Source of the DNA: Blastococcus aggregatus
GTDB taxonomy: Bacteria > Actinomycetota > Actinomycetes > Mycobacteriales > Geodermatophilaceae
Reading direction: 5' to 3'
Length of the DNA: 64,000 nucleotides
Assembly (NCBI RefSeq): GCF_900221005.1
Contig: NZ_OBQI01000007.1
Coordinates: forward strand, 1-64,000
In this document: positions 1-64,000 of the stretch, piece by piece
Layout: each line of letters starts with the position of its first letter
Numbering within the stretch: position 1 is the stretch's first letter
Notes under the pieces: generated by a model
Seen by the model: the letters and a program-made list of their open reading frames with translations, nothing else
Told to the model about the DNA's origin: nothing
Database searches by the model: none
Program-made: the position numbers and the translations under genes

Positions 1-75
1 AACTCCTGGGGGTAGGGCTTGGGCACGGTGAACATCCTTCCAGCGGCACCCCTTGGCACCACAGATCAGATGTCA
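1..75 (-). mobile_element. 5' end of a probable IS3-family transposase (OrfA) and IS terminus
   Basis: On the minus strand a reading frame runs off the window edge. From a GTG at position 26 it reads MPKPYPQEF (an ATG at 35 adds three residues). This resembles the N-terminus of actinobacterial IS3-type OrfA transposases. A GGAAGG ribosome-binding site lies at 36-41, about nine bases before the GTG. Further out, the sequence ends in ...GATGTCA at about 75, so an IS end beginning TGACATC on the minus strand is plausible. Just beyond it the type ISP methylase sequence starts abruptly. Only nine residues are visible, so the family call is an inference. Confidence 0.45.
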
Positions 76-107
76 CCTACTCGTGCAGCAGTCCCTTCCC
101 GAAGACG

Positions 108-2360
108 GTGTCGAAGCTGGGGATCGTCTATACACCGGTGGAGATCGTCGACTTCATCCTGCGCTCGGCCGACGAGGTGCTGCGCGCGGAGTTCGGCCAG
201 GGGCTGACCGACGAGGGCGTGCACGTGCTCGACCCGTTCACCGGCACTGGCACTTTCCTGGTGCGGCTGCTGCAGAGCGGCCTCATCGAACCGCACGACC
301 TGGCGCGCAAGTACGCCAACGAGCTGCACGCCAACGAGATTCTGCTGCTGGCGTACTACATCGCCGCGGCGAACATCGAGACCACGTTCGAGGAGCTGGA
401 GGGGACGCCGCTGCCATTCCCCGGGCTCGTGCTCACCGACAGCTTCCAGTCGTGGGAGGACAACGACCAGCAGGACATCGACGTCATGCCGGAGAACAAT
501 GAACGGCTAGAGCGGCAGAAGCAGTTGCCCATCCAGGTCATCGTCGGCAATCCGCCGTACTCAGTGGGGCAGGATTCCGCCAATGACGACAACGCCAACG
601 AGAAATATCCGACTCTGGACGGCGAGATCGAACGCACCTACGTCGCGCGGTCAACCGCCACGTCGAAGCGCACGCTGTACGACTCCTACATACGGGCCAT
701 CAAATGGGCCACCCTCCGCCTCGGCGACCGCGGCATCGTCGCCTTCGTTACCAACGGGGGCTTCCTAGACTCCAACGCTGCCGACGGCATGCGCCAGGCG
801 CTCGCGGAGGAATTTGCTGCCATCCACGTCTTTAACCTGCGGGGGAACCGGCGACAAGGCGGCGCCGAGGGTCGGCCAATTTGGGAAGCATTCGCCAAGG
901 GCTCTGGCGGTTCGATCGCGACCATCGCCATCGTTGTGCTGGTCAAGCGACCGCACGCCACAAAGCCGGCGACCATCTACTATTCACAGGTCGGTGATTT
1001 CACCACAGCAACCGAAAAGGTTGCTGAGGTCGTTTCTGCGGGCAGCATAAGCGGCCTAAGCTCGCTGGCGATCACCCCCAACGAGCACGGTGACTGGCTC
1101 CATCAGCGTGGCCAGGATTTTGCGGCCTACATGTCCATCGGGGCCAAGGCGAAGGGTCTCGCTGTCTTCGGGCTGTACTCGAAGGGGATCAATACCGCTC
1201 GATCGAACTGGGCCTACGGCTCCTCGCGGGTGGCGCTCCAACGGAACATCGAGCAACTCATCCTCGCGTACGAACGGGACCGCCAAGCTCTCGCGGCGGA
1301 TTCGTCGACACTGCTAAATGCAGACGAGCGGCAGATCAAGTGGAGCCGGACGCTGGAGTCGGCCGTGCGCCGCGGCGTGACGATGCAGTTCGATCCTCAA
1401 AACCTGCGCAGGGCAGCCTTTCGCCCGTTCACTACGCAGTGGGTCTACTGGGACCGCCACCTTAACGATCAGCTCTACTCCACGCCGTACCTCTTCCCTA
1501 ACGGCCTCGAGAATGTTGGCTTCTCGCTCACAGATGCGGCGTCACACGCTCCGTTTTCGCTGCTGATGATCAACGACCTGCCGGACCTGCACACTCTTGA
1601 TACGGCCCAGTACTTCCCGAGGTGGCGATACGAGAAGGTCAACGACTCGGGGATGTTCGAGGTCCACGCGGGCGAAGTGGTCGACGGCTACCGGCGGATC
1701 GACAACATCACCGACGAGGCGCTCGCAGCGTTCACCGCGGCCTACCCCGGAGAGTCGATCAGCAAGGACGACATCTTCGACTACGTTTACGGGCTGCTGC
1801 ACTCGCCGGAGTATCGGGAGACCTACGCGGCGGACCTGAAGAAGATGCTGCCGCGAATCCCGTTCGCCAAGGACTTCCGCGCCTTCGCCGACGCAGGTAA
1901 GCAGTTGGCCGCGCTGCACCTGAGCTACGAGACCGTCGAGCCGTGCCCGCTGGAGGGGCTTGACGTCTCCGGTCCCGGTGGCGAGGCGGACTACGAGTTC
2001 TTCGCCGTCGGAGACAAGAAGATGACCTTCGGCAAGCCGACCGCCGAGCAGAAGGCCGCCGGGCTTCGACACGACCGGTCGATGATCCGATACAACGACC
2101 GGATTACCCTGCGCGGCGTCCCAGAGGAGGCGTACCGGTACACGTTGGGAAGCCGCTCGGCCATCGAGTGGATCATCGACCGCTACTGGGTGAAGACCGA
2201 CAAGGCGTCGGGCATCGTCAACGACCCCAACGACTGGTCCCGCGAAGTCGGCGATCCGCGCTACATCCTCGACCTGCTGGCACGCATCGTCACAGTCTCC
2301 TTGGAGACGGTCAAGGTGGTGGACTCCCTGCCCCCGCTCGATATCCGCCACGACGGGTGA
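108..2360 (+). CDS. Truncated type ISP restriction-modification protein (methyltransferase and specificity half)
   Basis: This is the C-terminal half of a single-chain type ISP (LlaGI-like) restriction enzyme. Such enzymes normally carry a nuclease and helicase before an adenine methyltransferase and a target-recognition domain. The SAM motif DPFTGTGTF (residues 42-50) and catalytic motif NPPY (148-151) are intact, and the specificity domain fills the C-terminus to residue 750. The helicase half is absent. The frame stays open to base 3, but the roughly 35 residues before the GTG at 108 look unlike the family, and a probable IS end lies at about 75. It is therefore probably a pseudogene cut by an insertion sequence. 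Codon use between about 500 and 1600 is visibly less GC-rich than in neighbouring genes, which suggests transfer. It sits on the 3' side of tRNA-Gly, a common island site. Confidence 0.8.
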   Translation: MSKLGIVYTPVEIVDFILRSADEVLRAEFGQGLTDEGVHVLDPFTGTGTFLVRLLQSGLIEPHDLARKYANELHANEILLLAYYIAAANIETTFEELEGTPLPFPGLVLTDSFQSWEDNDQQDIDVMPENNERLERQKQLPIQVIVGNPPYSVGQDSANDDNANEKYPTLDGEIERTYVARSTATSKRTLYDSYIRAIKWATLRLGDRGIVAFVTNGGFLDSNAADGMRQALAEEFAAIHVFNLRGNRRQGGAEGRPIWEAFAKGSGGSIATIAIVVLVKRPHATKPATIYYSQVGDFTTATEKVAEVVSAGSISGLSSLAITPNEHGDWLHQRGQDFAAYMSIGAKAKGLAVFGLYSKGINTARSNWAYGSSRVALQRNIEQLILAYERDRQALAADSSTLLNADERQIKWSRTLESAVRRGVTMQFDPQNLRRAAFRPFTTQWVYWDRHLNDQLYSTPYLFPNGLENVGFSLTDAASHAPFSLLMINDLPDLHTLDTAQYFPRWRYEKVNDSGMFEVHAGEVVDGYRRIDNITDEALAAFTAAYPGESISKDDIFDYVYGLLHSPEYRETYAADLKKMLPRIPFAKDFRAFADAGKQLAALHLSYETVEPCPLEGLDVSGPGGEADYEFFAVGDKKMTFGKPTAEQKAAGLRHDRSMIRYNDRITLRGVPEEAYRYTLGSRSAIEWIIDRYWVKTDKASGIVNDPNDWSREVGDPRYILDLLARIVTVSLETVKVVDSLPPLDIRHDG

Positions 2361-2524
2361 ACGGCACCGGACGGCCAGGCCGCGATCACGGTCCGCCGGC
2401 CACTACCGCGGGGGGCAGCGACCAACCACGAGACGACACCGAGCGGGTCCGTGCCTGCCGCCGCTCGTGGGCCGGCGGCCCGTGCTCGGAAGCTGCACGA
2501 CGTCGAGGTCATCCGCGGCCGGGC

Positions 2525-2612
2525 CGTGCCTTCGGCGTGCCTTTCGCGTGCCTTAAGCACCGGCCAAAGCCGGTGGTCAGGGGGTAGCAGGGGTCAGCAC
2601 CCATAAGGCACG
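2525..2612. repeat. 11-bp-period CGTGCCTT array with inverted copy and hairpin (candidate attachment-site arms)
   Basis: CGTGCCTT occurs at 2525, 2536 and 2547, exactly 11 bp apart. One inverted copy (AAGGCACG) lies at 2605-2612. Between them is a perfect hairpin, CACCGGC-CAAA-GCCGGTG (2558-2575). Short direct repeats at one helical turn with an inverted partner are what integrase arm-type sites look like, and the array ends 59 bp from the 3' end of tRNA-Gly. I read it as the residue of an integrative element. I see no gene in 2361-2670. A role as integrase or excisionase site is inferred; no integrase is in the window. Confidence 0.5.
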
Positions 2613-2670
2613 GGAGCGGCCCCAACGCCGCGCTGAGCTGCACAGACGAGCAAATCTGCTGGTCAGTGCG

Positions 2671-2744
2671 TGGAGCGGGTGACCGGGATCGAACCGGCAT
2701 GGCCAGCTTGGAAGGCTGGGGCTCTACCATTGAGCTACACCCGC
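2671..2744 (-). tRNA. tRNA-Gly(TCC)
   Basis: Read on the minus strand, the 74 bases fold into a standard cloverleaf. The acceptor stem is GCGGGTG/CACCCGC, the anticodon loop is CTTCCAA with anticodon TCC, and the T-loop is TTCGATC. A CCA end is encoded after discriminator T. The 3' end faces lower coordinates, toward the repeat array and the restriction-modification remnant, the orientation expected when a tyrosine integrase uses a tRNA 3' end as its target. Confidence 0.95.
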
Positions 2745-2808
2745 GAGGTGCCCGGACAGCCTAACGGCCGGGGCGCTCGCAGCTGCGCCAACCCGGGCGC
2801 GACGCCGC

Positions 2809-2814
2809 TACGGT
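2809..2814 (+). promoter_or_regulatory. -10 box of a leaderless promoter for the amidase gene
   Basis: TACGGT is followed by exactly seven bases and then the GTG at 2822. That spacing puts the transcription start at the start codon. No convincing -35 hexamer is visible. The same TANNNT-N6-9-start pattern recurs at many genes in this window. Confidence 0.5.
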
Positions 2815-2821
2815 GCTCCGC

Positions 2822-4270
2822 GTGACGCAGACCACGTGGATGGACGCGACCGCCCAGGCCGAGCTCGTACGCAGCGGCCAGGCCAGCCCTGTCGAACTCG
2901 TCGAGGACGCCATCGAGCGGATCGAGCGGGTGAACCCGCAGCTCGACGCGGTCATCCGCGACCGGTTCGCCGAAGCCCGCAAGGAGGCGGCCGGAGAGCT
3001 CCCCGACGGTCCGTTCCGCGGCGTCCCGATGCTGCTCAAGGACCTCGGCTGCCACGTCGCCGGCGAGACCACCCAGTACGGCACGTCCTTCCTCGGCGAC
3101 GTGCGCTGGCCGGCCGACAGCTACCTCGCGCAGCAGTTCCGCGCCGCCGGGTTCGTCTTCCTCGGCCGCACCAACGTGCCGGAGTTCGGCACCACCATCA
3201 CCACCGAGCCGGTGTGCAACGCCCCGGCCCGCAACCCGTGGAACCCCGGCCATTCCACCGGCGGTTCGAGCGGCGGCTCGGCGGCGGCCGTGGCCGCGGG
3301 GCTGGTGCCGATCGCGCACGCCAACGACGGCGGCGGCTCCATCCGCATCCCCGCTAGCGAGTGCGGCCTGGTCGGCCTCAAGCCCACCCGCGCCCGCGTC
3401 AGCCAGGGGCCCGACGTCGGCGAGGGCTGGGCCGGCGCCACCATCGACGGCGCCGTCACCCGGACGGTCCGCGACGCCGCCGCCGTCCTCGATGCGATCA
3501 GCGCCTTCATGCCGGGCGACCCGTACCCGGCGCCGGCCTTCGTCCGGCCGCTGGCCGCCGAGGTGGGTGCCCCCGTCGGCCGGCTGCGCGTCGGCCTCCT
3601 GGACGCCGCGCCGGGGGAGCAGTACCTGGACCACCCCGACTGCCGCGCCGCGGTCGCGGACGCCGGCCGGCTGCTCGAGGAGCTGGGCTGCGTCGTCGAA
3701 CCCGGGACGCCGGACGCCATGTTCGACGAGCTGTTCTCGCGCTTCTTTACCGCGACCATCGCGGCCGACACTGCCGTGACCCTCTCCGCGCTCGAGCAGT
3801 TCGCGCTGGGCCGGGCGATCGCCGACGACGAGCTGGAGCCGCGCAACGCGATGTACCGCGCCGTCGGGCGGGAGATGCCGGCCACCGACTACCTCGCCGC
3901 ACGGGCGTACCTGGGCGGCTGGGTCCGCCGCATGGCGGCCTTCTGGACGCCGGAGGAGCACGGCGGCCGAGGGTTCGACCTGCTGGTCACCCCGACCGTG
4001 GCGGCGCCGCCGCCCGAGCTGGGCTGGTTCACCGGGGCCGGTCCGGAGGAGGAGGGCCGCCGGATCGGCAGCTTCCTGCCCTACACCGCGCAGTTCAACG
4101 TCACCGGTCAGCCGGCCATCAGCCTGCCGCTGCACTGGAGCGACGACGGCCTGCCGGTCGGGGTCCAGATCGTCGCGGCGTTCGGCCGGGAGGACGTGCT
4201 CGTCCGGGTCGCGGCCGCGCTGGAGGAGGCTGCTCCGTGGGCGGGCCGCCGGCCGCCGGTGAGCGCCTGA
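2822..4270 (+). CDS. Amidase (amidase-signature family)
   Basis: An amidase-signature hydrolase of 482 residues, normal for the family. The Ser-cisSer-Lys triad is visible: Lys73 in MLLKDLG, Ser149 in the glycine/serine-rich GGSSGGS stretch, and nucleophile Ser173 in GGGSIRIP. Family members hydrolyse amide bonds of varied small substrates; the substrate cannot be told here, and GatA is unlikely because no gatB or gatC is adjacent. The GTG at 2822 is preferred over the upstream GTG at 2813 because it lies seven bases after a TACGGT box. The gene stands alone between tRNA-Gly and tRNA-Pro. Confidence 0.85.
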   Translation: MTQTTWMDATAQAELVRSGQASPVELVEDAIERIERVNPQLDAVIRDRFAEARKEAAGELPDGPFRGVPMLLKDLGCHVAGETTQYGTSFLGDVRWPADSYLAQQFRAAGFVFLGRTNVPEFGTTITTEPVCNAPARNPWNPGHSTGGSSGGSAAAVAAGLVPIAHANDGGGSIRIPASECGLVGLKPTRARVSQGPDVGEGWAGATIDGAVTRTVRDAAAVLDAISAFMPGDPYPAPAFVRPLAAEVGAPVGRLRVGLLDAAPGEQYLDHPDCRAAVADAGRLLEELGCVVEPGTPDAMFDELFSRFFTATIAADTAVTLSALEQFALGRAIADDELEPRNAMYRAVGREMPATDYLAARAYLGGWVRRMAAFWTPEEHGGRGFDLLVTPTVAAPPPELGWFTGAGPEEEGRRIGSFLPYTAQFNVTGQPAISLPLHWSDDGLPVGVQIVAAFGREDVLVRVAAALEEAAPWAGRRPPVSA

Positions 4271-4321
4271 GCTCCGTGCCGGCGGGAGCCGGTGGCCGAC
4301 CCGCCTAGACTCGGGCAGCCA

Positions 4322-4398
4322 CGGGGTGTGGCGCAGCTTGGTAGCGCACCTGCTTTGGGAGCAGGGGGCCGCAGGTTCAAATCCTGTCACCCCGACCA
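4322..4398 (+). tRNA. tRNA-Pro(TGG)
   Basis: A 77-base cloverleaf with acceptor stem CGGGGTG/CACCCCG, anticodon loop TTTGGGA (anticodon TGG), T-loop TTCAAAT, discriminator A and an encoded CCA. A TAGACT -10-like box at 4306-4311 precedes it. The 3' end is followed by two degenerate partial copies of itself, described separately. Confidence 0.95.
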
Positions 4399-4473
4399 GG
4401 TCGTGCTGCAGGCTCACATCCTGTCGCCCCGACCAGGTCGTCCTGCACGGGTTCACATCCCGTCAGCCCGGCC
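4371..4473 (+). repeat. Tandem partial copies of the tRNA-Pro 3' end (37-bp period)
   Basis: The T-arm and acceptor end of tRNA-Pro (from 4371) is repeated at 4408 and 4445, a 37-bp step. Copy 2 keeps the T-stem and loop, the CCCCGACCA terminus and the trailing GGTCGT. Copy 3 is more diverged, but its T-stem has changed on both sides (ACGGG/CCCGT), so pairing is preserved. No D-arm or anticodon arm accompanies copies 2 and 3, so they are not full tRNAs. Such 3'-end copies are typical scars of integrative elements using a tRNA as attachment site; local slippage duplication is the alternative. Confidence 0.75.
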
Positions 4474-4563
4474 GAGCCACGACGTCCGTAGACTCGTGGG
4501 TCGACGCGGCGCCGTCGAGCACCGAGCGCCCCACCCGCTGTCTTACCGAGGAGCACTGCCGCT

Positions 4564-6012
4564 GTGAAGAGCACCATCGAGGAACTGGGCCCCACGCGGG
4601 TCCGGATGGCGATCGAGGTGGCTTGGGGGGACCTGGACCACGCCTTCGGTGAGGTCTACAAGGAGCTGGGCAAGCAGGTCCGCGTCCCCGGCTTCCGTCC
4701 CGGCAAGGTCCCGAACCGCGTGCTCGACCAGCGCATCGGCCGGCCCGTCGTCCTGGAGCAGGTCGTCCAGCACGCGATCCCGGAGGTCTACTCCGAGGTC
4801 GTCCGCGAGAACCAGGTCCGCGTCCTGGGCCAGCCCGAGATCGAGGTGACCAAGCTCGAGGACAACCAGACCCTCGAGTTCACCGCCGAGGTCGACGTCG
4901 CCCCGCAGCTCGAGCTGCCCGCCCTGGACGCCCTCGCGGTCACCGTCGACGACGTCGAGGTCACCGACGAGGAGATCGACCAGCAGATCACCGTCATGCG
5001 CGAGCGCTTCGGGATGCTGCAGTCCGTCGAGCGCGCCGCCCAGGACGGCGACTTCGTCTCCATCGACCTCGAGGCCAAGCTCGGCGACGAGGTCCTCGAG
5101 GACGGCTCGACCACCGGCATGTCCTACGAGGTCGGCTCCGGCAACCTGATGGAGGGCCTCGACGACGCCGTCCGCGGGCTCTCCGCCGAGGAGTCGAAGA
5201 CCTTCCAGACCGCCCTGCTCTCCGGCCCGAACGCCGGCGAGTCGGCCGACGTCACCGTCACCGTCCGCTCGGTGAAGGAGAAGGAGCTCCCCGAGCTCGA
5301 CGACGACTTCGCCTCCACCGCCAGCGAGTTCGACACCCTGGCCGAGCTGCGCGAGGACGTCCGCACCCGCCTGTCCCGCACCAAGGTGATCCAGCAGGGC
5401 GCGCAGGCCCGCGACAAGCTCGTCGAGCACCTGCTCGAGGCCGTCGAGGTGCCGATGCCCGACAACCTGGTCGAGCGCGAGATCGAGTGGCGCAACCGCG
5501 CCTTCGAGGGCGAGCTGCAGCAGGCCGGCATGGACTGGGACAGCTTCCTCAAGATGTCCGGCGTCGAGAGCCGCGAGGCCTACGACGCCGACCAGCGCAA
5601 GAACGTCGAGGAGGCCGTCCGGACGCAGTTCATCCTGGACGCGATCGCCGACGCCCGTGAGGTCACCGTCGACAACGACGACCTCTCCGCGCAGATCATG
5701 GCGCAGGCCCAGCGCAACCGGATGAGCCCGGAGCAGTACGCGCAGCAGCTGCAGCAGGGCAACAACATCGCCGAGTTCGTCGCCGACGTGCGCCGGACGA
5801 AGACGCTGGCCCAGCTGCTCGAGCAGACGACGATCACCGACGCGTCGGGCAACACCGTCGACCTCGAGGCGCTGCGCCCGCAGACCGTCCAGGCCCCGGC
5901 CGGGGACGACGCCGACGAGGAGCAGATCGACGCCGAGTTCTCCGCGGAGGCCGCCGCCGTCGAGGCGATCGAGGGCGCCGTCGACGACACCGAGGCCGTC
6001 GACAAGGCCTGA
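4564..6012 (+). CDS. tig: Trigger factor (ribosome-bound chaperone / PPIase)
   Basis: Trigger factor binds the ribosomal exit tunnel and shields nascent chains. The 482-residue protein has the ribosome-binding domain with its signature loop GFRPGKVP near residue 45, a central FKBP-type prolyl isomerase domain, and a C-terminal helical chaperone domain. The tail after residue 440 is acidic and alanine-rich, as usual in actinobacteria. The GTG start has GAGGAG at 4548-4553. A TAGACT box at 4489-4494 may be its -10. clpP1, clpP2 and clpX follow on the same strand, the common bacterial order. Confidence 0.95.
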   Translation: MKSTIEELGPTRVRMAIEVAWGDLDHAFGEVYKELGKQVRVPGFRPGKVPNRVLDQRIGRPVVLEQVVQHAIPEVYSEVVRENQVRVLGQPEIEVTKLEDNQTLEFTAEVDVAPQLELPALDALAVTVDDVEVTDEEIDQQITVMRERFGMLQSVERAAQDGDFVSIDLEAKLGDEVLEDGSTTGMSYEVGSGNLMEGLDDAVRGLSAEESKTFQTALLSGPNAGESADVTVTVRSVKEKELPELDDDFASTASEFDTLAELREDVRTRLSRTKVIQQGAQARDKLVEHLLEAVEVPMPDNLVEREIEWRNRAFEGELQQAGMDWDSFLKMSGVESREAYDADQRKNVEEAVRTQFILDAIADAREVTVDNDDLSAQIMAQAQRNRMSPEQYAQQLQQGNNIAEFVADVRRTKTLAQLLEQTTITDASGNTVDLEALRPQTVQAPAGDDADEEQIDAEFSAEAAAVEAIEGAVDDTEAVDKA

Positions 6013-6035
6013 TCGCCTCCGCGCCAGCGCTCGGA

Positions 6036-6069
6036 ACGCCGCTCCACCCGACACCGGGTGGGGCGGCGT
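6036..6069 (+). terminator. Terminator hairpin after tig
   Basis: Arms at 6036-6049 and 6056-6069 pair over 14 positions with one G.U and a six-base loop. The hairpin lies 24 bp after the tig stop, with a weak T-rich stretch (CGTTTCC) shortly after. It separates tig from the clpP promoter region. Confidence 0.7.
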
Positions 6070-6102
6070 CCGTCGTTTCCGGGCCGATTTCCTGCCTGGT
6101 CG

Positions 6103-6163
6103 CTGCGCCGTCGGCGAACACCACCCGTTGCGGGACTGCACCGTCGGAGGTGCGCGTTAGGGT
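6103..6163 (+). promoter_or_regulatory. clpP1P2 promoter with candidate ClgR site
   Basis: TAGGGT at 6158-6163 is a likely -10. About 45 bp upstream, CGC-CGTCG-GCGAAC (6106-6119) matches the right half and the five-base spacing of the actinobacterial ClgR operator (GTTCGC-N5-GCGAAC); its left half is weaker. ClgR is the known activator of clp genes in actinobacteria. The position would suit an activator, but the match is imperfect. Confidence 0.35.
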
Positions 6164-6297
6164 CGACAGGACTCAGGCGAATCGCCGGGGAGCACCGTTC
6201 CCCGGAGGGCCGTCGAAGCCCGCACCATCGCCCCGCACACGAACAACCAGTCCACCGAGACCGACTGCTGGACAGTCCTACGGAGGTCACCGCACCC

Positions 6298-6936
6298 GTG
6301 AGCACTACCCACCCGAACCTCGCGAGCGCACCCATGATGCGCGGCGCCGGCGGAATGATGAACCTCGGAGACTCCGTCTACGAGCGCCTGCTGCGCGAGC
6401 GCATCATCTTCCTCGGCACGCAGGTGGACGACGTCATCGCCAACCAGCTCGCCGCCCAGATGCTGCTGCTGTCCGCCGAGGACCCCAAGAGCGACATCCA
6501 CCTCTACATCAACTCGCCCGGCGGCTCGGTCAGCGCCGGCATGGCGATCTACGACACGATGCAGTTCATCGACTGCGACGTCGCCACGTACGGCATGGGC
6601 CTGGCCGCCTCGATGGGCCAGTTCCTGCTCACCGCGGGCACTGCGGGCAAGCGCTACGCGCTGCCGCACGCGCGGATCATGATGCACCAGCCCTCGGCCG
6701 GCGTCGGCGGAACCGCGGCCGACATCGCCATCCAGGCCGACCTGTTCCGCCGCACCAAGAAGGAGCTCAACGAGCTCCAGGCGCTGCACACGGGGCAGAG
6801 CATCGAGCAGATCGAGACCGACTCGGACCGCGACCGCTGGTTCACCGCGCCGGAGGCCCTCGAGTACGGCTTCGTCGACCACGTGGTGAGCAAGGCGACC
6901 ATGACCGACAGCACCAACCCGGTCACCGACAACTGA
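6298..6936 (+). CDS. clpP1: ATP-dependent Clp protease proteolytic subunit 1
   Basis: Serine peptidase subunit of the Clp protease, 212 residues. The triad is Ser105 (GLAASMG), His130 (MMHQP) and an Asp near residue 179. The GTG at 6298 is chosen because GGAGG at 6282-6286 fits it and homologues start close to the [11 protein letters not shown] segment; earlier in-frame starts lie in non-conserved sequence. clpP2 follows after 16 bp. In actinobacteria ClpP1 and ClpP2 form a mixed two-ring barrel fed by ClpX or ClpC1, so the pair should be co-translated. Confidence 0.95.
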
Positions 6937-6952
6937 GTCCGGAGGGACTGAC

Positions 6953-7582
6953 ATGAGCTTCCAGATGCCCTCCAGCCGCTACATCCTGCCCTCCTTCGTG
7001 GAGCGCACGAGCTACGGCATGAAGGAGTCCAACCCCTACAACAAGCTCTTCGAGGAACGCATCATCTTCCTCGGGGTGCAGATCGACGACGCCTCGGCCA
7101 ACGACGTCATGGCCCAGCTGATCACGCTGGAGTCCACCGACCCGGACCGCGACATCACGATCTACATCAACTCTCCCGGTGGCTCGTTCACCTCGCTCAT
7201 GGCGATCTACGACACCATGATGTTCGTCCGCCCCGACATCCAGACCGTGTGCATGGGCCAGGCCGCCTCGGCGGCCGCGGTCCTGCTGGCGGCCGGGACG
7301 CCGGGCAAGCGCCTGGCCCTGCCCTACTCCCGCGTGCTGATCCACCAGCCCTCGGGTGAGGCGGGCGGTCAGGTCTCCGACCTCGAGATCCACGCCGCGG
7401 AGATCCAGCGGGTGCGGGTGCAGATGGAGGAGATCCTGGCGCGGCACACCGGTCGTTCGACCGAGCAGATCCGCAAGGACATCGACCGGGACAAGATCCT
7501 CACCGCTCAGGAGGCGAAGGACTACGGCATCGTCGACCAGGTGATCCAGAGCCGGAAGCTCAACGCCCTTCCCGCGGTCTGA
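6953..7582 (+). CDS. clpP2: ATP-dependent Clp protease proteolytic subunit 2
   Basis: Second ClpP paralogue, 209 residues, with Ser106 (GQAASAA), His131 (LIHQP) and an Asp in the DIDRD segment near 180. The N-terminal [11 protein letters not shown] segment is typical of actinobacterial ClpP2 and is often processed. GGAGGGA just before the ATG is a good ribosome-binding site. A strong hairpin follows the stop codon, closing the clpP1P2 operon before clpX. Confidence 0.95.
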
Positions 7583-7594
7583 TCCTTCCCGGCG

Positions 7595-7629
7595 CGAGCC
7601 GGGGCCGCGCGTGTCGCGTCCCCGGCTCG
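7595..7629 (+). terminator. Terminator hairpin after clpP2
   Basis: CGAGCCGGGG (7595-7604) and CCCCGGCTCG (7620-7629) form a perfect 10-bp stem with a 15-base loop, 13 bp after the clpP2 stop. No U-tract follows, as is usual in high-GC actinobacteria. Confidence 0.7.
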
Positions 7630-7905
7630 TACCGTCGAAGGGTCCAGCGGTTCGGGAGGGCACTCCCGGGCCAGGGCTGGGCCGCGAGGCGAGCGGTACG
7701 GAAGTGGGACGGGCCGGCGTCAACCGGGTGAGTCATTGCCCGGCGGCGTCGGTGACGGCAGGTACGTTCGGCGGACGCCTGAACCCCGGCCTCGAGGGCC
7801 GGGACGAGAGCCCCGCCGAGTGGGGACTGCACGGGCGAAGATCAGCAGCGACGACGACGCAGGCACCTGGTTCCAGGGCTGCGAATCCGAACCGGAGGTC
7901 AGCAG
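7630..7905 (+). other. clpX upstream region
   Basis: The clpP2-clpX gap holds no gene I can support. It contains a TACGTT box (7763-7768) that could be a -10, and a hairpin CCCGGCC-TCGAG-GGCCGGG (7785-7803) that would lie in the clpX 5' leader. A ribosome-binding site GGAGG precedes the clpX GTG. clpX therefore probably has its own promoter, separate from clpP1P2. Confidence 0.4.
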
Positions 7906-9174
7906 GTGGCACGAATCGGTGAGAGCGGTGACCTGCTCAAGTGCTCCTTCTGCGGGAAGAGCCAGAAGCAGGTCAAGAAGCTCATCGCGGGCCCCGGGGT
8001 CTACATCTGCGACGAGTGCATCGACCTCTGCAACGAGATCATCGAGGAAGAGCTGTCGGAGTCCTCGGACCTCAAGTTCGACGAACTGCCGAAGCCGAAG
8101 GAGATCCACGACTTCCTCGAGCAGTACGTCATCGGTCAGGACAAGGCCAAGCGCACGCTCTCGGTGGCCGTCTACAACCACTACAAGCGGATCCAGGCCG
8201 GCGGTGACCGCCGCGACGAGGGCGTGGAGCTCGCCAAGTCCAACATCCTGCTGATGGGCCCGACCGGCTGCGGCAAGACGCACCTGGCGCAGACCCTCGC
8301 GCGGATGCTGAACGTGCCCTTCGCGATCGCCGACGCCACGGCGCTGACCGAGGCGGGCTACGTCGGCGAGGACGTCGAGAACATCCTGCTGAAGCTGATC
8401 CAGGCCGCCGACTACGACGTCAAGCGCGCCGAGACCGGCATCATCTACATCGACGAGGTCGACAAGATCGCCCGCAAGAGCGAGAACCCGTCGATCACCC
8501 GCGACGTCTCCGGTGAGGGCGTGCAGCAGGCGCTGCTGAAGATCCTCGAGGGGACGACGGCGTCGGTGCCCCCGCAGGGTGGGCGCAAGCACCCGCACCA
8601 GGAGTTCATCCAGATCGACACGACGAACGTGCTGTTCATCGTGGGTGGCGCGTTCGCCGGCCTGGAGAAGGTCATCGAGGCGCGCACCAGCAAGCAGGGC
8701 ATCGGCTTCGGCGCCGAGGTGCGGGGCAAGGCCGAGATCGCGGAGGCCAACGCCTTCGCCGAGGTCATGCCCGAGGACCTGCTGAAGTTCGGCATGATCC
8801 CCGAGTTCATCGGCCGTCTCCCGGTGATCACCAGCGTGCAGAAGCTGGACCGCGAGGCGCTGATCAACATCCTCACCGAGCCGAAGAACGCCCTGGTGCG
8901 CCAGTACCGGAAGCTCTTCGAGCTCGACGGCGTGGAGCTGGAGTTCACCGACGACGCGCTCGAGGCCATCGCCGACCAGGCGATCCTCCGCGGCACCGGC
9001 GCCCGCGGGCTCCGCGCGATCATGGAGGAGGTGCTCCAGTCGGTCATGTACGACATCCCCAGCCGGGAGGACGTCGCCTCCGTGGTGATCACCAAGGAGG
9101 TCGTGCTGGAGCACGTCAACCCCACCATCGTGCCGCGCAAGCCCACCCGCGAGCGTCGCGAGAAGTCCGCCTGA
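7906..9174 (+). CDS. clpX: ClpX unfoldase (AAA+ ATPase of ClpXP)
   Basis: ClpX unfolds tagged proteins and feeds them to ClpP. The protein has 422 residues. An N-terminal zinc-binding domain uses Cys13, Cys16, Cys35 and Cys38. Walker A is GPTGCGKT (118-125), Walker B is [10 protein letters not shown], and the IGF loop for ClpP docking is present in the [10 protein letters not shown] segment. The GTG start has GGAGG upstream. Length and motifs are normal. A terminator hairpin follows the stop. Confidence 0.96.
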
Positions 9175-9191
9175 CCCGAGCAACCGCGTCG

Positions 9192-9222
9192 ACGGCCCGT
9201 CCCCACTGCGGGGGCGGGCCGT
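9192..9222 (+). terminator. Terminator hairpin after clpX
   Basis: Arms at 9192-9204 and 9210-9222 form a 13-bp stem with one G.U and loop ACTGC, 17 bp after the clpX stop. It is distinct from the 61-bp palindrome that begins 27 bp further on. Confidence 0.7.
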
Positions 9223-9248
9223 TCGCGTTCCTGTGCCCCGCCGCTCGG

Positions 9249-9309
9249 GACCGTTGAACCCGGATGGCCCACCAGGTCCGGCGTCCTGGGGCACCCGGGT
9301 TCACCGGTC
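9249..9309. repeat. 61-bp palindromic element, copy A
   Basis: Two 23-bp arms surround a 15-bp centre; 20 of 23 arm positions pair. Its core is GAACCCGG...CCGGGTTC. The right arm contains the stop codon of the DUF559 gene, which ends GAC CGG TGA on the minus strand. Copies B (10279-10339) and C (10904-10964) have the same 61-bp length and layout. Copy A sits between the convergent 3' ends of clpX and the DUF559 gene. Confidence 0.85.
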
Positions 9310-10224
9310 GGCCAGCCGCCGGCGCACGACGGCCTCGATCTCCCGCCGGCACCCCGCAGGGTCGCTCACCAGGCGTTCATAGCTGAAGCGCAGCACCACC
9401 CACCCCAGCGTGGCCAGCGCATTGTCGCGGCGCAGATCCCGCTCCCGGGCCTCGCGGCTGCCGTGGAACGCCGCGCCGTCCAGCTCCACGGCGACCCCGG
9501 CCTCCGGCCACGCCGCGTCCAGCTCGGCGGCCCGCCCGTCGGGCAGGACGACCCGGTGCTGCTGGACGAACGCCGGCACCGTCGGTGGGCCGGGGAGCAC
9601 GTGCTGCACGCCGAAGATCTCGAGCTCGCTCTGGCACCCGCGCTCCACGAGTTCCAGCAGCGCGACGAGTTCCACTCGTCCGGCGTGGCGCGGCGTCCGG
9701 TCGGACTGGCGCCGTACCGCGGAGGCACGGACCGCGCGTGTCCGCACCGCCTCGATGACCGCCTGCCGCACCAGGGGTCGCTCGGCCGGCGCGCGCCGAT
9801 TACGCGTCGGTGACCAGGCCCACCACCACGCATCGACCAGGCTCCGCGCCGGCTCGATCACCTCGAGGCCGTCGCAGCGGATCGTGGTGAGGCGTCGTCC
9901 GGAGCGGTGCACCAGCACGTCCGAGGCGTCCCGAAGGCAGCGGGCGAGCTCCACCGTCACGTGCAGGGGCCCCGCCGTCGGGCGTACGAGGCCGGCCGCC
10001 GTGAGTGCCGAGAGGTGGCTGAGCGGCGCGTCCGCGTACAGCGTCGCGGCCCGTGCACGGTCCGCCCACCTCACGGTCCGGTCGGGCAGCGCGACCACGC
10101 CCGGCGCCACGACCAGCAGGCGGCCCTGTGCCAGCCAGCGGCCGACGGTGCTGGTGCTGGTGACCGCGGTGACGTCCGCGCGGCGGGCGACGCCGTGAGG
10201 GAGGAGGTCGACCGGCCGGGGCAC
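9301..10224 (-). CDS. DUF559-domain protein (endonuclease-like fold) with AbiEi-like N-terminus
   Basis: 307 residues. The C-terminal segment around [11 protein letters not shown], and the downstream [11 protein letters not shown] and VLRFSYERL motifs, are characteristic of DUF559, a very-short-patch-repair-like nuclease fold. The N-terminal part ([16 protein letters not shown], then ALTAAGL) resembles the winged-helix segment of AbiEi-type antitoxins that often precedes DUF559 in actinobacteria. Its role is unknown; DNA repair or a defence-related function is possible. It starts at a GTG, and its last two residues and stop (D-R-stop) are supplied by palindrome A. Palindrome B lies 55 bp upstream. 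Confidence 0.75.
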
Positions 10225-10278
10225 GCCGAAAGGCTCGCCGATCTGCGACCTCCCCCGCAGACGCCCTGTGGACGACGC

Positions 10279-10339
10279 GACCGGTGAACCCGCACGGCCC
10301 AGGGGAGCGCCAGTCGTGGGTCGTCCGGGTTCGACGATC
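10279..10339. repeat. 61-bp palindromic element, copy B
   Basis: Same architecture as copies A and C (23 + 15 + 23 bp), the least symmetric of the three with 18 of 23 arm positions pairing. It lies between the divergent 5' ends of the DUF559 and DUF1697 genes, so it cannot simply be a transcription terminator for either. Confidence 0.8.
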
Positions 10340-10375
10340 GGTGAGACGCGCCGGGCCCGGCGCTAGGGTCGGCGG

Positions 10376-10912
10376 GTGACCACGCGGTACGTCGCGCTGC
10401 TGCGGGCGATCAACCTCGGCTCCACCCGCCGGGTGTCCATGCCGCAGCTCCGCGAGGCGCTCGGCGCACGGGGATACGGCACGGTGCGCACCCACCTGGC
10501 CAGCGGCAACGTCGTCCTCGACAGCCCCCTCGGCGAGACGGACCTGGCGGCCGACCTCGCCGTCGCCATCGCGGAAGAGTTCGGTCTCGACGTCCCGGTG
10601 GTGGTGCGGAGCGGGGAGGAGGTCGCCGACGTGGTCGCGGCCGATCCCCTCGGCGACGTGGCGGCCGACCCGTCCCGCTACTCGGTGACCTTCTTCCCGA
10701 CCGCGCCGGACGCGGAGCGGGTCGCTGCGCTGCCCCCGGCTGACGGCGGCCGCTACGGGGTCCAGGGCCGCGAGCTCTACCTGTGGCTGCCGGACGGCCT
10801 CCAGCAGAGCCCGATGGGCCGCTGGAAGTGGGACCGGCTGCTGGGAGTGGCCGGAACCGCGCGCAACTGGAACACGGTGCGCAAGCTCGCCGAGCTGGCC
10901 TCGGACCGCTGA
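10376..10912 (+). CDS. DUF1697 family protein
   Basis: 178 residues beginning with the family hallmark RYVALLRAINLG and containing HLASGNVVL. DUF1697 proteins are small, widespread and of unknown function. The GTG start lies six bases after a TAGGGT box (10364-10369), so the mRNA is probably leaderless. The final codons (D-R-stop) lie within palindrome C. The gene is bracketed by palindromes B and C and lies between the unrelated clpX and valS. Confidence 0.85.
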   Translation: MTTRYVALLRAINLGSTRRVSMPQLREALGARGYGTVRTHLASGNVVLDSPLGETDLAADLAVAIAEEFGLDVPVVVRSGEEVADVVAADPLGDVAADPSRYSVTFFPTAPDAERVAALPPADGGRYGVQGRELYLWLPDGLQQSPMGRWKWDRLLGVAGTARNWNTVRKLAELASDR

Positions 10913-10964
10913 ACCCGGACGACCCATCCAGGGGTCGGACGTGGGTCGCCCGGGTTCAGCGGTC
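10904..10964. repeat. 61-bp palindromic element, copy C
   Basis: The most symmetric copy: 22 of 23 arm positions pair around a 15-bp centre. The left arm contains the stop codon of the DUF1697 gene (GAC CGC TGA). The right arm ends 15 bp before the valS stop. It lies between convergent genes and could double as a bidirectional terminator. Confidence 0.88.
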
Positions 10965-10978
10965 GGACTGCGGTGGAG

Positions 10979-13564
10979 TCAGGCGTCGGCGACCTCGGCG
11001 AGGACGACCTCGACGGTCAGCTCGCCCTCACCGGGCTGGACGGCGAGCGTCGCGATCCGGCCGGCGTCGACCAGGTCGGCGCGGGCGGCCTCGATCAGCG
11101 GCACCTGAGCGGCGGGCGCGCGCACCGTCGCCGTCGCGACGTCGGCCCGCATGGAGACCTTCGCGTCGGACTTGGCCTTGCGCACGCCGGCCAGCGCCGC
11201 GGCGGTCGCGGTCACCACGGCGGGGTCGCCGTCGGCGGGCAGCGCGGAGGCCACCGGCCAGGCGGAGCGGTGCACGGAGCCGGCCTGCCACCAGGACCAG
11301 ACCTCCTCGGTCACGAACGGCAGCACCGGGGCGAACAGCCGCAGCTGCACCTCGAGGGCCACCGCCAGCGCCGCCTGCGCGGAGGCCGCCGCGGGGCCGG
11401 TCCCGTAGGCGCGGGACTTCACCAGCTCCACGTAGTCGTCGCAGAACGACCAGAAGAACGTCTCGCTGACCTCGAGCGCGCGGGTGTAGTTGTAGGCCTC
11501 CATCGCCGCGGTCGCCTCGTCCACCACCCGGCCGAGGGCGGTGAGCAGGCCGAGGTCGATCGGCTCGGTGACCTGCTCGACGGTCGAGGACGCCGAGGCG
11601 CCCAGACCCAGCACGAACTTGCCGACGTTGAGGATCTTCATCGCCAGCCGGCGGCCGACCTTCATCTGCGTCTCGTCGAACGGCGAGTCCGCACCCGGGC
11701 GCGCACCCGCGGCCCGCCAGCGCACCGCGTCGGTGCCGTACCGCTCCAGGACGTCGATCGGCGTCGTCGCGTTGCCCTTGGACTTCGACATCTTCTTGCG
11801 GTCGGGGTCGACGACGAACCCGGAGATCGCCGCGTGCGACCACGGCACCGTGCCGAACTCGTAGTGCGAGCGCACCACGGTCGAGAACAGCCAGGTACGG
11901 ATGATGTCGTGCGCCTGCGGGCGCAGATCCATCGGGAAGACGGCGGCGAACAGCTCCGGGTCGGTGTCCCAGCCCGAGGCGACCTGCGGCGAGAGGGACG
12001 ACGTCGCCCAGGTGTCCATGACGTCGGGGTCGGCCATGAACCCGCCGGGCACGCCGCGCTGCGACTCGTCGAAGCCCGGCGGCACGTCGGACGACGGGTC
12101 GACCGGCAGCGAGGCCTCGTCGGCCAGGATCGGCTCGTCGTGGATCGGCTCGCCCTCGGCGTCGAGGCGGTACCAGACGGGGAACGGGACGCCGAAGAAC
12201 CGCTGGCGGCTGATCAGCCAGTCACCGTTGAGGCCCTCGACCCAGTTCTCGTAGCGGTGCCGCATGTGGTCGGGCACCCACTGGATCTCCCGGCCGCGGG
12301 CGACCAGCGCGTCGCGGAGGTCGCCGTCCCGGCCACCGTTGCGGATGTACCACTGGCGGGTGGTGACGATCTCGAGCGGGCGGTCGCCCTTCTCGTAGAA
12401 CTTGACCGGGTGGGTGATCGGCCGCGGCTCGTCGAGCAGGTCGCCGGACTCCCGCAGCAGCTCCACGATCCGCTGCTGGGCGCTGAAGGACGTCTTGCCG
12501 GCCAGCTCGTCGTAGGGCCGGTCGGGGACGCCCGCCGGCGGCTCGGCGAGGAAGCGGCCGTCCCAGCCGATGACGGCGCGGGTCGGCAGCTGCAGCTCGC
12601 GCCACCAGATGACGTCGGTCAGGTCGCCGAAGGTGCAGATCATCGCGATGCCCGAGCCCTTGTCCTTCTCGGCCAGGCGGTGCGCCATCACGGGCACCTC
12701 GACGTCGAACAGCGGCGTCCGCACGGTCTTCCCGAACAGCGGCTGGTAGCGCTCGTCGTCCGGGTGGGCCACCAGGGCGACGCAGGCGGGCAGCAGCTCG
12801 GGGCGGGTGGTCTCGATGACGACCGGGCCGTCCGGGCCGGCGAAGGAGACCCGGTGGTAGGCGCCGGGGCGCTCGCGGTCCTCGAGCTCGGCCTGCGCGA
12901 CGGCGGTCCGGAAGCTCACGTCCCAGAGGGTCGGCGCCTCCTGGGCGTAGGCCTCGCCGCGGGCCAGGTTGCCGAGGAACATCTTCTGCGCGGTGGCGCG
13001 GGAGCGCTCGGAGATCGTCCGGTAGACGTTCGACCAGTCCACCGAGAGCCCGACGCGGCGCCAGAGCTTCTCGAACTCGGCCTCGTCGGCCTCGGTGAGC
13101 TGCATGCAGAGCTCGACGAAGTTGCGACGGGAGACCGGCACCTGGTCCTTGCCCGGCTTGGCGGGGGGCTCGAAGGACGGGTCGTAGGGGAGCGCGGGGT
13201 CGCAGCGGACCCCGTAGTAGTTCTGCACCCGGCGCTCGGTCGGCAGGCCGTTGTCGTCCCAGCCCATCGGGTAGTAGACGTGCTTGCCCCGCATGCGCTG
13301 GTAGCGGGCGACGAAGTCGGTGTGCGTGTAGCTGAACACGTGCCCGACGTGCAGCGAGCCCGACGCGGTCGGCGGGGGGGTGTCGATCGAGTAGATCTGC
13401 TCGCGGGGCGCCTGGAGCGCGGCGTCCCGGTCGAAGGCGTAGGTGTCCTCGGCCGCCCAGCGCTCGACCCACTTCTCCTCGAGCCCGTCGATCGTCGGCT
13501 TCTCGGGTACGTCGACGGACGCTGCCGGGGCAGGAGTGGCCGGGGTCGCGCTGTCGGGAGCCAT
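10979..13564 (-). CDS. valS: Valine--tRNA ligase
   Basis: Class Ia synthetase of 861 residues that charges tRNA-Val. The HIGH motif is HVGH in [14 protein letters not shown] and the KMSKS motif is in [11 protein letters not shown]. The segment [16 protein letters not shown] resembles the archaeal-like ValS type that some actinobacteria carry instead of the usual bacterial enzyme; that assignment is from memory of the motif. The ATG at 13564 is chosen because upstream in-frame sequence overlaps folC and is not conserved. The first 20 residues are alanine/proline-rich. It is divergent from folC by 42 bp. Confidence 0.93.
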
Positions 13565-13606
13565 GTGCCTCAGTCTAGGAACCGGTCCCCTGGCATCCTG
13601 AGCAGG

Positions 13607-14962
13607 ATGAGCAACGGCAGCACCGGTGAACTGGCCCGGGTCGAGCAGGAGCTGCTGGCCCGTTGGCCGGAGAGCCGGCTCGAGCCCTCCCTCACGCGGA
13701 TCTCCGCCCTGGTCGACCTCCTCGGGAACCCGCACCGCGCGATGCCGGTGATCCAGGTGGCCGGTACCAACGGCAAGACGACGACGGCGCGGATGATCGA
13801 CGAGCTGCTCCGCGGCTTCGGCCTGCGCGTGGGCCGGTTCACCAGCCCGCACCTGGAGTCGATGCGGGAGCGGATCGTGCTCGACGGTGAGCCGGTGAGC
13901 CCCGAGCGGTTCGTCGAGACCTACGCCGACATCGCGCCCTACGTGCAGATGGTCGACGCCGCCGGCGAGCACCCGATGAGCTTCTTCGAGGTGATGGTCG
14001 GCATGGCGTACGCGCTGTTCGCCGACGCGCCGGTCGACGTCGCCGTCATCGAGGTCGGCATGGGCGGGACGTGGGACGCCACCAACGTCGCCGACGCGCG
14101 GGTCGCCGTCGTCACCCCGGTGGCGATGGATCACGCCGAGTACCTCGGGCCGGACGTCGCGACGATCGCCGGTGAGAAGGCGGGGATCATCAAGGCCGAC
14201 TCGATCGCGGTGCTGGCCCACCAGCAGCCGGGGGCGCTGGACGCCCTCGTGCGCCGGGCCATCGAGGTGGACGTCGTCGTCGCCCGCGAGGGCACGGAGT
14301 TCGGCGTGCTGGAGCGCCGGGTCGCCCTCGGCGGGCAGCAGGTGCGCCTGCAGGGCCTGGGCGGCGAGTACGACGAGGTCTACCTGCCGCTGTTCGGCGC
14401 GCACCAGGCGCAGAACGCGGCCACCGCCCTGGCCGCCGTCGAGGCGTTCCTGGGCGCGGGCGCCGCCACCGGCCCCGTCGAGCAGGAGACCGTCCGCGCC
14501 GCGTTCGCCGCCGTCCGCTCGCCCGGTCGCCTGGAGCGGGTGCGCACGAGCCCCAGCGTGCTGATCGACGCGGCGCACAACCCGGCCGGCATGACGGCGA
14601 CGGTGGAGGCGATCCGCGAGTCCTTCGACTTCACCCGGCTGATCGGGGTGGTGGGCGCCGTCCGCGGCAAGGATGTCGCCGGGATGCTGGCCGCGCTCGA
14701 GGAGATCTGCGCCGAGGTCGTCGTCACGCAGAACTCCTCGGAGCGGGCGCTGCCCGCCGACGAGCTGGGCGCGCTGGCGGTCGACGTCTTCGGTGCCGAC
14801 CGGGTCAGCGTCTCTCCGCGGCTCGGCGAGGCGATCGGCGAGGCGATGGAGCTCGCCGAGGCGGGTCCGGACGACGCGCTCGGCGGCTCCGGCGTGCTGG
14901 TCACCGGCAGCGTGATCACCGCGGGGGAGGCCCGCACCCTGCTGTCGGGACGGCGTTCGTGA
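13607..14962 (+). CDS. folC: Bifunctional folylpolyglutamate synthase / dihydrofolate synthase
   Basis: A Mur-ligase-like enzyme that adds glutamate to dihydropteroate and tetrahydrofolates; 451 residues. It has the ATP loop [11 protein letters not shown] near residue 50, the Mur-like EVGMGG segment and a C-terminal domain with DAAHNPAG. The ATG at 13607 is the natural start after the valS divergence. It overlaps the next gene by four bases (GTGA), so folC and DUF4233 are translationally coupled, an arrangement conserved in actinobacteria. Confidence 0.93.
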
Positions 14963-15363
14963 CGGCGCCCGATCCGGTCCGGGCCGGCCGGGCGCTGGGC
15001 GGGGCCGCCGCCGCGATCCTGGTGCTCGAGGGCATCGCCGTGCTGTTCGTGCCCCGCGGCATCGCGCAGACCGAGGAGGGGCTCGGCGCCGTCCGGCTCA
15101 CCATCCTGCTGGTCCTCGCCCTGCTGCTGATCCTGGCCAGCGGCATCCAGCGGCGGGAGCGCGGGCTGGTCATCGGCACGGCGCTGCAGGTGCCGCTGCT
15201 CGCCACCGGCCTGATGAACAGCGCGATGTGGTTCGTCGCCGGCGCGTTCGTGCTGATCTGGCTGTACCTGCTGCAGGTGCGCAAGGAGCTGATCGGGTCG
15301 CCGTTCGGCCCGGTCCCGGTCACCCGCCCCACGGACGACGGCGACGCCGGCGCAGCCGGCTGA
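14959..15363 (+). CDS. DUF4233 membrane protein
   Basis: 134 residues with four hydrophobic segments, at about 15-32, 48-65, 72-90 and 94-110. It matches DUF4233, a small actinobacterial membrane protein of unknown function nearly always found between folC and ndk. Start and stop overlap folC by four bases. Here ndk is not the next gene, because an OYE-family reductase sits between. Confidence 0.85.
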
Positions 15364-15383
15364 CCCCCGTCCCGGAGGAATCC

Positions 15384-16526
15384 ATGACCCACCTGTTCAG
15401 CGAGTTCACGCTCAAGGGCGTCACCCTGCGCAACCGCATCGGGATGAGCCCGATGACGATGTACCGGTCGACCGACGGGCGCCTGGGCGACTACCACCTC
15501 ATGTACCTCGGAGCCCGTGCCGCCGGCGGCTTCGGGCTGGTCTTCCCCGAGCAGATCGCGATCGCCCCCGAGGGGCGTACGAGCGTCCACTGCGCCGGCA
15601 TCTACGACGACGCCCAGATCGAGGGCCACGCCCGGGTCACCGCCATGATCAAGTCGATGGGCGGGGTGCCGGGCATCCAGCTGGGCCACACCGGGCGCAG
15701 CGGCAGCGAGGAACCGCCCTGGGCGGGATGGGGCCAGATCGCCCCCGACGCCCCGGACGGCTGGCAGGTGGTCGGGCCCTCGGACGTCCCCTACGGGGCG
15801 CCGCGACGGCCCCATCCCGTGCACGCGCTCACGGTCGAGGAGATCGGGGAGCTCCACCGGCAGTACGCCGCCGCGGCGGTCCGGGCGGCCGAGGCCGGGT
15901 ACGAGTGGCTGGAGCTGCACTTCGCGCACGGCTACCTCGGGTCGAGCTTCTTCTCGCCGCTGGCCAACCGGCGCGACGACCGGTACGGCGGCAGCCTGGA
16001 GAACCGCGCCCGCTTCCTGCTCGAGGCCCTGGACGCCGTGCGGGCGGTCTGGCCCGAGCACCTGCCCCTGACGATGCGGCTGGGAGCGGACGACTTCCAT
16101 CCCGAGGGCACCCGCTTCGAGGACTCGGTCGTCGCGATCGGGTGGATGAAGGAGCACGGGCTGGACCTCGCCGACCTGAGCTTCGGCGGGAACACCGACG
16201 ACATGACCGACCCGCTCTGGAACCAGCCGGGCGCCTGGGTGGAGCGCGCGGGCCGGATCAAGCGGGAGATCGGGATCGCCGTCGCGACGAGCTGGAACCT
16301 CGGTGTCCCGCAGGATGCCGACGCCGCGGTGCGGGCGGGGGACGTCGACGTCGTCCTGCTCGGGCGGGCGGCGCTGGCGAATCCCCACTGGCCGGTCTGG
16401 GCCGCCCGCGAGCTCGGCCACGACGCCCCCTTCGGGCTGGTCCCTCGCGACTGGGCCTGGTGGCTGGAGAACTTCCGCGGCCACGCGCCGTCCATCGGCT
16501 GGCCGGCGCCCGGCGCCGGTGCCTGA
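15384..16526 (+). CDS. Old-yellow-enzyme family NADH:flavin oxidoreductase
   Basis: An FMN-binding TIM-barrel ene-reductase of 380 residues. Typical OYE/YqjM segments are present: IGMSPMTMY near the N-terminus, IQLGHTGR, HFAHGYL and the phosphate-binding SPLANRRDDRYGG region, then VLLGRAAL near the C-terminus. Such enzymes reduce activated C=C bonds; the substrate is not apparent. A strong ribosome-binding site, CGGAGGA, precedes the ATG at 15384. It interrupts the usual DUF4233-ndk neighbourhood and was probably inserted there. Confidence 0.9.
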   Translation: MTHLFSEFTLKGVTLRNRIGMSPMTMYRSTDGRLGDYHLMYLGARAAGGFGLVFPEQIAIAPEGRTSVHCAGIYDDAQIEGHARVTAMIKSMGGVPGIQLGHTGRSGSEEPPWAGWGQIAPDAPDGWQVVGPSDVPYGAPRRPHPVHALTVEEIGELHRQYAAAAVRAAEAGYEWLELHFAHGYLGSSFFSPLANRRDDRYGGSLENRARFLLEALDAVRAVWPEHLPLTMRLGADDFHPEGTRFEDSVVAIGWMKEHGLDLADLSFGGNTDDMTDPLWNQPGAWVERAGRIKREIGIAVATSWNLGVPQDADAAVRAGDVDVVLLGRAALANPHWPVWAARELGHDAPFGLVPRDWAWWLENFRGHAPSIGWPAPGAGA

Positions 16527-16562
16527 GGGGCCGCTCCGGAGGAGGTCGTAGGCTCCGGCCCC

Positions 16563-16973
16563 GTGACCGAACGCACTCTTGTCCTCGTCAAGCCCGACGG
16601 CGTCGCCCGTGGCCTCGTCGGCGAGGTGATCACCCGCCTCGAGCGCAAGGGCCTGCGCCTGGTCGCCGCCGAACTGCGGACCCTGACCGCCGACGTCGCG
16701 GAGACGCACTACGCCGAGCACAGCGAGCGCCCCTTCTTCGGCTCGCTGGTCGAGTTCATCACCAGCGGCCCGCTGATGGCGCTCGTCGTCGAGGGCCCCC
16801 GGGCCATCGAGGCGTTCCGTGCCCTGGCCGGCGCCACCGACCCGGTGAAGGCCGGCCCCGGCACCATCCGCGGCGACTTCGCCCTCGAGGTGCAGAACAA
16901 CATCGTGCACGGCTCGGACTCGCCCGAGTCCGCCGCCCGCGAGATCGGCCTGTTCTTCCCGAACCTGGGCTGA
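16563..16973 (+). CDS. ndk: Nucleoside-diphosphate kinase
   Basis: 136 residues, the normal length. It transfers the gamma phosphate between nucleotides through the phosphohistidine in NNIVHGSDS. The N-terminal [10 protein letters not shown] is invariant in the family. The GTG start lies eight bases after TAGGCT (16549-16554), so a leaderless promoter is likely, independent of the upstream OYE gene. Confidence 0.96.
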
Positions 16974-17025
16974 CGTCCTCCGGTCCGGGGTGGCCGTCCG
17001 CCGCGGCGGCTACCCTGGACCGGTC

Positions 17026-18969
17026 ATGACTGCAGAGCTCCGCACGACCGCCGGCGAGTCGCTGTACCCGCGACTCGAGCCGCTGCTGGCCCAGATCCAG
17101 AAGCCCATCCAGTACGTGGGCGGTGAGCTCAACGCCCAGGTGAAGCACTGGGACGCAGCCAGCGTCCACTGGGCGCTGATGTACCCCGACGCCTACGAGG
17201 TCGGGCTGCCCAACCAGGGCCTGATGATCCTCTACGAGGTCCTCAACGAGCGCGCCGACGCCCTGGCCGAGCGCACCTACGCCGTCTGGCCCGACCTCGC
17301 CGCCCTGATGCGCGAGCACGGCGTCCCGCAGTTCACCGTCGACGGGCACCGTGCCGTCGCCGACTTCGACGTGCTCGGCGTCAGCTTCGCCACCGAGCTC
17401 GGCTACACGAACCTGCTCGAGGCGCTCGACCTCGCCGGCGTCCCGCTGCACGCGGTCGACCGCGACGAGAGCCACCCGGTCGTCGTCGCCGGCGGGCACG
17501 CCGCCTTCAACCCCGAGCCGGTCGCCGACTTCGTCGACTGCGCCGTCCTCGGCGACGGCGAGCAGGTCGTCGGCGACATCACCGACGTCGTCAAGGCGTG
17601 GAAGGCCGAGGACCGCCCCGGCGGCCGCGAGGAGCTGCTCGCCCGGCTGGCCCGGGTGGACGGCGTCTACGTCCCCCGCTTCTACGCGATGTCCTACGGC
17701 GACGACGGCGCCATCGCGGCCGTCACCCCCACCCGTGACGACGTGCCGGAGAAGGTCGGCAAGCGCACCGTCATGGACCTCGACGAGTGGCCCTACCCGA
17801 AGCAGCCGCTGGTGCCGCTGGCCGAGAGCGTCCACGAGCGCATGAGCGTGGAGATCTTCCGCGGCTGCACCCGGGGCTGCCGGTTCTGCCAGGCCGGGAT
17901 GATCACCCGCCCGGTGCGCGAGCGGACGATCACCGGCATCGGCTCGATGGTCGACGCCGGCCTCAAGGCGACCGGCTACGAGGAGGTCGGGCTGCTCAGC
18001 CTCTCCAGCGCCGACCACTCGGAGATCGGGCAGCTGGCCAAGGAGCTCGCCGACCGCTACGAGGGCACCAACACCGGCCTGAGCCTCCCGTCGACCCGCG
18101 TCGACGCCTTCAACGTGACGCTGGCCAACGAGCTGTCCCGCAACGGCCGGCGCAGCGGCCTGACCTTCGCCCCCGAGGGGGGCAGCGAGCGGATCCGCCG
18201 GGTCATCAACAAGACGGTGTCCAAGGAGGACCTCGTCCGCACGGTGACGACGGCGTACGCGAACGGCTGGACGCAGGTGAAGCTCTACTTCATGTGCGGT
18301 CTGCCGACCGAGACCGACGAGGACGTCCTGGAGATCGCCGACCTGGCGGTCGAGGTCATCCGCGCCGGCCGCGAGGCCAGCGGCCGCAAGGACATCCGCT
18401 GCACCGTCTCCATCGGTGGCTTCGTGCCCAAGCCGCACACCCCGTTCCAGTGGGCGAGCCAGGCCAGCCCCGAGACGATCGACAGCCGGCTCCGGCTGCT
18501 CCGCGCGAAGATCAACGAGGACCGCAAGATCGGCCGTTCCATCGGGCTGCGCTACCACGACGGCAAGCCGGGAGCGATCGAGGGCCTGCTCTCCCGCGGC
18601 GACCGCCGCGTCGGCCGGGTCATCGAGCGCGTGTGGCGCGAGGGTGGCCGGTTCGACGGCTGGAGCGAGCACTTCTCCTACGACCGCTGGGTCGCCGCCG
18701 CCACCGAGGAGCTGGCGCCCTTCGGCGTCGACCTCGACTGGTACACCACCCGCGAGCGCACCGAGCACGAGATCCTGCCCTGGGACCACCTGGACTCCGG
18801 GCTGGACAAGGAGTGGCTCTGGGAGGACTGGCAGGCCGCGATCTCCGAGGACGAGGTGGCCGACTGCCGCTGGACCCCCTGCTACGACTGCGGCGTCTGC
18901 CCGACCAACGGCACGGAGATCCAGATCGGCCCCACCGGCCGCAGCCTGCTGCCGCTCACGGTCGTCTGA
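17026..18969 (+). CDS. TIGR03960-type B12-binding / radical SAM protein
   Basis: 647 residues. An N-terminal cobalamin-binding-like domain precedes a radical SAM domain whose cluster cysteines are Cys281, Cys285 and Cys288 (CTRGCRFC). The tail carries further cysteines (CYDCGVC). The family is almost always followed by the TIGR03936 partner, as here, and its reaction is unknown. The ATG at 17026 lies nine bases after a TACCCT box. The stop overlaps the next ATG (TGATG), indicating coupled translation. Confidence 0.9.
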   Translation: MTAELRTTAGESLYPRLEPLLAQIQKPIQYVGGELNAQVKHWDAASVHWALMYPDAYEVGLPNQGLMILYEVLNERADALAERTYAVWPDLAALMREHGVPQFTVDGHRAVADFDVLGVSFATELGYTNLLEALDLAGVPLHAVDRDESHPVVVAGGHAAFNPEPVADFVDCAVLGDGEQVVGDITDVVKAWKAEDRPGGREELLARLARVDGVYVPRFYAMSYGDDGAIAAVTPTRDDVPEKVGKRTVMDLDEWPYPKQPLVPLAESVHERMSVEIFRGCTRGCRFCQAGMITRPVRERTITGIGSMVDAGLKATGYEEVGLLSLSSADHSEIGQLAKELADRYEGTNTGLSLPSTRVDAFNVTLANELSRNGRRSGLTFAPEGGSERIRRVINKTVSKEDLVRTVTTAYANGWTQVKLYFMCGLPTETDEDVLEIADLAVEVIRAGREASGRKDIRCTVSIGGFVPKPHTPFQWASQASPETIDSRLRLLRAKINEDRKIGRSIGLRYHDGKPGAIEGLLSRGDRRVGRVIERVWREGGRFDGWSEHFSYDRWVAAATEELAPFGVDLDWYTTRERTEHEILPWDHLDSGLDKEWLWEDWQAAISEDEVADCRWTPCYDCGVCPTNGTEIQIGPTGRSLLPLTVV

Positions 18970-19736
18970 TGGGCCGCCAGCCCGACGGTCCGCCGCCGCC
19001 GCCCACGGTCCAGAAGCTGCGCATCCGCTACGCCAAGCGCGGGCGGCTGCGGTTCGCCTCGCACCGCGACCTGGCCCGGGCCCTGGAGCGGGCGCTGCGC
19101 CGGGCCCGGGTGCCGATGGCGTTCTCCGCCGGCTTCAGTCCGCACCCGAAGATCTCCTACCTCGGGGCCGCGCCGACCGGCGCGGCCAGCGAGGCGGAGT
19201 ACGTCGAGATCGGCCTCTCGGTCCGCTGCGACCCCGAGGCCGTCCGGGTCGCCCTGGACGATTCCCTGCCCGAGGACATCGCCGTCCTCGAGTGCGTGGA
19301 GGCAGGGGCGGGGACGGGCTCGCTGGCCGACCGGATCGACACCTCGGTCTGGCGGGTGGAGCTGCCCGGGCTCGACCCGGACGAGCTGGCGCGGGCGGTC
19401 GAGGCGTTCCTGGCCGCCGACGTGGTGACCGTCGCGAAGCGCACCAAGAACGGCCTCAGGGACATCGATGCCCGCCCGTCGGTGGCCAGCGCGTCGGCCT
19501 CGACCGGGGCAGGTTGTGCCATACTGCACATGGTCGTCCGGCAGGGAACGCCCGTCGTACGACCGGACGACGTGTTGGCCGCTCTGGCTGCCGTCGCCGA
19601 CCTGCACCCGCCGTTGCCCCCCCGGGCCGTGCGTGAGGCGCAGGGCCGGCTCGACGGCACCGGGACAGTGGCCGATCCGCTCGGCCCGGACCGCACTGCG
19701 GGAGCCCCCGACCAGGAGGCGCACGCGACGGTCTGA
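18969..19736 (+). CDS. TIGR03936 / DUF2344 family protein
   Basis: 255 residues. The N-terminal KLRIRYAKRGRLRFASHRDL and the FSPHPKIS motif mark TIGR03936, the constant partner of the preceding radical SAM protein. In other bacteria the two are fused or adjacent to RNase E/G, and rne is indeed next. A role in RNA modification or maturation has been guessed from that neighbourhood but is unproven. The ATG overlaps the upstream stop by one base. Confidence 0.87.
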   Translation: MGRQPDGPPPPPTVQKLRIRYAKRGRLRFASHRDLARALERALRRARVPMAFSAGFSPHPKISYLGAAPTGAASEAEYVEIGLSVRCDPEAVRVALDDSLPEDIAVLECVEAGAGTGSLADRIDTSVWRVELPGLDPDELARAVEAFLAADVVTVAKRTKNGLRDIDARPSVASASASTGAGCAILHMVVRQGTPVVRPDDVLAALAAVADLHPPLPPRAVREAQGRLDGTGTVADPLGPDRTAGAPDQEAHATV

Positions 19737-20076
19737 CCAGCGGAGGCCCACGGGGCTCGCGCACCGTCGCCGCGACACGGCTGCCAGACGTGCCGCACCC
19801 GCAGACCAGCGCCACCGAGACCACAGCACCAGCGGAACCACCGCACCACCGAGATCCACCCGGCACCACCGCACCCAGCCCCAGCGGGTGCGGGCACCAC
19901 CCTCCGCAGTTCGGCTCCCCGCCGCGGCAACCGTCGCGCGAGAGCCGCCCACAGACTTCGCAGGACGAGCTTGCCGCCGTACCCCGTGCGACGCCTCGCC
20001 CCGCCCGATTCCGTGCTCCTGCGCGGCCGCCGGTCATCCGATCGGCGCCCGGGAGCACATGAGGAGACGAGCCCTC
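19737..20076 (+). other. rne upstream region with C/A-rich leader
   Basis: There is no supportable gene in these 340 bp. From about 19790 to 19895 the + strand is strikingly rich in C and A with few G or T (runs of ACC and CAC), so the RNA would be unstructured and Rho-loading-like. Long 5' leaders that allow self-regulation are known for rne in several bacteria. GAGGAG at 20062-20067 is the ribosome-binding site for the GTG at 20077. Confidence 0.4.
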
Positions 20077-23127
<3,051 letters not shown>

Positions 23128-23133
23128 GCGGAG

Positions 23134-23174
23134 GGCTCCTCCGCCCGCCCCCGCGGGACGTGGGCGGAGGAGCC
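23134..23174 (+). terminator. Terminator hairpin after rne
   Basis: GGCTCCTCCGCCC (23134-23146) pairs perfectly with GGGCGGAGGAGCC (23162-23174), a 13-bp stem with a 15-base loop, immediately after the rne stop. Confidence 0.8.
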
Positions 23175-23186
23175 GCCGAGGTCACG

Positions 23187-23215
23187 TCGACCCGGCTCCC
23201 GGGCTCAGGTACGCT
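23187..23215 (+). promoter_or_regulatory. Promoter for rplU-rpmA
   Basis: TCGACC (23187-23192), a 17-bp spacer and TACGCT (23210-23215) form a plausible housekeeping promoter just past the rne terminator. It would give a leader of roughly 130 bases before rplU. I recognise no L21 leader motif in it. Confidence 0.45.
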
Positions 23216-23356
23216 GGTCGGGTTGCATCGCCACCGCGCGGGCGCCTTCGGGTGCCGCCGGGTCAGGCGTCCGCAGCCCGTCCAGCACCCGGCGCCCGAT
23301 CGGTCGTGCGCGCCGGACAGACAGCTGGATACGAAGAAGCTAACGAGGAGTCAGTG

Positions 23357-23668
23357 GTGTACGCAGTGGTGAAGGCCGGTGGCAGCCAGCACAAGGTGGC
23401 CGTGGGCGACACGTTCACGATCAACCGCCTGGCGGGTGCGACCGGCGACAGCGTCGCCCTGCCGGCGATCCTCCTGGTCGACGGGGAGACCGTGACCAGC
23501 GACGCCGCGGCCCTGGCCAAGGTGACCGTGACCGGCGAGATCGTCGAGCACGGCAAGGGTCCCAAGATCCGCATCCACAAGTTCAAGAACAAGACCGGTT
23601 ACCACAAGCGGCAGGGGCACCGTCAGCCCCTGACCAGCGTCGTGGTCCGCGACATCTCGAAGGGCTGA
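23357..23668 (+). CDS. rplU: 50S ribosomal protein L21
   Basis: 103 residues beginning [14 protein letters not shown], the standard L21 N-terminus, with [14 protein letters not shown] near the C-terminus. Two GTG codons stand in tandem; the second (23357) leaves six bases after GAGGAG (23345-23350) and gives the canonical N-terminus. rpmA follows seven bases later, the universal pairing. Confidence 0.95.
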
Positions 23669-23675
23669 CCTCGAC

Positions 23676-23933
23676 ATGGCACACAAGAAGGGCGCATCGT
23701 CGTCCCGCAACGGTCGCGACTCGAACGCCCAGCGACTCGGCGTGAAGCGCTTCGGCGGCCAGGTCGTCAAGGCCGGCGAGATCATCGTCCGTCAGCGCGG
23801 CACCCACTTCCACCCGGGTCTCGGTGTCGGCCGGGGCAGCGACGACACGCTGTTCGCGCTGGCTCCCGGCTCGGTCACCTTCGGCACGCGCCGCGGGCGG
23901 AAGACCATCTCCATCAGCGCCGTCGAGGCCTGA
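23676..23933 (+). CDS. rpmA: 50S ribosomal protein L27
   Basis: 85 residues starting [16 protein letters not shown], the conserved L27 N-terminus that reaches the peptidyl-transferase centre. There is no cleavable extension of the Firmicutes type. It is co-transcribed with rplU. A 14-bp hairpin downstream separates it from obgE. Confidence 0.97.
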
Positions 23934-23995
23934 GCACCATCCCCTGCTCCGGCAGGGGGCCGGCCCTTCCGGGGCCGCAGCACATTCGTGTCGCG

Positions 23996-24028
23996 ACGAG
24001 CGCACGGGCGACCTGCCCGTGCGCTCGT
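23996..24028 (+). terminator. Strong hairpin between rpmA and obgE
   Basis: ACGAGCGCACGGGC (23996-24009) and its exact complement (24015-24028) form a 14-bp stem with loop GACCT. The stem ends 29 bases before the obgE TTG. It is either the rpmA terminator or a partial attenuator and processing site for obgE, because there is little room for a separate obgE promoter after it. Confidence 0.65.
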
Positions 24029-24057
24029 GGCGCTTAGCAGGTAGGAGGCGACCGCTC

Positions 24058-25548
24058 TTGGCCGCTTTCGTCGATCGAGTGGTCCTGTACGTGGCGGCCG
24101 GCAACGGTGGCCACGGCGTCTCCTCGGTCCATCGGGAGAAGTTCAAGCCCCTCGGCGGACCCGACGGCGGCAACGGCGGCGACGGCGGGGACGTCGTCCT
24201 CGAGGTCGACCCCAACGTGCACACGCTGCTGGACTTCCACCACCACCCGCACCAGAAGGCCGGCAACGGCAAGCCGGGCGAGGGCAGCAACCGCCACGGC
24301 GGCAAGGGCGAGGACCGGGTCCTCAAGGTGCCGGCCGGCACGGTCGTCAGCACGCCCGACGGCCGGGTCGTCGCCGACCTCGTCGGCGCCGGCACCCGCG
24401 TCGTGCTCGCCAAGGGCGGCCGGGGTGGGCTCGGCAACGCCGCGCTGGCCAACGCCCGCCGCAAGGCTCCCGGCTTCGCGCTGCTCGGTGAGCCCGGCGA
24501 GACGTTCGACGCCGTCATCGAGCTCAAGAGCATCGCCGACGTCGGCCTGGTCGGGTTCCCGTCGGCGGGCAAGTCCTCGCTGATCGCGGCGATGTCGTCG
24601 GCCCGCCCGAAGATCGCCGACTACCCCTTCACCACGCTGGTGCCCAACCTCGGCGTGATCCGCTCCGGCGACACCGTCTACACGATGGCCGACGTCCCGG
24701 GCCTGATCCCGGGCGCCTCCACCGGCAAGGGCCTCGGCGTGCAGTTCCTCCGCCACGTCGAGCGCTGCGCCGTGCTCGTGCACGTCGTCGACATGGCCAC
24801 GATGGAGCCCGGGCGCGACCCGGAGAGCGACATCGAGGCCCTCGAGCACGAGCTGGCCGAGTACGGCGGTGACGAGCTCGACCTCGTCGGGCGGCTGCGG
24901 ATCGCCGTCCTCAACAAGATCGACGTGCCGGACGCCCGGGAGCTGGTCGACCTGGTGCGCGCCACGCTCGAGGCGCGCGGCCTGGCCGTCTACCCGGTGA
25001 GTGCGGCCACGGGGGAGGGCTTCAAGGAGTTCGGCTTCGCCCTCGCCGCGGCGGTCGAGGAGCACCGCGCGAGCCTGCCGCCCATGGAGCCGGCCCGCGT
25101 CACCGTCACGCCCAAGGCGGTCGACGACTCCGGGTTCACCGTGGAGCGCGACACCGAGTTCGACACCGGCGGCTTCCTCGTGCACGGCGTCCGGCCCGAG
25201 CGCTGGGTCCGCCAGACCGACTTCAACAACGACGAGGCCGTCGGCTTCCTCGCCGACCGGCTCAACCGGCTCGGTGTGGAGGAGGCGCTGGCCAAGGCGG
25301 GCGCCGTCCGCGGCGACGCGGTCACCATCGGCGGGGTCACCTTCGACTGGGAGCCCCAGCTGCCGGCCGGCACGCTCACCGCCGAGGAGTCCGCCGGCCT
25401 GGGCGGGCGCGGCACCGACCGCCGCATCGACGCGCCGCACCGCGTGCGCGCCGAGGAACGGCTCGCGGCCAAGAAGGCCCGCCGCATGCCCTACGAGCTC
25501 AGCGAGCCGGGGTGGACCGAGGACGACCTGCCGGAGGACGCGCGGTGA
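24058..25548 (+). CDS. obgE: Obg-type GTPase
   Basis: A ribosome-assembly and stress GTPase of 496 residues. The glycine-rich Obg fold ([19 protein letters not shown]) is followed by the G domain with GFPSAGKSS near 167, the G3 DVPGLI and NKID, and a C-terminal OCT domain typical of actinobacterial Obg. The start is TTG at 24058, placed ten bases after GGAGG; no better ATG or GTG gives the FVDRVVLYV beginning. A rare start codon behind a hairpin may keep expression low. It overlaps proB. Confidence 0.93.
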
Positions 25549-26660
25549 GCGCGCGCCCGGAGATCGGGGGCGCTCGGCGCGTCGTGGTCAAGGTCGGCTC
25601 CTCCTCGCTCACCACGCTGCCCGGCGGGCTGGACACCGAGAAGCTGACGGCGCTGGTCGACGTCCTGGGTGCCGTGCGCGCCGCGGGCCGCGAGGTCGTG
25701 CTGGTCTCCTCGGGCGCCATCGCGGCCGGGCTCGCCCCGCTCGGGCTGCAGGGCCGCCCCCGCGACCTGGCGACGGCGCAGGCCGCGGCCAGCGTCGGGC
25801 AGCTCCGGCTCGTGCAGACCTACGCCGATGCGTTCGCGCGGCACGGGGTGACCGTCGGCCAGGTGCTCCTGACCGCCGACGACCTCACCCGGCGCGGCCA
25901 CTACCGGAACGCGCACCGGACCGTCGAGCGGCTGCTCGCCCTCGGGGTGCTGCCGGTCGTCAACGAGAACGACACGGTGGCCACCGAGGAGATCCGCTTC
26001 GGCGACAACGACCGGCTCGCCGCCCTCGTCGCACACGTGGCGCAGGCCGACGCGCTCGTCCTGCTCTCCGATGTCGACGGCGTCTACGACGGCGATCCCC
26101 GCTCGGGCCCGGCGTCGCTGGTCGACACCGTCCGCGAGCCCGCCGACCTCGCTGCCGTCACCCTCGGCACCGCCACGCGCAACGGCGTCGGCACAGGCGG
26201 CATGGCGACCAAGGTCGAGGCCGCCTTCATCGCCGCGCACGCGGGCGTCCCCGTCGTCGTCACGTCGACCGCGCAGGCCGCCGCCGCGCTGGCCGGGGAG
26301 CGGGTGGGCACCCTGTTCCAGCCGATGGGCCGGCGGCCCAGCGCCCGCCAGTTCTGGCTGCGCTACGCCAGCCGTCCGCGCGGCCGGCTGGTCCTGGACG
26401 ACGGTGCGGTGGAGGCGGTCCGCGAGCGGCACGCCTCGCTGCTGGCCGCCGGCATCACCGCGGTGTCGGGCGAGTTCGTCGCCGACGACCCGGTCGAGCT
26501 GGTCGGGCTCGACGGCACGGTGGTCGCCCGCGGGCTGGTCGCCTACGACGCCTCCGAGCTGCCCCGGCTGCTCGGGCACAAGACCGGCGACCTGCCGCCG
26601 GAGTACCGCCGCGAGGTGGTGCACCGCGACGAGATGGTGCTCGTCCGCCGCCGCACCTGA
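25545..26660 (+). CDS. proB: Glutamate 5-kinase
   Basis: First step of proline synthesis, 371 residues. An amino-acid-kinase domain ([32 protein letters not shown]) is followed by a C-terminal PUA domain from about 275. Its GTG overlaps the obgE stop by four bases (GTGA), so the two are coupled. proA, normally next, lies 3.8 kb away because def and a zinc cluster intervene. Confidence 0.95.
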
Positions 26661-26706
26661 GCGGGGGCCGGACGAGGCGGCGGAGGTCGGCTGAGAGACT
26701 GGGACC

Positions 26707-27189
26707 GTGACGATCCGCCCCATCCGCGAGCTCGGCGACCCGGTCCTGCGCACCCCCTCCGACGAGGTGACCGCCTTCGACGGCTGGCTGGCCGCGCTGG
26801 TGCGCGACCTCGAGGAGACCGTGGACCACCCCGGGCGGGCCGGGGTGGCCGCACCGCAGATCGGTGTCAACGTCCGCGCGTTCTCCTACAACATCGACGG
26901 CGTGATCGGGCACATGGTCAACCCCGTGATCGTCGAGCGCTCCGAGGAGATCCAGGACGGCGACGAGGGGTGCCTGTCCGTTCCCGGGATCTGGGCGCCG
27001 ACGGTGCGGTCGCTGCGCTGCGTCGCCGAGGGCTTCGACGTCACCGGCGCGCCGCTGCGCATCGAGGGCGAGGGCCTGATGGCCCGCTGCCTGCAGCACG
27101 AGGTCGACCACCTCGACGGGAAGCTCTTCCTCGACCGGCTCAGCGGGGATGCCCGCAAGGCCGCGTTCCGGGCGCTCCGCGAGCGCTGA
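26707..27189 (+). CDS. def: Peptide deformylase
   Basis: Removes the formyl group from nascent N-terminal methionine. The 160-residue protein has all three family motifs: GVAAPQIG, EGCLSVPG (metal-binding Cys) and QHEVDHLDG (two metal His and catalytic Glu). The GTG start lies six bases after GAGACT, a -10-like box. It converges with zur 14 bp downstream. A second deformylase elsewhere in the genome is possible. Confidence 0.94.
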   Translation: MTIRPIRELGDPVLRTPSDEVTAFDGWLAALVRDLEETVDHPGRAGVAAPQIGVNVRAFSYNIDGVIGHMVNPVIVERSEEIQDGDEGCLSVPGIWAPTVRSLRCVAEGFDVTGAPLRIEGEGLMARCLQHEVDHLDGKLFLDRLSGDARKAAFRALRER

Positions 27190-27203
27190 GTCCGGGCGCG
27201 GCG

Positions 27204-27608
27204 TCAGGCCGCGCAGTCGGCGCAGGTGCCGAACAGCTCCATCCGGTGGCCGACGTCGGCGAACCCGTGCTCGGCGGCGACCCGGCGGGCCCACCGCTCC
27301 ACCGGCGGGTCGCTGATCTCGACGGCGCGACCGCACTCGCGGCACACCAGGTGGTGGTGGTGCACCGTGGAGCAGCGGCGGTAGGACGCCTCGCCGTCCT
27401 CGCCCCGGAGCACGTCGACGCGGCCGTCCTCGACCAGGCACTGCAGGCCGCGGTAGACCGTCGCCAGCCCCACCCGCTCGCCCCGCCGGCCCAGGAGGCC
27501 GTGCAGCTCCTGCGCCGTGCGGAAGCCGTCGAGCTCCTCGAGCAGGCCCAGGAGCGCGCTGCGCTGGCGGGTCGCCGGCCGGGGAGCGGGGGAGGAGGGT
27601 GCGCTCAC
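27204..27608 (-). CDS. zur: Fur-family zinc uptake regulator
   Basis: 134 residues. The winged helix comes first, with LATVYRGLQ as the recognition region, then the Fur metal-binding segment STVHHHHLVCRECG and a C-terminal CADC. The two CxxC pairs form the structural zinc site. It is the last gene of znuA-znuC-znuB-zur; its GTG overlaps the znuB stop by four bases. Position and partners indicate Zur rather than Fur. A matching palindrome overlaps the znuA start, so it probably represses its own operon. Confidence 0.9.
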   Translation of the reverse strand: MSAPSSPAPRPATRQRSALLGLLEELDGFRTAQELHGLLGRRGERVGLATVYRGLQCLVEDGRVDVLRGEDGEASYRRCSTVHHHHLVCRECGRAVEISDPPVERWARRVAAEHGFADVGHRMELFGTCADCAA

Positions 27609-28624
27609 GGGGTGCTCCGGGGCGGCGCGGGGACGGCGTGCTCGCCGTGCTCGTCGTAGTGCACGCCCGAGCCGGTCCGGTGCGGCGCGTGCCGGTGGCC
27701 GTCGTGGTCGTAGTCGACGTGGTCGCCGTGCGGCACCGGCGGGTGCCCGCAGTCCTGGCCGTGCTCGTGCGGATGGGCGCCGTGCACGTCGGCCCGGCGC
27801 CGGTGCCGGCGGCGGGCGGTCGTCTCGTGCACGGCCACGGCGAGGGAGACCACGAGGAACAGTGCGATCGCGAGCAGCACGATCGTCCCGCCCGACGGAG
27901 TGCCGGTGTAGTACGACGTCGCCGTCCCGGACAGGCTGACCACGAGGCCGATCGCGCATCCCAGGAGCACCGTCTGGCGGAAGCTGCGGGCGACCAGCTG
28001 CGCCACCGCGCACGGCACGATCATCAGGGCGCTGATGAGCAGCAGGCCGACCACGCGCATGGAGAGCACCACGGTCGAGGCGACCAGGGCCGCCAGCACG
28101 ATGTTGAGCCGGAGCACCGGGAGCCCGACGGCGCGGGCGTACTCCTCGTCGTCGCTCACGGCGTACAGCCGCTGCCCCAGCAGGCCGACGACGACCAGCA
28201 CCACGACGGCGATCACGGCGAAGACGGCGACGTCGGAGCCGCTCGTGGTGGTGATCGCGCCGAACAGGTAGGCGTCGAGATTGGTGGCCTGTCCCTGGGG
28301 CGCCAGGCTCAGCAGCACCACGCCCCCGGCGATGCCGCCGTAGAACAGGACGGCGAGGGCGACGTCGCCGCTGGTCCGCCCGCGGGCGCGGACCAGCTCG
28401 ATCAGCACCGCGCCGAGGACGGCCGCGACGAGTGCGGTGCCCACCGGGGCGGTCGAGGTGAGGATGCCGACGGCCACACCGGTGAGCGCGACGTGGCCGA
28501 GGCCGTCGCCGAGCAGCGAGAGCCGGCGCTGGACCAGGAAGATCCCCACGGCGGGCGCGACCAGGCCGACCATGAGCGAGGCCAGCAGGGCCCGCTGCAT
28601 GAACGCGTAGTCGAGGATGTCCAC
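27605..28624 (-). CDS. znuB: Zinc ABC transporter permease with histidine-rich tail
   Basis: ABC-3-type permease of 339 residues with about eight membrane segments within residues 1-270; SLLGDGLGHVAL and LISALMIVPCAVA are family segments. After the membrane part a 65-residue tail carries about 15 histidines (VHGAHPHEHG, DYDHDGHRHAPH, YDEHGEH) plus a cysteine. Such a cytosolic His-rich tail is unusual for ZnuB and could buffer or sense incoming zinc. The GTG at 28624 follows the znuC stop by one base; upstream in-frame starts lie inside znuC. Confidence 0.9.
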   Translation of the reverse strand: MDILDYAFMQRALLASLMVGLVAPAVGIFLVQRRLSLLGDGLGHVALTGVAVGILTSTAPVGTALVAAVLGAVLIELVRARGRTSGDVALAVLFYGGIAGGVVLLSLAPQGQATNLDAYLFGAITTTSGSDVAVFAVIAVVVLVVVGLLGQRLYAVSDDEEYARAVGLPVLRLNIVLAALVASTVVLSMRVVGLLLISALMIVPCAVAQLVARSFRQTVLLGCAIGLVVSLSGTATSYYTGTPSGGTIVLLAIALFLVVSLAVAVHETTARRRHRRRADVHGAHPHEHGQDCGHPPVPHGDHVDYDHDGHRHAPHRTGSGVHYDEHGEHAVPAPPRSTP

Positions 28625-28625
28625 G

Positions 28626-29447
28626 TCAGGCTCCTGCGGTGCGGGGTCGGGCCGAGGGTGGGGTGACCGTGGGCTGGTCGAGCCGGTAGCCCGGCCGGCC
28701 CGGGGGCTGCCCGGCGTCCTCGTGGTGGTGGTGACCGCCACCGGGCTCGGCCTGCGCGCCGGCCAGCGGACCGTCGTAGGTGATCAGGCCGGACTCGACG
28801 ACGACCGCGCGGTGCAGCACGCCCGCGAGCGGCCCGGCCTCGTGGGTGACGACCAGCAGCGTCGTCCCGGCGGCCGAGACGCGGGCGAGGACGCCGGCGA
28901 GGGCCTCCTGGCTGGCGGCGTCCACGCCGGCGGTCGGCTCGTCCATGATCAGCAGCTCGGGCTCGGCGGCGAGCGCGCGGGCGACGAGCACGCGCCGCTG
29001 CTGGCCGCCGGACAGCGAGGCCACCGGGTCCTCCATGCGGTCGCCCATGCCGACGGCGGCCACCGCGTCGGCGACGGCGCGGCGGTCGGCCGCACCCAGC
29101 CGGCGGAACAGCCCCAGGCGCGCCAGCCGGCCCACCGACACGACCTCGCGGACCGTCGCCGGCGCCGCACCGCTGACGGTGTGCCGCTGCGGCACGTAGC
29201 CCACCCGGCCGCGCTCGCGCAGCCGGCCGACCGGGGCGCCGAGCACGGTCACCTCGCCGGCGAGGACGGTGGCCAGTCCGAGCAGGCCGCGGGCGAGGGT
29301 GGTCTTGCCCGAGCCGTTGGAGCCCAGCACGGCGACCGCCTCGCCGGGTGCGACGGCCAGGTCGACCTCCCGGACGATCGGCACGTCGCCGTAGCCGATG
29401 CTCGCCCCGCGCAGGCCGATGGCGCCCTCACCCGTCGTCGGCGTCAT
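28626..29447 (-). CDS. znuC: Zinc ABC transporter ATP-binding protein
   Basis: ABC ATPase of 273 residues with Walker A GSNGSGKT, Q-loop VPQRHTV, signature LSGGQQRR and Walker B LLIMDEPT. The last 45 residues form an extension containing HHHHED, again histidine-rich. The ATG overlaps the znuA stop by four bases. It energises the ZnuB permease. Confidence 0.92.
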   Translation of the reverse strand: MTPTTGEGAIGLRGASIGYGDVPIVREVDLAVAPGEAVAVLGSNGSGKTTLARGLLGLATVLAGEVTVLGAPVGRLRERGRVGYVPQRHTVSGAAPATVREVVSVGRLARLGLFRRLGAADRRAVADAVAAVGMGDRMEDPVASLSGGQQRRVLVARALAAEPELLIMDEPTAGVDAASQEALAGVLARVSAAGTTLLVVTHEAGPLAGVLHRAVVVESGLITYDGPLAGAQAEPGGGHHHHEDAGQPPGRPGYRLDQPTVTPPSARPRTAGA

Positions 29448-30397
29448 GAGCAGGACTGGCCCGCCTGCAGCGTGGCCAGGTTCGCCCGCATGACCTCGAG
29501 GTAGTCCTCGCCGGGAGACTCGTCGGTCAGCCCCTCGACCGGGTCGAGGACGGCGGTGCGCACCCCGGCCTCCGAGGCGACGGTCTCAGCCACGGCCGGG
29601 TCGACCAGCGCCTCGGTGTAGACGGTGGTGACGCCGCGCTCGGCGACCAGGCGGGAGATCGCGGCCAGCTGGGCCGACGTCGGCTCCTGGGAGGGGCTCA
29701 GCCCGTTGATCCCGACCACCTCGAGACCGTAGCGCTCGGCGAGGTAGCCGAAGGCGTCGTGCGCGGTGACGAGGGTGTCGACGGCGCAGTCCGCCAGCCC
29801 GGCGCGCAGCTCGGCGTCGAGGGCTTCGAGGTCGGCCCGCAGGTCCGCGGCGTTGGCGGCGAAGGTGTCGGCGCCCTCGGGGTCGAGCTCGGTCAGCTGG
29901 TCGGCCAGCGCGTCACCGACGTCCGCCAGCCGGACGGGGTCCAGCCAGAAGTGCGGGTCGTCGACGTCGTCCTCGTGCCCGTGGTCGTCGTCGGTGCCCT
30001 CGTCGGCCTGGTCGTGGGACTCGCCTGCCAGGAGGTCGGCGGCGCTTCCGGCATCCCACGCGGAGTCGCCGCCGGTGGCGTCCGCCGCCTCGTCGAGGGC
30101 CGGCTGGAAACCGGCGAGGTAGACCAGCAGGTCGGCGTCCTCGACGGATGCGACGTCGCGCGGGGTGAGCTCGAGGTCGTGCGGCTCGCCGCCCGGAGGG
30201 GTGAGCGCCTCGACCGAGATCCGGTCCCCGCCGACCCGCTCGGCCGCCCACTCCAGGGGGTAGAAGCCGGCGATCACCTGCAGGCCCTCGCCCCCGTCGC
30301 CACCCCCTCCGGCGCCGTCGCTCCCGCAGCCGGCGGTGAGCACGAGCGCGGCGGCGGTCAGGCTGACGCCGACCCGGCGGGAGGCTGTACTGATCAT
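29444..30397 (-). CDS. znuA: Zinc-binding lipoprotein of the ZnuABC importer
   Basis: Cluster A-I metal-binding protein of 317 residues. The signal peptide ends in a lipobox (VLTAGC, Cys at about 25), so it is anchored outside the membrane. The charged loop with HDQADEG and DDDHGHEDD is the His/Asp-rich zinc-capture loop of ZnuA; DPHFWLDP and [10 protein letters not shown] carry metal ligands. The ATG at 30397 is chosen over ATG 30406 because a GAGAAT box sits seven bases before it and because the signal peptide is complete. The gene heads the zinc operon. Confidence 0.92.
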
Positions 30398-30411
30398 GAG
30401 AACCATTCTCA
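30397..30411. promoter_or_regulatory. Zur box at the znuA start
   Basis: TGAGAACCATTCTCA is a perfect 6-bp inverted repeat with a 3-bp centre, close in form to actinobacterial Zur operators. On the minus strand it covers GAGAAT (a likely -10) and touches the znuA start codon, so a bound repressor would block both polymerase and a leaderless start. Confidence 0.75.
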
Positions 30412-30459
30412 CATACGGTCGGCCCGTGCCGCTCGCACGGTTCGCCGTACGGGCACGCG

Positions 30460-30465
30460 TAGTCT
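30460..30465 (+). promoter_or_regulatory. -10 box of a leaderless proA promoter
   Basis: TAGTCT is followed by seven bases and the proA GTG at 30473. It shows proA has its own promoter, divergent from the zinc operon with only about 75 bp between the two starts. Confidence 0.5.
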
Positions 30466-30472
30466 CCCCGAC

Positions 30473-31738
30473 GTGTTCGACGTCACGGAGCTGCCGCTGA
30501 TCGGCGCCGCCGCGCTGCGCGCCCGGTCGGCCGCCCGCGTGCTGCGCACCCTGCCCACCGACGCCAAGGACGGCGCGCTGACGGCGATGGCCGAGGCGCT
30601 GGTCGAGCACACCGACTCGATCCTGGCCGCCAACGCCGTCGACGTGGCCGCCGCCCGGGCCGACGGAACCCCCGAGTCGACCGTCGACCGGCTGCGCCTG
30701 GACGCCGACCGGATCGAGGGCGTGGCCGCCGCGCTGCGCCAGCTGGTCGCCCTGCCGGACCCGGTGGGCGACGTCGTCCGCGGCTCGCGGTTGCCCAACG
30801 GCCTGGAGCTGCGCCAGGTCCGGGTACCCCTCGGCGTCGTCGGCATCGTCTACGAGGCGCGGCCGAACGTCACCGTCGACGCGGCCGGCCTCTGCCTCAA
30901 GAGCGGGAACGCCGCCCTGCTGCGCGGCTCGGCGTCGGCCTTCGAGACGAACACGGCCCTGATCGAGGTGCTCACCGAGGCGGGGGAGAAGGCCGGCCTG
31001 CCCGCCGGCTTCGTGGAGCTGCTGCCGGCCGACCGGGCGTCGGTGGGGGAGCTGCTGAACGCCCGCGGCCTGGTCGACGTGGTCATCCCGCGTGGCGGCG
31101 CCTCGCTGATCCAGCGCGTGGTGCGCGAGTCTCGGGTGCCGGTCATCGAGACCGGTGAGGGCAACTGCCACGTGTACGTCGACGCCTCCGCGGACCCCGC
31201 CATCGCCGAGGCGGTCGTGCTCAACTCCAAGACCCACCGGGTGAGCGTCTGCAACTCCGCGGAGACGCTGCTCGTGCACCGCGACGTCCCGTTCCTGCCG
31301 CGCCTGCTGCGCGCACTGACCGACGCCGGCGTGACCGTCCACGGCGATCCCGCCGTGCTCGAGGCCGCCGGAGCCGGCGCGCCCGCGGTCCTCCCCGCGA
31401 CCGACGAGGACTGGGCGGCGGAGTACCTGTCGATGGACATGGCCGTGCGCGTGGTCGACGACCTGCCCGAGGCGCTGGACCACATCGCGCGCTGGACCAC
31501 CGGGCACACGGAGGCCATCGTCGCGGACTCCGCCACCGCCATCGCCGCCTTCACCGCGGGGGTCGACGCCGCCGCCGTGCTGGTCAACGCCTCCACCCGC
31601 TTCACCGACGGGGGAGAGTTCGGTTTCGGCGCCGAGATCGGCATCTCGACGCAGAAGTTGCACGCCCGTGGCCCGCTCGGACTGCCCGAGCTGACCTCGA
31701 CCACCTACGTCGTCACCGGTCGTGGCCACGTCCGCTGA
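30473..31738 (+). CDS. proA: Glutamate-5-semialdehyde dehydrogenase (gamma-glutamyl phosphate reductase)
   Basis: Second step of proline synthesis, 421 residues. It has [34 protein letters not shown] and the catalytic cysteine in [13 protein letters not shown] (usual form RPGVCNAAE). The GTG at 30473 follows a TAGTCT box by seven bases. It is separated from proB by def and the inverted zur-znu cluster, so the two proline genes are not in one transcript here. Confidence 0.94.
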
Positions 31739-31777
31739 GCGGTCCGTCCGGCCCGCCCCCCTCTCTCAGGAGTCGTC

Positions 31778-32665
31778 TTGCCCCGTCCGCTGTCGCAGTC
31801 CCCGCACTTCTCGTCCGTCAGCGATGTCAGCAAGCGGCTGAGCGAGGCGGGTTACCTGCCCGACGCCCAGATCGCGACGACGGTCTTCCTCGCCGACCGG
31901 CTGGGCAAGCCGCTGCTGGTCGAGGGGCCCGCGGGCACCGGGAAGACCGAGCTCGCCAAGGCGCTGGCCACCGCCACCGGCTCGGACCTCATCCGCCTGC
32001 AGTGCTACGAGGGCCTGGACGAGGCCCGTGCGCTGTACGAGTGGAACTACAAGAAGCAGCTGCTGCGCATCCAGGCCTCGCAGGCCGGTGACGGCGCCGA
32101 CTGGGACAGCGTGCACGACGACATCTTCGGCGACGAGTTCCTGCTGTCCCGCCCGCTGCTGACCGCCATCCGGCGCACCGACCCGACCGTGCTGCTCATC
32201 GACGAGACCGACAAGGCCGATGTCGAGGTCGAGGGCCTGCTGCTGGAGGTGCTGTCGGACTTCCAGGTGACCATCCCCGAGCTCGGCACCATCACCGCCA
32301 CCCGCCGACCCATGGTCATCCTCACCTCCAACGCCACGCGTGAGCTGTCCGAGGCGCTCAAGCGCCGCTGCCTCTACCTGGCGCTGGACTACCCCTCGGC
32401 CGACCGCGAGCGCGAGATCGTGCTGTCGCGGGTGCCGGACCTGGCCCCGGGCCTGGCCGACCAGCTGGTCAAGACGGTGCGCGCGCTGCGGGCGATGGAG
32501 CTGAAGAAGTCGCCGTCGATCTCCGAGACGCTCGACTGGGCGCAGACGCTGCTCGAGCTGGGCCTGGACACCCTGGACGAGGGTGCGATGGCCTCCACCC
32601 TCGGGGTGGTGCTCAAGCACGCCAGCGACCAGGAGCGTGCCGCCGCCGAGCTCCGGCTCAACTGA
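31778..32665 (+). CDS. MoxR-family AAA+ ATPase
   Basis: 295 residues. Walker A GPAGTGKTEL is near 50, Walker B LLIDETDKAD near 145, and TSNATRELSEALKRRC is the sensor/arginine-finger segment. MoxR ATPases act as chaperones that insert metal centres or remodel complexes with a VWA partner, encoded next. The start is TTG with AGGAG upstream. The stop overlaps the next ATG (TGATG). The target is unknown; CoxD/CoxE-type pairs are the closest analogy. Confidence 0.88.
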   Translation: MPRPLSQSPHFSSVSDVSKRLSEAGYLPDAQIATTVFLADRLGKPLLVEGPAGTGKTELAKALATATGSDLIRLQCYEGLDEARALYEWNYKKQLLRIQASQAGDGADWDSVHDDIFGDEFLLSRPLLTAIRRTDPTVLLIDETDKADVEVEGLLLEVLSDFQVTIPELGTITATRRPMVILTSNATRELSEALKRRCLYLALDYPSADREREIVLSRVPDLAPGLADQLVKTVRALRAMELKKSPSISETLDWAQTLLELGLDTLDEGAMASTLGVVLKHASDQERAAAELRLN

Positions 32666-34110
32666 TGACCGCGCCGCTGAGCCGCTCCGAGGAGCTCGGG
32701 GGGCTGGCCGGGCACCTCGACGGGTTCGTCCGCGCGGTGCGCGCGGCCGGCATCCCGGTGGGCATCACCCAGGCCGTCGACGCCGCCGAGATCCTCACCG
32801 TCGTAGACCTGCTCGAGCGCGAGCAGTTGCGGCACGGTCTCGCGGCCGTGCTGCTGCAGCGCGCGGCCCAGCGGCCCGCCTACGACGTGCTGTTCGATCT
32901 CTGGTGGCCGCTGAGCGACCGACCGAGGACGTCCTCGGACTCCGAGGGGTCCGAGGACGGCGACGAGGGCGGCGAGGGCGGCGAGCCCGGGCAGGGCGGT
33001 CCGCGGCAGGACGACGCCGCCCTGGCCAAGGCGATGCGCGAGCAGCTGTTCCAGCTGCTGCTCGAGGGCGACGAGGACGAGATCCGCCGGTTCGCCCGGC
33101 GGGCCGTGGACCGGCTCGGCAGCGGCCAGCCCAGCCCCACCGGGCAGTCGTACTTCAGCTACCGGGTCATGCGCGCCCTCTCGCCGGACACGCTGGTCGC
33201 CCAGCTGCTGGCCGGGCTGCTGGCCGAGGGCGACCGCGGTGGGCTCAACGAGCAGGTCGCCCGCCAGACGGTGCGCGAGCGGGTGGACGCGTTCAAGAAC
33301 GCCGTCGAGACCGAGGTGCGCCGCCGGACGGCCGACGAGAAGGGCCGGGAGCGGGTCGCGAAGAACGCCGTCCGCCCGCTGGCCGACCAGATCGACTTCC
33401 TCCGTGCGCAGTCGACCGACCTCGCGGAGCTCCGCCGCACGGTGGCGCCGCTGGCGCGGCGTCTGGCCGTCCGGCTCTCCGCGCGACGGAAGATCGGCCG
33501 CCAGGGCCGGCTGGACTTCCGCAAGACCGTCCGGGCCTCGCTGGGGACCGGCGGCGTGCCGGTGGTCACCCACCACCGGCCGCGGAAGGTGCACAAGCCC
33601 GAGCTGGTCGTGCTCTGCGACGTCAGCGGCTCGGTGGCCGGCTTCAGCCACTTCACGCTGATGCTGACCCAGGCCCTGCGCGAGCACTTCACCGGCGTGC
33701 GGGCCTTCGCCTTCGTCGACTCGACCGACGAGGTGACCCGGTTCTTCCGACCGGGCGCCGACGTCGCCGACGCCGTGACCCGCATCGGTCGGGAGGCGCA
33801 GGTGGTCGCCTTCGACGGGCACAGCGACTACGGCACCGCGTTCGAGGTGTTCGCGGACAAGTACGCATCCGCGATCGGGCCGAAGACCTCGCTGCTGGTA
33901 CTGGGCGACGGCCGGACGAACTACCGGCCGGCCGCGGTGCCGCTGTTGGCCAGCATGGTGCGCCGGTCCCGGTCGGCGCACTGGCTGAACCCCGAGCCGC
34001 GCCGGCAGTGGGGGAGCGGGGACTCCGCCGCCGACCGGTACGGCGAGGTCATCGACATGGTGGAGTGCCGCAACGCCTCCCAGCTGGCCGACTTCATCAC
34101 CACGCTCTGA
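32665..34110 (+). CDS. VWA-domain protein (CoxE-like)
   Basis: 481 residues. An N-terminal helical region and an acidic/glycine linker (about 90-125) precede a C-terminal von Willebrand A domain. The MIDAS motif DVSGSVAGFS near residue 318 binds a divalent metal. The family partners MoxR ATPases; the pair is translationally coupled here. No obvious metalloenzyme client is adjacent, so the function is open. Confidence 0.87.
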   Translation: MTAPLSRSEELGGLAGHLDGFVRAVRAAGIPVGITQAVDAAEILTVVDLLEREQLRHGLAAVLLQRAAQRPAYDVLFDLWWPLSDRPRTSSDSEGSEDGDEGGEGGEPGQGGPRQDDAALAKAMREQLFQLLLEGDEDEIRRFARRAVDRLGSGQPSPTGQSYFSYRVMRALSPDTLVAQLLAGLLAEGDRGGLNEQVARQTVRERVDAFKNAVETEVRRRTADEKGRERVAKNAVRPLADQIDFLRAQSTDLAELRRTVAPLARRLAVRLSARRKIGRQGRLDFRKTVRASLGTGGVPVVTHHRPRKVHKPELVVLCDVSGSVAGFSHFTLMLTQALREHFTGVRAFAFVDSTDEVTRFFRPGADVADAVTRIGREAQVVAFDGHSDYGTAFEVFADKYASAIGPKTSLLVLGDGRTNYRPAAVPLLASMVRRSRSAHWLNPEPRRQWGSGDSAADRYGEVIDMVECRNASQLADFITTL

Positions 34111-34546
34111 CGTCGGGGGTGGGTCCGGGCGCTGCCTCGATCCACCCCGGCGTCCGGTCCCGCGCCGGCTCCGGGCCGAGAGCTGCCGTCGGGCACCCGG
34201 TTCGTCGTCGAGTCGCGGAGTCGGCTCGTCGACGTGGCGACCGGTCGACATGTCGCCGAATCGCCTCCGCGTCCGCCCCGGCGGGCGGGTGTGCGCGCGA
34301 ACACGATGAATTCCGGTACCAAGGCGTAACCCAGGGGCCGGCGAGCCGTTGGGCAGCGCGGTGCCGATGCTCCCGGGCGTCGGCACCGTCCGACCGCGAC
34401 AGGGCGGAGACGCCCGCGACCGGCTGCACGGGGGAGCCGGTCGCCGCGGCTCGGGGCACCTCGTGAGCGGGGGGCGGTGGCCCTCTCACGCGCACCCCGG
34501 TGGTGCGGCCAGGCCTCGTTCCGGTGCGCCCGGCTACGCTCGGTCG
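34111..34546 (+). other. 436-bp region without a recognised gene
   Basis: No reading frame in this stretch shows conserved sequence, and base composition by codon position does not look coding. It contains several modest inverted repeats (for example GGCGAC...GTCGCC around 34235-34257) but no RNA family I can recognise. The nadD promoter box is at its right end. Confidence 0.4.
34535..34540 (+). promoter_or_regulatory. -10 box of a leaderless nadD promoter
   Basis: TACGCT is followed by six bases and the nadD GTG at 34547. No convincing -35 hexamer is visible. It supports the chosen nadD start. Confidence 0.5.
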
Positions 34547-35248
34547 GTGACAGGCGGGCGAATCGGTGTGATGGGCGGGACGTTCGACCCCATCCACCAC
34601 GGACACCTCGTGGCCGCGAGCGAGGTCGCCGGGCTCTTCGGGCTCGACGAGGTCGTCTTCGTGCCGACCGGCCAGCCGTGGCAGAAGAGCGACCGGCAGG
34701 TGAGCCCCGCCGAGGACCGCTACCTCATGACGGTCATCGCCACGGCGTCCAATCCGCGGTTCTCCGTCAGCCGGGTCGACATCGACCGGGGCGGCCCCAC
34801 CTACACGATCGACACCCTGGTCGACCTGCGCGCCCAGAGGCCGGACGCCGAACTCTTCTTCATCACCGGCGCGGACGCCCTGGCCCAGATCATGACCTGG
34901 CGCGACGGGGACCGGTGCTTCGACCTGGCGCACTTCATCGGCGTGACCCGGCCCGGGTACACGCTGGCCGACCTCGATCTGCCTCCCGGGCGGGTCAGCC
35001 TGGTCGAGATCCCCGCGCTGGCCATCAGTTCCAGTGACTGCCGTGGACGCGTCGCCCGGGGTATGCCGGTCTGGTACCTGGTGCCCGACGGCGTCGTCCA
35101 GTACATCGAGAAGCGGGGCCTCTACCGGGAGGGCCCACGCCGGCGTGCGCCGTCGGCCGTCAGCGGCGGCGAGGACGTCCCCCCGGCGGAGCCTGATCCC
35201 GGACACGACACCGACACCCCATCCCACTTCCAGGAGGTACCCAGATGA
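34547..35248 (+). CDS. nadD: Nicotinate-nucleotide adenylyltransferase
   Basis: NAD synthesis enzyme of 233 residues. The nucleotidyltransferase motif [12 protein letters not shown] is at the N-terminus, and the SSDCRGRV segment replaces the usual SSTxIR. The 25-residue C-terminal tail after YIEKRGLYR is hydrophilic and not conserved. The GTG at 34547 follows TACGCT by six bases, so a leaderless message is likely; the much longer upstream frame is not conserved. It overlaps rsfS by four bases. Confidence 0.92.
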
Positions 35249-35697
35249 CCGCCTCGGCCGAGGCGCGGGACACCGCGCAACTCGCCGCTCAGGCGGCCGC
35301 CGACAAGCTCGCCACCGACGTCTCGATCGTGGACGTCAGCGACCGGCTGGCGATCACCGATGCGTTCGTCCTCGCATCGGCGCCGAACGAGCGCCAGGTG
35401 CAGGCGATCGTGGACGCGGTCGAGGAGCGCCTGCGCGAGCACGGCATCAAGCCGGTGCGCCGCGAGGGCATGAACGAGGCCCGCTGGGTGCTGCTGGACT
35501 TCGTGGACGTCGTCGTCCACGTCCAGCACGCCGAGGAGCGGGCCTACTACGCACTCGAGCGCCTGTGGAAGGACTGCCCGACGATCCCGTTCGTCGACAG
35601 CGCCCTGCCGGCGGAGACGGCGGCCGACCCGTCGACGCCGGACGACGGGGACGCGGCGGAGGCCGTGGAGCCGTCGCAGGACATGCCCGAGCGGTGA
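35245..35697 (+). CDS. rsfS: Ribosomal silencing factor RsfS
   Basis: 150 residues. The core contains [23 protein letters not shown] and [11 protein letters not shown], diagnostic of RsfS, which binds L14 and blocks subunit joining in starvation. The tail is acidic and variable. AGGAGG lies eight bases before the ATG inside nadD. The ATG overlaps the nadD stop and the next gene overlaps its own stop, so three genes are coupled. Confidence 0.93.
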
Positions 35698-36455
35698 GCT
35701 CCGACGCGGCGCTCGCCCTGCCCGTCCGGCGGCTGATCCTCTGGCGGCACGGGCGCACGGAGTGGAACGCCGTCGGACGCTTCCAGGGCCGGATGGATCC
35801 GCCCCTGGACGAGGTGGGCCGCCGGCAGGCCCTCGAGGCCGCGCCGCACCTCGTGACGGCGGGCTCGCTCGGGGACGACACGGTCGTGGTCTCCAGCGAC
35901 CTCGACCGCGCCGCGCACACCGCCGCTGCCCTGACCGGGCTCCTCGGCGTGCCGCTTCGGCTCGATCCGCGGCTGCAGGAGCACGGCATGGGCTCGTGGG
36001 AGGGCCTCACCCGCGACGAGGTGGCCGACCGGTACCCCGACCAGTACGCAGACTGGCTGGCCGGACGCCCGGTGCTGGGGCGCGGTGGCGAGGAGCCCGG
36101 GGCGGTCGCCGAACGGGCACTCGCCGCGCTCGCCGACCTGCCACCGGCTCCGGTGGCGGTCGTCGTCACGCACGGCGGCACGAGCGGTCGCCTGATCGAG
36201 CGCCTGATCGGGCTCGGGCCCGGGCAACGACGGCTGTTCGGACCGCTGGGGAACTGCGGCTGGAGCGAGCTCCGGGAGCAGTCGGGGGCCTGGCGCGTCA
36301 TGCGCCACAACGCGTCGGTGCCCGCGACGGTGACCGCCGCCGGCAACGGCGTCGGCCACGACGGTGTCGCCGCGCGCGAGGGTGCGCCGGTGCGGTCGGG
36401 TGCGAACCCCGAGGAGGGCGGCGCCGGACCCGTCGGGGACGCCGACGCGGTGTAG
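35694..36455 (+). CDS. Histidine-phosphatase (phosphoglycerate-mutase-like) protein
   Basis: 253 residues with the RHG catalytic motif in LWRHGRTEWN and the second His in VTHGGTSGR. Its place after rsfS matches mycobacterial GpgP, a glucosyl-3-phosphoglycerate phosphatase, so that function is possible but not proven. The last 50 residues are low-complexity. Its stop is TAG, one of only four in the window, and downstream sequence does not continue the family. Confidence 0.85.
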   Translation: MSSDAALALPVRRLILWRHGRTEWNAVGRFQGRMDPPLDEVGRRQALEAAPHLVTAGSLGDDTVVVSSDLDRAAHTAAALTGLLGVPLRLDPRLQEHGMGSWEGLTRDEVADRYPDQYADWLAGRPVLGRGGEEPGAVAERALAALADLPPAPVAVVVTHGGTSGRLIERLIGLGPGQRRLFGPLGNCGWSELREQSGAWRVMRHNASVPATVTAAGNGVGHDGVAAREGAPVRSGANPEEGGAGPVGDADAV

Positions 36456-36538
36456 GGAGCGAACTCCCGACGCAACCCGAACGGTGGACGGCTGACCGTG
36501 GCTCCTGGATCCCGGGGCCCGGCAGTTAGCCTCGCCGG

Positions 36539-37462
36539 GTGCCCGTTGCCGTCGTCACCGATTCGACGGCGTACCTCCCGCCGGAACTCCTCGAGCGCTA
36601 CCGCATCGAGGTCGTCCCGCTGTACGTGGTGCTGGCCGGCCGTTCCGGGACCGAGGGCGAGTCCGTCGGCCCCGACGACGTAGCCAGGGTGCTGGGCACG
36701 CGCGGCGGGCGGGTCTCCACGTCCCGCCCCACGCCGGGCGACTTCGTCGCGGCCTACCGGCGGCTCCTGGACGCCGGAGCGGACCGGCTGGTGTCCATCC
36801 ATCTCTCCGCCGAGCTGTCGGGCACCTGGGACGCGGCCCGGCTGGCTGCCTCGCAGGTCGGCGAGCACATCGTCACGGTCGTCGACAGCCGATCGGCGGC
36901 GATGGGGAACGGCTTCGCCGTGCTGGCGGCCGCTCGGGCGGCCGCCGCCGGAGCGGACGCCGCCGAGGTCGCCCACGCGGCCCGCCGCACGGCGGCGGCC
37001 ACCCGCACGTTCTTCGTCGTGGACACGCTGGACCACCTCCGTCGCGGAGGCCGCATCGGGCCGGCGGCCGCCCTCCTGGGCTCGGCGCTGGCGGTCAAGC
37101 CCGTGCTGCACGTGCTCGACGGACGGGTGCTGCCGCTGGAGAAGGTCCGCACCTCCGCCCGCGCCCTGAACCGGCTGGTCCAGCGGGTCGTCGAGGAGGT
37201 GGCGGACGCCCCGGTGTTCCTCGCGGTGCACCACCTCGCCGCCCCGGAGAAGGCCGAACGGCTGGCCGCCGAGCTGCGCGAGCGGGTGCCGACCGCGCGC
37301 GAGATCTACGTGAGCGAGCTCGGCGCCGCCATCGGGGCGCACGTGGGCCCCGGTGCGGTCGGCGTCGTCGTGGCGCCGGACGACACGAGCGAGGCGGAGG
37401 ACGGCGTCGCCGCGGAGACACCACCGCCGGAGAGCCCGCACCAGTCCACGACGGACGACTGA
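36539..37462 (+). CDS. DegV family fatty-acid-binding protein
   Basis: 307 residues with VVTDSTAYLP at the start, SRPTPGDF, HLSAELSGTW and DTLDHLRRGGRIG. DegV/FakB proteins bind a fatty acid and present it to a kinase in Gram-positives; no FakA is adjacent. The GTG lies six bases after TAGCCT (36527-36532), another leaderless arrangement. The C-terminal 25 residues are acidic and unconserved. Confidence 0.9.
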   Translation: MPVAVVTDSTAYLPPELLERYRIEVVPLYVVLAGRSGTEGESVGPDDVARVLGTRGGRVSTSRPTPGDFVAAYRRLLDAGADRLVSIHLSAELSGTWDAARLAASQVGEHIVTVVDSRSAAMGNGFAVLAAARAAAAGADAAEVAHAARRTAAATRTFFVVDTLDHLRRGGRIGPAAALLGSALAVKPVLHVLDGRVLPLEKVRTSARALNRLVQRVVEEVADAPVFLAVHHLAAPEKAERLAAELRERVPTAREIYVSELGAAIGAHVGPGAVGVVVAPDDTSEAEDGVAAETPPPESPHQSTTDD

Positions 37463-37617
37463 CCGCGGCCGGGCAACGAGGGCTGCACGCAGGGGCATGA
37501 GGGCACCCTGACCGCTGCGGGTGCCGGAGCGCTCCCCGGCATCCACAGCCCGGCCCTCCGTCCACAGATCCGGTTCGAGGCCGTCGTGGGTGACCGGGGG
37601 TTCCTAGCGTCCGCGGG

Positions 37618-38502
37618 GTGCGCACCAGCCCTCGCCGCTCCGACGACGCCGACGTCATCCGCGCCCGGTTGCGTGCGCTGCTCGACGAGGGATTCCGCGG
37701 CGGCTGGGTGCCCGAGGACGAGGACGAAGGCGAGGAGGAAGGCGAGGAGGCGCGGACGCCGGTGACCCAGGGGCGGTCGCCCTCCGGACGAGCCGAGGAA
37801 CACCACGCCCTCGAGGGCGACGGCGCCGGGGCGGAGCCGGGCGCGGACCGCCCCCCGGGGCTCGGACGGCACCGGGCGCCCGACCGGGTGGTGCGGTGGA
37901 ATCCAGGCCGGCCCGGTGCCCGCGCTCTCTGGATCGCGGGACTGCTGGCCGCGCTGCTGGTCATCGGCGGGACGTGGTGGGACCGCCCCCAGGTCGAACC
38001 GGTGACGCCGGAGTCGACCGGCAACTCGGCGGCGGCGCTCCCGACGGCCGGCCCTCGCGTGGGGGAGGCGGCCGAGACCGCGACCACCGTCGTCGTCGCC
38101 GTGGTGGGCCTGGTCGGGCGGCCCGGACTGGTGACCGTGCCGACCGGCTCCCGGGTCGCCGACGCCGTCGAGGCGGCCGGCGGGTTCCTACCGGGCACCG
38201 ATCCGGCCACGGTCAACCTCGCCGCGGTGGTCTCCGACGGCCAGCAGATCGCGGTCGGGGCGCCCTCCCCGGTCAGCGGCAGCCCGTCGCCGGCTGGGGC
38301 GGGCGCCGGCGGGCCGGTGAACCTCAACACCGCGACCGCCCAGGACCTCGATGCGCTCCCGGGCATCGGCCCGGTGCTCGCCCAGCGGATCGTCGACCAC
38401 CGCAGTGAGCAGGGCCGGTTCCGCAGCGTCGAGCAGCTCGACGACGTCCCCGGCATCGGCCCGGCGATCGCCGCCGAGCTGGCCGAGCTGGTGACGGTGT
38501 GA
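37618..38502 (+). CDS. comEA: ComEA-like helix-hairpin-helix DNA-binding protein
   Basis: 294 residues. An acidic cytoplasmic stretch (EDEDEGEEEGEE, about 38-50) precedes one membrane helix (about 101-120), a SLBB-type beta domain (VVGLVGRPGLVTVP) and two C-terminal HhH motifs beginning VNLNTATAQDLDALPGIG. It should bind incoming DNA outside the membrane for ComEC. The GTG lies seven bases after TAGCGT. It overlaps comEC by four bases. Confidence 0.9.
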   Translation: MRTSPRRSDDADVIRARLRALLDEGFRGGWVPEDEDEGEEEGEEARTPVTQGRSPSGRAEEHHALEGDGAGAEPGADRPPGLGRHRAPDRVVRWNPGRPGARALWIAGLLAALLVIGGTWWDRPQVEPVTPESTGNSAAALPTAGPRVGEAAETATTVVVAVVGLVGRPGLVTVPTGSRVADAVEAAGGFLPGTDPATVNLAAVVSDGQQIAVGAPSPVSGSPSPAGAGAGGPVNLNTATAQDLDALPGIGPVLAQRIVDHRSEQGRFRSVEQLDDVPGIGPAIAAELAELVTV

Positions 38503-40847
38503 CGCCGGTCCGACGGCCGGCGCCGGAGGTCGCGGACGGCCGCTGGCGGTGGACGGATCTGCGGCTGGTCCCGGTGGCCGGCGTCGTGTGGGCGGTCAGC
38601 CTGGCGGCGCCGTTCCTCGCGCCCGTGCTCGTGGCCGTGGTGTCGGCCGGCGCGGCGGGCCTGGCGTGGTGTGCCCGCCGTCGCAGGAGCGCCGGGGCCA
38701 CGGTGCTCCTGTCCGTCCTCGCCGCGCTCGCCGTCACCAGCGCGACCTCTGCGGTCCGCGGGATGGCCCGGGAGGCCTCGCCGCTGCGGCTGCTCGCCGA
38801 GGAGCAGCGCGCCGTCACGGTGGACCTCGAACTGGACGGTGACCCGCACCTGCTCTCCGGGGGCGGGCATCCCCGGGTGGTCGTCGACGCGACGGTGACC
38901 GCGCTGCACGAGGGTGCGTCGACCAGGCGCCTGGAGGCCGCAGTGCTGCTCTTCGCGCCGGCGGAGGGCTGGCGGAACCTGCTGCCCGGGCAGCAGCTGC
39001 GGGCGAACGCGAGCACGTCGCCGCCTCGCCACGGCGACGACGTCGTCGCGGTGCTGTCGGCTCGTGGGCCGCCCACGGCCGTCGGGAGCGCCGAGGGATG
39101 GCAGCGGCTCGCCGGAGCGATGCGCGACGGGCTGGCCGACTCGTCGGCCCGGGTGCTCGATCCCCGGCCGGCCGGGCTGCTGCCCGGGCTGGTGGTCGGG
39201 GACACCCGGCAGATGGACCCGGTGCTCGACGAGGACTTCCGACGGGCCGGGCTCGCCCACCTGACGGCCGTGTCGGGGGCGAACGTGGCGATCACGATCA
39301 CCGCGGTGCTCTGGCCGCTGCGCCGGCGGGCGGTCGACCGGCGTGTGCAGGCGGCCGTGGGTGGCGCAGCGCTCGTGTGCTTCGTCGTGCTGGCCCGTCC
39401 CGAGCCGAGCGTGGTCCGGGCGGCCGCCATGGGGGCGGTCACGCTGCTGGCGCTGGCGTCCGGTCGGGCCCGGGTGGCCGTGCCGGCCCTCGCGGCCGCG
39501 GTGTGCGTCCTGCTCCTCGCCGATCCCGGCCTGGCGCGTGACCTCGGTTTCGCGCTCTCCGTGGTCGCCACGGGGGCGATCGTCCTGCTGGCCCCGGACT
39601 GGTCGCGGCACCTCCGGCGGCGCGGCTGGCCTCCGGCGGTCGCCGATGCACTGGCGGTCAGCCTCGCCGCCGGAGCGGCGACGGCGCCACTGGTCGCGGC
39701 GCTGTCCGGCACGGTCAGCCTGGTGTCGTTGCCGGCCAACCTGCTGGCGGCTCCGGCGGTGGCTCCGGCCACGATCCTCGGCATCCTCGCCACCGTCGTG
39801 GGCGCCCTCCTGCCGCCCGCGGGCGATCTCCTGGTCTGGGGCGCGGGCTGGCCCACCCGGTGGCTGGTGCTGGTGGCCGAGCGCGCGGCGCAACTGCCCG
39901 ATGCCGCGCCCGGCTGGCCCGCCGGCGTGCTCGGCGCGGCCCTGCTGGCCGCGCTCCTGGCGGGGAGCGGCTGGGCGCTGTGGCGGTTCCGGCGGCTCCG
40001 CCCGCTGGCGCTGGCCGCCCTCGCCGGGCTGGTGCTGGTCGGTTGGCCGGTGCGGCAGGCGGTGCGCGGATGGCCGCCGCCGGACACCGTGCTCGTCGCC
40101 TGCGACGTCGGCCAGGGCGATGCGCTGGTGCTGCCGACGGGGCCGGGCGAGGCGGTGCTGGTCGACGCCGGCCCGGACGTCGCGGCGGTGGACCGGTGCC
40201 TGGACGACCTGGGCATCGAGCGCCTGCCGCTGGTCCTGCTCTCGCACCTGGACGCCGACCACGTGGGCGGTCTCGCCGGCGCCGTCGCCGACCGGCAGGT
40301 GGGGGTCGTGGCGACAGGTGTGCTGTCACCGGCCGACGACCGGCTCGCTGCCGTCGAGTCGCTGGTCGGGCACGCCGGTGCGGAGCGGATCCGGCTGCTG
40401 CCGGGGGAGCGGCGGGACGTGGGTGCGGTGGCGCTGGAGGTCCTCGCACCGGCTCCCGAACGGGCCACGGCGGCCGCGGAGGCCAACGACCTGTCGCTGG
40501 TCGTGCGGGCCACGGTCCGCGGTATCCGGATCCTGCTCACCGGGGATCTCGGGGCCGAGGCGGAGCGGCGGCTGCGGAGCAGCGGGGTCGACCTGGAGGC
40601 CGAGGTGCTCAAGGTTCCCCACCACGGGAGCGCCGACGCCGATCCGGGGTTCCTGGTCGCGACCGGTGCCCGGGTGGCGCTGATCTCGGTCGGCGCGGAC
40701 AACACCTACGGGCACCCCGCCCGCACCCTGCTGGAGGAGCTGGCCCGTGGGGGCATGACCGTCCACCGGACCGATCAGGACGGCGACGTCGCGGTGGTGG
40801 GCTCGGTCGACGAGTGGGGTGTGGCAGCGCGACGGCAGAGCCCATGA
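38499..40847 (+). CDS. comEC: ComEC/Rec2 competence channel protein
   Basis: 782 residues. The Competence domain spans many membrane helices (LTAVSGANVAIT is its hallmark). The C-terminal metallo-beta-lactamase-like domain begins VACDVGQGDALVL and has SHLDADHVGG, then VPHHGSADA. ComEC is thought to form the DNA channel and may degrade the non-entering strand. With comEA it gives the DNA-uptake core; pilus genes are not in the window. Confidence 0.92.
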   Translation: MTPVRRPAPEVADGRWRWTDLRLVPVAGVVWAVSLAAPFLAPVLVAVVSAGAAGLAWCARRRRSAGATVLLSVLAALAVTSATSAVRGMAREASPLRLLAEEQRAVTVDLELDGDPHLLSGGGHPRVVVDATVTALHEGASTRRLEAAVLLFAPAEGWRNLLPGQQLRANASTSPPRHGDDVVAVLSARGPPTAVGSAEGWQRLAGAMRDGLADSSARVLDPRPAGLLPGLVVGDTRQMDPVLDEDFRRAGLAHLTAVSGANVAITITAVLWPLRRRAVDRRVQAAVGGAALVCFVVLARPEPSVVRAAAMGAVTLLALASGRARVAVPALAAAVCVLLLADPGLARDLGFALSVVATGAIVLLAPDWSRHLRRRGWPPAVADALAVSLAAGAATAPLVAALSGTVSLVSLPANLLAAPAVAPATILGILATVVGALLPPAGDLLVWGAGWPTRWLVLVAERAAQLPDAAPGWPAGVLGAALLAALLAGSGWALWRFRRLRPLALAALAGLVLVGWPVRQAVRGWPPPDTVLVACDVGQGDALVLPTGPGEAVLVDAGPDVAAVDRCLDDLGIERLPLVLLSHLDADHVGGLAGAVADRQVGVVATGVLSPADDRLAAVESLVGHAGAERIRLLPGERRDVGAVALEVLAPAPERATAAAEANDLSLVVRATVRGIRILLTGDLGAEAERRLRSSGVDLEAEVLKVPHHGSADADPGFLVATGARVALISVGADNTYGHPARTLLEELARGGMTVHRTDQDGDVAVVGSVDEWGVAARRQSP

Positions 40848-40927
40848 GGCCATCGGCCGGCCCGGCGATGGGTTTCACCGCCGGCCGACGTCTTCAGTGG
40901 CACGGGTCCGGCGAGGAGGAGAACACG

Positions 40928-41470
40928 GTGCGCAAGGTCGTCCTGTACGAACTGATGACGCTCGACGGGGTCGCCGAAGAACCCGGCGACTGGATGTTCG
41001 AGGTCGACGACGAAGTCTTCGACAACCTGGCCGCGGTCATCTCCTCGCAGACCGATGTGCTGCTGGGCCGAGGCACCTTCGACTACTGGGCCGGCTACTG
41101 GCCGACGTCGCACGTCGAGCCCTTCGCCGGCTTCATCAACACCGTCCCCAAGCACGTCGTCACGTCGACGCCGCTCGGGCTGCGGTGGTCGGGTGCGGAG
41201 GCGGTCACCGAGCGCGCCGAGGACCATGTCGCGAGCCTGAAGGCCGGCCACGGCGGCGACATCGGGGTGCACGGCAGCATCACGCTGGCCCAGTCGCTGC
41301 TGCAGGCCGGGCTGGTCGACGAGCTGCGCCTGGTCATCGTCCCCACCATCGCGCACCGCGGACGGCGGCTCTTCCCGGAAGGGCCGCAGTGCCGTCGCCT
41401 GGACCTCGTGGCCGTGCGCCCGTCGCCGACGGGCAACCTCTTCGTGCACTACGCCGCACGGGCCACCTGA
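40928..41470 (+). CDS. Dihydrofolate-reductase-like (RibD C-terminal domain) protein
   Basis: 180 residues with KVVLYELMTLDGV at the start and a GVHGSITLAQSLL segment, typical of the broad RibD_C/YyaP-type DHFR-fold family. It probably reduces an unknown substrate with NADPH; it is not FolA or RibD itself. The GTG has GAGGAGGAG upstream. It is an unusual guest between comEC and holA, which are often adjacent. Confidence 0.85.
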   Translation: MRKVVLYELMTLDGVAEEPGDWMFEVDDEVFDNLAAVISSQTDVLLGRGTFDYWAGYWPTSHVEPFAGFINTVPKHVVTSTPLGLRWSGAEAVTERAEDHVASLKAGHGGDIGVHGSITLAQSLLQAGLVDELRLVIVPTIAHRGRRLFPEGPQCRRLDLVAVRPSPTGNLFVHYAARAT

Positions 41471-41518
41471 GGTCAGGAGGACGACGGGCCCGTGGGTCCC
41501 GCGTGGCACCATGCACCC

Positions 41519-42520
41519 GTGCCTGCCGATCCCGTGCCTCCCACCTCGCGGCTGCGGGTCGTGACCGGCGAGGAGGAGCTGCTCCGCTCCCGCGCGGTCG
41601 CCGCGGTGCGGACGGCGGTCGTCGAGCGGCACCCCGACGCCGAGCTGCACGAGCTCGCCGCCCTGGGCCTCCCGCCCGGTCAGCTGGCCGACGTGCTGGC
41701 GCCCTCGCTGTTCGGTGGGCACCGCCTGGTCGTGGTGACCGGCGTGCACGAGTCCGCCGCCGTGCTGGCCGAGGCGCTCACCGCCTACGCAAAGGACCCC
41801 GACCCCGAGATCACCCTGGTGATCGTCCACTCCGGCGGGAAGCGCAACGAGGCGCTGGTCAAGGCGTTCGTGGCGGCCGGCGCCGCCGTCGACGAGTGCC
41901 CCAAGATCAGCTCGGCCGGTGATCGCGCGGCCTTCGTGCGCAACGAGGTCCGCACCTTCGGCGGCCGGATCAGCGGCGACGCCCTCACCGCACTGGTCGA
42001 CGCGGTCGGCAACGACCTGCGGGCACTCTCGGCCGCGGCCAGCCAGCTGGTCTCGGACTTCGGCGGCACCGTCGACGGCGACGCCGTCGCGCGGTTCCAC
42101 CGGGGGCAGGCCGAGGTCACCGGCTTCACCGTCGCCGAGCGGGTGCTCATCGGGGACCGGCAGGGTTCGATCGAGATGCTGCGCTGGGCGCTGCAGCGCG
42201 GGGTGGCGCACGTCCTCATCGCCGATGCGCTGGCCGACGGCGTGCGCACCGCTGCCCGGGTCGCGTCGTTGAGCTCGACCAACCCCGGCGAGCTCGCCCG
42301 CACGCTCAAGATGCCGCCGTGGAAGGTCAAGAAGGCGCAGGCCCAGGCTCGGGGCTGGAGCATCGACGGTCTGCAGCAGGCGATCGGGGTCGTGGCTGGA
42401 CTCAACGCCGACGTCAAGGGCGTCGCCGCCAGCGCCGACTACGCGCTGGAGCGCGCGGTCCGCAGGATCGTCGAGATCCGGGCCACCACCGGCCGGGGCC
42501 GGTTGCCCACCGGCCGCTGA
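41519..42520 (+). CDS. holA: DNA polymerase III subunit delta
   Basis: Clamp-loader subunit of 333 residues. The divergent AAA+ fold has no Walker A, as usual for HolA; segments RLRVVTGEEELLRSRA and ALQRGVAHVLIADAL fit the family. The GTG is preceded by CACCAT six bases upstream. The neighbourhood comEC-holA-rpsT is standard. It ends at a strong bidirectional terminator shared with rpsT. Confidence 0.9.
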   Translation: MPADPVPPTSRLRVVTGEEELLRSRAVAAVRTAVVERHPDAELHELAALGLPPGQLADVLAPSLFGGHRLVVVTGVHESAAVLAEALTAYAKDPDPEITLVIVHSGGKRNEALVKAFVAAGAAVDECPKISSAGDRAAFVRNEVRTFGGRISGDALTALVDAVGNDLRALSAAASQLVSDFGGTVDGDAVARFHRGQAEVTGFTVAERVLIGDRQGSIEMLRWALQRGVAHVLIADALADGVRTAARVASLSSTNPGELARTLKMPPWKVKKAQAQARGWSIDGLQQAIGVVAGLNADVKGVAASADYALERAVRRIVEIRATTGRGRLPTGR

Positions 42521-42557
42521 CGGCACCCGCCGCCGTCGACCGCGAACCCCCGGAACG

Positions 42558-42597
42558 CGAACGAGCCCCCATCCCGCGAGGGGAGGGGGCTCGTTCG
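42558..42597. terminator. Bidirectional terminator between holA and rpsT
   Basis: CGAACGAGCCCCC (42558-42570) pairs perfectly with GGGGGCTCGTTCG (42585-42597), a 13-bp stem with a 14-base loop. The two genes converge on it. Confidence 0.8.
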
Positions 42598-42625
42598 ATC
42601 CGCGTCGCGAGCGACGCGGGCCGGA

Positions 42626-42886
42626 TCAGAGACCGGTGGTGAGCTTCGCCAGACCCGACTTGCGGTTGGCGGCCTGGTTCTTGTGGATGACGCCCTTGCT
42701 GGCGGCCTTGTCGAGCTGCTTCGCGGCGACCGCGAAGGCGGTGGCCGCGGCGGCGGCGTCGCCGGACTCGGCGGCCGTGCGGACGCGCCGGACGGCGGTC
42801 TTCAGGGCGGACTTGACGGCCACGTTGCGCTGACGCGCCTTCTCGTTGGTCTTGATCCGCTTGATCTGGGACTTGATGTTCGCCAC
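42626..42886 (-). CDS. rpsT: 30S ribosomal protein S20
   Basis: 86 residues starting [17 protein letters not shown] and ending [10 protein letters not shown], all typical of S20. The GTG start at 42886 gives the canonical N-terminus. It is monocistronic and converges with holA at a shared terminator. The upstream 150 bp holds its promoter, which I cannot place precisely. Confidence 0.96.
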
Positions 42887-43036
42887 GCGTGAGCCTCGGT
42901 GTCTCGACAGGAGGGAGTACTTCTGACAATCGTTCGTGAAAGACCTGCGTTCGGGCGCTGTGCCGTGCGGGGACGGCGCGCACACGAACCGGCCTCACAA
43001 GATACCAGCCGGTCGAGTCGACCCCAACTGGCCCGG

Positions 43037-44020
43037 TCAACAGAGCCCGGCAGCGACGCGGCGCATCCCCCAGGCGAGCGCGGCGTCGTGGAAGTGCCGC
43101 TGGAAGGCCCGGATGGTGGGCAGCCCCGGCGGTGCCGGCCGCCGCATGCTCGTCGCCCACATCCCGGCCATCGCGAGGACCAGATCGGTCACCTGGCGCG
43201 GGTCCGCGGCGGCGACCAGGGCCGAGCGGCCCACCAGCCACTCGGGATCCACACCGCCCTGCGCTGCTGCGTCCAGGCTGAACAGCACCGTGTCGATCCA
43301 GTCCGCACCACGGACGGCCCAGGCCCAGTCGACGAACGCCACCGCGCCGCCGGGACCGATCAGGAGGTTGTCCGCCCGGAGATCGCCGTGGACGAGGGTG
43401 TCACCGCCCAGCCATCCGCCGGCGGCGAGACGGTCGGGCACGCGACCCAGCCAGTCCAGCCGCTGGACCTCCCATGGGTCCAGATCCGCCGGCGGATCGG
43501 CCGCCAGCCCCGACCACGAGGACAGCGGCTTGTCGACCCGCTCGGCCAGGGTGGGCAGTCCGGCGACGGGGCAGGGGGTGCCGGACCGGGCCAGCTCGGC
43601 CAGTCCGGCAACCGCCACGGCGGCGGTCCGAGGCGTCCACGGCAGCGGCGCCGCGTCGCCGTCGAACACGTCGAACACGAGCGCGACCCACTCGTCGGCA
43701 CCGTCGGCCCATTCCAGGTGTGCGCGCAGGGCAGGAACCGGCAGGCTCGCCGGCAGCCCGGCGGCCACCTCCGCCTCCGCTCGCATCAGCGTCGGCGTCT
43801 CCGGGTTCAACGGCGTCCCGGCCGCCTTCACGAAGGCGGAGCGGCCGTCCGCGCACGTCACGACGGTGGCCGGTCCGGGGGAGAAGCCGCCCTTCCGCGG
43901 CGACACCCGGACGACGGGAGAGCCCAGGACCTGGTCGATCTGCGCTCGAAGGGCTGACGGGAGCCGGTCGTAGGGGAGGCGTGGACTGCCGGGCAAGGAC
44001 ACCGCGCCACGGTCCGCCAC
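43037..44020 (-). CDS. Aminoglycoside-phosphotransferase-fold kinase
   Basis: About 327 residues with the APH catalytic loop [12 protein letters not shown] and the metal-binding FVDWAWA. Such proteins phosphorylate diverse small molecules; resistance cannot be inferred. The GTG start at 44020 is tentative (44002 is an alternative), chosen to include the [12 protein letters not shown] segment. It diverges from lepA, leaving 58 bp for both promoters. Confidence 0.82.
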
Positions 44021-44078
44021 GACGTCGTCCTCGGGCAATGCCTTATCCGTCGTCCCGGCGTGGGACGATGGCCCCACT

Positions 44079-45923
44079 GTGACGACTCCTGCTGCCACCG
44101 ATCCGGCCCTCATCCGGAACTTCTGCATCATCGCCCACATCGACCATGGCAAGTCGACGCTGGCCGACCGGATGCTCGAGGTCACCGGCCTCGTCGAGGG
44201 GCGGCACATGCGTGCCCAGTACCTCGACCGCATGGACATCGAGCGCGAACGCGGCATCACGATCAAGGCCCAGAACGTGCGGCTGCCGTGGACGCCGCGC
44301 TCCGGTGCGCACACCGACACCGAGTTCGTGCTGGACATGATCGACACGCCGGGCCACGTGGACTTCACCTACGAGGTGTCCCGCTCGCTGGCCGCCTGCG
44401 AGGGCGCCGTGCTGCTGGTCGACGCCGCCCAGGGCATCGAGGCCCAGACGCTGGCCAACCTGTACCTGGCGCTGGAGAACGACCTCACGATCATCCCGGT
44501 GCTCAACAAGATCGACCTGCCGGCCGCCCAGCCCGAGCGGTACGCCGAGGAGATCGCGCACATCATCGGGTGCGAGCCCGACGACGTGCTGCGGGTCAGC
44601 GGCAAGACCGGCGTCGGCGTCCCCGAGCTGCTCGACCTGATCGTCGAGCGCATCCCGGCGCCCACCGGTGAGGCCGCGGGCCCCGCTCGCGCGATGATCT
44701 TCGACTCCGTCTACGACATCTACCGCGGCGTCATCACCTACGTGCGCGTGGTGGACGGCCGGATCTCCTCGCGCGACAAGATCAAGATGATGTCGACCGG
44801 CGCGACGCACGAGCTGCTCGAGATCGGCGTGATCTCGCCGGAGCCCAAGCCGGTCGAGAGCCTCGGCGTCGGCGAGGTCGGCTACTTCATCACCGGTGTG
44901 AAGGACGTCCGCCAGTCCCGCGTCGGTGACACCGTCACCCTCCAGCACAAGCCGGCCGCGGAGTCGATCGGTGGCTACCGCGACCCGAAGCCGATGGTCT
45001 ACTCCGGCCTCTACCCGATCGACGGCAGCGACTACCCGCTGCTGCGCGAGGCGCTGGACAAGCTGCTGCTCAACGATGCCGCGCTGACCTACGAGCCGGA
45101 GACCTCCGCAGCTCTGGGCTTCGGGTTCCGCGTCGGCTTCCTGGGCCTCCTGCACCTGGAGATCGTCCGCGAGCGGCTCGAGCGCGAGGCCGGCATCAGC
45201 CTCATCTCGACCGCGCCGAACGTGGTCTACCGGGTCGTGATGGAGGACCGCAGCGAGCTCACGGTCACCAACCCGAGCGACTGGCCCGAGGGCAAGATCG
45301 ACAAGGTCTTCGAGCCCATCGTCAACGCCACGATCATCGCCCCGAGCGACTACACCGGCGCGATCATGGAGCTCTGCCAGAGCCGCCGTGGCCAGCTGGG
45401 CGGGATGGACTACCTCAGCGAGTCCCGGGTCGAGCTGCGCTACACGCTGCCCCTCGGCGAGATCATCTTCGACTTCTTCGACGCCCTGAAGTCCAAGACC
45501 CGCGGCTACGCCAGCCTGGACTACCAGGAGGGTGGCGAGCAGGAGTCCTCGCTGGTGAAGGTGGACATCCTGCTGCAGGGCGAGGCCGTCGACGCGTTCA
45601 GCGCGATCGTGCACAAGGACAAGGCCTACTCCTACGGCGTCATGATGGCCGGCAAGCTGCGCGAGCTGATCCCGCGCCAGCAGTTCGAGGTGCCGATCCA
45701 GGCCGCCGTCGGCTCCCGGGTCATCGCCCGCGAGACGGTCCGCGCGATCCGCAAGGACGTGCTGGCCAAGTGCTACGGCGGTGACATCACCCGCAAGCGG
45801 AAGCTGCTGGAGAAGCAGAAGGAGGGCAAGAAGCGGATGAAGATGGTCGGCCGCGTCGAGGTCCCCCAGGAGGCCTTCGTGGCCGCGCTCTCCACCAACG
45901 AGTCGACCGCCTCCAAGAAGTGA
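44079..45923 (+). CDS. lepA: Elongation factor 4 (LepA)
   Basis: Ribosome back-translocase GTPase of 614 residues. G1 is [12 protein letters not shown]3 is [12 protein letters not shown] is present, and the LepA-specific C-terminal domain contains [17 protein letters not shown]. The GTG start fits the conserved N-terminus. The stop overlaps the MOSC gene by four bases. Confidence 0.96.
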
Positions 45924-46576
45924 CTGCCCGGGTCGAGGCGGTCTGCGTCTCGGGCACCGACCTCCCGGCGGTACCCGACCGCAAGCCGGTCCGCACCGGC
46001 ATCGACAAGCGACCGGTTCCCGGCCGCGTCGCCGTCCACGAGCTGGGGCTCGAGGGCGACGTCCAGGTCAACCGGAAGCACCACGGCGGCGAGGGCCAGG
46101 CGGTCTACGCCTACGCGCAGGAGGACGCCGACCACTGGGTGGCCGAGCTGGAGCGGGAGCTCCCCGCCGGCCGGTTCGGCGAGAACCTCCGCACCTCCGG
46201 GCTCGACCTGCGCAACGCCGTCCTCGGCGAGCGGTGGCGGATCGGGAGTGCGCTGTTCGAGGTCACCGCCTGGCGGACCCCGTGCGCGAACTTCGCCCGG
46301 TTCTGGGGCATCCCCGACCTGGTGAAGCGGTTCGCCGCGCACGGTGCGACGGGTGCGTACCTGCGGGTGCTGCAGACCGGCGAGATCGGGGCCGGCGACG
46401 CGGTGGAGATCGTGTCCCGCCCCGAGCACGGTGTCACCGTCGGCACTGCCTTCCGCATCGTCATGACGCAGAAGCGCCGGCTGCCCGAACTCGCCCCCGC
46501 CCTGGCGTACCTGCCGCTGAAGGACCAGCCGAAGATCGCCGCGAAGCTCGTCGCCCTGGGCGCTGCGAACTCCTGA
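45920..46576 (+). CDS. MOSC-domain protein (YiiM-like)
   Basis: 218 residues. The MOSC domain includes [21 protein letters not shown] and a candidate metal- or sulfur-binding cysteine in [11 protein letters not shown]. YiiM-like MOSC proteins bind molybdenum cofactor and reduce N-hydroxylated compounds. It is coupled to lepA through a GTGA overlap. It converges with the ClpC-NTD gene after 15 bp. Confidence 0.88.
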
Positions 46577-46591
46577 GCACGGCGGCCCCGC

Positions 46592-47131
46592 TCAGGGCTT
46601 CGACGCCAGCCGCACGTCCTCGCGCAGGGCCGGGAGGTCGACGCCGCGATCGTGCAGCACCGTGCTCGCCAGCCCCTGGCCCTCCCGGATCAGCCCGAGC
46701 AGGACGTGCCCGTCGGTGATGCTCCGCGACTTGCCGGCGATGGCCTCGCGCAGGGAGAGCTCGAGCACCTTCTTGGCGCCCGGCGTGAACGGGATGTGGC
46801 CGGTCCGCGCCGAGCGCGCGCCCGGGCCGTCCAGCGCGCCGACCCCGAACGAGGCCTCGACCGAGCTGCGCACGGCGTCCAGGTCGATGCCGAGGGAGGT
46901 CAGCGCCGCGGCGTCGAGCTCCTCGCCTCCGGTCAGGCGGACGATGTCGGCCGCCACCGCCTCGCGGGTCAGGCCGTGCCGGCCGAGCGCCGTGGACGCG
47001 GTGGTCCCCTGCCGGGTCAGCAGGGCGAGCAGCAGGTGCTCGGTGCCGACCCGGTCGGAGCGCAGCTCGCGGGCCTGTTGCTGGGCGCCCTCGACCACCT
47101 GCCGGGCCTCGGGTGTGAAGCGCTCGAACAT
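46592..47131 (-). CDS. Stand-alone ClpC N-terminal-domain protein (ClpC-NTD decoy-like)
   Basis: 179 residues made only of the two Clp_N repeats: MFERFTPEAR...GTEHLLLALL (1-67) and GHIPFTPGAKKVLELSLREA...LLGLIREG (111-175), joined by an insert of about 35 residues. There is no ATPase domain. The sequence is closest to ClpC1, and Phe2 and Phe115 match ClpC1 Phe2 and Phe80, which contact cyclomarin. Mycobacterial ClpC2/ClpC3-type proteins of this kind bind such antibiotics and shield ClpC1. It is the second gene of an operon with an HTH protein (2-bp gap). An adaptor role is the alternative. Confidence 0.85.
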   Translation of the reverse strand: MFERFTPEARQVVEGAQQQARELRSDRVGTEHLLLALLTRQGTTASTALGRHGLTREAVAADIVRLTGGEELDAAALTSLGIDLDAVRSSVEASFGVGALDGPGARSARTGHIPFTPGAKKVLELSLREAIAGKSRSITDGHVLLGLIREGQGLASTVLHDRGVDLPALREDVRLASKP

Positions 47132-47133
47132 CG

Positions 47134-47367
47134 TCAGTCCTTCCGTCGGAGCGGCCCTCGGCCGCGTGCGTGCTTCTTGTGGACCGCCTGCCGGCTGACG
47201 CCGAGGCGCTCGGCGATCTGCTCCCACGTCCAGCCCTGCTCGCGCGCGTTGCCGACCTGGAGTTCCTCCAGGCGCTCGACGAGGACGCGCAGCGAGCGGA
47301 CGGCCGCCAGCCCCACGGTGGGGTCCTTGCTGCTGGCCGCCGAAGCGACCTGTGCCGTGTCCGCCAT
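47134..47367 (-). CDS. Small HTH protein, probable regulator of the ClpC-NTD operon
   Basis: 77 residues with a clear helix-turn-helix at 46-66 (GWTWEQIAERLGVSRQAVHKKH minus its last residues is the core), similar to sigma-70 region-4-like actinobacterial regulators. The ATG at 47367 is seven bases after a TAGGTT -10 that is itself 17 bp from a consensus TTGACA, so the transcript is leaderless. Two palindromic sites cover both promoter boxes, which suggests autorepression. It is followed after 2 bp by the ClpC-NTD gene. Confidence 0.82.
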   Translation of the reverse strand: MADTAQVASAASSKDPTVGLAAVRSLRVLVERLEELQVGNAREQGWTWEQIAERLGVSRQAVHKKHARGRGPLRRKD

Positions 47368-47371
47368 GCCT

Positions 47372-47414
47372 GTCAACCTAGGTTGCATCTCTTGGACTGT
47401 CAACCTTGGTTGAC
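47372..47414 (-). promoter_or_regulatory. HTH/ClpC-NTD operon promoter with two operators
   Basis: On the minus strand TTGACA (47403-47398), a 17-bp spacer and TAGGTT (47380-47375) make a near-consensus promoter. GTCAACCTTGGTTGAC (47399-47414) is a perfect palindrome covering most of the -35. GTCAACCTAGGTTGCA (47372-47387) is a near-copy covering the -10. The two sites start 27 bp apart, about 2.5 helical turns. The obvious candidate ligand is the adjacent HTH protein. Confidence 0.8.
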
Positions 47415-47447
47415 TCGACGTGCGTGAGAAGGTGGGGGAGAGCCGCA

Positions 47448-47505
47448 CCTCTGGCTCCCGGACGAGCGGTGCCGTACCCGGTGTGCGACAAGACGGCGCC
47501 AGAGG
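47448..47505 (+). promoter_or_regulatory. Guanidine-III riboswitch controlling the SMR exporter
   Basis: The core from CCGGACGAG (47458) through CCGTACCCGGT to GACAAGACGGCGC (ends 47499) matches the guanidine-III (ykkC-III) pseudoknot almost base for base, as I recall the crystallised actinobacterial example. Just outside, CCTCTGGC (47448-47455) is the exact complement of GCCAGAGG (47498-47505), which contains the Shine-Dalgarno bases. This suggests a translational switch in which flanking pairing hides the ribosome site and guanidine binding alters it. Confidence 0.85.
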
Positions 47506-47514
47506 AGTTCTCCC

Positions 47515-47829
47515 ATGGCCTGGCTCGTGCTCGTCGTGTCCGGGGTGTTCGAGGCGGTGTGGGCCACGGCCCTGGGCCGGTCGGCCGGGTTCACCCGGCT
47601 CGCCCCGTCGATCGTCTTCGCGGTCGCCCTCGTGCTGAGCATGGTCGGGCTCGCCTACGCGATGCGCGAGCTGCCGGTGGGCACGTCCTACGCGGTGTGG
47701 GTGGGCATCGGCGCGTCGCTCACCGTCGTCTACGCGATGGCCAGCGGCACCGAGCCGGTGTCAGCGGCGAAGGTGCTGCTGATCCTGGGGCTGATCGGCT
47801 GCGTCGTCGGCCTCAAGGTCGTGCACTGA
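47515..47829 (+). CDS. gdx: SMR-family guanidinium exporter (Gdx/SugE-like)
   Basis: 104 residues, four membrane helices. The conserved membrane glutamate is in SGVFEAVWATAL near residue 13, and GTSYAVWVGIGA is the Gdx-type signature rather than the EmrE type. It exchanges guanidinium for protons. GAGGAG precedes the ATG. The guanidine-III riboswitch immediately upstream supports the substrate call strongly. Confidence 0.92.
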   Translation: MAWLVLVVSGVFEAVWATALGRSAGFTRLAPSIVFAVALVLSMVGLAYAMRELPVGTSYAVWVGIGASLTVVYAMASGTEPVSAAKVLLILGLIGCVVGLKVVH

Positions 47830-47847
47830 GACCGACGACGGCGACCG

Positions 47848-48813
47848 TCAGAGCGTGAAGACGATCTTCCCGTTGGTGCGGCCCTCGGACATCCGGGCGA
47901 AGCCCTCCCGGGCCTCGGTCAGGGGCAGCTCGACGTCGATCTGCGGCCGGATGCCGGTGACGGCGCACATCTGGATCAGCGCCTCCAGCTCGTCCTTGGT
48001 GCCCATGGTCGAGCCGATCACCGACAGCTGCGTGAAGAAGACCCGGTTGAGCTCGGCGCCGGGGTTGAAGCCGGTTGTCGCACCGGAGGTCACCAGCACG
48101 CCGCCGGGCTTGAGCGACTTGATGCTGTGGCTCCAGGTCGCCGCACCCACGGTCTCCATGACGCCGTCCACCCGCTCGGGCAGCCGGGCCCCGCTCTCGA
48201 ACGCCTGCTCGGCGCCCAGGGCGAGGGCAGCCGCGCGCTTCTCCTCGCTGCGGCCGGTCACCCAGATCCGGTAGCCGGCGGCGCGCCCGAGCACGATCAG
48301 CGCCGTCGCGACGCCGCCGCTGGCGCCCTGGACGAGCACGGTCTGCCCCGGCCGCAGACCCGAGCGGACGAAGAGCATCCGGTAGGCGGTCAGCCACGCG
48401 GTGGGGAGGCAGGCGGCCTCGGCGAAGGACAGGTCGGCCGGCTTGGGCAGCAGGTTGCGCTTGGGGACGGCGACCCGCTCGGCCATCGAGCCCTGGTGCA
48501 CCTCGGACAGCAGCGAGCGCTTCGGGTCCAGCGTCTCGTCGCCCATCCAGCCGGGGCTGGCGATCACGCCGTGGACGACGACCTCGTTGCCGTCCTCGTC
48601 GATGCCGGCCGCGTCCGTGCCCAGGATCATCGGCATCCGCTCCTCGGGCAGGCCGATGCCCTGGAGGCTGAACAGGTCGTGGTGGTTGAGGGAGACGGCC
48701 CTGACCTGGATCGTCGTCCAGCCGTCGGGCACCACGGGCTCCGGACGCTCACCCACCTCGAGGACGGAGAGCGGGTCCTTCGGGGCGGGCGTGGAGACGA
48801 AGGCAGCGAGCAT
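47848..48813 (-). CDS. Zinc-independent MDR/quinone-oxidoreductase-like dehydrogenase
   Basis: 321 residues of the medium-chain dehydrogenase family. It has the GroES-like N-domain with SLNHHDLFSLQG and a Rossmann domain with VQGASGGVATALI. The catalytic zinc cysteine of alcohol dehydrogenases is absent, so a quinone-reductase or enoyl-reductase-like NADPH activity is more likely. The ATG start fits the family length. It converges with gdx. Confidence 0.85.
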   Translation of the reverse strand: MLAAFVSTPAPKDPLSVLEVGERPEPVVPDGWTTIQVRAVSLNHHDLFSLQGIGLPEERMPMILGTDAAGIDEDGNEVVVHGVIASPGWMGDETLDPKRSLLSEVHQGSMAERVAVPKRNLLPKPADLSFAEAACLPTAWLTAYRMLFVRSGLRPGQTVLVQGASGGVATALIVLGRAAGYRIWVTGRSEEKRAAALALGAEQAFESGARLPERVDGVMETVGAATWSHSIKSLKPGGVLVTSGATTGFNPGAELNRVFFTQLSVIGSTMGTKDELEALIQMCAVTGIRPQIDVELPLTEAREGFARMSEGRTNGKIVFTL

Positions 48814-48849
48814 GCTCGAAAGCTAACCGAGGACCGGTGGCGTGGCGAC

Positions 48850-48881
48850 GCGGGTGGTCGGGGCCCGCCCCGGCCACCCGC
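48850..48881 (-). terminator. Terminator hairpin after the ABC importer operon
   Basis: GCGGGTGG-T-CGGGGC (48850-48864) and GCCCCG-G-CCACCCGC (48867-48881) form a long stem of 14 Watson-Crick pairs plus one T.G pair, seven bases past the ATPase stop codon on the minus strand. Confidence 0.65.
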
Positions 48882-48887
48882 GCCGAC

Positions 48888-49988
48888 TCACCGGACCGCG
48901 ATGCCCTCCGGGTCGAACACCAGTGCCTCGTCGAGGTGGACGCGCAGCGTGAGCTCCATGCCCTCGTGGACGCCGAGGCGCTTGTCGAGCCGGACGACGA
49001 GGTGGTCACCGCGGTGGCCGACGCCGTCCGTCAGGCCGAGCGGCTCGACCAGCGCGAAGAGCTCCGCGCCGGTCCGCTCGACGCGGAGGACCCGGGCCGT
49101 CAGGCGGTCGCCGGCGCCGGGATCGCTCCCGGCGACGTCCACGCCCTCCGGGCGGACCCCGACCGTGACCGAGGCGAGCCCGGCGCCGGCTGCCGGCAGG
49201 GCGATCCGCAGGGAGCCGGCGACGACGGCGCGGCCGTCGCGGACGGGGACCCGGTCGAGCAGGTTGATCGACGGCGACCCGATGAACCCGGCCACGAACG
49301 TGTTGACCGGCCGCTCGTAGAGCTCGGCCGGGGTGCCGATCTGCTGCAGCCGACCGTCCCGCAGCACGACGACGCGGTCGCCCATCGTCATCGCCTCGGT
49401 CTGGTCGTGCGTGACGTAGACCGTGGTGGTGCCCAGCCGCTTCTGCAGTGCGGCGATCTCCGCCCGCGTCGAGACGCGCAGCTTCGCGTCCAGGTTGGAC
49501 AGCGGCTCGTCCATGCAGAAGACCTTGGGGTCGCGCACGATGGCGCGCCCCATCGCCACCCGCTGCCGCTGGCCGCCGGACAGCTTGGCCGGCTTGCGGT
49601 CGAGCAGCTCCTCCAGCTGCAGGATCCTGGCCGCCTCGGCCACACGGGTCCTGATCTCGTCGGCGCCGACGCCCAGGTTCCGGAGCGCGAAGGCCATGTT
49701 CTCGCCCGCGGTCATGCTCGGGTACAGGGCGTAGCCCTGGAAGACCATGGCGACGTCCCGGTCCCGGGGGCGGTGCCCGGTGACGTCGACGCCGTCGATG
49801 AGCACGCGCCCCGAGCTGACCGGCTCCAGACCCGCGAGCATCCGCAGGCTGGTGGACTTGCCGCAGCCCGAGGGCCCGACGACGACCATGAACTCCCCGT
49901 CGCCGATCCCCAGGTCGAGGGCGTCGACCGCGGGGCGGTCGCTCTGCGGGAAGGTCCGGGTGGCCCCCTCGAAGGTCACCGCCGCCAT
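48888..49988 (-). CDS. Sugar-type ABC importer ATPase (UgpC/MsmK-like)
   Basis: 366 residues. The ABC domain has Walker A GPSGCGKST, Q-loop FQGYALYP, signature LSGGQRQR and Walker B VFCMDEPLSNLD, followed by a C-terminal regulatory TOBE region from about 240. This is the MalK/UgpC class used by CUT1 carbohydrate importers. It is the last gene of the importer operon (permease-permease-binding protein-ATPase). GAGGAG precedes the ATG. Confidence 0.92.
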   Translation of the reverse strand: MAAVTFEGATRTFPQSDRPAVDALDLGIGDGEFMVVVGPSGCGKSTSLRMLAGLEPVSSGRVLIDGVDVTGHRPRDRDVAMVFQGYALYPSMTAGENMAFALRNLGVGADEIRTRVAEAARILQLEELLDRKPAKLSGGQRQRVAMGRAIVRDPKVFCMDEPLSNLDAKLRVSTRAEIAALQKRLGTTTVYVTHDQTEAMTMGDRVVVLRDGRLQQIGTPAELYERPVNTFVAGFIGSPSINLLDRVPVRDGRAVVAGSLRIALPAAGAGLASVTVGVRPEGVDVAGSDPGAGDRLTARVLRVERTGAELFALVEPLGLTDGVGHRGDHLVVRLDKRLGVHEGMELTLRVHLDEALVFDPEGIAVR

Positions 49989-50019
49989 GCCGGGCCCTCC
50001 TCGGGCCGAGGTGCAGCGC

Positions 50020-51324
50020 TCACAGCTTCGGCTCGATGTCGCGCTCGTAGACGGTCCGGCTCTCCTCGTCGAGCTCGCCGAACACCTTCGCCACGTCCTC
50101 GCCGCCGATCGTGATGCGGTCCAGGCCGGCGCCGATGCGCGCACCGCCGCCGGGCAGCAGCACGCGGGCGTAGTCCTGGGACGAGGTGACGTCGAGCTGC
50201 TCGAGCGCGGTGCGGAAGTTCGGGTTCGAGTCGAGGAACGGCTTCATGTCCGGGTGGTCGACGGCGTCCTTCTGCACCGGCATGTAGCCGGTCGCCTGGC
50301 TGAACGTCACGGTGTTGTCCGTGCTGGTGAGGAACTCGATGAGCTGCAGGGCGGCCTCCTTGCGCTCGTCGGAGATCCGCTCGGGGATGGCCAGGCCGGC
50401 GCCGCCGGTCGGGCAGCCCGGCGGAGGGCCGGGGAGGAAGGCGGTGCCGATGTCGAACTGGGCGGCGCTGGTGAGCCCCTTGAGCGAACCGGTCGACTGC
50501 ATCAGCGCGGCGGCCTGGCCGGCGCCGAACTGGTTGTTGGCGTCGTTGGAGACCGCGATGTGCTCCTGCCGGTACTGGTCCTGCAGGAACGTCCCGGCCT
50601 CGATCGTCTCGTCCGAGGTGAAGGTCATGTCCCACTCGTCGGAGTACGAGCCACCGAACGTCCAGACCATGCCCTGGAAGTACCAGTCGAGGTAGTTGCT
50701 CCCGTCGGGCAGGACCATGGGGGCGATCCCGGCGTTGGCCGCCGCGAGCTTCGGCGCCCACTCGGCCCACTCGTCCCACGTGGCGGGCCCGCGGTCGGGA
50801 AGGCCGGCGGCGCTCCACATCGCCTTGTTGTAGTAGAAGAGCGGCGTCGACCGGGCGTAGGGCAGGGCGTAGTGCTCGCCCTCGAAGGCGTAGTCCTCGC
50901 GCAGCGAGTCGACGTAGCCCTCGCTGTCCACGTCCCCGGCCTCCCACAGCTCGTCCATGGGGGTGATCGCGTCGGTGAGCGCGAAGTTGAACCAGGTGAC
51001 GTCGGAGGCCACGACGACGTCGGGCAGCTCGCCGCCGGACAGGGCGGCGTTGAACTTCTGCGCCACCTCCTCGTAGCTCTTCCCGGCGGTCACCAGGTTC
51101 ACCTCGATGCCCGTCTCGGCCTCGAAGGCCTCGAGCAGTTCGGTCTCGACCTCTTTGGACTCGCCGGGGTGGTTCGACCAGAAGGTCAACGTCTCGACCG
51201 GGCCGTCGCCGCTCGCGCCGGCGTCGTCGGCAGAGCCTGTCCCGGCGCAGCCGGTCAGGGTGAGCGCGGCGATGGCCGCCGCGCCGGTGAGGCGGAGCAG
51301 GGGACGGCGTCCCGATGCGGTCAT
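50020..51324 (-). CDS. Extracellular solute-binding lipoprotein (CUT1 family)
   Basis: 434 residues. The signal peptide ends in lipobox LTLTGC (Cys about 26). The mature part is a family-1 solute-binding protein with TFWSNHPGE near the N-terminus, FYYNKAMW and TGYMPVQKDAV. The last segments resemble UgpB-type glycerol-3-phosphate binders, but the substrate is uncertain; an oligosaccharide is equally possible. The ATG start gives a normal signal peptide. Confidence 0.9.
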   Translation of the reverse strand: MTASGRRPLLRLTGAAAIAALTLTGCAGTGSADDAGASGDGPVETLTFWSNHPGESKEVETELLEAFEAETGIEVNLVTAGKSYEEVAQKFNAALSGGELPDVVVASDVTWFNFALTDAITPMDELWEAGDVDSEGYVDSLREDYAFEGEHYALPYARSTPLFYYNKAMWSAAGLPDRGPATWDEWAEWAPKLAAANAGIAPMVLPDGSNYLDWYFQGMVWTFGGSYSDEWDMTFTSDETIEAGTFLQDQYRQEHIAVSNDANNQFGAGQAAALMQSTGSLKGLTSAAQFDIGTAFLPGPPPGCPTGGAGLAIPERISDERKEAALQLIEFLTSTDNTVTFSQATGYMPVQKDAVDHPDMKPFLDSNPNFRTALEQLDVTSSQDYARVLLPGGGARIGAGLDRITIGGEDVAKVFGELDEESRTVYERDIEPKL

Positions 51325-51389
51325 GGGAAAGGAGCTCCTGTCGTGGGTGGTGCGGTGGGATCGCCGGGCTGAGGCGCCCGGAGTCGGGG

Positions 51390-52241
51390 TCAGCCCTTGA
51401 CCGCGCCGGCCGTCAGGCCCTTGATCATGTGGCGCTGGAGGGCCAGGAAGATCAGCAGGATCGGCAGCATGGTCAGCACGGTGCCGGCGAGCACGGGGCC
51501 CCAGTTGGTCAGTCCCTGGGTGTCCTGGAGCTGCGCGAGGCCGACGGGCAGCGGCGCGACGGAGGCGTCGTCGGCCATGAGGAGTGGCCAGAGGTACTGG
51601 TTCCACTCGTTGACGATCGTGATCAGCGTGAAGGCGATGAGGGTCGGCCACGACATCGGCAGCACCACGCGCCAGAGCATCCGCAGCGGCCCCGCGGCGT
51701 CCATCTCGGCGGCCTCGATGATCTCCCGGGGGAGCGAGAGGAAGTGGTTGCGCATCAGGAAGGTGCCGAAGGCGACGCCGGCCAGCGGCACGATGATCCC
51801 GGTGAAGGTGTTGCGCCAGCCCAGCTGCGCGACCAGTGCGTAGTTGCTGATCACGGTGATCTGGTTGGGCACCATCAGGCTGCCGATCACGAACAGCAGC
51901 ACCAGGCTGCGGCCGGGGAACCGCAGGAACGCGAGGGCGTAGGCGGACAGCACCCCGAGGACCACCTGGATGACGGTCAGCGACGCGGTGATGATGATCG
52001 AGTTGCGCAGGTAGTCGGTGAAGGCGACCCCGCTGCCGACGGCGGAGTAGTTGTCGACGGTGAGCGGGTCGGGGAACCAGCCGACCGGAACGGTGTAGAT
52101 GTCCGGCCGCTCCTTGAGCGAGGAGATCAGGATCCAGTACAGCGGGAGCGCGACGACGAGCACGACGAGCAGGAGCCCGGCGTACCCGCCCGCGCGGCTG
52201 AGCCGGCTGCTGCGCTCGGCAGGGGCCTGGACGGCGGTCAC
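51390..52241 (-). CDS. Sugar-type ABC importer permease (MalG/UgpE-like)
   Basis: 283 residues with six membrane helices and the EAA loop EAAEMDAAGPLRMLWRVVLP. It is the second permease of the CUT1 importer. The GTG at 52241 overlaps the upstream permease stop by four bases, so the two are coupled. The longer in-frame extension upstream lies in the first permease and is not coding. Confidence 0.9.
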   Translation of the reverse strand: MTAVQAPAERSSRLSRAGGYAGLLLVVLVVALPLYWILISSLKERPDIYTVPVGWFPDPLTVDNYSAVGSGVAFTDYLRNSIIITASLTVIQVVLGVLSAYALAFLRFPGRSLVLLFVIGSLMVPNQITVISNYALVAQLGWRNTFTGIIVPLAGVAFGTFLMRNHFLSLPREIIEAAEMDAAGPLRMLWRVVLPMSWPTLIAFTLITIVNEWNQYLWPLLMADDASVAPLPVGLAQLQDTQGLTNWGPVLAGTVLTMLPILLIFLALQRHMIKGLTAGAVKG

Positions 52242-53191
52242 CGCTGCTGCCCCCGCTCCATGACGCGGACCTGGACGAGGGTGACGACGAGCAGGATGAG
52301 GAACATGACCGTGGCGACGGTGGCGCCGAATCCGGCCCGCTGGTTCACGAAGGTCTCCTGGTAGACCTGGTAGACCATCGTCGTCGTGCCGTTGCCCAGG
52401 GGGCCGCCCCTGGTCATCGTGTCGATGATGTCGAAGACCTGGAAGCTGTTGAGCAGCACCGTGATGAGCAGGAAGAACGTCGCCGGGCGCAACTGCGGCC
52501 AGGTGACCTTGCGGAACCTCGTCCACGTGGAGGCGGCGTCGATCTCGGCCGCCTCGTCGAGGTCCGCCCGTCGCCCCTGCAGTGCCGCCAGGTAGATGAC
52601 GAAGGTGTAGCCGAGGTTCTTCCAGATGTAGGTCACCGTGACCATGAACAGCGCCCAGTCCGGGTCCTGGTAGAACGCCGGCGACTCGACCCCGATCCGC
52701 CCCAGCAGGTCCTGCACGAGGCCGAAGGTGGGGTCGAAGACGAACTGGAAGGCGACCCCGACGGCGGCGCCGGCGACGACGAAGGGCGCGAAGACCAGCG
52801 ACCGCACCGCGTCCCGCCCGAACAGCCGGCGGTCCAGCAGGAGCGCCAGCGCCAGGCCCAGCGCCATCGAGCCGACCACGGCGGCCGCGGTGAAGACGAC
52901 GGTGTTCCACAGCACGGCGTGACTGGCGGAGCTGGTGAACCACTCGACGTAGTTGTCGAAGCCGATGTACGTGGCCGTGGGCGAGGAGATGTTCCAGTCG
53001 GTGAACGACAACCGGACGTTGTCGATCAGCGGCCGGTAGGTGAACACGCCGAGCAGGACCAGGTTCGGCACCAGGAAGGCGCCGGCGACGAGCAGGCCGC
53101 GCCCGCGCCGCTCCCGGCGGCGGGCCGGTGGCCGGGGAAGCGGTGCCGGAGCGGGCCCGGTGCGGGCGCCGGCGACGAGGTCAGTGGCCAC
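52238..53191 (-). CDS. Sugar-type ABC importer permease (MalF/UgpA-like)
   Basis: 317 residues. A proline/arginine-rich N-terminus is followed by six helices and the EAA loop DEAAEIDAASTWTRFRKVTWP. It starts at GTG 53191 and heads the importer operon. No regulator gene is next to it. The divergent patatin gene begins 165 bp away. Confidence 0.9.
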   Translation of the reverse strand: MATDLVAGARTGPAPAPLPRPPARRRERRGRGLLVAGAFLVPNLVLLGVFTYRPLIDNVRLSFTDWNISSPTATYIGFDNYVEWFTSSASHAVLWNTVVFTAAAVVGSMALGLALALLLDRRLFGRDAVRSLVFAPFVVAGAAVGVAFQFVFDPTFGLVQDLLGRIGVESPAFYQDPDWALFMVTVTYIWKNLGYTFVIYLAALQGRRADLDEAAEIDAASTWTRFRKVTWPQLRPATFFLLITVLLNSFQVFDIIDTMTRGGPLGNGTTTMVYQVYQETFVNQRAGFGATVATVMFLILLVVTLVQVRVMERGQQR

Positions 53192-53356
53192 GGACGCACC
53201 GTGACGGCCCGGGGTGAACAGGTGCCGGTGCCCGGGCGACCGGTCGGTTCCGTGATCATGAACGTCCGGCGGTCGGGGCCTCAGGTGTGGCGGAGACCAC
53301 GGCGCCCTCTAGCCTGAGCCGGTTCTTCCCGGTCCCACCTGAGGAGCTCACCGAAG

Positions 53357-54199
53357 ATGACGACACGTGCACTCGTACTCGGCGGAGGCGGCGTCGCCGG
53401 CATCGCGTGGGAGCTCGGCCTGCTCAGCGGCTGGGCCACCGAGGGCGTCGACGTCACGGGGGCCGACCTCGTCGTCGGCACGTCCGCCGGCTCCGTGGTG
53501 GGTGCCCAGCTGCGTCTCGACGGTGACCTGCAGGCCCTCTACGCGCGGCAGCTGCTCCCGCCGGTGGGGGAGATGAAGGTCGAGTTCGACGGGGTGTCGA
53601 CGATGACCGCCTTCGCCGACGCGATGAAGGGGGCCACCGGCGAGCAGGACGCGCGGGCCCGCCTGGGTGCGCTCGCGCTGGCGGTGGACGCCGTCCCGGA
53701 GGCCGAGCGCCGGGCCATCATCGAGGGCCGGATCGGCGACCCGGAGTGGCCGACGGGGCAGCTCGTGATCACGGCCGTGGACACCGCGGACGGCGAGTTC
53801 CTGCCCTTCGACGCCTCATCCGGTGTGCGGCTGCTCGACGCCGTGACCGCCAGCTGCGCCGTCCCCGGCGTCTGGCCGCCGGTCACCGTGAACGGTCGGC
53901 GGCTGATGGACGGCGGCATGCGCTCGGTCACCAACGCCGACCTCGCCGCCGGCTGCGACAAGGTGCTCGTGGTCACGCCCACGCGCGGCATGCCCGGGGG
54001 GCTGCTCGGACCCGGGCTCGACCGCGAGATCGAGATCCTGGAGAAGGAGGCCGAGGTGCACGTGGTGACCGCCGACGAGGCGGCGCTGGCCGCCTTCGGG
54101 AACAACGTGCTCGACCCGGCCACCCGCGGGCCCTCGGCCCGCGCCGGCCGCGCCCAGGCCGCCGCGACGATCGAGGCCGCCCGCGCCTTCTGGGGCTGA
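53357..54199 (+). CDS. Patatin-like phospholipase
   Basis: 280 residues with the patatin Ser-Asp dyad: the oxyanion GGGGVAG near residue 9, nucleophile in VGTSAGSVVG near 42, and Asp in LMDGGMRS near 190. It probably hydrolyses acyl esters at the membrane face. GAGGAG precedes the ATG. A TAGCCT box about 45 bp upstream may be its -10. It converges with selD. Confidence 0.9.
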   Translation: MTTRALVLGGGGVAGIAWELGLLSGWATEGVDVTGADLVVGTSAGSVVGAQLRLDGDLQALYARQLLPPVGEMKVEFDGVSTMTAFADAMKGATGEQDARARLGALALAVDAVPEAERRAIIEGRIGDPEWPTGQLVITAVDTADGEFLPFDASSGVRLLDAVTASCAVPGVWPPVTVNGRRLMDGGMRSVTNADLAAGCDKVLVVTPTRGMPGGLLGPGLDREIEILEKEAEVHVVTADEAALAAFGNNVLDPATRGPSARAGRAQAAATIEAARAFWG

Positions 54200-54228
54200 C
54201 GCTCCGCGCCGCACGACCGCGAGGATCG

Positions 54229-55233
54229 TCAGCGGACGATGACGACGTGCTCCCCGCGGGGCACGAACTCGCCGATCACCGGTGCGCCGGGCACCTCGCC
54301 GCCCAGCAGCAGCCCGCCGGAGGTCTGCGCGTCGGCCAGCAGCAGTGCCTCGTCCTCGGACACTGCTGACAGGTCGGTGTGCGGGCGCACCCAGTCGAGG
54401 TTGCGCCGGGTACCGCCGGAGACGAACCCGCCGGCCAGCGCCTCGCGCGCACCGGTCAGGTAGGGCACCGCGGCGGCGTCGACCACGGCGGTGACGCCGC
54501 TGGCGCGGGCCATCTTGTACAGGTGCCCGAGCAGGCCGAAGCCGGTCACGTCGGTGCCCGCCCGGATGCCGGCGTCCACCGCCGCCTGGCCGGCCGCACG
54601 GTTGAGCGCGGTCATCGAGGCGACCGCCTCCTCGGACACCTCGCCGGTGGCCTTCATCCGGCTGTTGAGCACGCCCACGCCCAGCGGCTTGGTGAGGCTC
54701 AGCGGTGTGCCGGCGACCGCGCCGGAGTTGGTGATGATCCGGTCGACGTCGACGATCCCGGTGACGGCCATGCCGTACTTCGGCTCCGGGTCGTCGATGG
54801 AGTGCCCGCCGCCGACGTGGCAGCCCGCCTCGTGCGCCACCTCGAGGCCGCCGCGCAGCACCTCCGCCGCGAGCTCCGCGGGCAGCACGTCGCGCGGCCA
54901 TCCCAGCAGGTTGACCGCCACCACCGGGGTGCCGCCCATCGCGTACACGTCGGAGAGCGCGTTGGCCGCCGCGATCCGCCCGAAGGTGTACGCGTCGTCG
55001 ACGACCGGGGTGAAGAAGTCGGTGGTCAGCACCAGGCCCTGGCCGCCGGCGAGACGCACCACGGCGGCGTCGTCGCCGTCGTCCAGCCCGACGATCAGCT
55101 CGGCGGCGGGATCCGCGGGCCCGCCGGCGGTCAGCCCCGCGACGACCGCCTCCAGCTCGCCCGGCGGGATCTTGCAGGCGCACCCGCCGCCGTGCGCGTA
55201 CTGGGTGAGCCGGATTGCGGGCGCGATCGTCAC
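54229..55233 (-). CDS. selD: Selenide, water dikinase (selenophosphate synthetase)
   Basis: Makes selenophosphate from selenide and ATP; 334 residues. The catalytic residue is Cys18 in HGGGCACKIPPG, so this SelD is not itself a selenoprotein; Lys21 is the partner. Glycine-rich GGGHSIDDPEPKYG and TGFGLLGHLY are typical. The GTG at 55233 lies seven bases after TACATT on the minus strand, giving a leaderless transcript. It is about 1.8 kb from selC-selA-selB, with a flavoprotein between. Confidence 0.94.
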   Translation of the reverse strand: MTIAPAIRLTQYAHGGGCACKIPPGELEAVVAGLTAGGPADPAAELIVGLDDGDDAAVVRLAGGQGLVLTTDFFTPVVDDAYTFGRIAAANALSDVYAMGGTPVVAVNLLGWPRDVLPAELAAEVLRGGLEVAHEAGCHVGGGHSIDDPEPKYGMAVTGIVDVDRIITNSGAVAGTPLSLTKPLGVGVLNSRMKATGEVSEEAVASMTALNRAAGQAAVDAGIRAGTDVTGFGLLGHLYKMARASGVTAVVDAAAVPYLTGAREALAGGFVSGGTRRNLDWVRPHTDLSAVSEDEALLLADAQTSGGLLLGGEVPGAPVIGEFVPRGEHVVIVR

Positions 55234-55240
55234 GGTCCCG

Positions 55241-55246
55241 AATGTA
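55241..55246 (-). promoter_or_regulatory. -10 box of a leaderless selD promoter
   Basis: On the minus strand TACATT stands seven bases before the selD GTG. No -35 hexamer is obvious. Confidence 0.5.
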
Positions 55247-55344
55247 GGGCGCACCGTCGCCGACCACCGCGCGGGAGAGGACCTCGACCTGCAGCGGGGA
55301 AGGCCATGCTGGGCCGGGGCCAGTTGCCGCATCGAGGAGGGGCC

Positions 55345-56688
55345 GTGGACGAGGTCGACGTGGTCGTCGTGGGAGCGGGGTTCGCGGGGCTCGTCGCCGC
55401 CACCGACGTGCTGTCCGCCGGGCGGAGCGTGGTGGTTCTGGAAGCCCGCGACCGGGTGGGTGGCCGGACCGAGACGGTCCGGCTGGCCGGCGCGGAGCTG
55501 GAGGCCGGTGGGCAGTGGACCGGCCCCGGACAGGACGAGCTGGCGCGGCTGGCGAGCCGTCTCGGCGTCCCGACGTTCCCGCAGCCGGCGGCCGGCGACG
55601 AGGTGGTGATCCGGCCGGACGGGACAGCGGTGCGGACGCCGGCGGGACTGGTCGACGCGCTCGACACGGCAGCCTTCGAGGAGCTGACGGAGGCCATGGC
55701 GGCCCTCGACGCCCTCGCGGGCACCGTCGACGTGGCCGCCCCCTGGCAGACCCCGGACGCGGAAGCGCTGGACGGCTCGACGCTGGAGAGCTGGATGCAG
55801 GCCCACATCGCGTCGTCGGACGCCCGGACGGCACTGCGGATCACGGTGCGCGGGATCTTCGCCACGGACCCGGCGAACCTCTCGCTGCTCCATGCGTTGT
55901 TCTACGTCGCCGCGGGCGGCGGCTGGATGTCGCTCGTGGGTACCGAGGGTGGCGCCCAGCAGGACCGCTTCGAGGGCGGGCTCCAGGAGATCGCGCTCCG
56001 GCTCGCCGCCGACCTCGGGGACGCCGTCCGGCTGCGCACCCCGGTCCGCCGGCTGGCCCACGATGCGCACGGCGTCCGCGCCGAGTTCGACGGGGGATCG
56101 GTCCGTGCCCGGTGGGCGGTGGTCGCCGTCCCCCCGACGCTCGCCGCACGCCTGGACTACGTGCCTGCCCTCCCGCCGGCGCGCGACCAGCTCACGCAGC
56201 GGCTGCCCGGCGGATCGGTCATCAAGTTCCACGTCGTCTACGACCGGCCGTGGTGGCGCGACCAGGGACTGAACGGGTCGGCGTTCTGCCTGGACGGCCC
56301 GGTGTCCGTCACCTACGACGCCACGACGCCGGGCCGTGGGCCGGGCGTCCTGACCGGCTTCGTCGAGGGGGCCGACGGCGTCGCCTTCGGACGACTCGGC
56401 CAGCAGGAGCGCGGCATCCGGGTGATCGAGGTGCTGGTCCGGGCGTTCGGGGACGACGCGCGGCACCCGACGTCCTACGTCGATCGTGACTGGTCGGCCG
56501 AGCCGTGGACACGTGGCTGCTACGGGGCCCACTTCCCCCCGGGTGCCTGGACGCAGTTGGGCCCTGCCCTCCGCGAGCCGGTCGGCCGTCTGCACTGGGC
56601 CGGGACGGAGACGGCCACCCGGTGGATGGGGTACGTCGACGGGGCGATCGAGTCGGGGCACCGAGCGGCCCGTGAAGTCCTGGCCTAG
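55345..56688 (+). CDS. Flavin monoamine-oxidase-like protein
   Basis: 447 residues. The FAD-binding GxGxxG is VVVVGAGFAGLVAA at the N-terminus, followed by EARDRVGGRT and GGQWTGP. The C-terminal FAD contact is HWAGTETATRWMGYVDGAIESG. The family includes amine oxidases; the substrate is unknown. The GTG at 55345 has GAGGAGG just upstream. Its stop is TAG and overlaps the stop of the convergent small ORF. Any tie to selenium is positional only. Confidence 0.87.
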   Translation: MDEVDVVVVGAGFAGLVAATDVLSAGRSVVVLEARDRVGGRTETVRLAGAELEAGGQWTGPGQDELARLASRLGVPTFPQPAAGDEVVIRPDGTAVRTPAGLVDALDTAAFEELTEAMAALDALAGTVDVAAPWQTPDAEALDGSTLESWMQAHIASSDARTALRITVRGIFATDPANLSLLHALFYVAAGGGWMSLVGTEGGAQQDRFEGGLQEIALRLAADLGDAVRLRTPVRRLAHDAHGVRAEFDGGSVRARWAVVAVPPTLAARLDYVPALPPARDQLTQRLPGGSVIKFHVVYDRPWWRDQGLNGSAFCLDGPVSVTYDATTPGRGPGVLTGFVEGADGVAFGRLGQQERGIRVIEVLVRAFGDDARHPTSYVDRDWSAEPWTRGCYGAHFPPGAWTQLGPALREPVGRLHWAGTETATRWMGYVDGAIESGHRAAREVLA

Positions 56689-57011
56689 CTCGCGCGGCCG
56701 CCCGGCAGCAGGACGAGCCGAGGCGGTCGCTGGGCCTCCGGCCGCGGACGGAGCGCCCGCCCGGCGGGGTGCCGGGAGCGCTCGCCGGCCGCCTGCAGCT
56801 CCGCGCGGCGGCGGGGATCGGGTTCGAGCGCGGTGAGCACCTTCTCCAGCGCGTGTCGGCCGGCGCCCGCGTAGGGGCCCTCGGGCTGGGCGGCCAGCGC
56901 CACGGCGACGGCTGCCGCCTCCTCGGGCGTGAGGGTGACCGGCGGGAGCAGGGCGGCGGAGCGGGACTCGGTGCGCTTCACGGGACGGATGCTGGCAGCG
57001 ACCTCCGACAC
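56685..57011 (-). CDS. Small hypothetical protein, possibly a WYL-regulator fragment
   Basis: 108 residues. The central segment PPVTLTPEEAAAVAVALAAQ followed by HALEKVLTALEPD resembles the linker after the winged helix in WYL/DeoR-type regulators. There is no HTH before it and no WYL domain after it, where the sequence turns arginine/proline-rich. It may be a remnant. The GTG start is uncertain. It ends in TAG. Confidence 0.4.
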   Translation of the reverse strand: MSEVAASIRPVKRTESRSAALLPPVTLTPEEAAAVAVALAAQPEGPYAGAGRHALEKVLTALEPDPRRRAELQAAGERSRHPAGRALRPRPEAQRPPRLVLLPGGRAS

Positions 57012-57045
57012 TTTTCCGCGGACGCCGGCACGTAGGCTGCGCGGC

Positions 57046-57141
57046 GGAGGCGTCAGGGTGTCTGGTGGCCCCCGCGGCCTCTAAAGCCGACGTGGCCGAG
57101 TACCTCGGTCAGGCGGGTTCGATTCCCGTCCGCCTCCGCCA
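57046..57141 (+). tRNA. selC: tRNA-Sec with anticodon CTA (reads UAG)
   Basis: A 96-base tRNA with acceptor stem GGAGGCG/CGCCTCC, long D-stem, a long extra arm containing CCGAG/CTCGG and an encoded GCCA end, all tRNA-Sec traits. The anticodon stem CGGC/GCCG encloses loop CTCTAAA, so the anticodon is CTA, complementary to UAG rather than the usual UGA. selA begins 30 bp downstream. A TAGGCT box lies seven bases before the 5' end. UAG-type tRNA-Sec is known in Geodermatophilaceae. Confidence 0.93.
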
Positions 57142-57170
57142 TACCCCTCGCCCGCCTACGCTGCGGTGCG

Positions 57171-58502
57171 ATGTCCGACCAGCGCAGCAGCGACGACCCG
57201 CGGCGCGCGGTGCCGCGCACCGACGCCCTGCTCGCCGAACCGGCGGTGCATGCGGCTGAGCAGCGGCTGGGCCGCGACCTGGTCAAGGCCGCCGTCCAGC
57301 GGGTGCAGGGCCGCATCCGCTCCGGCGAGCTCGCCGCCCCCGATGCGGTCGCCGCCGTCCTGGACGCCCTGCCGCCGACGGCCGGCAGCCTCCGCCCGGT
57401 CCTCAACGCCACCGGCGTGCTCGTGCACACCAACCTCGGCCGGGCGCCGCTGTCCCCGGCCGCGGTCGAGGCGATCGCCGCAGCGGCCGGGACGACCGAC
57501 GTGGAGCTCGACCTGCGCACCGGGCGGCGCGGCCCGCGCGGGGAGGCGGCCCTCGACGCCCTCCTCGAGGCAGTCCCCGCGGCCGAGGCCGCGCTCGTGG
57601 TGAACAACTGCGCCGCCGCGCTGGCACTGGTGGCCACCGCGCTGGGTCAGGGCCGCGAGCTGGTGATCGCCCGCGGCGAGCTGGTCGAGATCGGCGACGG
57701 CTTCCGCATCCCCGACCTGCTCGAGTCCACCGGCGCCCGCCTGCGCGAGGTCGGGACGACGAACCGGGTCACCGTCGAGGACTACCGCGCCGCGCTCACG
57801 CCGGAGACCGGCGCCGTGCTCAAGGTGCACCCGTCGAACTTCGTCGTCCGCGGCTTCACGCGGTCCGCGGGGATCGGCGAGCTGGCCGCGGCGCTGGCCG
57901 GGACCGGCGTCCCGCTGGTGGCCGACGTGGGGTCGGGCCTGCTGCGGGCGCATCCGCTGCTGCCCGACGAGCCCGACCTGCAGTCGACGCTCGCGGCGGG
58001 CGCCGACCTCGTGCTGGCCAGCGGCGACAAGCTGCTCGGCGGGCCGCAGGCCGGGCTCGTGCTCGGCCGGGCCGACCTCGTCCAGCGGCTGCGCCGGCAT
58101 CCGCTGTACCGCGCGCTCCGCGTCGACAAGACGACGCTCGCCGCCCTCGAGGCGACGCTGCGCGGCCCGCAGCCACCCGTGCAGCAACTGCTCGCCGCCG
58201 ACCTCGCCGGCCTGCGGGCCCGCGCGGCGACGATCGCCGGGCGGCTGACCGGGGCGGGCGTCGACGCCCGCGTCGTCGACGCGCCCGGCCGCGTCGGCGG
58301 GGGAGGAGCCCCTGAGCACCCCCTGACCGGGGTCGCCGTCTCGCTGCCCGCCGCGTTCGCCGAGCCCCTGCGGCTGGGCGCCCGGCCGGTGGTGGGGTAC
58401 GTCGAGGACGGCCGCACCCTGCTCAACCTGCGCAGCCTGCTGACCGACGACGACGCCGCGCTCGCCGACGCCGTCCTGGAGGTGGCGGAGAAGTGGACGT
58501 GA
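57171..58502 (+). CDS. selA: L-seryl-tRNA(Sec) selenium transferase
   Basis: PLP enzyme of 443 residues that converts Ser-tRNA(Sec) to Sec-tRNA(Sec). The PLP lysine is Lys287 in ASGDKLLGG; NATGVLVHTNLGR and EVGTTNRV are family segments. The ATG lies eight bases after TACGCT (57157-57162), so it may be transcribed apart from selC. It overlaps selB by ten bases. Confidence 0.95.
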   Translation: MSDQRSSDDPRRAVPRTDALLAEPAVHAAEQRLGRDLVKAAVQRVQGRIRSGELAAPDAVAAVLDALPPTAGSLRPVLNATGVLVHTNLGRAPLSPAAVEAIAAAAGTTDVELDLRTGRRGPRGEAALDALLEAVPAAEAALVVNNCAAALALVATALGQGRELVIARGELVEIGDGFRIPDLLESTGARLREVGTTNRVTVEDYRAALTPETGAVLKVHPSNFVVRGFTRSAGIGELAAALAGTGVPLVADVGSGLLRAHPLLPDEPDLQSTLAAGADLVLASGDKLLGGPQAGLVLGRADLVQRLRRHPLYRALRVDKTTLAALEATLRGPQPPVQQLLAADLAGLRARAATIAGRLTGAGVDARVVDAPGRVGGGGAPEHPLTGVAVSLPAAFAEPLRLGARPVVGYVEDGRTLLNLRSLLTDDDAALADAVLEVAEKWT

Positions 58503-60238
58503 TCGCCACCGCCGGGCACGTCGATCACGGCAAGTCCGCGCTGGTGCGCGCGCTCACGGGCATGGAGCCCGACCGCTGGGCCGAGGAGCGACGGCGCGGG
58601 CTGACCATCGACCTGGGGTTCGCCTGGACCGCGCTGCCGTCGGGCCGCGCGGTCGCGGTGGTCGACGTGCCCGGCCACGAGCGGTTCATCGGCAACATGC
58701 TCGCCGGCATCGGCCCGGTCCCGGCGGCGCTGCTGGTGGTCGCGGCCGACGACGGGTGGTCGGCCCAGACGGAGGAGCACGTCGCCGTCCTGGACGCGCT
58801 CGGCGTGGAGCACGCGCTGCTGGCGGTCACCAAGTCCGATCTGGCCGACCCGGGGCCGGTGCTCGCCGACGCGACCGAGCGGCTGGCGGGGACGTCGATG
58901 GGCGCCGTGCCCGGGATCGCGGTCAGCGCGCTGACCGGCGCGGGGATGCCGGAGTTCACCACCGCGCTGGAGCGGCTGCTCGAGGGACTGCCCGAGCCGG
59001 ATGCGACCGCGCCGGTGCGGCTGTGGATCGACCGGACATTCACCATCAAGGGCGCGGGCACGGTGGTCACCGGCACCCTCGCCGGCGGCACGGTCGCCCC
59101 GGAGGACCGGCTGCGGCTGGGGGACCGCGACGTCGTCGTGCGCGGCGTCCAGTCGCTCGGCCGGCCGGTCGACCGTGCCCGGGCCACCGCTCGCGTGGCG
59201 TTGAACCTGCGCGGGATCGCGGTCGAGGAGATCTCCCGCGGCGACGCCCTCCTGACCCCGGGCGCGTTCCGCAGCACCGCCGAGGTGGACGTGACGCTGG
59301 TGCGGGCGCCGGAGGACCGGCTCCCGGCCGAGGCGGTCGTGCACGTCGGGTCGGCGACCGTCGGTGCGCGGGTGCGCCCCCTGGACGGCGCCGTCGTCCG
59401 GCTGCGTCTGGACGCCGCGCTGCCCCTCCGGATCGGTGACCGCGTGCTGCTCCGGGATCCGGGTGCCCGGCGGGTGCTGGGTGCCGAGGTCCGGGACGTC
59501 GACCCGCCCGAGCTGCGCCGCCGCGGCGCGGCCCGCCAGCGCGCCGCGGACCTGGCCGCGCAGCCGGCCGGCGACGCCGGTGCGGCGGCCGACCTCGCCC
59601 GCCGGCGGATCGTCCGCACCGCCGAGTTCACCGCGATGGGCTGGCCGGTACCCGAGGGCGCCGCGGAGCACGGTCCCTGGCTGCTCGCGCCCGGCCTGGT
59701 CGACGCGCTCGCCGCCCGCGTGCCCGACGTCGTCGCGCGGTTCCGGCGGTTGCGCCCGCTGGAGCCCGGCCCGCCGGTCGAGGTCGTCCGCCGGGCGCTC
59801 GACCTGCCCGGCGCCGACCTGGTGCCGGCGCTCGTGCGCCCTCCGCTCGCGCTCCGCGACGGGCGGGTGGTCGACGGCGCGGCCGAGCTGCCTCCGCAGG
59901 TGCAGCGGGCCGTCGACGCGATCCGCGTTCGGCTGGCCGCCGACCCGTTCGCCGCTCCCGAGGTTCCCGAGCTGGCGGCCGCGGGTCTGGGTCCGCGGGA
60001 GCTGGCGGCTGCCGTGCGCAGCGGTCAGCTGGTCCGCGTCGCCGATGCCGTCTACCTGGCGCCCGGGATCGCCGAGGTGGCACGGGCGCGACTGGGCGGG
60101 CTGGCCCAGCCGTTCACCGTCAGCCAGGCCCGGCAGGCGTGGGGGACCAGTCGCCGGGTCGCCGTCCCGCTCATGGAGTGGCTCGACGCGCAGGGCCTCA
60201 GCACCCGCCTCCCGGACAACACCCGACGGCTGCGCTGA
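58493..60238 (+). CDS. selB: Selenocysteine-specific elongation factor
   Basis: 581 residues. The N-terminal EF-Tu-like GTPase has GHVDHGKS (8-15), DVPGHERF and TKSD; beta-barrel domains follow, and the C-terminal winged-helix repeats that bind the SECIS element end in VPLMEWLDAQGLSTRLPD. The GTG lies inside the end of selA. In this organism it should deliver Sec-tRNA to UAG codons. Confidence 0.95.
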   Translation: MDVIATAGHVDHGKSALVRALTGMEPDRWAEERRRGLTIDLGFAWTALPSGRAVAVVDVPGHERFIGNMLAGIGPVPAALLVVAADDGWSAQTEEHVAVLDALGVEHALLAVTKSDLADPGPVLADATERLAGTSMGAVPGIAVSALTGAGMPEFTTALERLLEGLPEPDATAPVRLWIDRTFTIKGAGTVVTGTLAGGTVAPEDRLRLGDRDVVVRGVQSLGRPVDRARATARVALNLRGIAVEEISRGDALLTPGAFRSTAEVDVTLVRAPEDRLPAEAVVHVGSATVGARVRPLDGAVVRLRLDAALPLRIGDRVLLRDPGARRVLGAEVRDVDPPELRRRGAARQRAADLAAQPAGDAGAAADLARRRIVRTAEFTAMGWPVPEGAAEHGPWLLAPGLVDALAARVPDVVARFRRLRPLEPGPPVEVVRRALDLPGADLVPALVRPPLALRDGRVVDGAAELPPQVQRAVDAIRVRLAADPFAAPEVPELAAAGLGPRELAAAVRSGQLVRVADAVYLAPGIAEVARARLGGLAQPFTVSQARQAWGTSRRVAVPLMEWLDAQGLSTRLPDNTRRLR

Positions 60239-60241
60239 TCC

Positions 60242-60694
60242 TCAGCGGTAGGGGTCGGTGATCTCGCGCAGCTCGGCGAGCGCCGCCCGCAGCTGGCCCC
60301 ACCTGCGCTCGCCCAGGTGGGCGCGCCACTCCGCCTCCACCTCGGCGACCACGGCCGCGGCGACGGGCTGGGCGGCGGCGCCCCGCTCGGCGATCCGGAC
60401 CAGCCGGGCGCGAGCGTCGGTCGGGTCGGGGGTCCGGCGCACGTAGCCGGTCCGCTCGAGCTGGTCGACGAGGTGGCTGGCGGTCTGCTTGGTCACCTGC
60501 GCCGACTCGGCGAGCTCGGTCAGCCGGGTGCCGTCGGGACCGATCCGCTGCAGAACCCGTGCCTGGGCGGGGCTGAAGTCGTCGAAGCCGGCCTGCGCGA
60601 GTGCGGCGAAGACGCGGTTCTCCATCGCCCGGTAGGGGATGAACAGGAGCAACCCGAGGTCCAGCTCGTCCGGAGCCGGAACGGGGTCGGCCAC
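60242..60694 (-). CDS. MarR-family transcriptional regulator
   Basis: 150 residues with a winged helix: LTELAESAQVTKQTASHLVDQLE is the recognition region and YVRRTPDPTDARARLV the wing. It starts at GTG with AAGGGAGA upstream. It is divergent from the DinB-type gene, and a perfect palindrome lies between them, so it probably represses that gene and perhaps itself. The signal molecule is unknown. Confidence 0.9.
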   Translation of the reverse strand: MADPVPAPDELDLGLLLFIPYRAMENRVFAALAQAGFDDFSPAQARVLQRIGPDGTRLTELAESAQVTKQTASHLVDQLERTGYVRRTPDPTDARARLVRIAERGAAAQPVAAAVVAEVEAEWRAHLGERRWGQLRAALAELREITDPYR

Positions 60695-60707
60695 GCGCGG
60701 ATCTCCC

Positions 60708-60746
60708 TTGACGATGGTCAGCAGATCGAACTAATCTCGTTCGATC
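60708..60746 (+). promoter_or_regulatory. Promoter with MarR-type operator for the DinB-type gene
   Basis: TTGACG (60708-60713), an 18-bp spacer and TAATCT (60732-60737) form a good promoter toward the gene at 60774. GATCGAAC-TAATCTC-GTTCGATC (60724-60746) is a perfect 8-bp inverted repeat whose 7-bp centre contains the -10, a natural repressor site for the divergent MarR. Confidence 0.75.
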
Positions 60747-60773
60747 ATCGTACTAGTTCCCGAGGGGCACCTC

Positions 60774-61421
60774 ATGGGACCTCACCCGATCCGGACCCTG
60801 GACACCGACGCCGTCTGGGCGGCCGTCGACCGCGAGCGGCTCGACCTGGCCGACCTGCTGGACGACCTCACCCCCGCCGAGTGGGAGCAACCGTCGCTCT
60901 GCGCGGGATGGCGGGTCCGCGACGTCGCGGCGCACCTCGCGCTGGCGCAGACCGGAGCCGGCCGGGCCGCGCTCGACCTGCTCCGGGCGCGGGGCAGCCT
61001 GCCGCGGATGATCCACGACAGCGCCGTCCGGCACGCCGAGCGACCACCGGCGCTGCTCTCCGAGCAGATTCGGGGCATGGCCGGCTCCCGCCGCACGGCG
61101 CCGGGGGTCACGCCGCTCGAGCCGTTGCTCGACGTGCTGGTGCACGGTCAGGACATCGCCGTCCCGCTCGGGCGGGAGCGGCACATGCCGGTGGACGCGG
61201 CGAGGACCGCGGCCATCCGCGTGTGGACCATGCCGTGGCCGATGTCCACGACGTTCCCGCGGGTGCGGGGCGTGCGCCTGGCCGCGACCGACACCGACTG
61301 GGCGGCAGGGGAGGGCGCACCGGTCGAGGGGCCGATCCAGGCGCTGCTCATGGTGCTGACCGGCCGCACCACGCCGGTCCGCGACGAATTGTCCGGGGCG
61401 GGCGTGCCGGAGCTCCGGTAG
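60774..61421 (+). CDS. Maleylpyruvate isomerase / mycothiol-dependent DinB-like protein
   Basis: 215 residues. The DinB-like four-helix N-domain has the metal histidines in DVAAHLALA and LDVLVHGQDIA, with WRVRDVAAH typical of TIGR03083 actinobacterial proteins that use mycothiol. The ATG follows CGAGGGG. It probably conjugates or isomerises a toxic compound, consistent with control by the divergent MarR. Its stop is TAG. Confidence 0.88.
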   Translation: MGPHPIRTLDTDAVWAAVDRERLDLADLLDDLTPAEWEQPSLCAGWRVRDVAAHLALAQTGAGRAALDLLRARGSLPRMIHDSAVRHAERPPALLSEQIRGMAGSRRTAPGVTPLEPLLDVLVHGQDIAVPLGRERHMPVDAARTAAIRVWTMPWPMSTTFPRVRGVRLAATDTDWAAGEGAPVEGPIQALLMVLTGRTTPVRDELSGAGVPELR

Positions 61422-61441
61422 TGCCTCCCGGGACAGTCGGG

Positions 61442-61466
61442 CTCTGCCCACCCGGCGTGGGCAGAG
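61442..61466. terminator. Bidirectional terminator between convergent genes
   Basis: CTCTGCCCAC (61442-61451) pairs perfectly with GTGGGCAGAG (61457-61466) around loop CCGGC. The DinB-type gene and the enoyl-CoA hydratase gene converge on it. Confidence 0.78.
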
Positions 61467-61477
61467 GCCGACCGTGC

Positions 61478-62248
61478 TCAGTCCGTCCTGGGCACCCAGC
61501 GGGCCGGGCGCTTCTCGCGGAACGACGCGATCCCCTCCTGGCCCTCCTCGCCGGCGAAGAAGCGGGCGGACAGCGTCAGCAGCTCCCCGAACTCCAGGTC
61601 CGGCTGGCGCGACCGCAGCAGCCGCTTGGTCTCCGCCAGCGCGACCGGGGCTCCGGCGGCCAGGGCGGTCAGCTGACCGGCGACCACGGCGTCGAGCTCG
61701 GCGGGCTCGGCGACGAGGTCGACCAGCCCGCCCCCGGCGGCCGTCGCGGCGTCGAACACCTCGCCGGTGAGCATCAGCCGGTGCGCCACGTGCGGGGTCA
61801 TCCGCGGGAGCACGACCGCCGAGATGACCGCCGGCACGAGGCCGAGCCGCACCTCGGAGAAGGCGAAGCTGGCCGAGGACGCCGCGACGACGACGTCGCA
61901 GGCCGCGGCCAGGCCCACCCCGCCGGCGCGGGCCGGCCCGCGGACGACGGCGACGACCGGCTTGGGGGAGGACCAGATCAGCCGCAGGAGCTCGGGGAAC
62001 TCGTTGACGCCCTGCTCCTGCGACGAGCCTCCGGCCGCCTCGGCGAGGTCCATGCCGGAGCAGAAGACCCGGCCGGTGTGGTCGAGCACGATCACCCGCA
62101 CGGCGTCGTCGGCCAGTGCGTCGGTGAGGGCGGCGCGGAGCTGGCCACGCAGCGCCCGGGACAGCGCGTTGCGGTTCTCGGGGGAGTCGAGGGTGAGCGT
62201 CGCGACGCCGGCGGACACGGTCACCTGGATCACTCGGTCGTGGGTCAC
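61478..62248 (-). CDS. Enoyl-CoA hydratase/isomerase family protein
   Basis: 256 residues of the crotonase fold with LDSPENRNALS, SGMDLAEAA, and the oxyanion region GPARAGGVGLAAACD. The catalytic glutamates of true hydratases are not clearly both present, so the exact reaction is open. It starts at GTG 62248, diverging from hemW by 48 bp. Confidence 0.88.
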   Translation of the reverse strand: MTHDRVIQVTVSAGVATLTLDSPENRNALSRALRGQLRAALTDALADDAVRVIVLDHTGRVFCSGMDLAEAAGGSSQEQGVNEFPELLRLIWSSPKPVVAVVRGPARAGGVGLAAACDVVVAASSASFAFSEVRLGLVPAVISAVVLPRMTPHVAHRLMLTGEVFDAATAAGGGLVDLVAEPAELDAVVAGQLTALAAGAPVALAETKRLLRSRQPDLEFGELLTLSARFFAGEEGQEGIASFREKRPARWVPRTD

Positions 62249-62296
62249 AGCGGCATCCTGCCGCGAGCGGGCGTTGGCGCGGCACACTGGGAGCAG

Positions 62297-63517
62297 ATGA
62301 ACACCGTCCTGCCCCTGGTCGAGCGCGCCGTCCCGCCGCTCGAGCTGCCGGAGTCCGCCCGCGAGGGGCTCACCAGCACGCCGTTCGGCCTGTACGTGCA
62401 CGTGCCCTTCTGCGCGACCCGCTGCGGCTACTGCGACTTCAACACCTACACCTCCGACGAGCTGGGGCCCGGCGCCAACCGCGCCGAGTACGCCGGGACG
62501 GCGATCGACGAGCTGCGCCGCGCGGCTGCCCTGCTCGGCCCGGACCTGCCGACGGTCTCGACGGTGTTCGTCGGCGGCGGCACCCCGACCCTGCTGCCGG
62601 CCGCCGACCTGACGGCCGTGCTCGCCGAGGTGCGCCGGCTCTTCCCGGTGGCGGCCGACGTGGAGGTCACGACCGAGGCCAACCCCGAGACCGTCGATCT
62701 CGGCTACCTGTCCGCGCTCCGCGAGGGCGGCTTCACCCGGGTGAGCCTCGGCATGCAGTCCGCGGCGGAGCACGTCCTGGCGGTGCTGGACCGCCGGCAC
62801 ACCCCCGGCCGGGCCGTGCAGGCCGCTCACGACGCGCGGGCCGCGGGGTTCGAGCACGTCAACCTGGACCTGATCTACGGCACCCCGGGGGAGAGCGACG
62901 CCGACTGGGCCGCCTCGCTCGACGCCGTCCTGGCCTCCCCGGTCGACCACGTGAGCGCCTACGCCCTCATCGTCGAGGAGGGCACCCGGCTGGCCCGGCG
63001 GATCAGCCGCGGAGAGCTGCCCATGCCCGACGACGACGTCCTCGCCGACCGCTACGAGCAGGCGGACTCGACCCTGCGCCGCGCCGGCTTCGACTGGTAC
63101 GAGGTGTCCAACTGGGTCACCTCGGATGCGGCCCGCTGCCGGCACAACGAGCTGTACTGGGCGAACGCCAACTGGTGGGGCGTCGGACCCGGCGCGCACA
63201 GCCACGTCGGCGGCCTGCGCTGGTGGAACGTGAAGCACCCGGCCGCCTACGCCGACCGGCTGGCCCGCGGGGAGAGCCCGCACGCCGACGCCGAACTGCT
63301 CGACGACGACGACCGCGCGCTGGAGACGGTCATGCTCGGCCTGCGCCTGCGCGAGGGCCTGCCGCTGGAGCTGCTGTCGGAGCTCGGCCGGCGCCGGGCC
63401 GCGGACGCCGTCACCCGCGGGCTGCTGGACGAGGCGGCGCACGTCGCCGGTCGTGCCGTCCTCACCGATCCCGGCCGGCTGCTGGCCGACGCGCTGGTCC
63501 GCGACCTCACCGACTGA
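62297..63517 (+). CDS. hemW: HemW heme chaperone (radical SAM, coproporphyrinogen-oxidase-like)
   Basis: 406 residues. The radical SAM cysteines are Cys39, Cys43 and Cys46 (CATRCGYC); the third cluster ligand is cysteine, as in HemW. The HNxxYW motif (RHNELYW) is the HemW hallmark that sets it apart from true HemN. It probably hands heme to target proteins. The ATG at 62297 fits the conserved N-terminus; the far longer upstream frame is not coding. Confidence 0.92.
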   Translation: MNTVLPLVERAVPPLELPESAREGLTSTPFGLYVHVPFCATRCGYCDFNTYTSDELGPGANRAEYAGTAIDELRRAAALLGPDLPTVSTVFVGGGTPTLLPAADLTAVLAEVRRLFPVAADVEVTTEANPETVDLGYLSALREGGFTRVSLGMQSAAEHVLAVLDRRHTPGRAVQAAHDARAAGFEHVNLDLIYGTPGESDADWAASLDAVLASPVDHVSAYALIVEEGTRLARRISRGELPMPDDDVLADRYEQADSTLRRAGFDWYEVSNWVTSDAARCRHNELYWANANWWGVGPGAHSHVGGLRWWNVKHPAAYADRLARGESPHADAELLDDDDRALETVMLGLRLREGLPLELLSELGRRRAADAVTRGLLDEAAHVAGRAVLTDPGRLLADALVRDLTD

Positions 63518-63624
63518 GGACCGGCCCGTAATCCGGCCACCTGTTCGCGTTCCTGGACTAGGGTGGCCCCTTTCCAGGCAACACAGCTGGCAACGGTGCC
63601 GGGCGGGTGAGGAGGTGGTCGGCG

Positions 63625-63807
63625 GTGGACATGTGCACGTTCCCTGCGACCCCGAGCTCCCCGCCGGGCGTCCGGGTCACCGGCGCTGCCCCCGCTCTGA
63701 CGGGCGGCATGCTGCTGGCCCTGGCGATGAACCGCCGGGCCCGAGGGCTGCGAGGGCTCGACGTGCTCCGCCGCAGCCAGGACAGGGCCCCGCCGCAGAT
63801 CGCCTGA
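63625..63807 (+). CDS. Small hypothetical ORF upstream of the DksA-like gene
   Basis: 60 residues beginning MDMCTFPATPSSPPG from a GTG with GAGGAGG eight bases upstream. A TAGGGT box (63559-63564) precedes it. It resembles no family I know. The stop codon lies in a GACTCG-CCCC-CGAGTC hairpin (63806-63821). It may be a small protein or a leader of the following gene. Confidence 0.35.
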   Translation: MDMCTFPATPSSPPGVRVTGAAPALTGGMLLALAMNRRARGLRGLDVLRRSQDRAPPQIA

Positions 63808-63892
63808 CTCGCCCCCGAGTCGCCGCCGCACCCCTGTCCTGACGCGCACCCACCGGGTGACCGCGTCTTTCTGCGTACCCCGAGGACTTCTC

Positions 63893-64000
63893 ATGACCAC
63901 CACGCTCGACACCAAGAACCTGCCCGCCGGCGACTCCCGCTGGGACGCCTTCCGCACGCTGCTCGCCGACCAGCGCGCCGACTGCGTCCGGCAGCGCGAG
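63893..64000 (+). CDS. Probable DksA/TraR-type zinc-finger protein (5' end only)
   Basis: Only 36 residues are visible before the window ends (MTTTLDTKNLPAG then SRWDAFRTLLADQRADCVRQRE). This resembles the N-terminal coiled part of actinobacterial TraR/DksA proteins, which bind the RNA polymerase secondary channel. The zinc-finger region lies outside the window, so the call rests on the short N-terminus. GAGGAC precedes the ATG. Confidence 0.5.
   Translation, partial: MTTTLDTKNLPAGDSRWDAFRTLLADQRADCVRQRE

What the first reader, a model, noticed from the sequence alone, without database searches (positions are those of the whole stretch)
46592..47414. Autoregulated HTH plus ClpC N-domain decoy operon
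A leaderless two-gene operon encodes a 77-residue HTH protein and a stand-alone ClpC-type N-domain that keeps the two phenylalanines (Phe2, Phe115) matching ClpC1 Phe2/Phe80. The near-consensus promoter has its -35 and -10 each buried in a GTCAACC-WW-GGTTGAC-type palindrome. I infer an inducible shield against ClpC1-targeting antibiotics or a Clp-load sensor.
Basis: partly seen in the sequence, partly recalled or inferred. Interest (0 to 1): 0.85.

Follow-up and report, generated by a model that had tools for sequence, protein, structure and literature searches.

The report
Self-controlled two-gene Clp decoy operon
A soil bacterium carries a small gene pair, one a DNA-binding switch and the other a loose copy of the antibiotic-binding part of the Clp protease; it is a two-gene version of a known mycobacterial drug sponge, common in its relatives, and it points to where the known one touches DNA.

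Summary
On the minus strand a 77-aa HTH gene (47367..47134) is followed after 2 nt by a 179-aa stand-alone ClpC-type N-domain (47131..46592) that keeps Phe2 and Phe115. Two GTCAAC-n4-GTTGAC palindromes cover the -35 and -10 of a predicted leaderless promoter; the intact one is unique in the 4.62-Mb genome. Correction: the -35 is perfect, but the -10 (TAGGTT) matches only 3 of 6.

This is the two-gene form of mycobacterial ClpC2, the self-repressing cyclomarin "sponge". Of 228 non-redundant HTH loci not chosen as fusions, 218 show the same pair. By synteny the M. smegmatis version is MSMEG_3760 plus MSMEG_3761 (clpC3), a reported cyclomarin/ecumicin binder.

Apparently new: the HTH partner and its spread; operator spacing of 4 nt (split) against 5 nt (fused ClpC2); operator bases that vary with HTH residues 42, 59, 61 and 64; the same HTH in ClpC2, whose solved N-terminal fragment stops just before the recognition helix, which challenges the published C-terminal DNA-binding model.

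Not shown: drug binding, induction, and how the N-domain signals to a separate HTH protein. A 2017 RT-PCR study called the M. smegmatis genes monocistronic.

The parts
47134..47367 (-). HTH repressor gene, 77 aa; predicted helices 4-10, 16-43, 48-55, 59-67
   Evidence: 77 of 97 genomes searched, own included, have a match at E<=0.001
47167..47193 (-). codons of HTH residues 59-67, the predicted recognition helix (RQAVHKKHA)
   Evidence: fold; residues 59, 61, 64 vary with operator bases
46592..47131 (-). stand-alone ClpC-type N-domain (double Clp_N), 179 aa
   Evidence: searches (Pfam Clp_N; ClpC1 NTD chains; Foldseek ClpC1 NTD E 1.1e-11), model pLDDT 92
47126..47128 (-). codon of Phe2 of the N-domain
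   Evidence: F in 177 of 208, 19 gaps
46787..46789 (-). codon of Phe115 of the N-domain (ClpC1 Phe80)
   Evidence: F in 165 of 208, 5 gaps
46847..46912 (-). residues 74-95: helix pair between two complete four-helix repeats in the model. The N-domain has about 30 residues more than ClpC1 here; by fold this pair looks additional, by sequence alignment the gap falls at residues 41-69 instead
47399..47414 (.). operator 1, perfect 16-bp palindrome GTCAACCTTGGTTGAC, overlaps the -35
47372..47387 (.). operator 2, imperfect palindrome GTCAACCTAGGTTGCA, overlaps the -10, 27 bp from operator 1
47398..47403 (-). -35 TTGACA (6 of 6)
   Evidence: read
47375..47380 (-). -10 TAGGTT (3 of 6), 17-nt spacer; ATG begins 8 nt after its last base, so probably leaderless
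   Evidence: read; scanner finds no promoter
47138..47144 (-). GGAAGGA, Shine-Dalgarno-like, 6 nt before the N-domain ATG, inside the end of the HTH gene
   Evidence: read

Best explanation
This is a two-gene (split) form of the ClpC2 system: an autoregulated decoy for the ligand-binding face of ClpC1. Dimers of the HTH protein bind two 16-bp operators that cover the -35 and -10 and keep the pair silent (HTH-operator link shown by comparison; repression inferred). The second gene makes a free ClpC-type N-domain that offers the same Phe-Phe-Glu pocket as ClpC1 and competes for whatever binds there: cyclomarin-type peptides, ecumicin, possibly unfolded or arginine-phosphorylated proteins (inferred from kinship with ClpC2 and ClpC3). 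When such ligands appear, repression is lifted and more decoy is made (inferred). The likeliest coupling is that free N-domain helps the HTH protein to hold the operator and ligand-loaded N-domain does not, as in ClpC2 but without a covalent link (inferred, about 0.5).
For: Pairing: of 248 non-redundant HTH loci (the window's own included) 218 have a separate Clp_N match downstream on the same strand, 17 are fused, 12 have none, 1 ends at the contig edge; 15 of the fused and 5 of the others were fetched on purpose, so without those it is 218 of 228. In 217 of the 218 the Clp_N match begins within 100 nt of the HTH stop. Of the 80 named loci, found by the HTH helix alone, 79 are split and the 80th is the edge case. 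Genus: all 8 HTH-positive congeners tested have the stand-alone N-domain, and all 7 HTH-negative ones lack an intact one. Operators: of 218 split loci 194 have at least one palindrome with at most one mismatch; 342 such sites have spacer 4 and 3 another spacer. HTH-operator covariation (classes chosen after seeing the table): inner base G in 11 loci, all 11 with S/T61 or non-K/Q64, against 7 of 197 others; outer bases changed in 15 loci, all 15 without R42, against 16 of 193; AT at the outer two bases in 7, all 7 with A/P59, against 0 of 201. On a concatenated tree HTH columns rank first for half-site bases 1, 2 and 5, ahead of every N-domain column. Ligand site: F2, F115 and E124 match ClpC1 F2, F80 and E89. 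Published ClpC2 has the same half-site, two operators over -35/-10, leaderless, de-repressed by cyclomarin (PMC10030653). Synteny with M. smegmatis MSMEG_3760-clpC3.
Against: [quoted passage not shown] smegmatis. In M. tuberculosis ecumicin and ilamycin bind ClpC2 but do not induce it and ClpC2 does not protect against them; only the cyclomarin did (PMC12913811, passages), so a general shield against ClpC1 drugs is not what ClpC2 is. Taylor et al. found that C-terminal-domain arginines R185/R189 help ClpC2 to bind DNA; if that holds, the N-domain may touch DNA too. The position of R189 is Ala in this protein (A 75, R 69 of 208). With the N-domain as the only tree, an N-domain column ranks first for half-site base 2 and one comes close for base 5. 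R42 aligns with ClpC2 R57, described as a dimer salt-bridge residue, so its covariation need not mean base contact. 16 of 193 loci with ordinary outer bases also lack R42. No drug, transcript or binding data exist for this locus.
Confidence: 0.8

Rival explanations
1. Proteostasis load sensor and holdase rather than drug shield: the natural inducer is unfolded or tagged Clp substrate, and antibiotic binding is incidental.
For: ClpC2 is induced about twofold by heat and its authors propose a holdase role (PMC10030653). M. smegmatis clpC3 (MSMEG_3761) is listed as cold-induced, 10.94 in the first value column (PMC10454040 passage). Ecumicin and ilamycin do not trigger ClpC2. The pair is spread across many actinobacteria, few of which need meet cyclomarin (inference).
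Against: Cyclomarin raises ClpC2 mRNA 263-fold, far above heat. The pair is absent together from 7 of 22 congeners, which fits an accessory defence better than housekeeping.
Confidence: 0.35
2. Turnover switch: the HTH protein is a ClpC1P substrate. Compounds that over-activate ClpC1 destroy the repressor, the N-domain is made, and it competes with ClpC1 for the HTH protein and for the drug. No HTH-N-domain complex is needed.
For: Explains how two separate proteins can be coupled. Cyclomarin activates ClpC1P (stated in PMC10030653), and of three peptides it alone induces ClpC2. The model gives the last residues of the HTH protein low confidence (pLDDT under 50 for 73-77), as a degron would need.
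Against: In fused ClpC2 cyclomarin directly lowers DNA binding in vitro, so no proteolysis is needed there. No degradation evidence exists.
Confidence: 0.25
3. DNA is read jointly or mainly by the N-domain, as proposed for ClpC2, and the HTH protein only provides dimerisation.
For: R185A/R189A weakens DNA binding by ClpC2. R185 matches R128 here (R in 159 of 208). R42 aligns with the dimer residue R57.
Against: HTH residues vary with operator bases better than N-domain residues do for bases 1 and 5 on both trees; R189 is not kept; seven of the 12 loci without a Clp_N match have HTH E-values below 1e-19 (L083, L089, L093-L095, L253, L263) and still have palindromes of one type or another upstream.
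Confidence: 0.12
4. Toxin-antitoxin-like pair, as the related HTH RelI is an antitoxin beside RelS.
For: RelI (9sdc) is the best PDB match of the HTH profile, E 2.1e-7; PMC13284704 links RelI to the ClpC2 HTH.
Against: The partner here is a Clp_N protein that folds as a ClpC1 N-domain.
Confidence: 0.03

Closest known systems
ClpC2 of Mycobacterium (Rv2667 type; PMC10030653)
   Same: HTH region followed by a ClpC-type N-domain with the two Phe; same GTCAAC half-site, two operators over -35 and -10, leaderless; HTH residues R42/K-R59/A61/K64 equivalent in 15 of 15 ClpC2-type loci fetched
   Different: Two genes instead of one; operator spacer 4 instead of 5; N-domain about 30 residues longer between the repeats; the HTH was not described as the DNA reader in that paper
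ClpC3, MSMEG_3761, with MSMEG_3760 (PMC10454040, PMC5660060; Hoi 2023 through PMC10864484)
   Different: Published as monocistronic units; the palindromes were left unexplained and the HTH was not named in the passages and sections seen
RelI antitoxin (PMC13284704)
   Same: Same small HTH family by profile
   Different: Partner is the RelS toxin, not a Clp_N protein
ClpC1 N-terminal domain
   Same: Fold and ligand residues; 45% identity to this genome's ClpC1
   Different: No ATPase; about 30 extra residues

Membership tests
Clp_N (PF02861) | Score above the curated Pfam cut-off | tested here: met
   73.6 bits against 20.7
ClpC2 (Rv2667 type) | HTH-like N-terminal region and ClpC-type N-domain in one chain | tested here: not met
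   Two ORFs separated by a stop; the genome shows no fused ClpC2, only four Clp_N proteins
ClpC2 (Rv2667 type) | Operator CGTCAAC-n5-GTTGACG | tested here: not met
   Half-site met, spacer is 4
ClpC2 (Rv2667 type) | Two operators overlapping -35 and -10, leaderless | tested here: met
   start of transcription predicted, not mapped
ClpC2 (Rv2667 type) | Cyclomarin-contact residues F2, F80 and E89 of ClpC1 | tested here: met
   F2, F115, E124
ClpC2 (Rv2667 type) | Binds cyclomarin and is de-repressed by it | not testable with these tools
   needs protein and transcripts
ClpC3 (MSMEG_3761 type) | Stand-alone Clp_N gene after a small HTH gene with two palindromes near -47 and -19 | tested here: met
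   Sites start at -47 and -20 here; published -47 and -19; compared through a near relative of M. smegmatis, since no genome with an identical ClpC2 domain was among the 396 drawn
RelS-RelI toxin-antitoxin | RelS-type toxin gene beside the HTH gene | tested here: not met
   Partner is Clp_N
HTH DNA-binding fold | Helix-turn-helix with recognition helix | tested here: met

The most novel reading that the evidence does not exclude
The split pair is a main form across Actinomycetota of a stress switch that watches the ClpC1 ligand pocket with two separate proteins; fused ClpC2 uses the same HTH, whose recognition helix is missing from the solved fragment, so the published C-terminal DNA-binding model needs revision; spacers of 4 and 5 bp keep the two versions from cross-regulating in genomes that hold both.
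Probability: 0.6. Interest if true: 0.75.

Novelty: new variant of a known kind. Interest (0 to 1): 0.6.

Why it matters
ClpC1 is a target of several antimycobacterial peptides, and ClpC2/ClpC3 sponges blunt at least the cyclomarins. The split pair suggests which protein reads the operator, gives a residue-to-base code that can be tested in one gel-shift series, names MSMEG_3760 as the likely missing repressor of clpC3, and offers a natural two-part drug sensor. It also puts a published mechanism (DNA binding by the ClpC2 C-terminal domain) to a direct test.

Tried and rejected
Plain mutual information between operator class and protein columns ranked HTH and N-domain columns alike because of shared ancestry; I replaced it by co-changes on trees. 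In that test event counts are small (4 to 9 changes for bases 1, 2 and 5), p-values are not corrected for the roughly 230 variable columns (63 HTH, 169 N-domain), the N-only tree gives one N-domain column first place for base 2, and for base 6 the first place goes to HTH column 72, which lies in the floppy tail and is probably noise.

Wider regulon in the own genome: the two one-mismatch palindromes (C4:458369, C4:920045) are single sites beside ORFs that I see as unrelated; no sign of a regulon. Chance level: 64 matches per strand at up to two mismatches against 36 for the reversed control.

Structure searches for the HTH model gave only generic HTH proteins, none at E<=0.001; 8ADA was not in the rows shown, which proves nothing. 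My first comparison with ClpC1 used a wrong strand; repeated. I first took PDB 8b9o for ClpC3; it is ClpC2 of M. smegmatis. Sigma-70 scan: none found. I first placed the extra residues of the N-domain at 74-95 only; fold and sequence alignment disagree on which stretch is the added one.

Literature: the listings of searches, and the passages read, show no paper that describes the split pair; Hoi et al. 2023 (Cell) is not held, so it may describe more of ClpC3 than I know. Supplements were not readable. Papers: PMC10030653, abstract, sections 7, 11, 13 and passages; PMC5660060, sections 16 and 19 and passages; PMC13284704, section 22 and passages; PMC12913811, PMC10864484, PMC10746685, PMC10914731 and PMC10454040, passages only.

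Full report
What is there. On the minus strand the window holds a 77-residue HTH gene (47367..47134) and, 2 nt after its stop, a 179-residue gene (47131..46592). The second protein is a double Clp_N domain (Pfam E 1.4e-20, three stretches). It matches ClpC1 N-terminal domains by sequence and by predicted fold (model pLDDT 92, Foldseek E 1.1e-11), and is 45% identical to the N-domain of this genome's own ClpC1. Phe2, Phe115 and Glu124 align with ClpC1 Phe2, Phe80 and Glu89, which the ClpC2 paper names as critical for cyclomarin. This genome shows four Clp_N proteins and no fused ClpC2. The nearest named relatives are Blastococcus.

Promoter and operators. Read: a perfect -35 TTGACA, 17-nt spacer and a weak -10 TAGGTT (3 of 6), so 'near-consensus' applies to the -35 only; the scanner reports nothing. 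The ATG lies where transcription should start, so the first gene is probably leaderless; the second has its own GGAAGGA. Operator 1 (47399-47414) is a perfect 16-bp palindrome and operator 2 (47372-47387) has two mismatches; they lie 27 bp apart, which places one over the -35 and one over the -10. GTCAACCNNGGTTG occurs nowhere else in the genome, and the mismatch-free GTCAAC-n4-GTTGAC occurs once.

The pair is conserved. Of 97 genomes searched, own included, 77 have an HTH match. Of 255 fetched HTH loci 225 have a separate Clp_N match on the same strand within 400 nt after the HTH frame, 17 are HTH-Clp_N fusions, 12 have neither and 1 ends at a contig edge. Without duplicates it is 218 split, 17 fused, 12 none and 1 edge of 248, the window's own locus among them. 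The 20 loci were picked as likely fusions (15 fused, 5 none); without them 218 of 228 are split, so these numbers describe my sample and are not frequencies in nature. In 217 of the 218 the Clp_N match begins within 100 nt of the HTH stop. The 80 named loci, found through the HTH recognition helix only and covering Blastococcus, Modestobacter, Streptomyces, Kitasatospora, Actinomadura, Streptosporangium, Nocardia, Rhodococcus, Mycobacterium, Cellulosimicrobium, a Nitriliruptorales MAG and others, include 79 split pairs; the other is the edge case. Within the genus, 14 of 22 other genomes have a close HTH (E below 1e-30), one has only a distant paralog and 7 have none. I tested 8 of the 14 positives and all 7 negatives for the N-domain: 8 of 8 and 0 of 7 intact; one negative (G021) keeps two short remnants. 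The genes are present or absent together.

The operator is conserved too. Of 218 split loci, 194 have at least one palindrome with at most one mismatch; 342 sites have spacer 4 and 3 another spacer. Of 17 fused loci 16 have one; 29 sites have spacer 5 and one (L256) spacer 4. The published ClpC2 operator is n5. Among the loci fetched, ten genomes hold both versions. In 8 of the 10 the split copy has a spacer-4 site with at most one mismatch (not in G483 L233 and G389 L237), and the fused copies of all ten have spacer-5 sites; this suggests insulation between paralogs.

Which protein reads the DNA. From 248 non-redundant loci I kept 208 split loci with two usable palindromes, dropping 17 fused, 12 without Clp_N, 10 with weak palindromes and 1 edge case. 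Half-sites are GTCAA in 181, GTCAG in 11, AGCAA in 7, ATCAA in 7, others in 2. All 11 with inner G have S/T at HTH residue 61 or a residue other than K/Q at 64, against 7 of the other 197. All 15 with changed outer bases lack R42, against 16 of the other 193. All 7 ATCAA loci have A/P at 59, against 0 of 201; I chose these contrasts after seeing the table. Residues 59, 61 and 64 lie in the predicted recognition helix 59-67. Because these loci share ancestry I counted co-changes on trees. With a concatenated tree (414 branches) the best column for base 1 is R42 (4 of 5 operator changes, p 2.9e-6), for base 2 R42 (3 of 4, 9.6e-5), for base 5 A61 (3 of 7, 2.9e-5) and K64 (3 of 7, 4.6e-4); the best N-domain columns give 5.2e-4, 1.4e-3 and 6.3e-3. 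With an N-domain-only tree R42 (4.1e-6) and K64 (1.7e-4) still lead for bases 1 and 5, though an N-domain column is close for base 5 (2.2e-4), and an N-domain column leads for base 2 (2.1e-3). For base 6 HTH column 72 leads on both trees, in a tail without predicted structure, probably noise. As a check outside the fitted set, the 15 ClpC2-type fusions all carry R42, K/R59, A61, K64 and all have GTCAAC half-sites.

What this says about ClpC2. Taylor et al. solved residues 4-72 of ClpC2 as a dimeric four-helix bundle and assigned DNA binding to arginines R185/R189 of the C-terminal domain; the words HTH and helix-turn-helix do not occur in the main text. The profile of the split HTH matches that chain (8ADA) at E 3.3e-4, model positions 20-57 on chain 35-72: the chain ends just before the recognition helix. 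In that alignment ClpC2 R57, whose change to Ala broke dimers, gave support in gel shifts for the need of the dimer, and raised expression 4.6-fold, is R42 here, and D46 is E31. R42 may therefore act through dimer geometry rather than base contact. The position of R189 is not kept in split proteins (A 75, R 69 of 208), that of R185 mostly is (R 159). PMC13284704 (section 22 read) already noted an HTH region in ClpC2 through its likeness to the RelI antitoxin, so the HTH itself is not my discovery; the operator code and the split pair seem to be new, within the searches named under Tried and rejected.

Link to M. smegmatis. In the unnamed 7.1-Mb genome G822, whose ClpC2 C-terminal domain is 94% identical to the M. 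smegmatis chain, the pair lies between a divergent MPG gene and genes for an ABC ATPase, an ABC-2 permease and a TetR regulator. PMC5660060 gives mpg / MSMEG_3760 / 3761 / 3762 (ABC) / 3763 (ABC) / 3765 (TetR) and reports two copies of a 16-bp motif at -47 and -19 of MSMEG_3760 that TetR does not bind. PMC10454040 names MSMEG_3761 clpC3 and lists it as cold-induced. Two overviews say that ClpC3 binds cyclomarin and ecumicin and is induced when ClpC1 is targeted (PMC10864484, PMC10746685). G822 and G554 each show four Clp_N proteins: two full-length Clp ATPases that I read as ClpC1 and ClpB, one fused ClpC2 and the split N-domain. So MSMEG_3760-3761 is very likely the laboratory version of this pair; the inference is by synteny, as no genome with an identical ClpC2 domain was among the 396 drawn. 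The same 2017 paper reports that the two genes are transcribed as monocistronic units, which speaks against a single transcript there.

A feature of the split N-domain. It is longer than ClpC1's between the two conserved Phe. The H32-F115 stretch has a median of 86 residues in the main operator class (range 11-192, some alignments being poor), against 48 in own ClpC1 (counted) and 46-51 in the 9 of 17 fusions where it could be measured. In the model, two complete four-helix repeats are separated by a further helix pair, residues 74-95; by sequence alignment, however, the gap falls at 41-69 and residues 74-95 are the part that looks like ClpC1, so which stretch was added is open. The motif ALxxIGIDL there is found in 132 of 181 main-class loci and in 0 of 17 fusions.

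Mechanism. Shown: gene pair, palindromes over the promoter, conservation, joint presence and absence, covariation of HTH and operator, conserved ligand pocket. Inferred from kin: self-repression, ligand binding, induction, decoy action. Ecumicin and ilamycin bind but do not induce ClpC2 in M. tuberculosis, so the inducer range may be narrow. Unknown: how a free N-domain informs a separate HTH protein. I favour a non-covalent version of ClpC2; turnover of the HTH protein by ClpC1P is the main rival for that step.

Verdict. Real, conserved and functionally interpretable; a new variant of a known kind. The decoy idea is published for ClpC2 and ClpC3. The value lies in the split architecture, its spread, the spacer rule and the residue-to-base code, which make the DNA-binding question for ClpC2 directly testable.

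Noticed in passing
window 47437-47502 (+), gene 47515-47829 (+): Guanidine-III riboswitch (62.3 bits, cut-off 36) before a small multidrug resistance gene, divergent from the operon; the SMR gene is near the split pair in 14 of 29 relatives tested, loci of about 3.2 kb. Ordinary guanidine export locus.
   Followed up: partly
L082, L086, L087, L088, L090, L091, L096: Second paralogous HTH + Clp_N pair, six of seven in genomes of the same family, with ATCAAC half-sites and GIS-A-QAAHK (or TPQ in L096) recognition helices.
   Followed up: partly
L083: Same HTH type with two palindromes, but followed 8 nt downstream by a frame that reads like an AAA+ (MoxR-like) ATPase instead of Clp_N: the HTH-operator module may serve other effectors.
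   Followed up: no
L225 (genome G096): Related HTH fused to a stretch that reads like a PASTA domain (not tested by profile).
   Followed up: no
L085, L256: Two further HTH-Clp_N fusions with spacer-4-type sites (three mismatches allowed for L085), possibly independent of ClpC2; sequencing frameshift not excluded.
   Followed up: no
N-domains of split loci, linker before the second repeat: Arginine-rich linker (RRRR or more in several members) between the repeats; absent in the own ClpC1.
   Followed up: no
G021:C48:125043-125324: Two short remnants of the N-domain gene in a congener without an HTH match.
   Followed up: no
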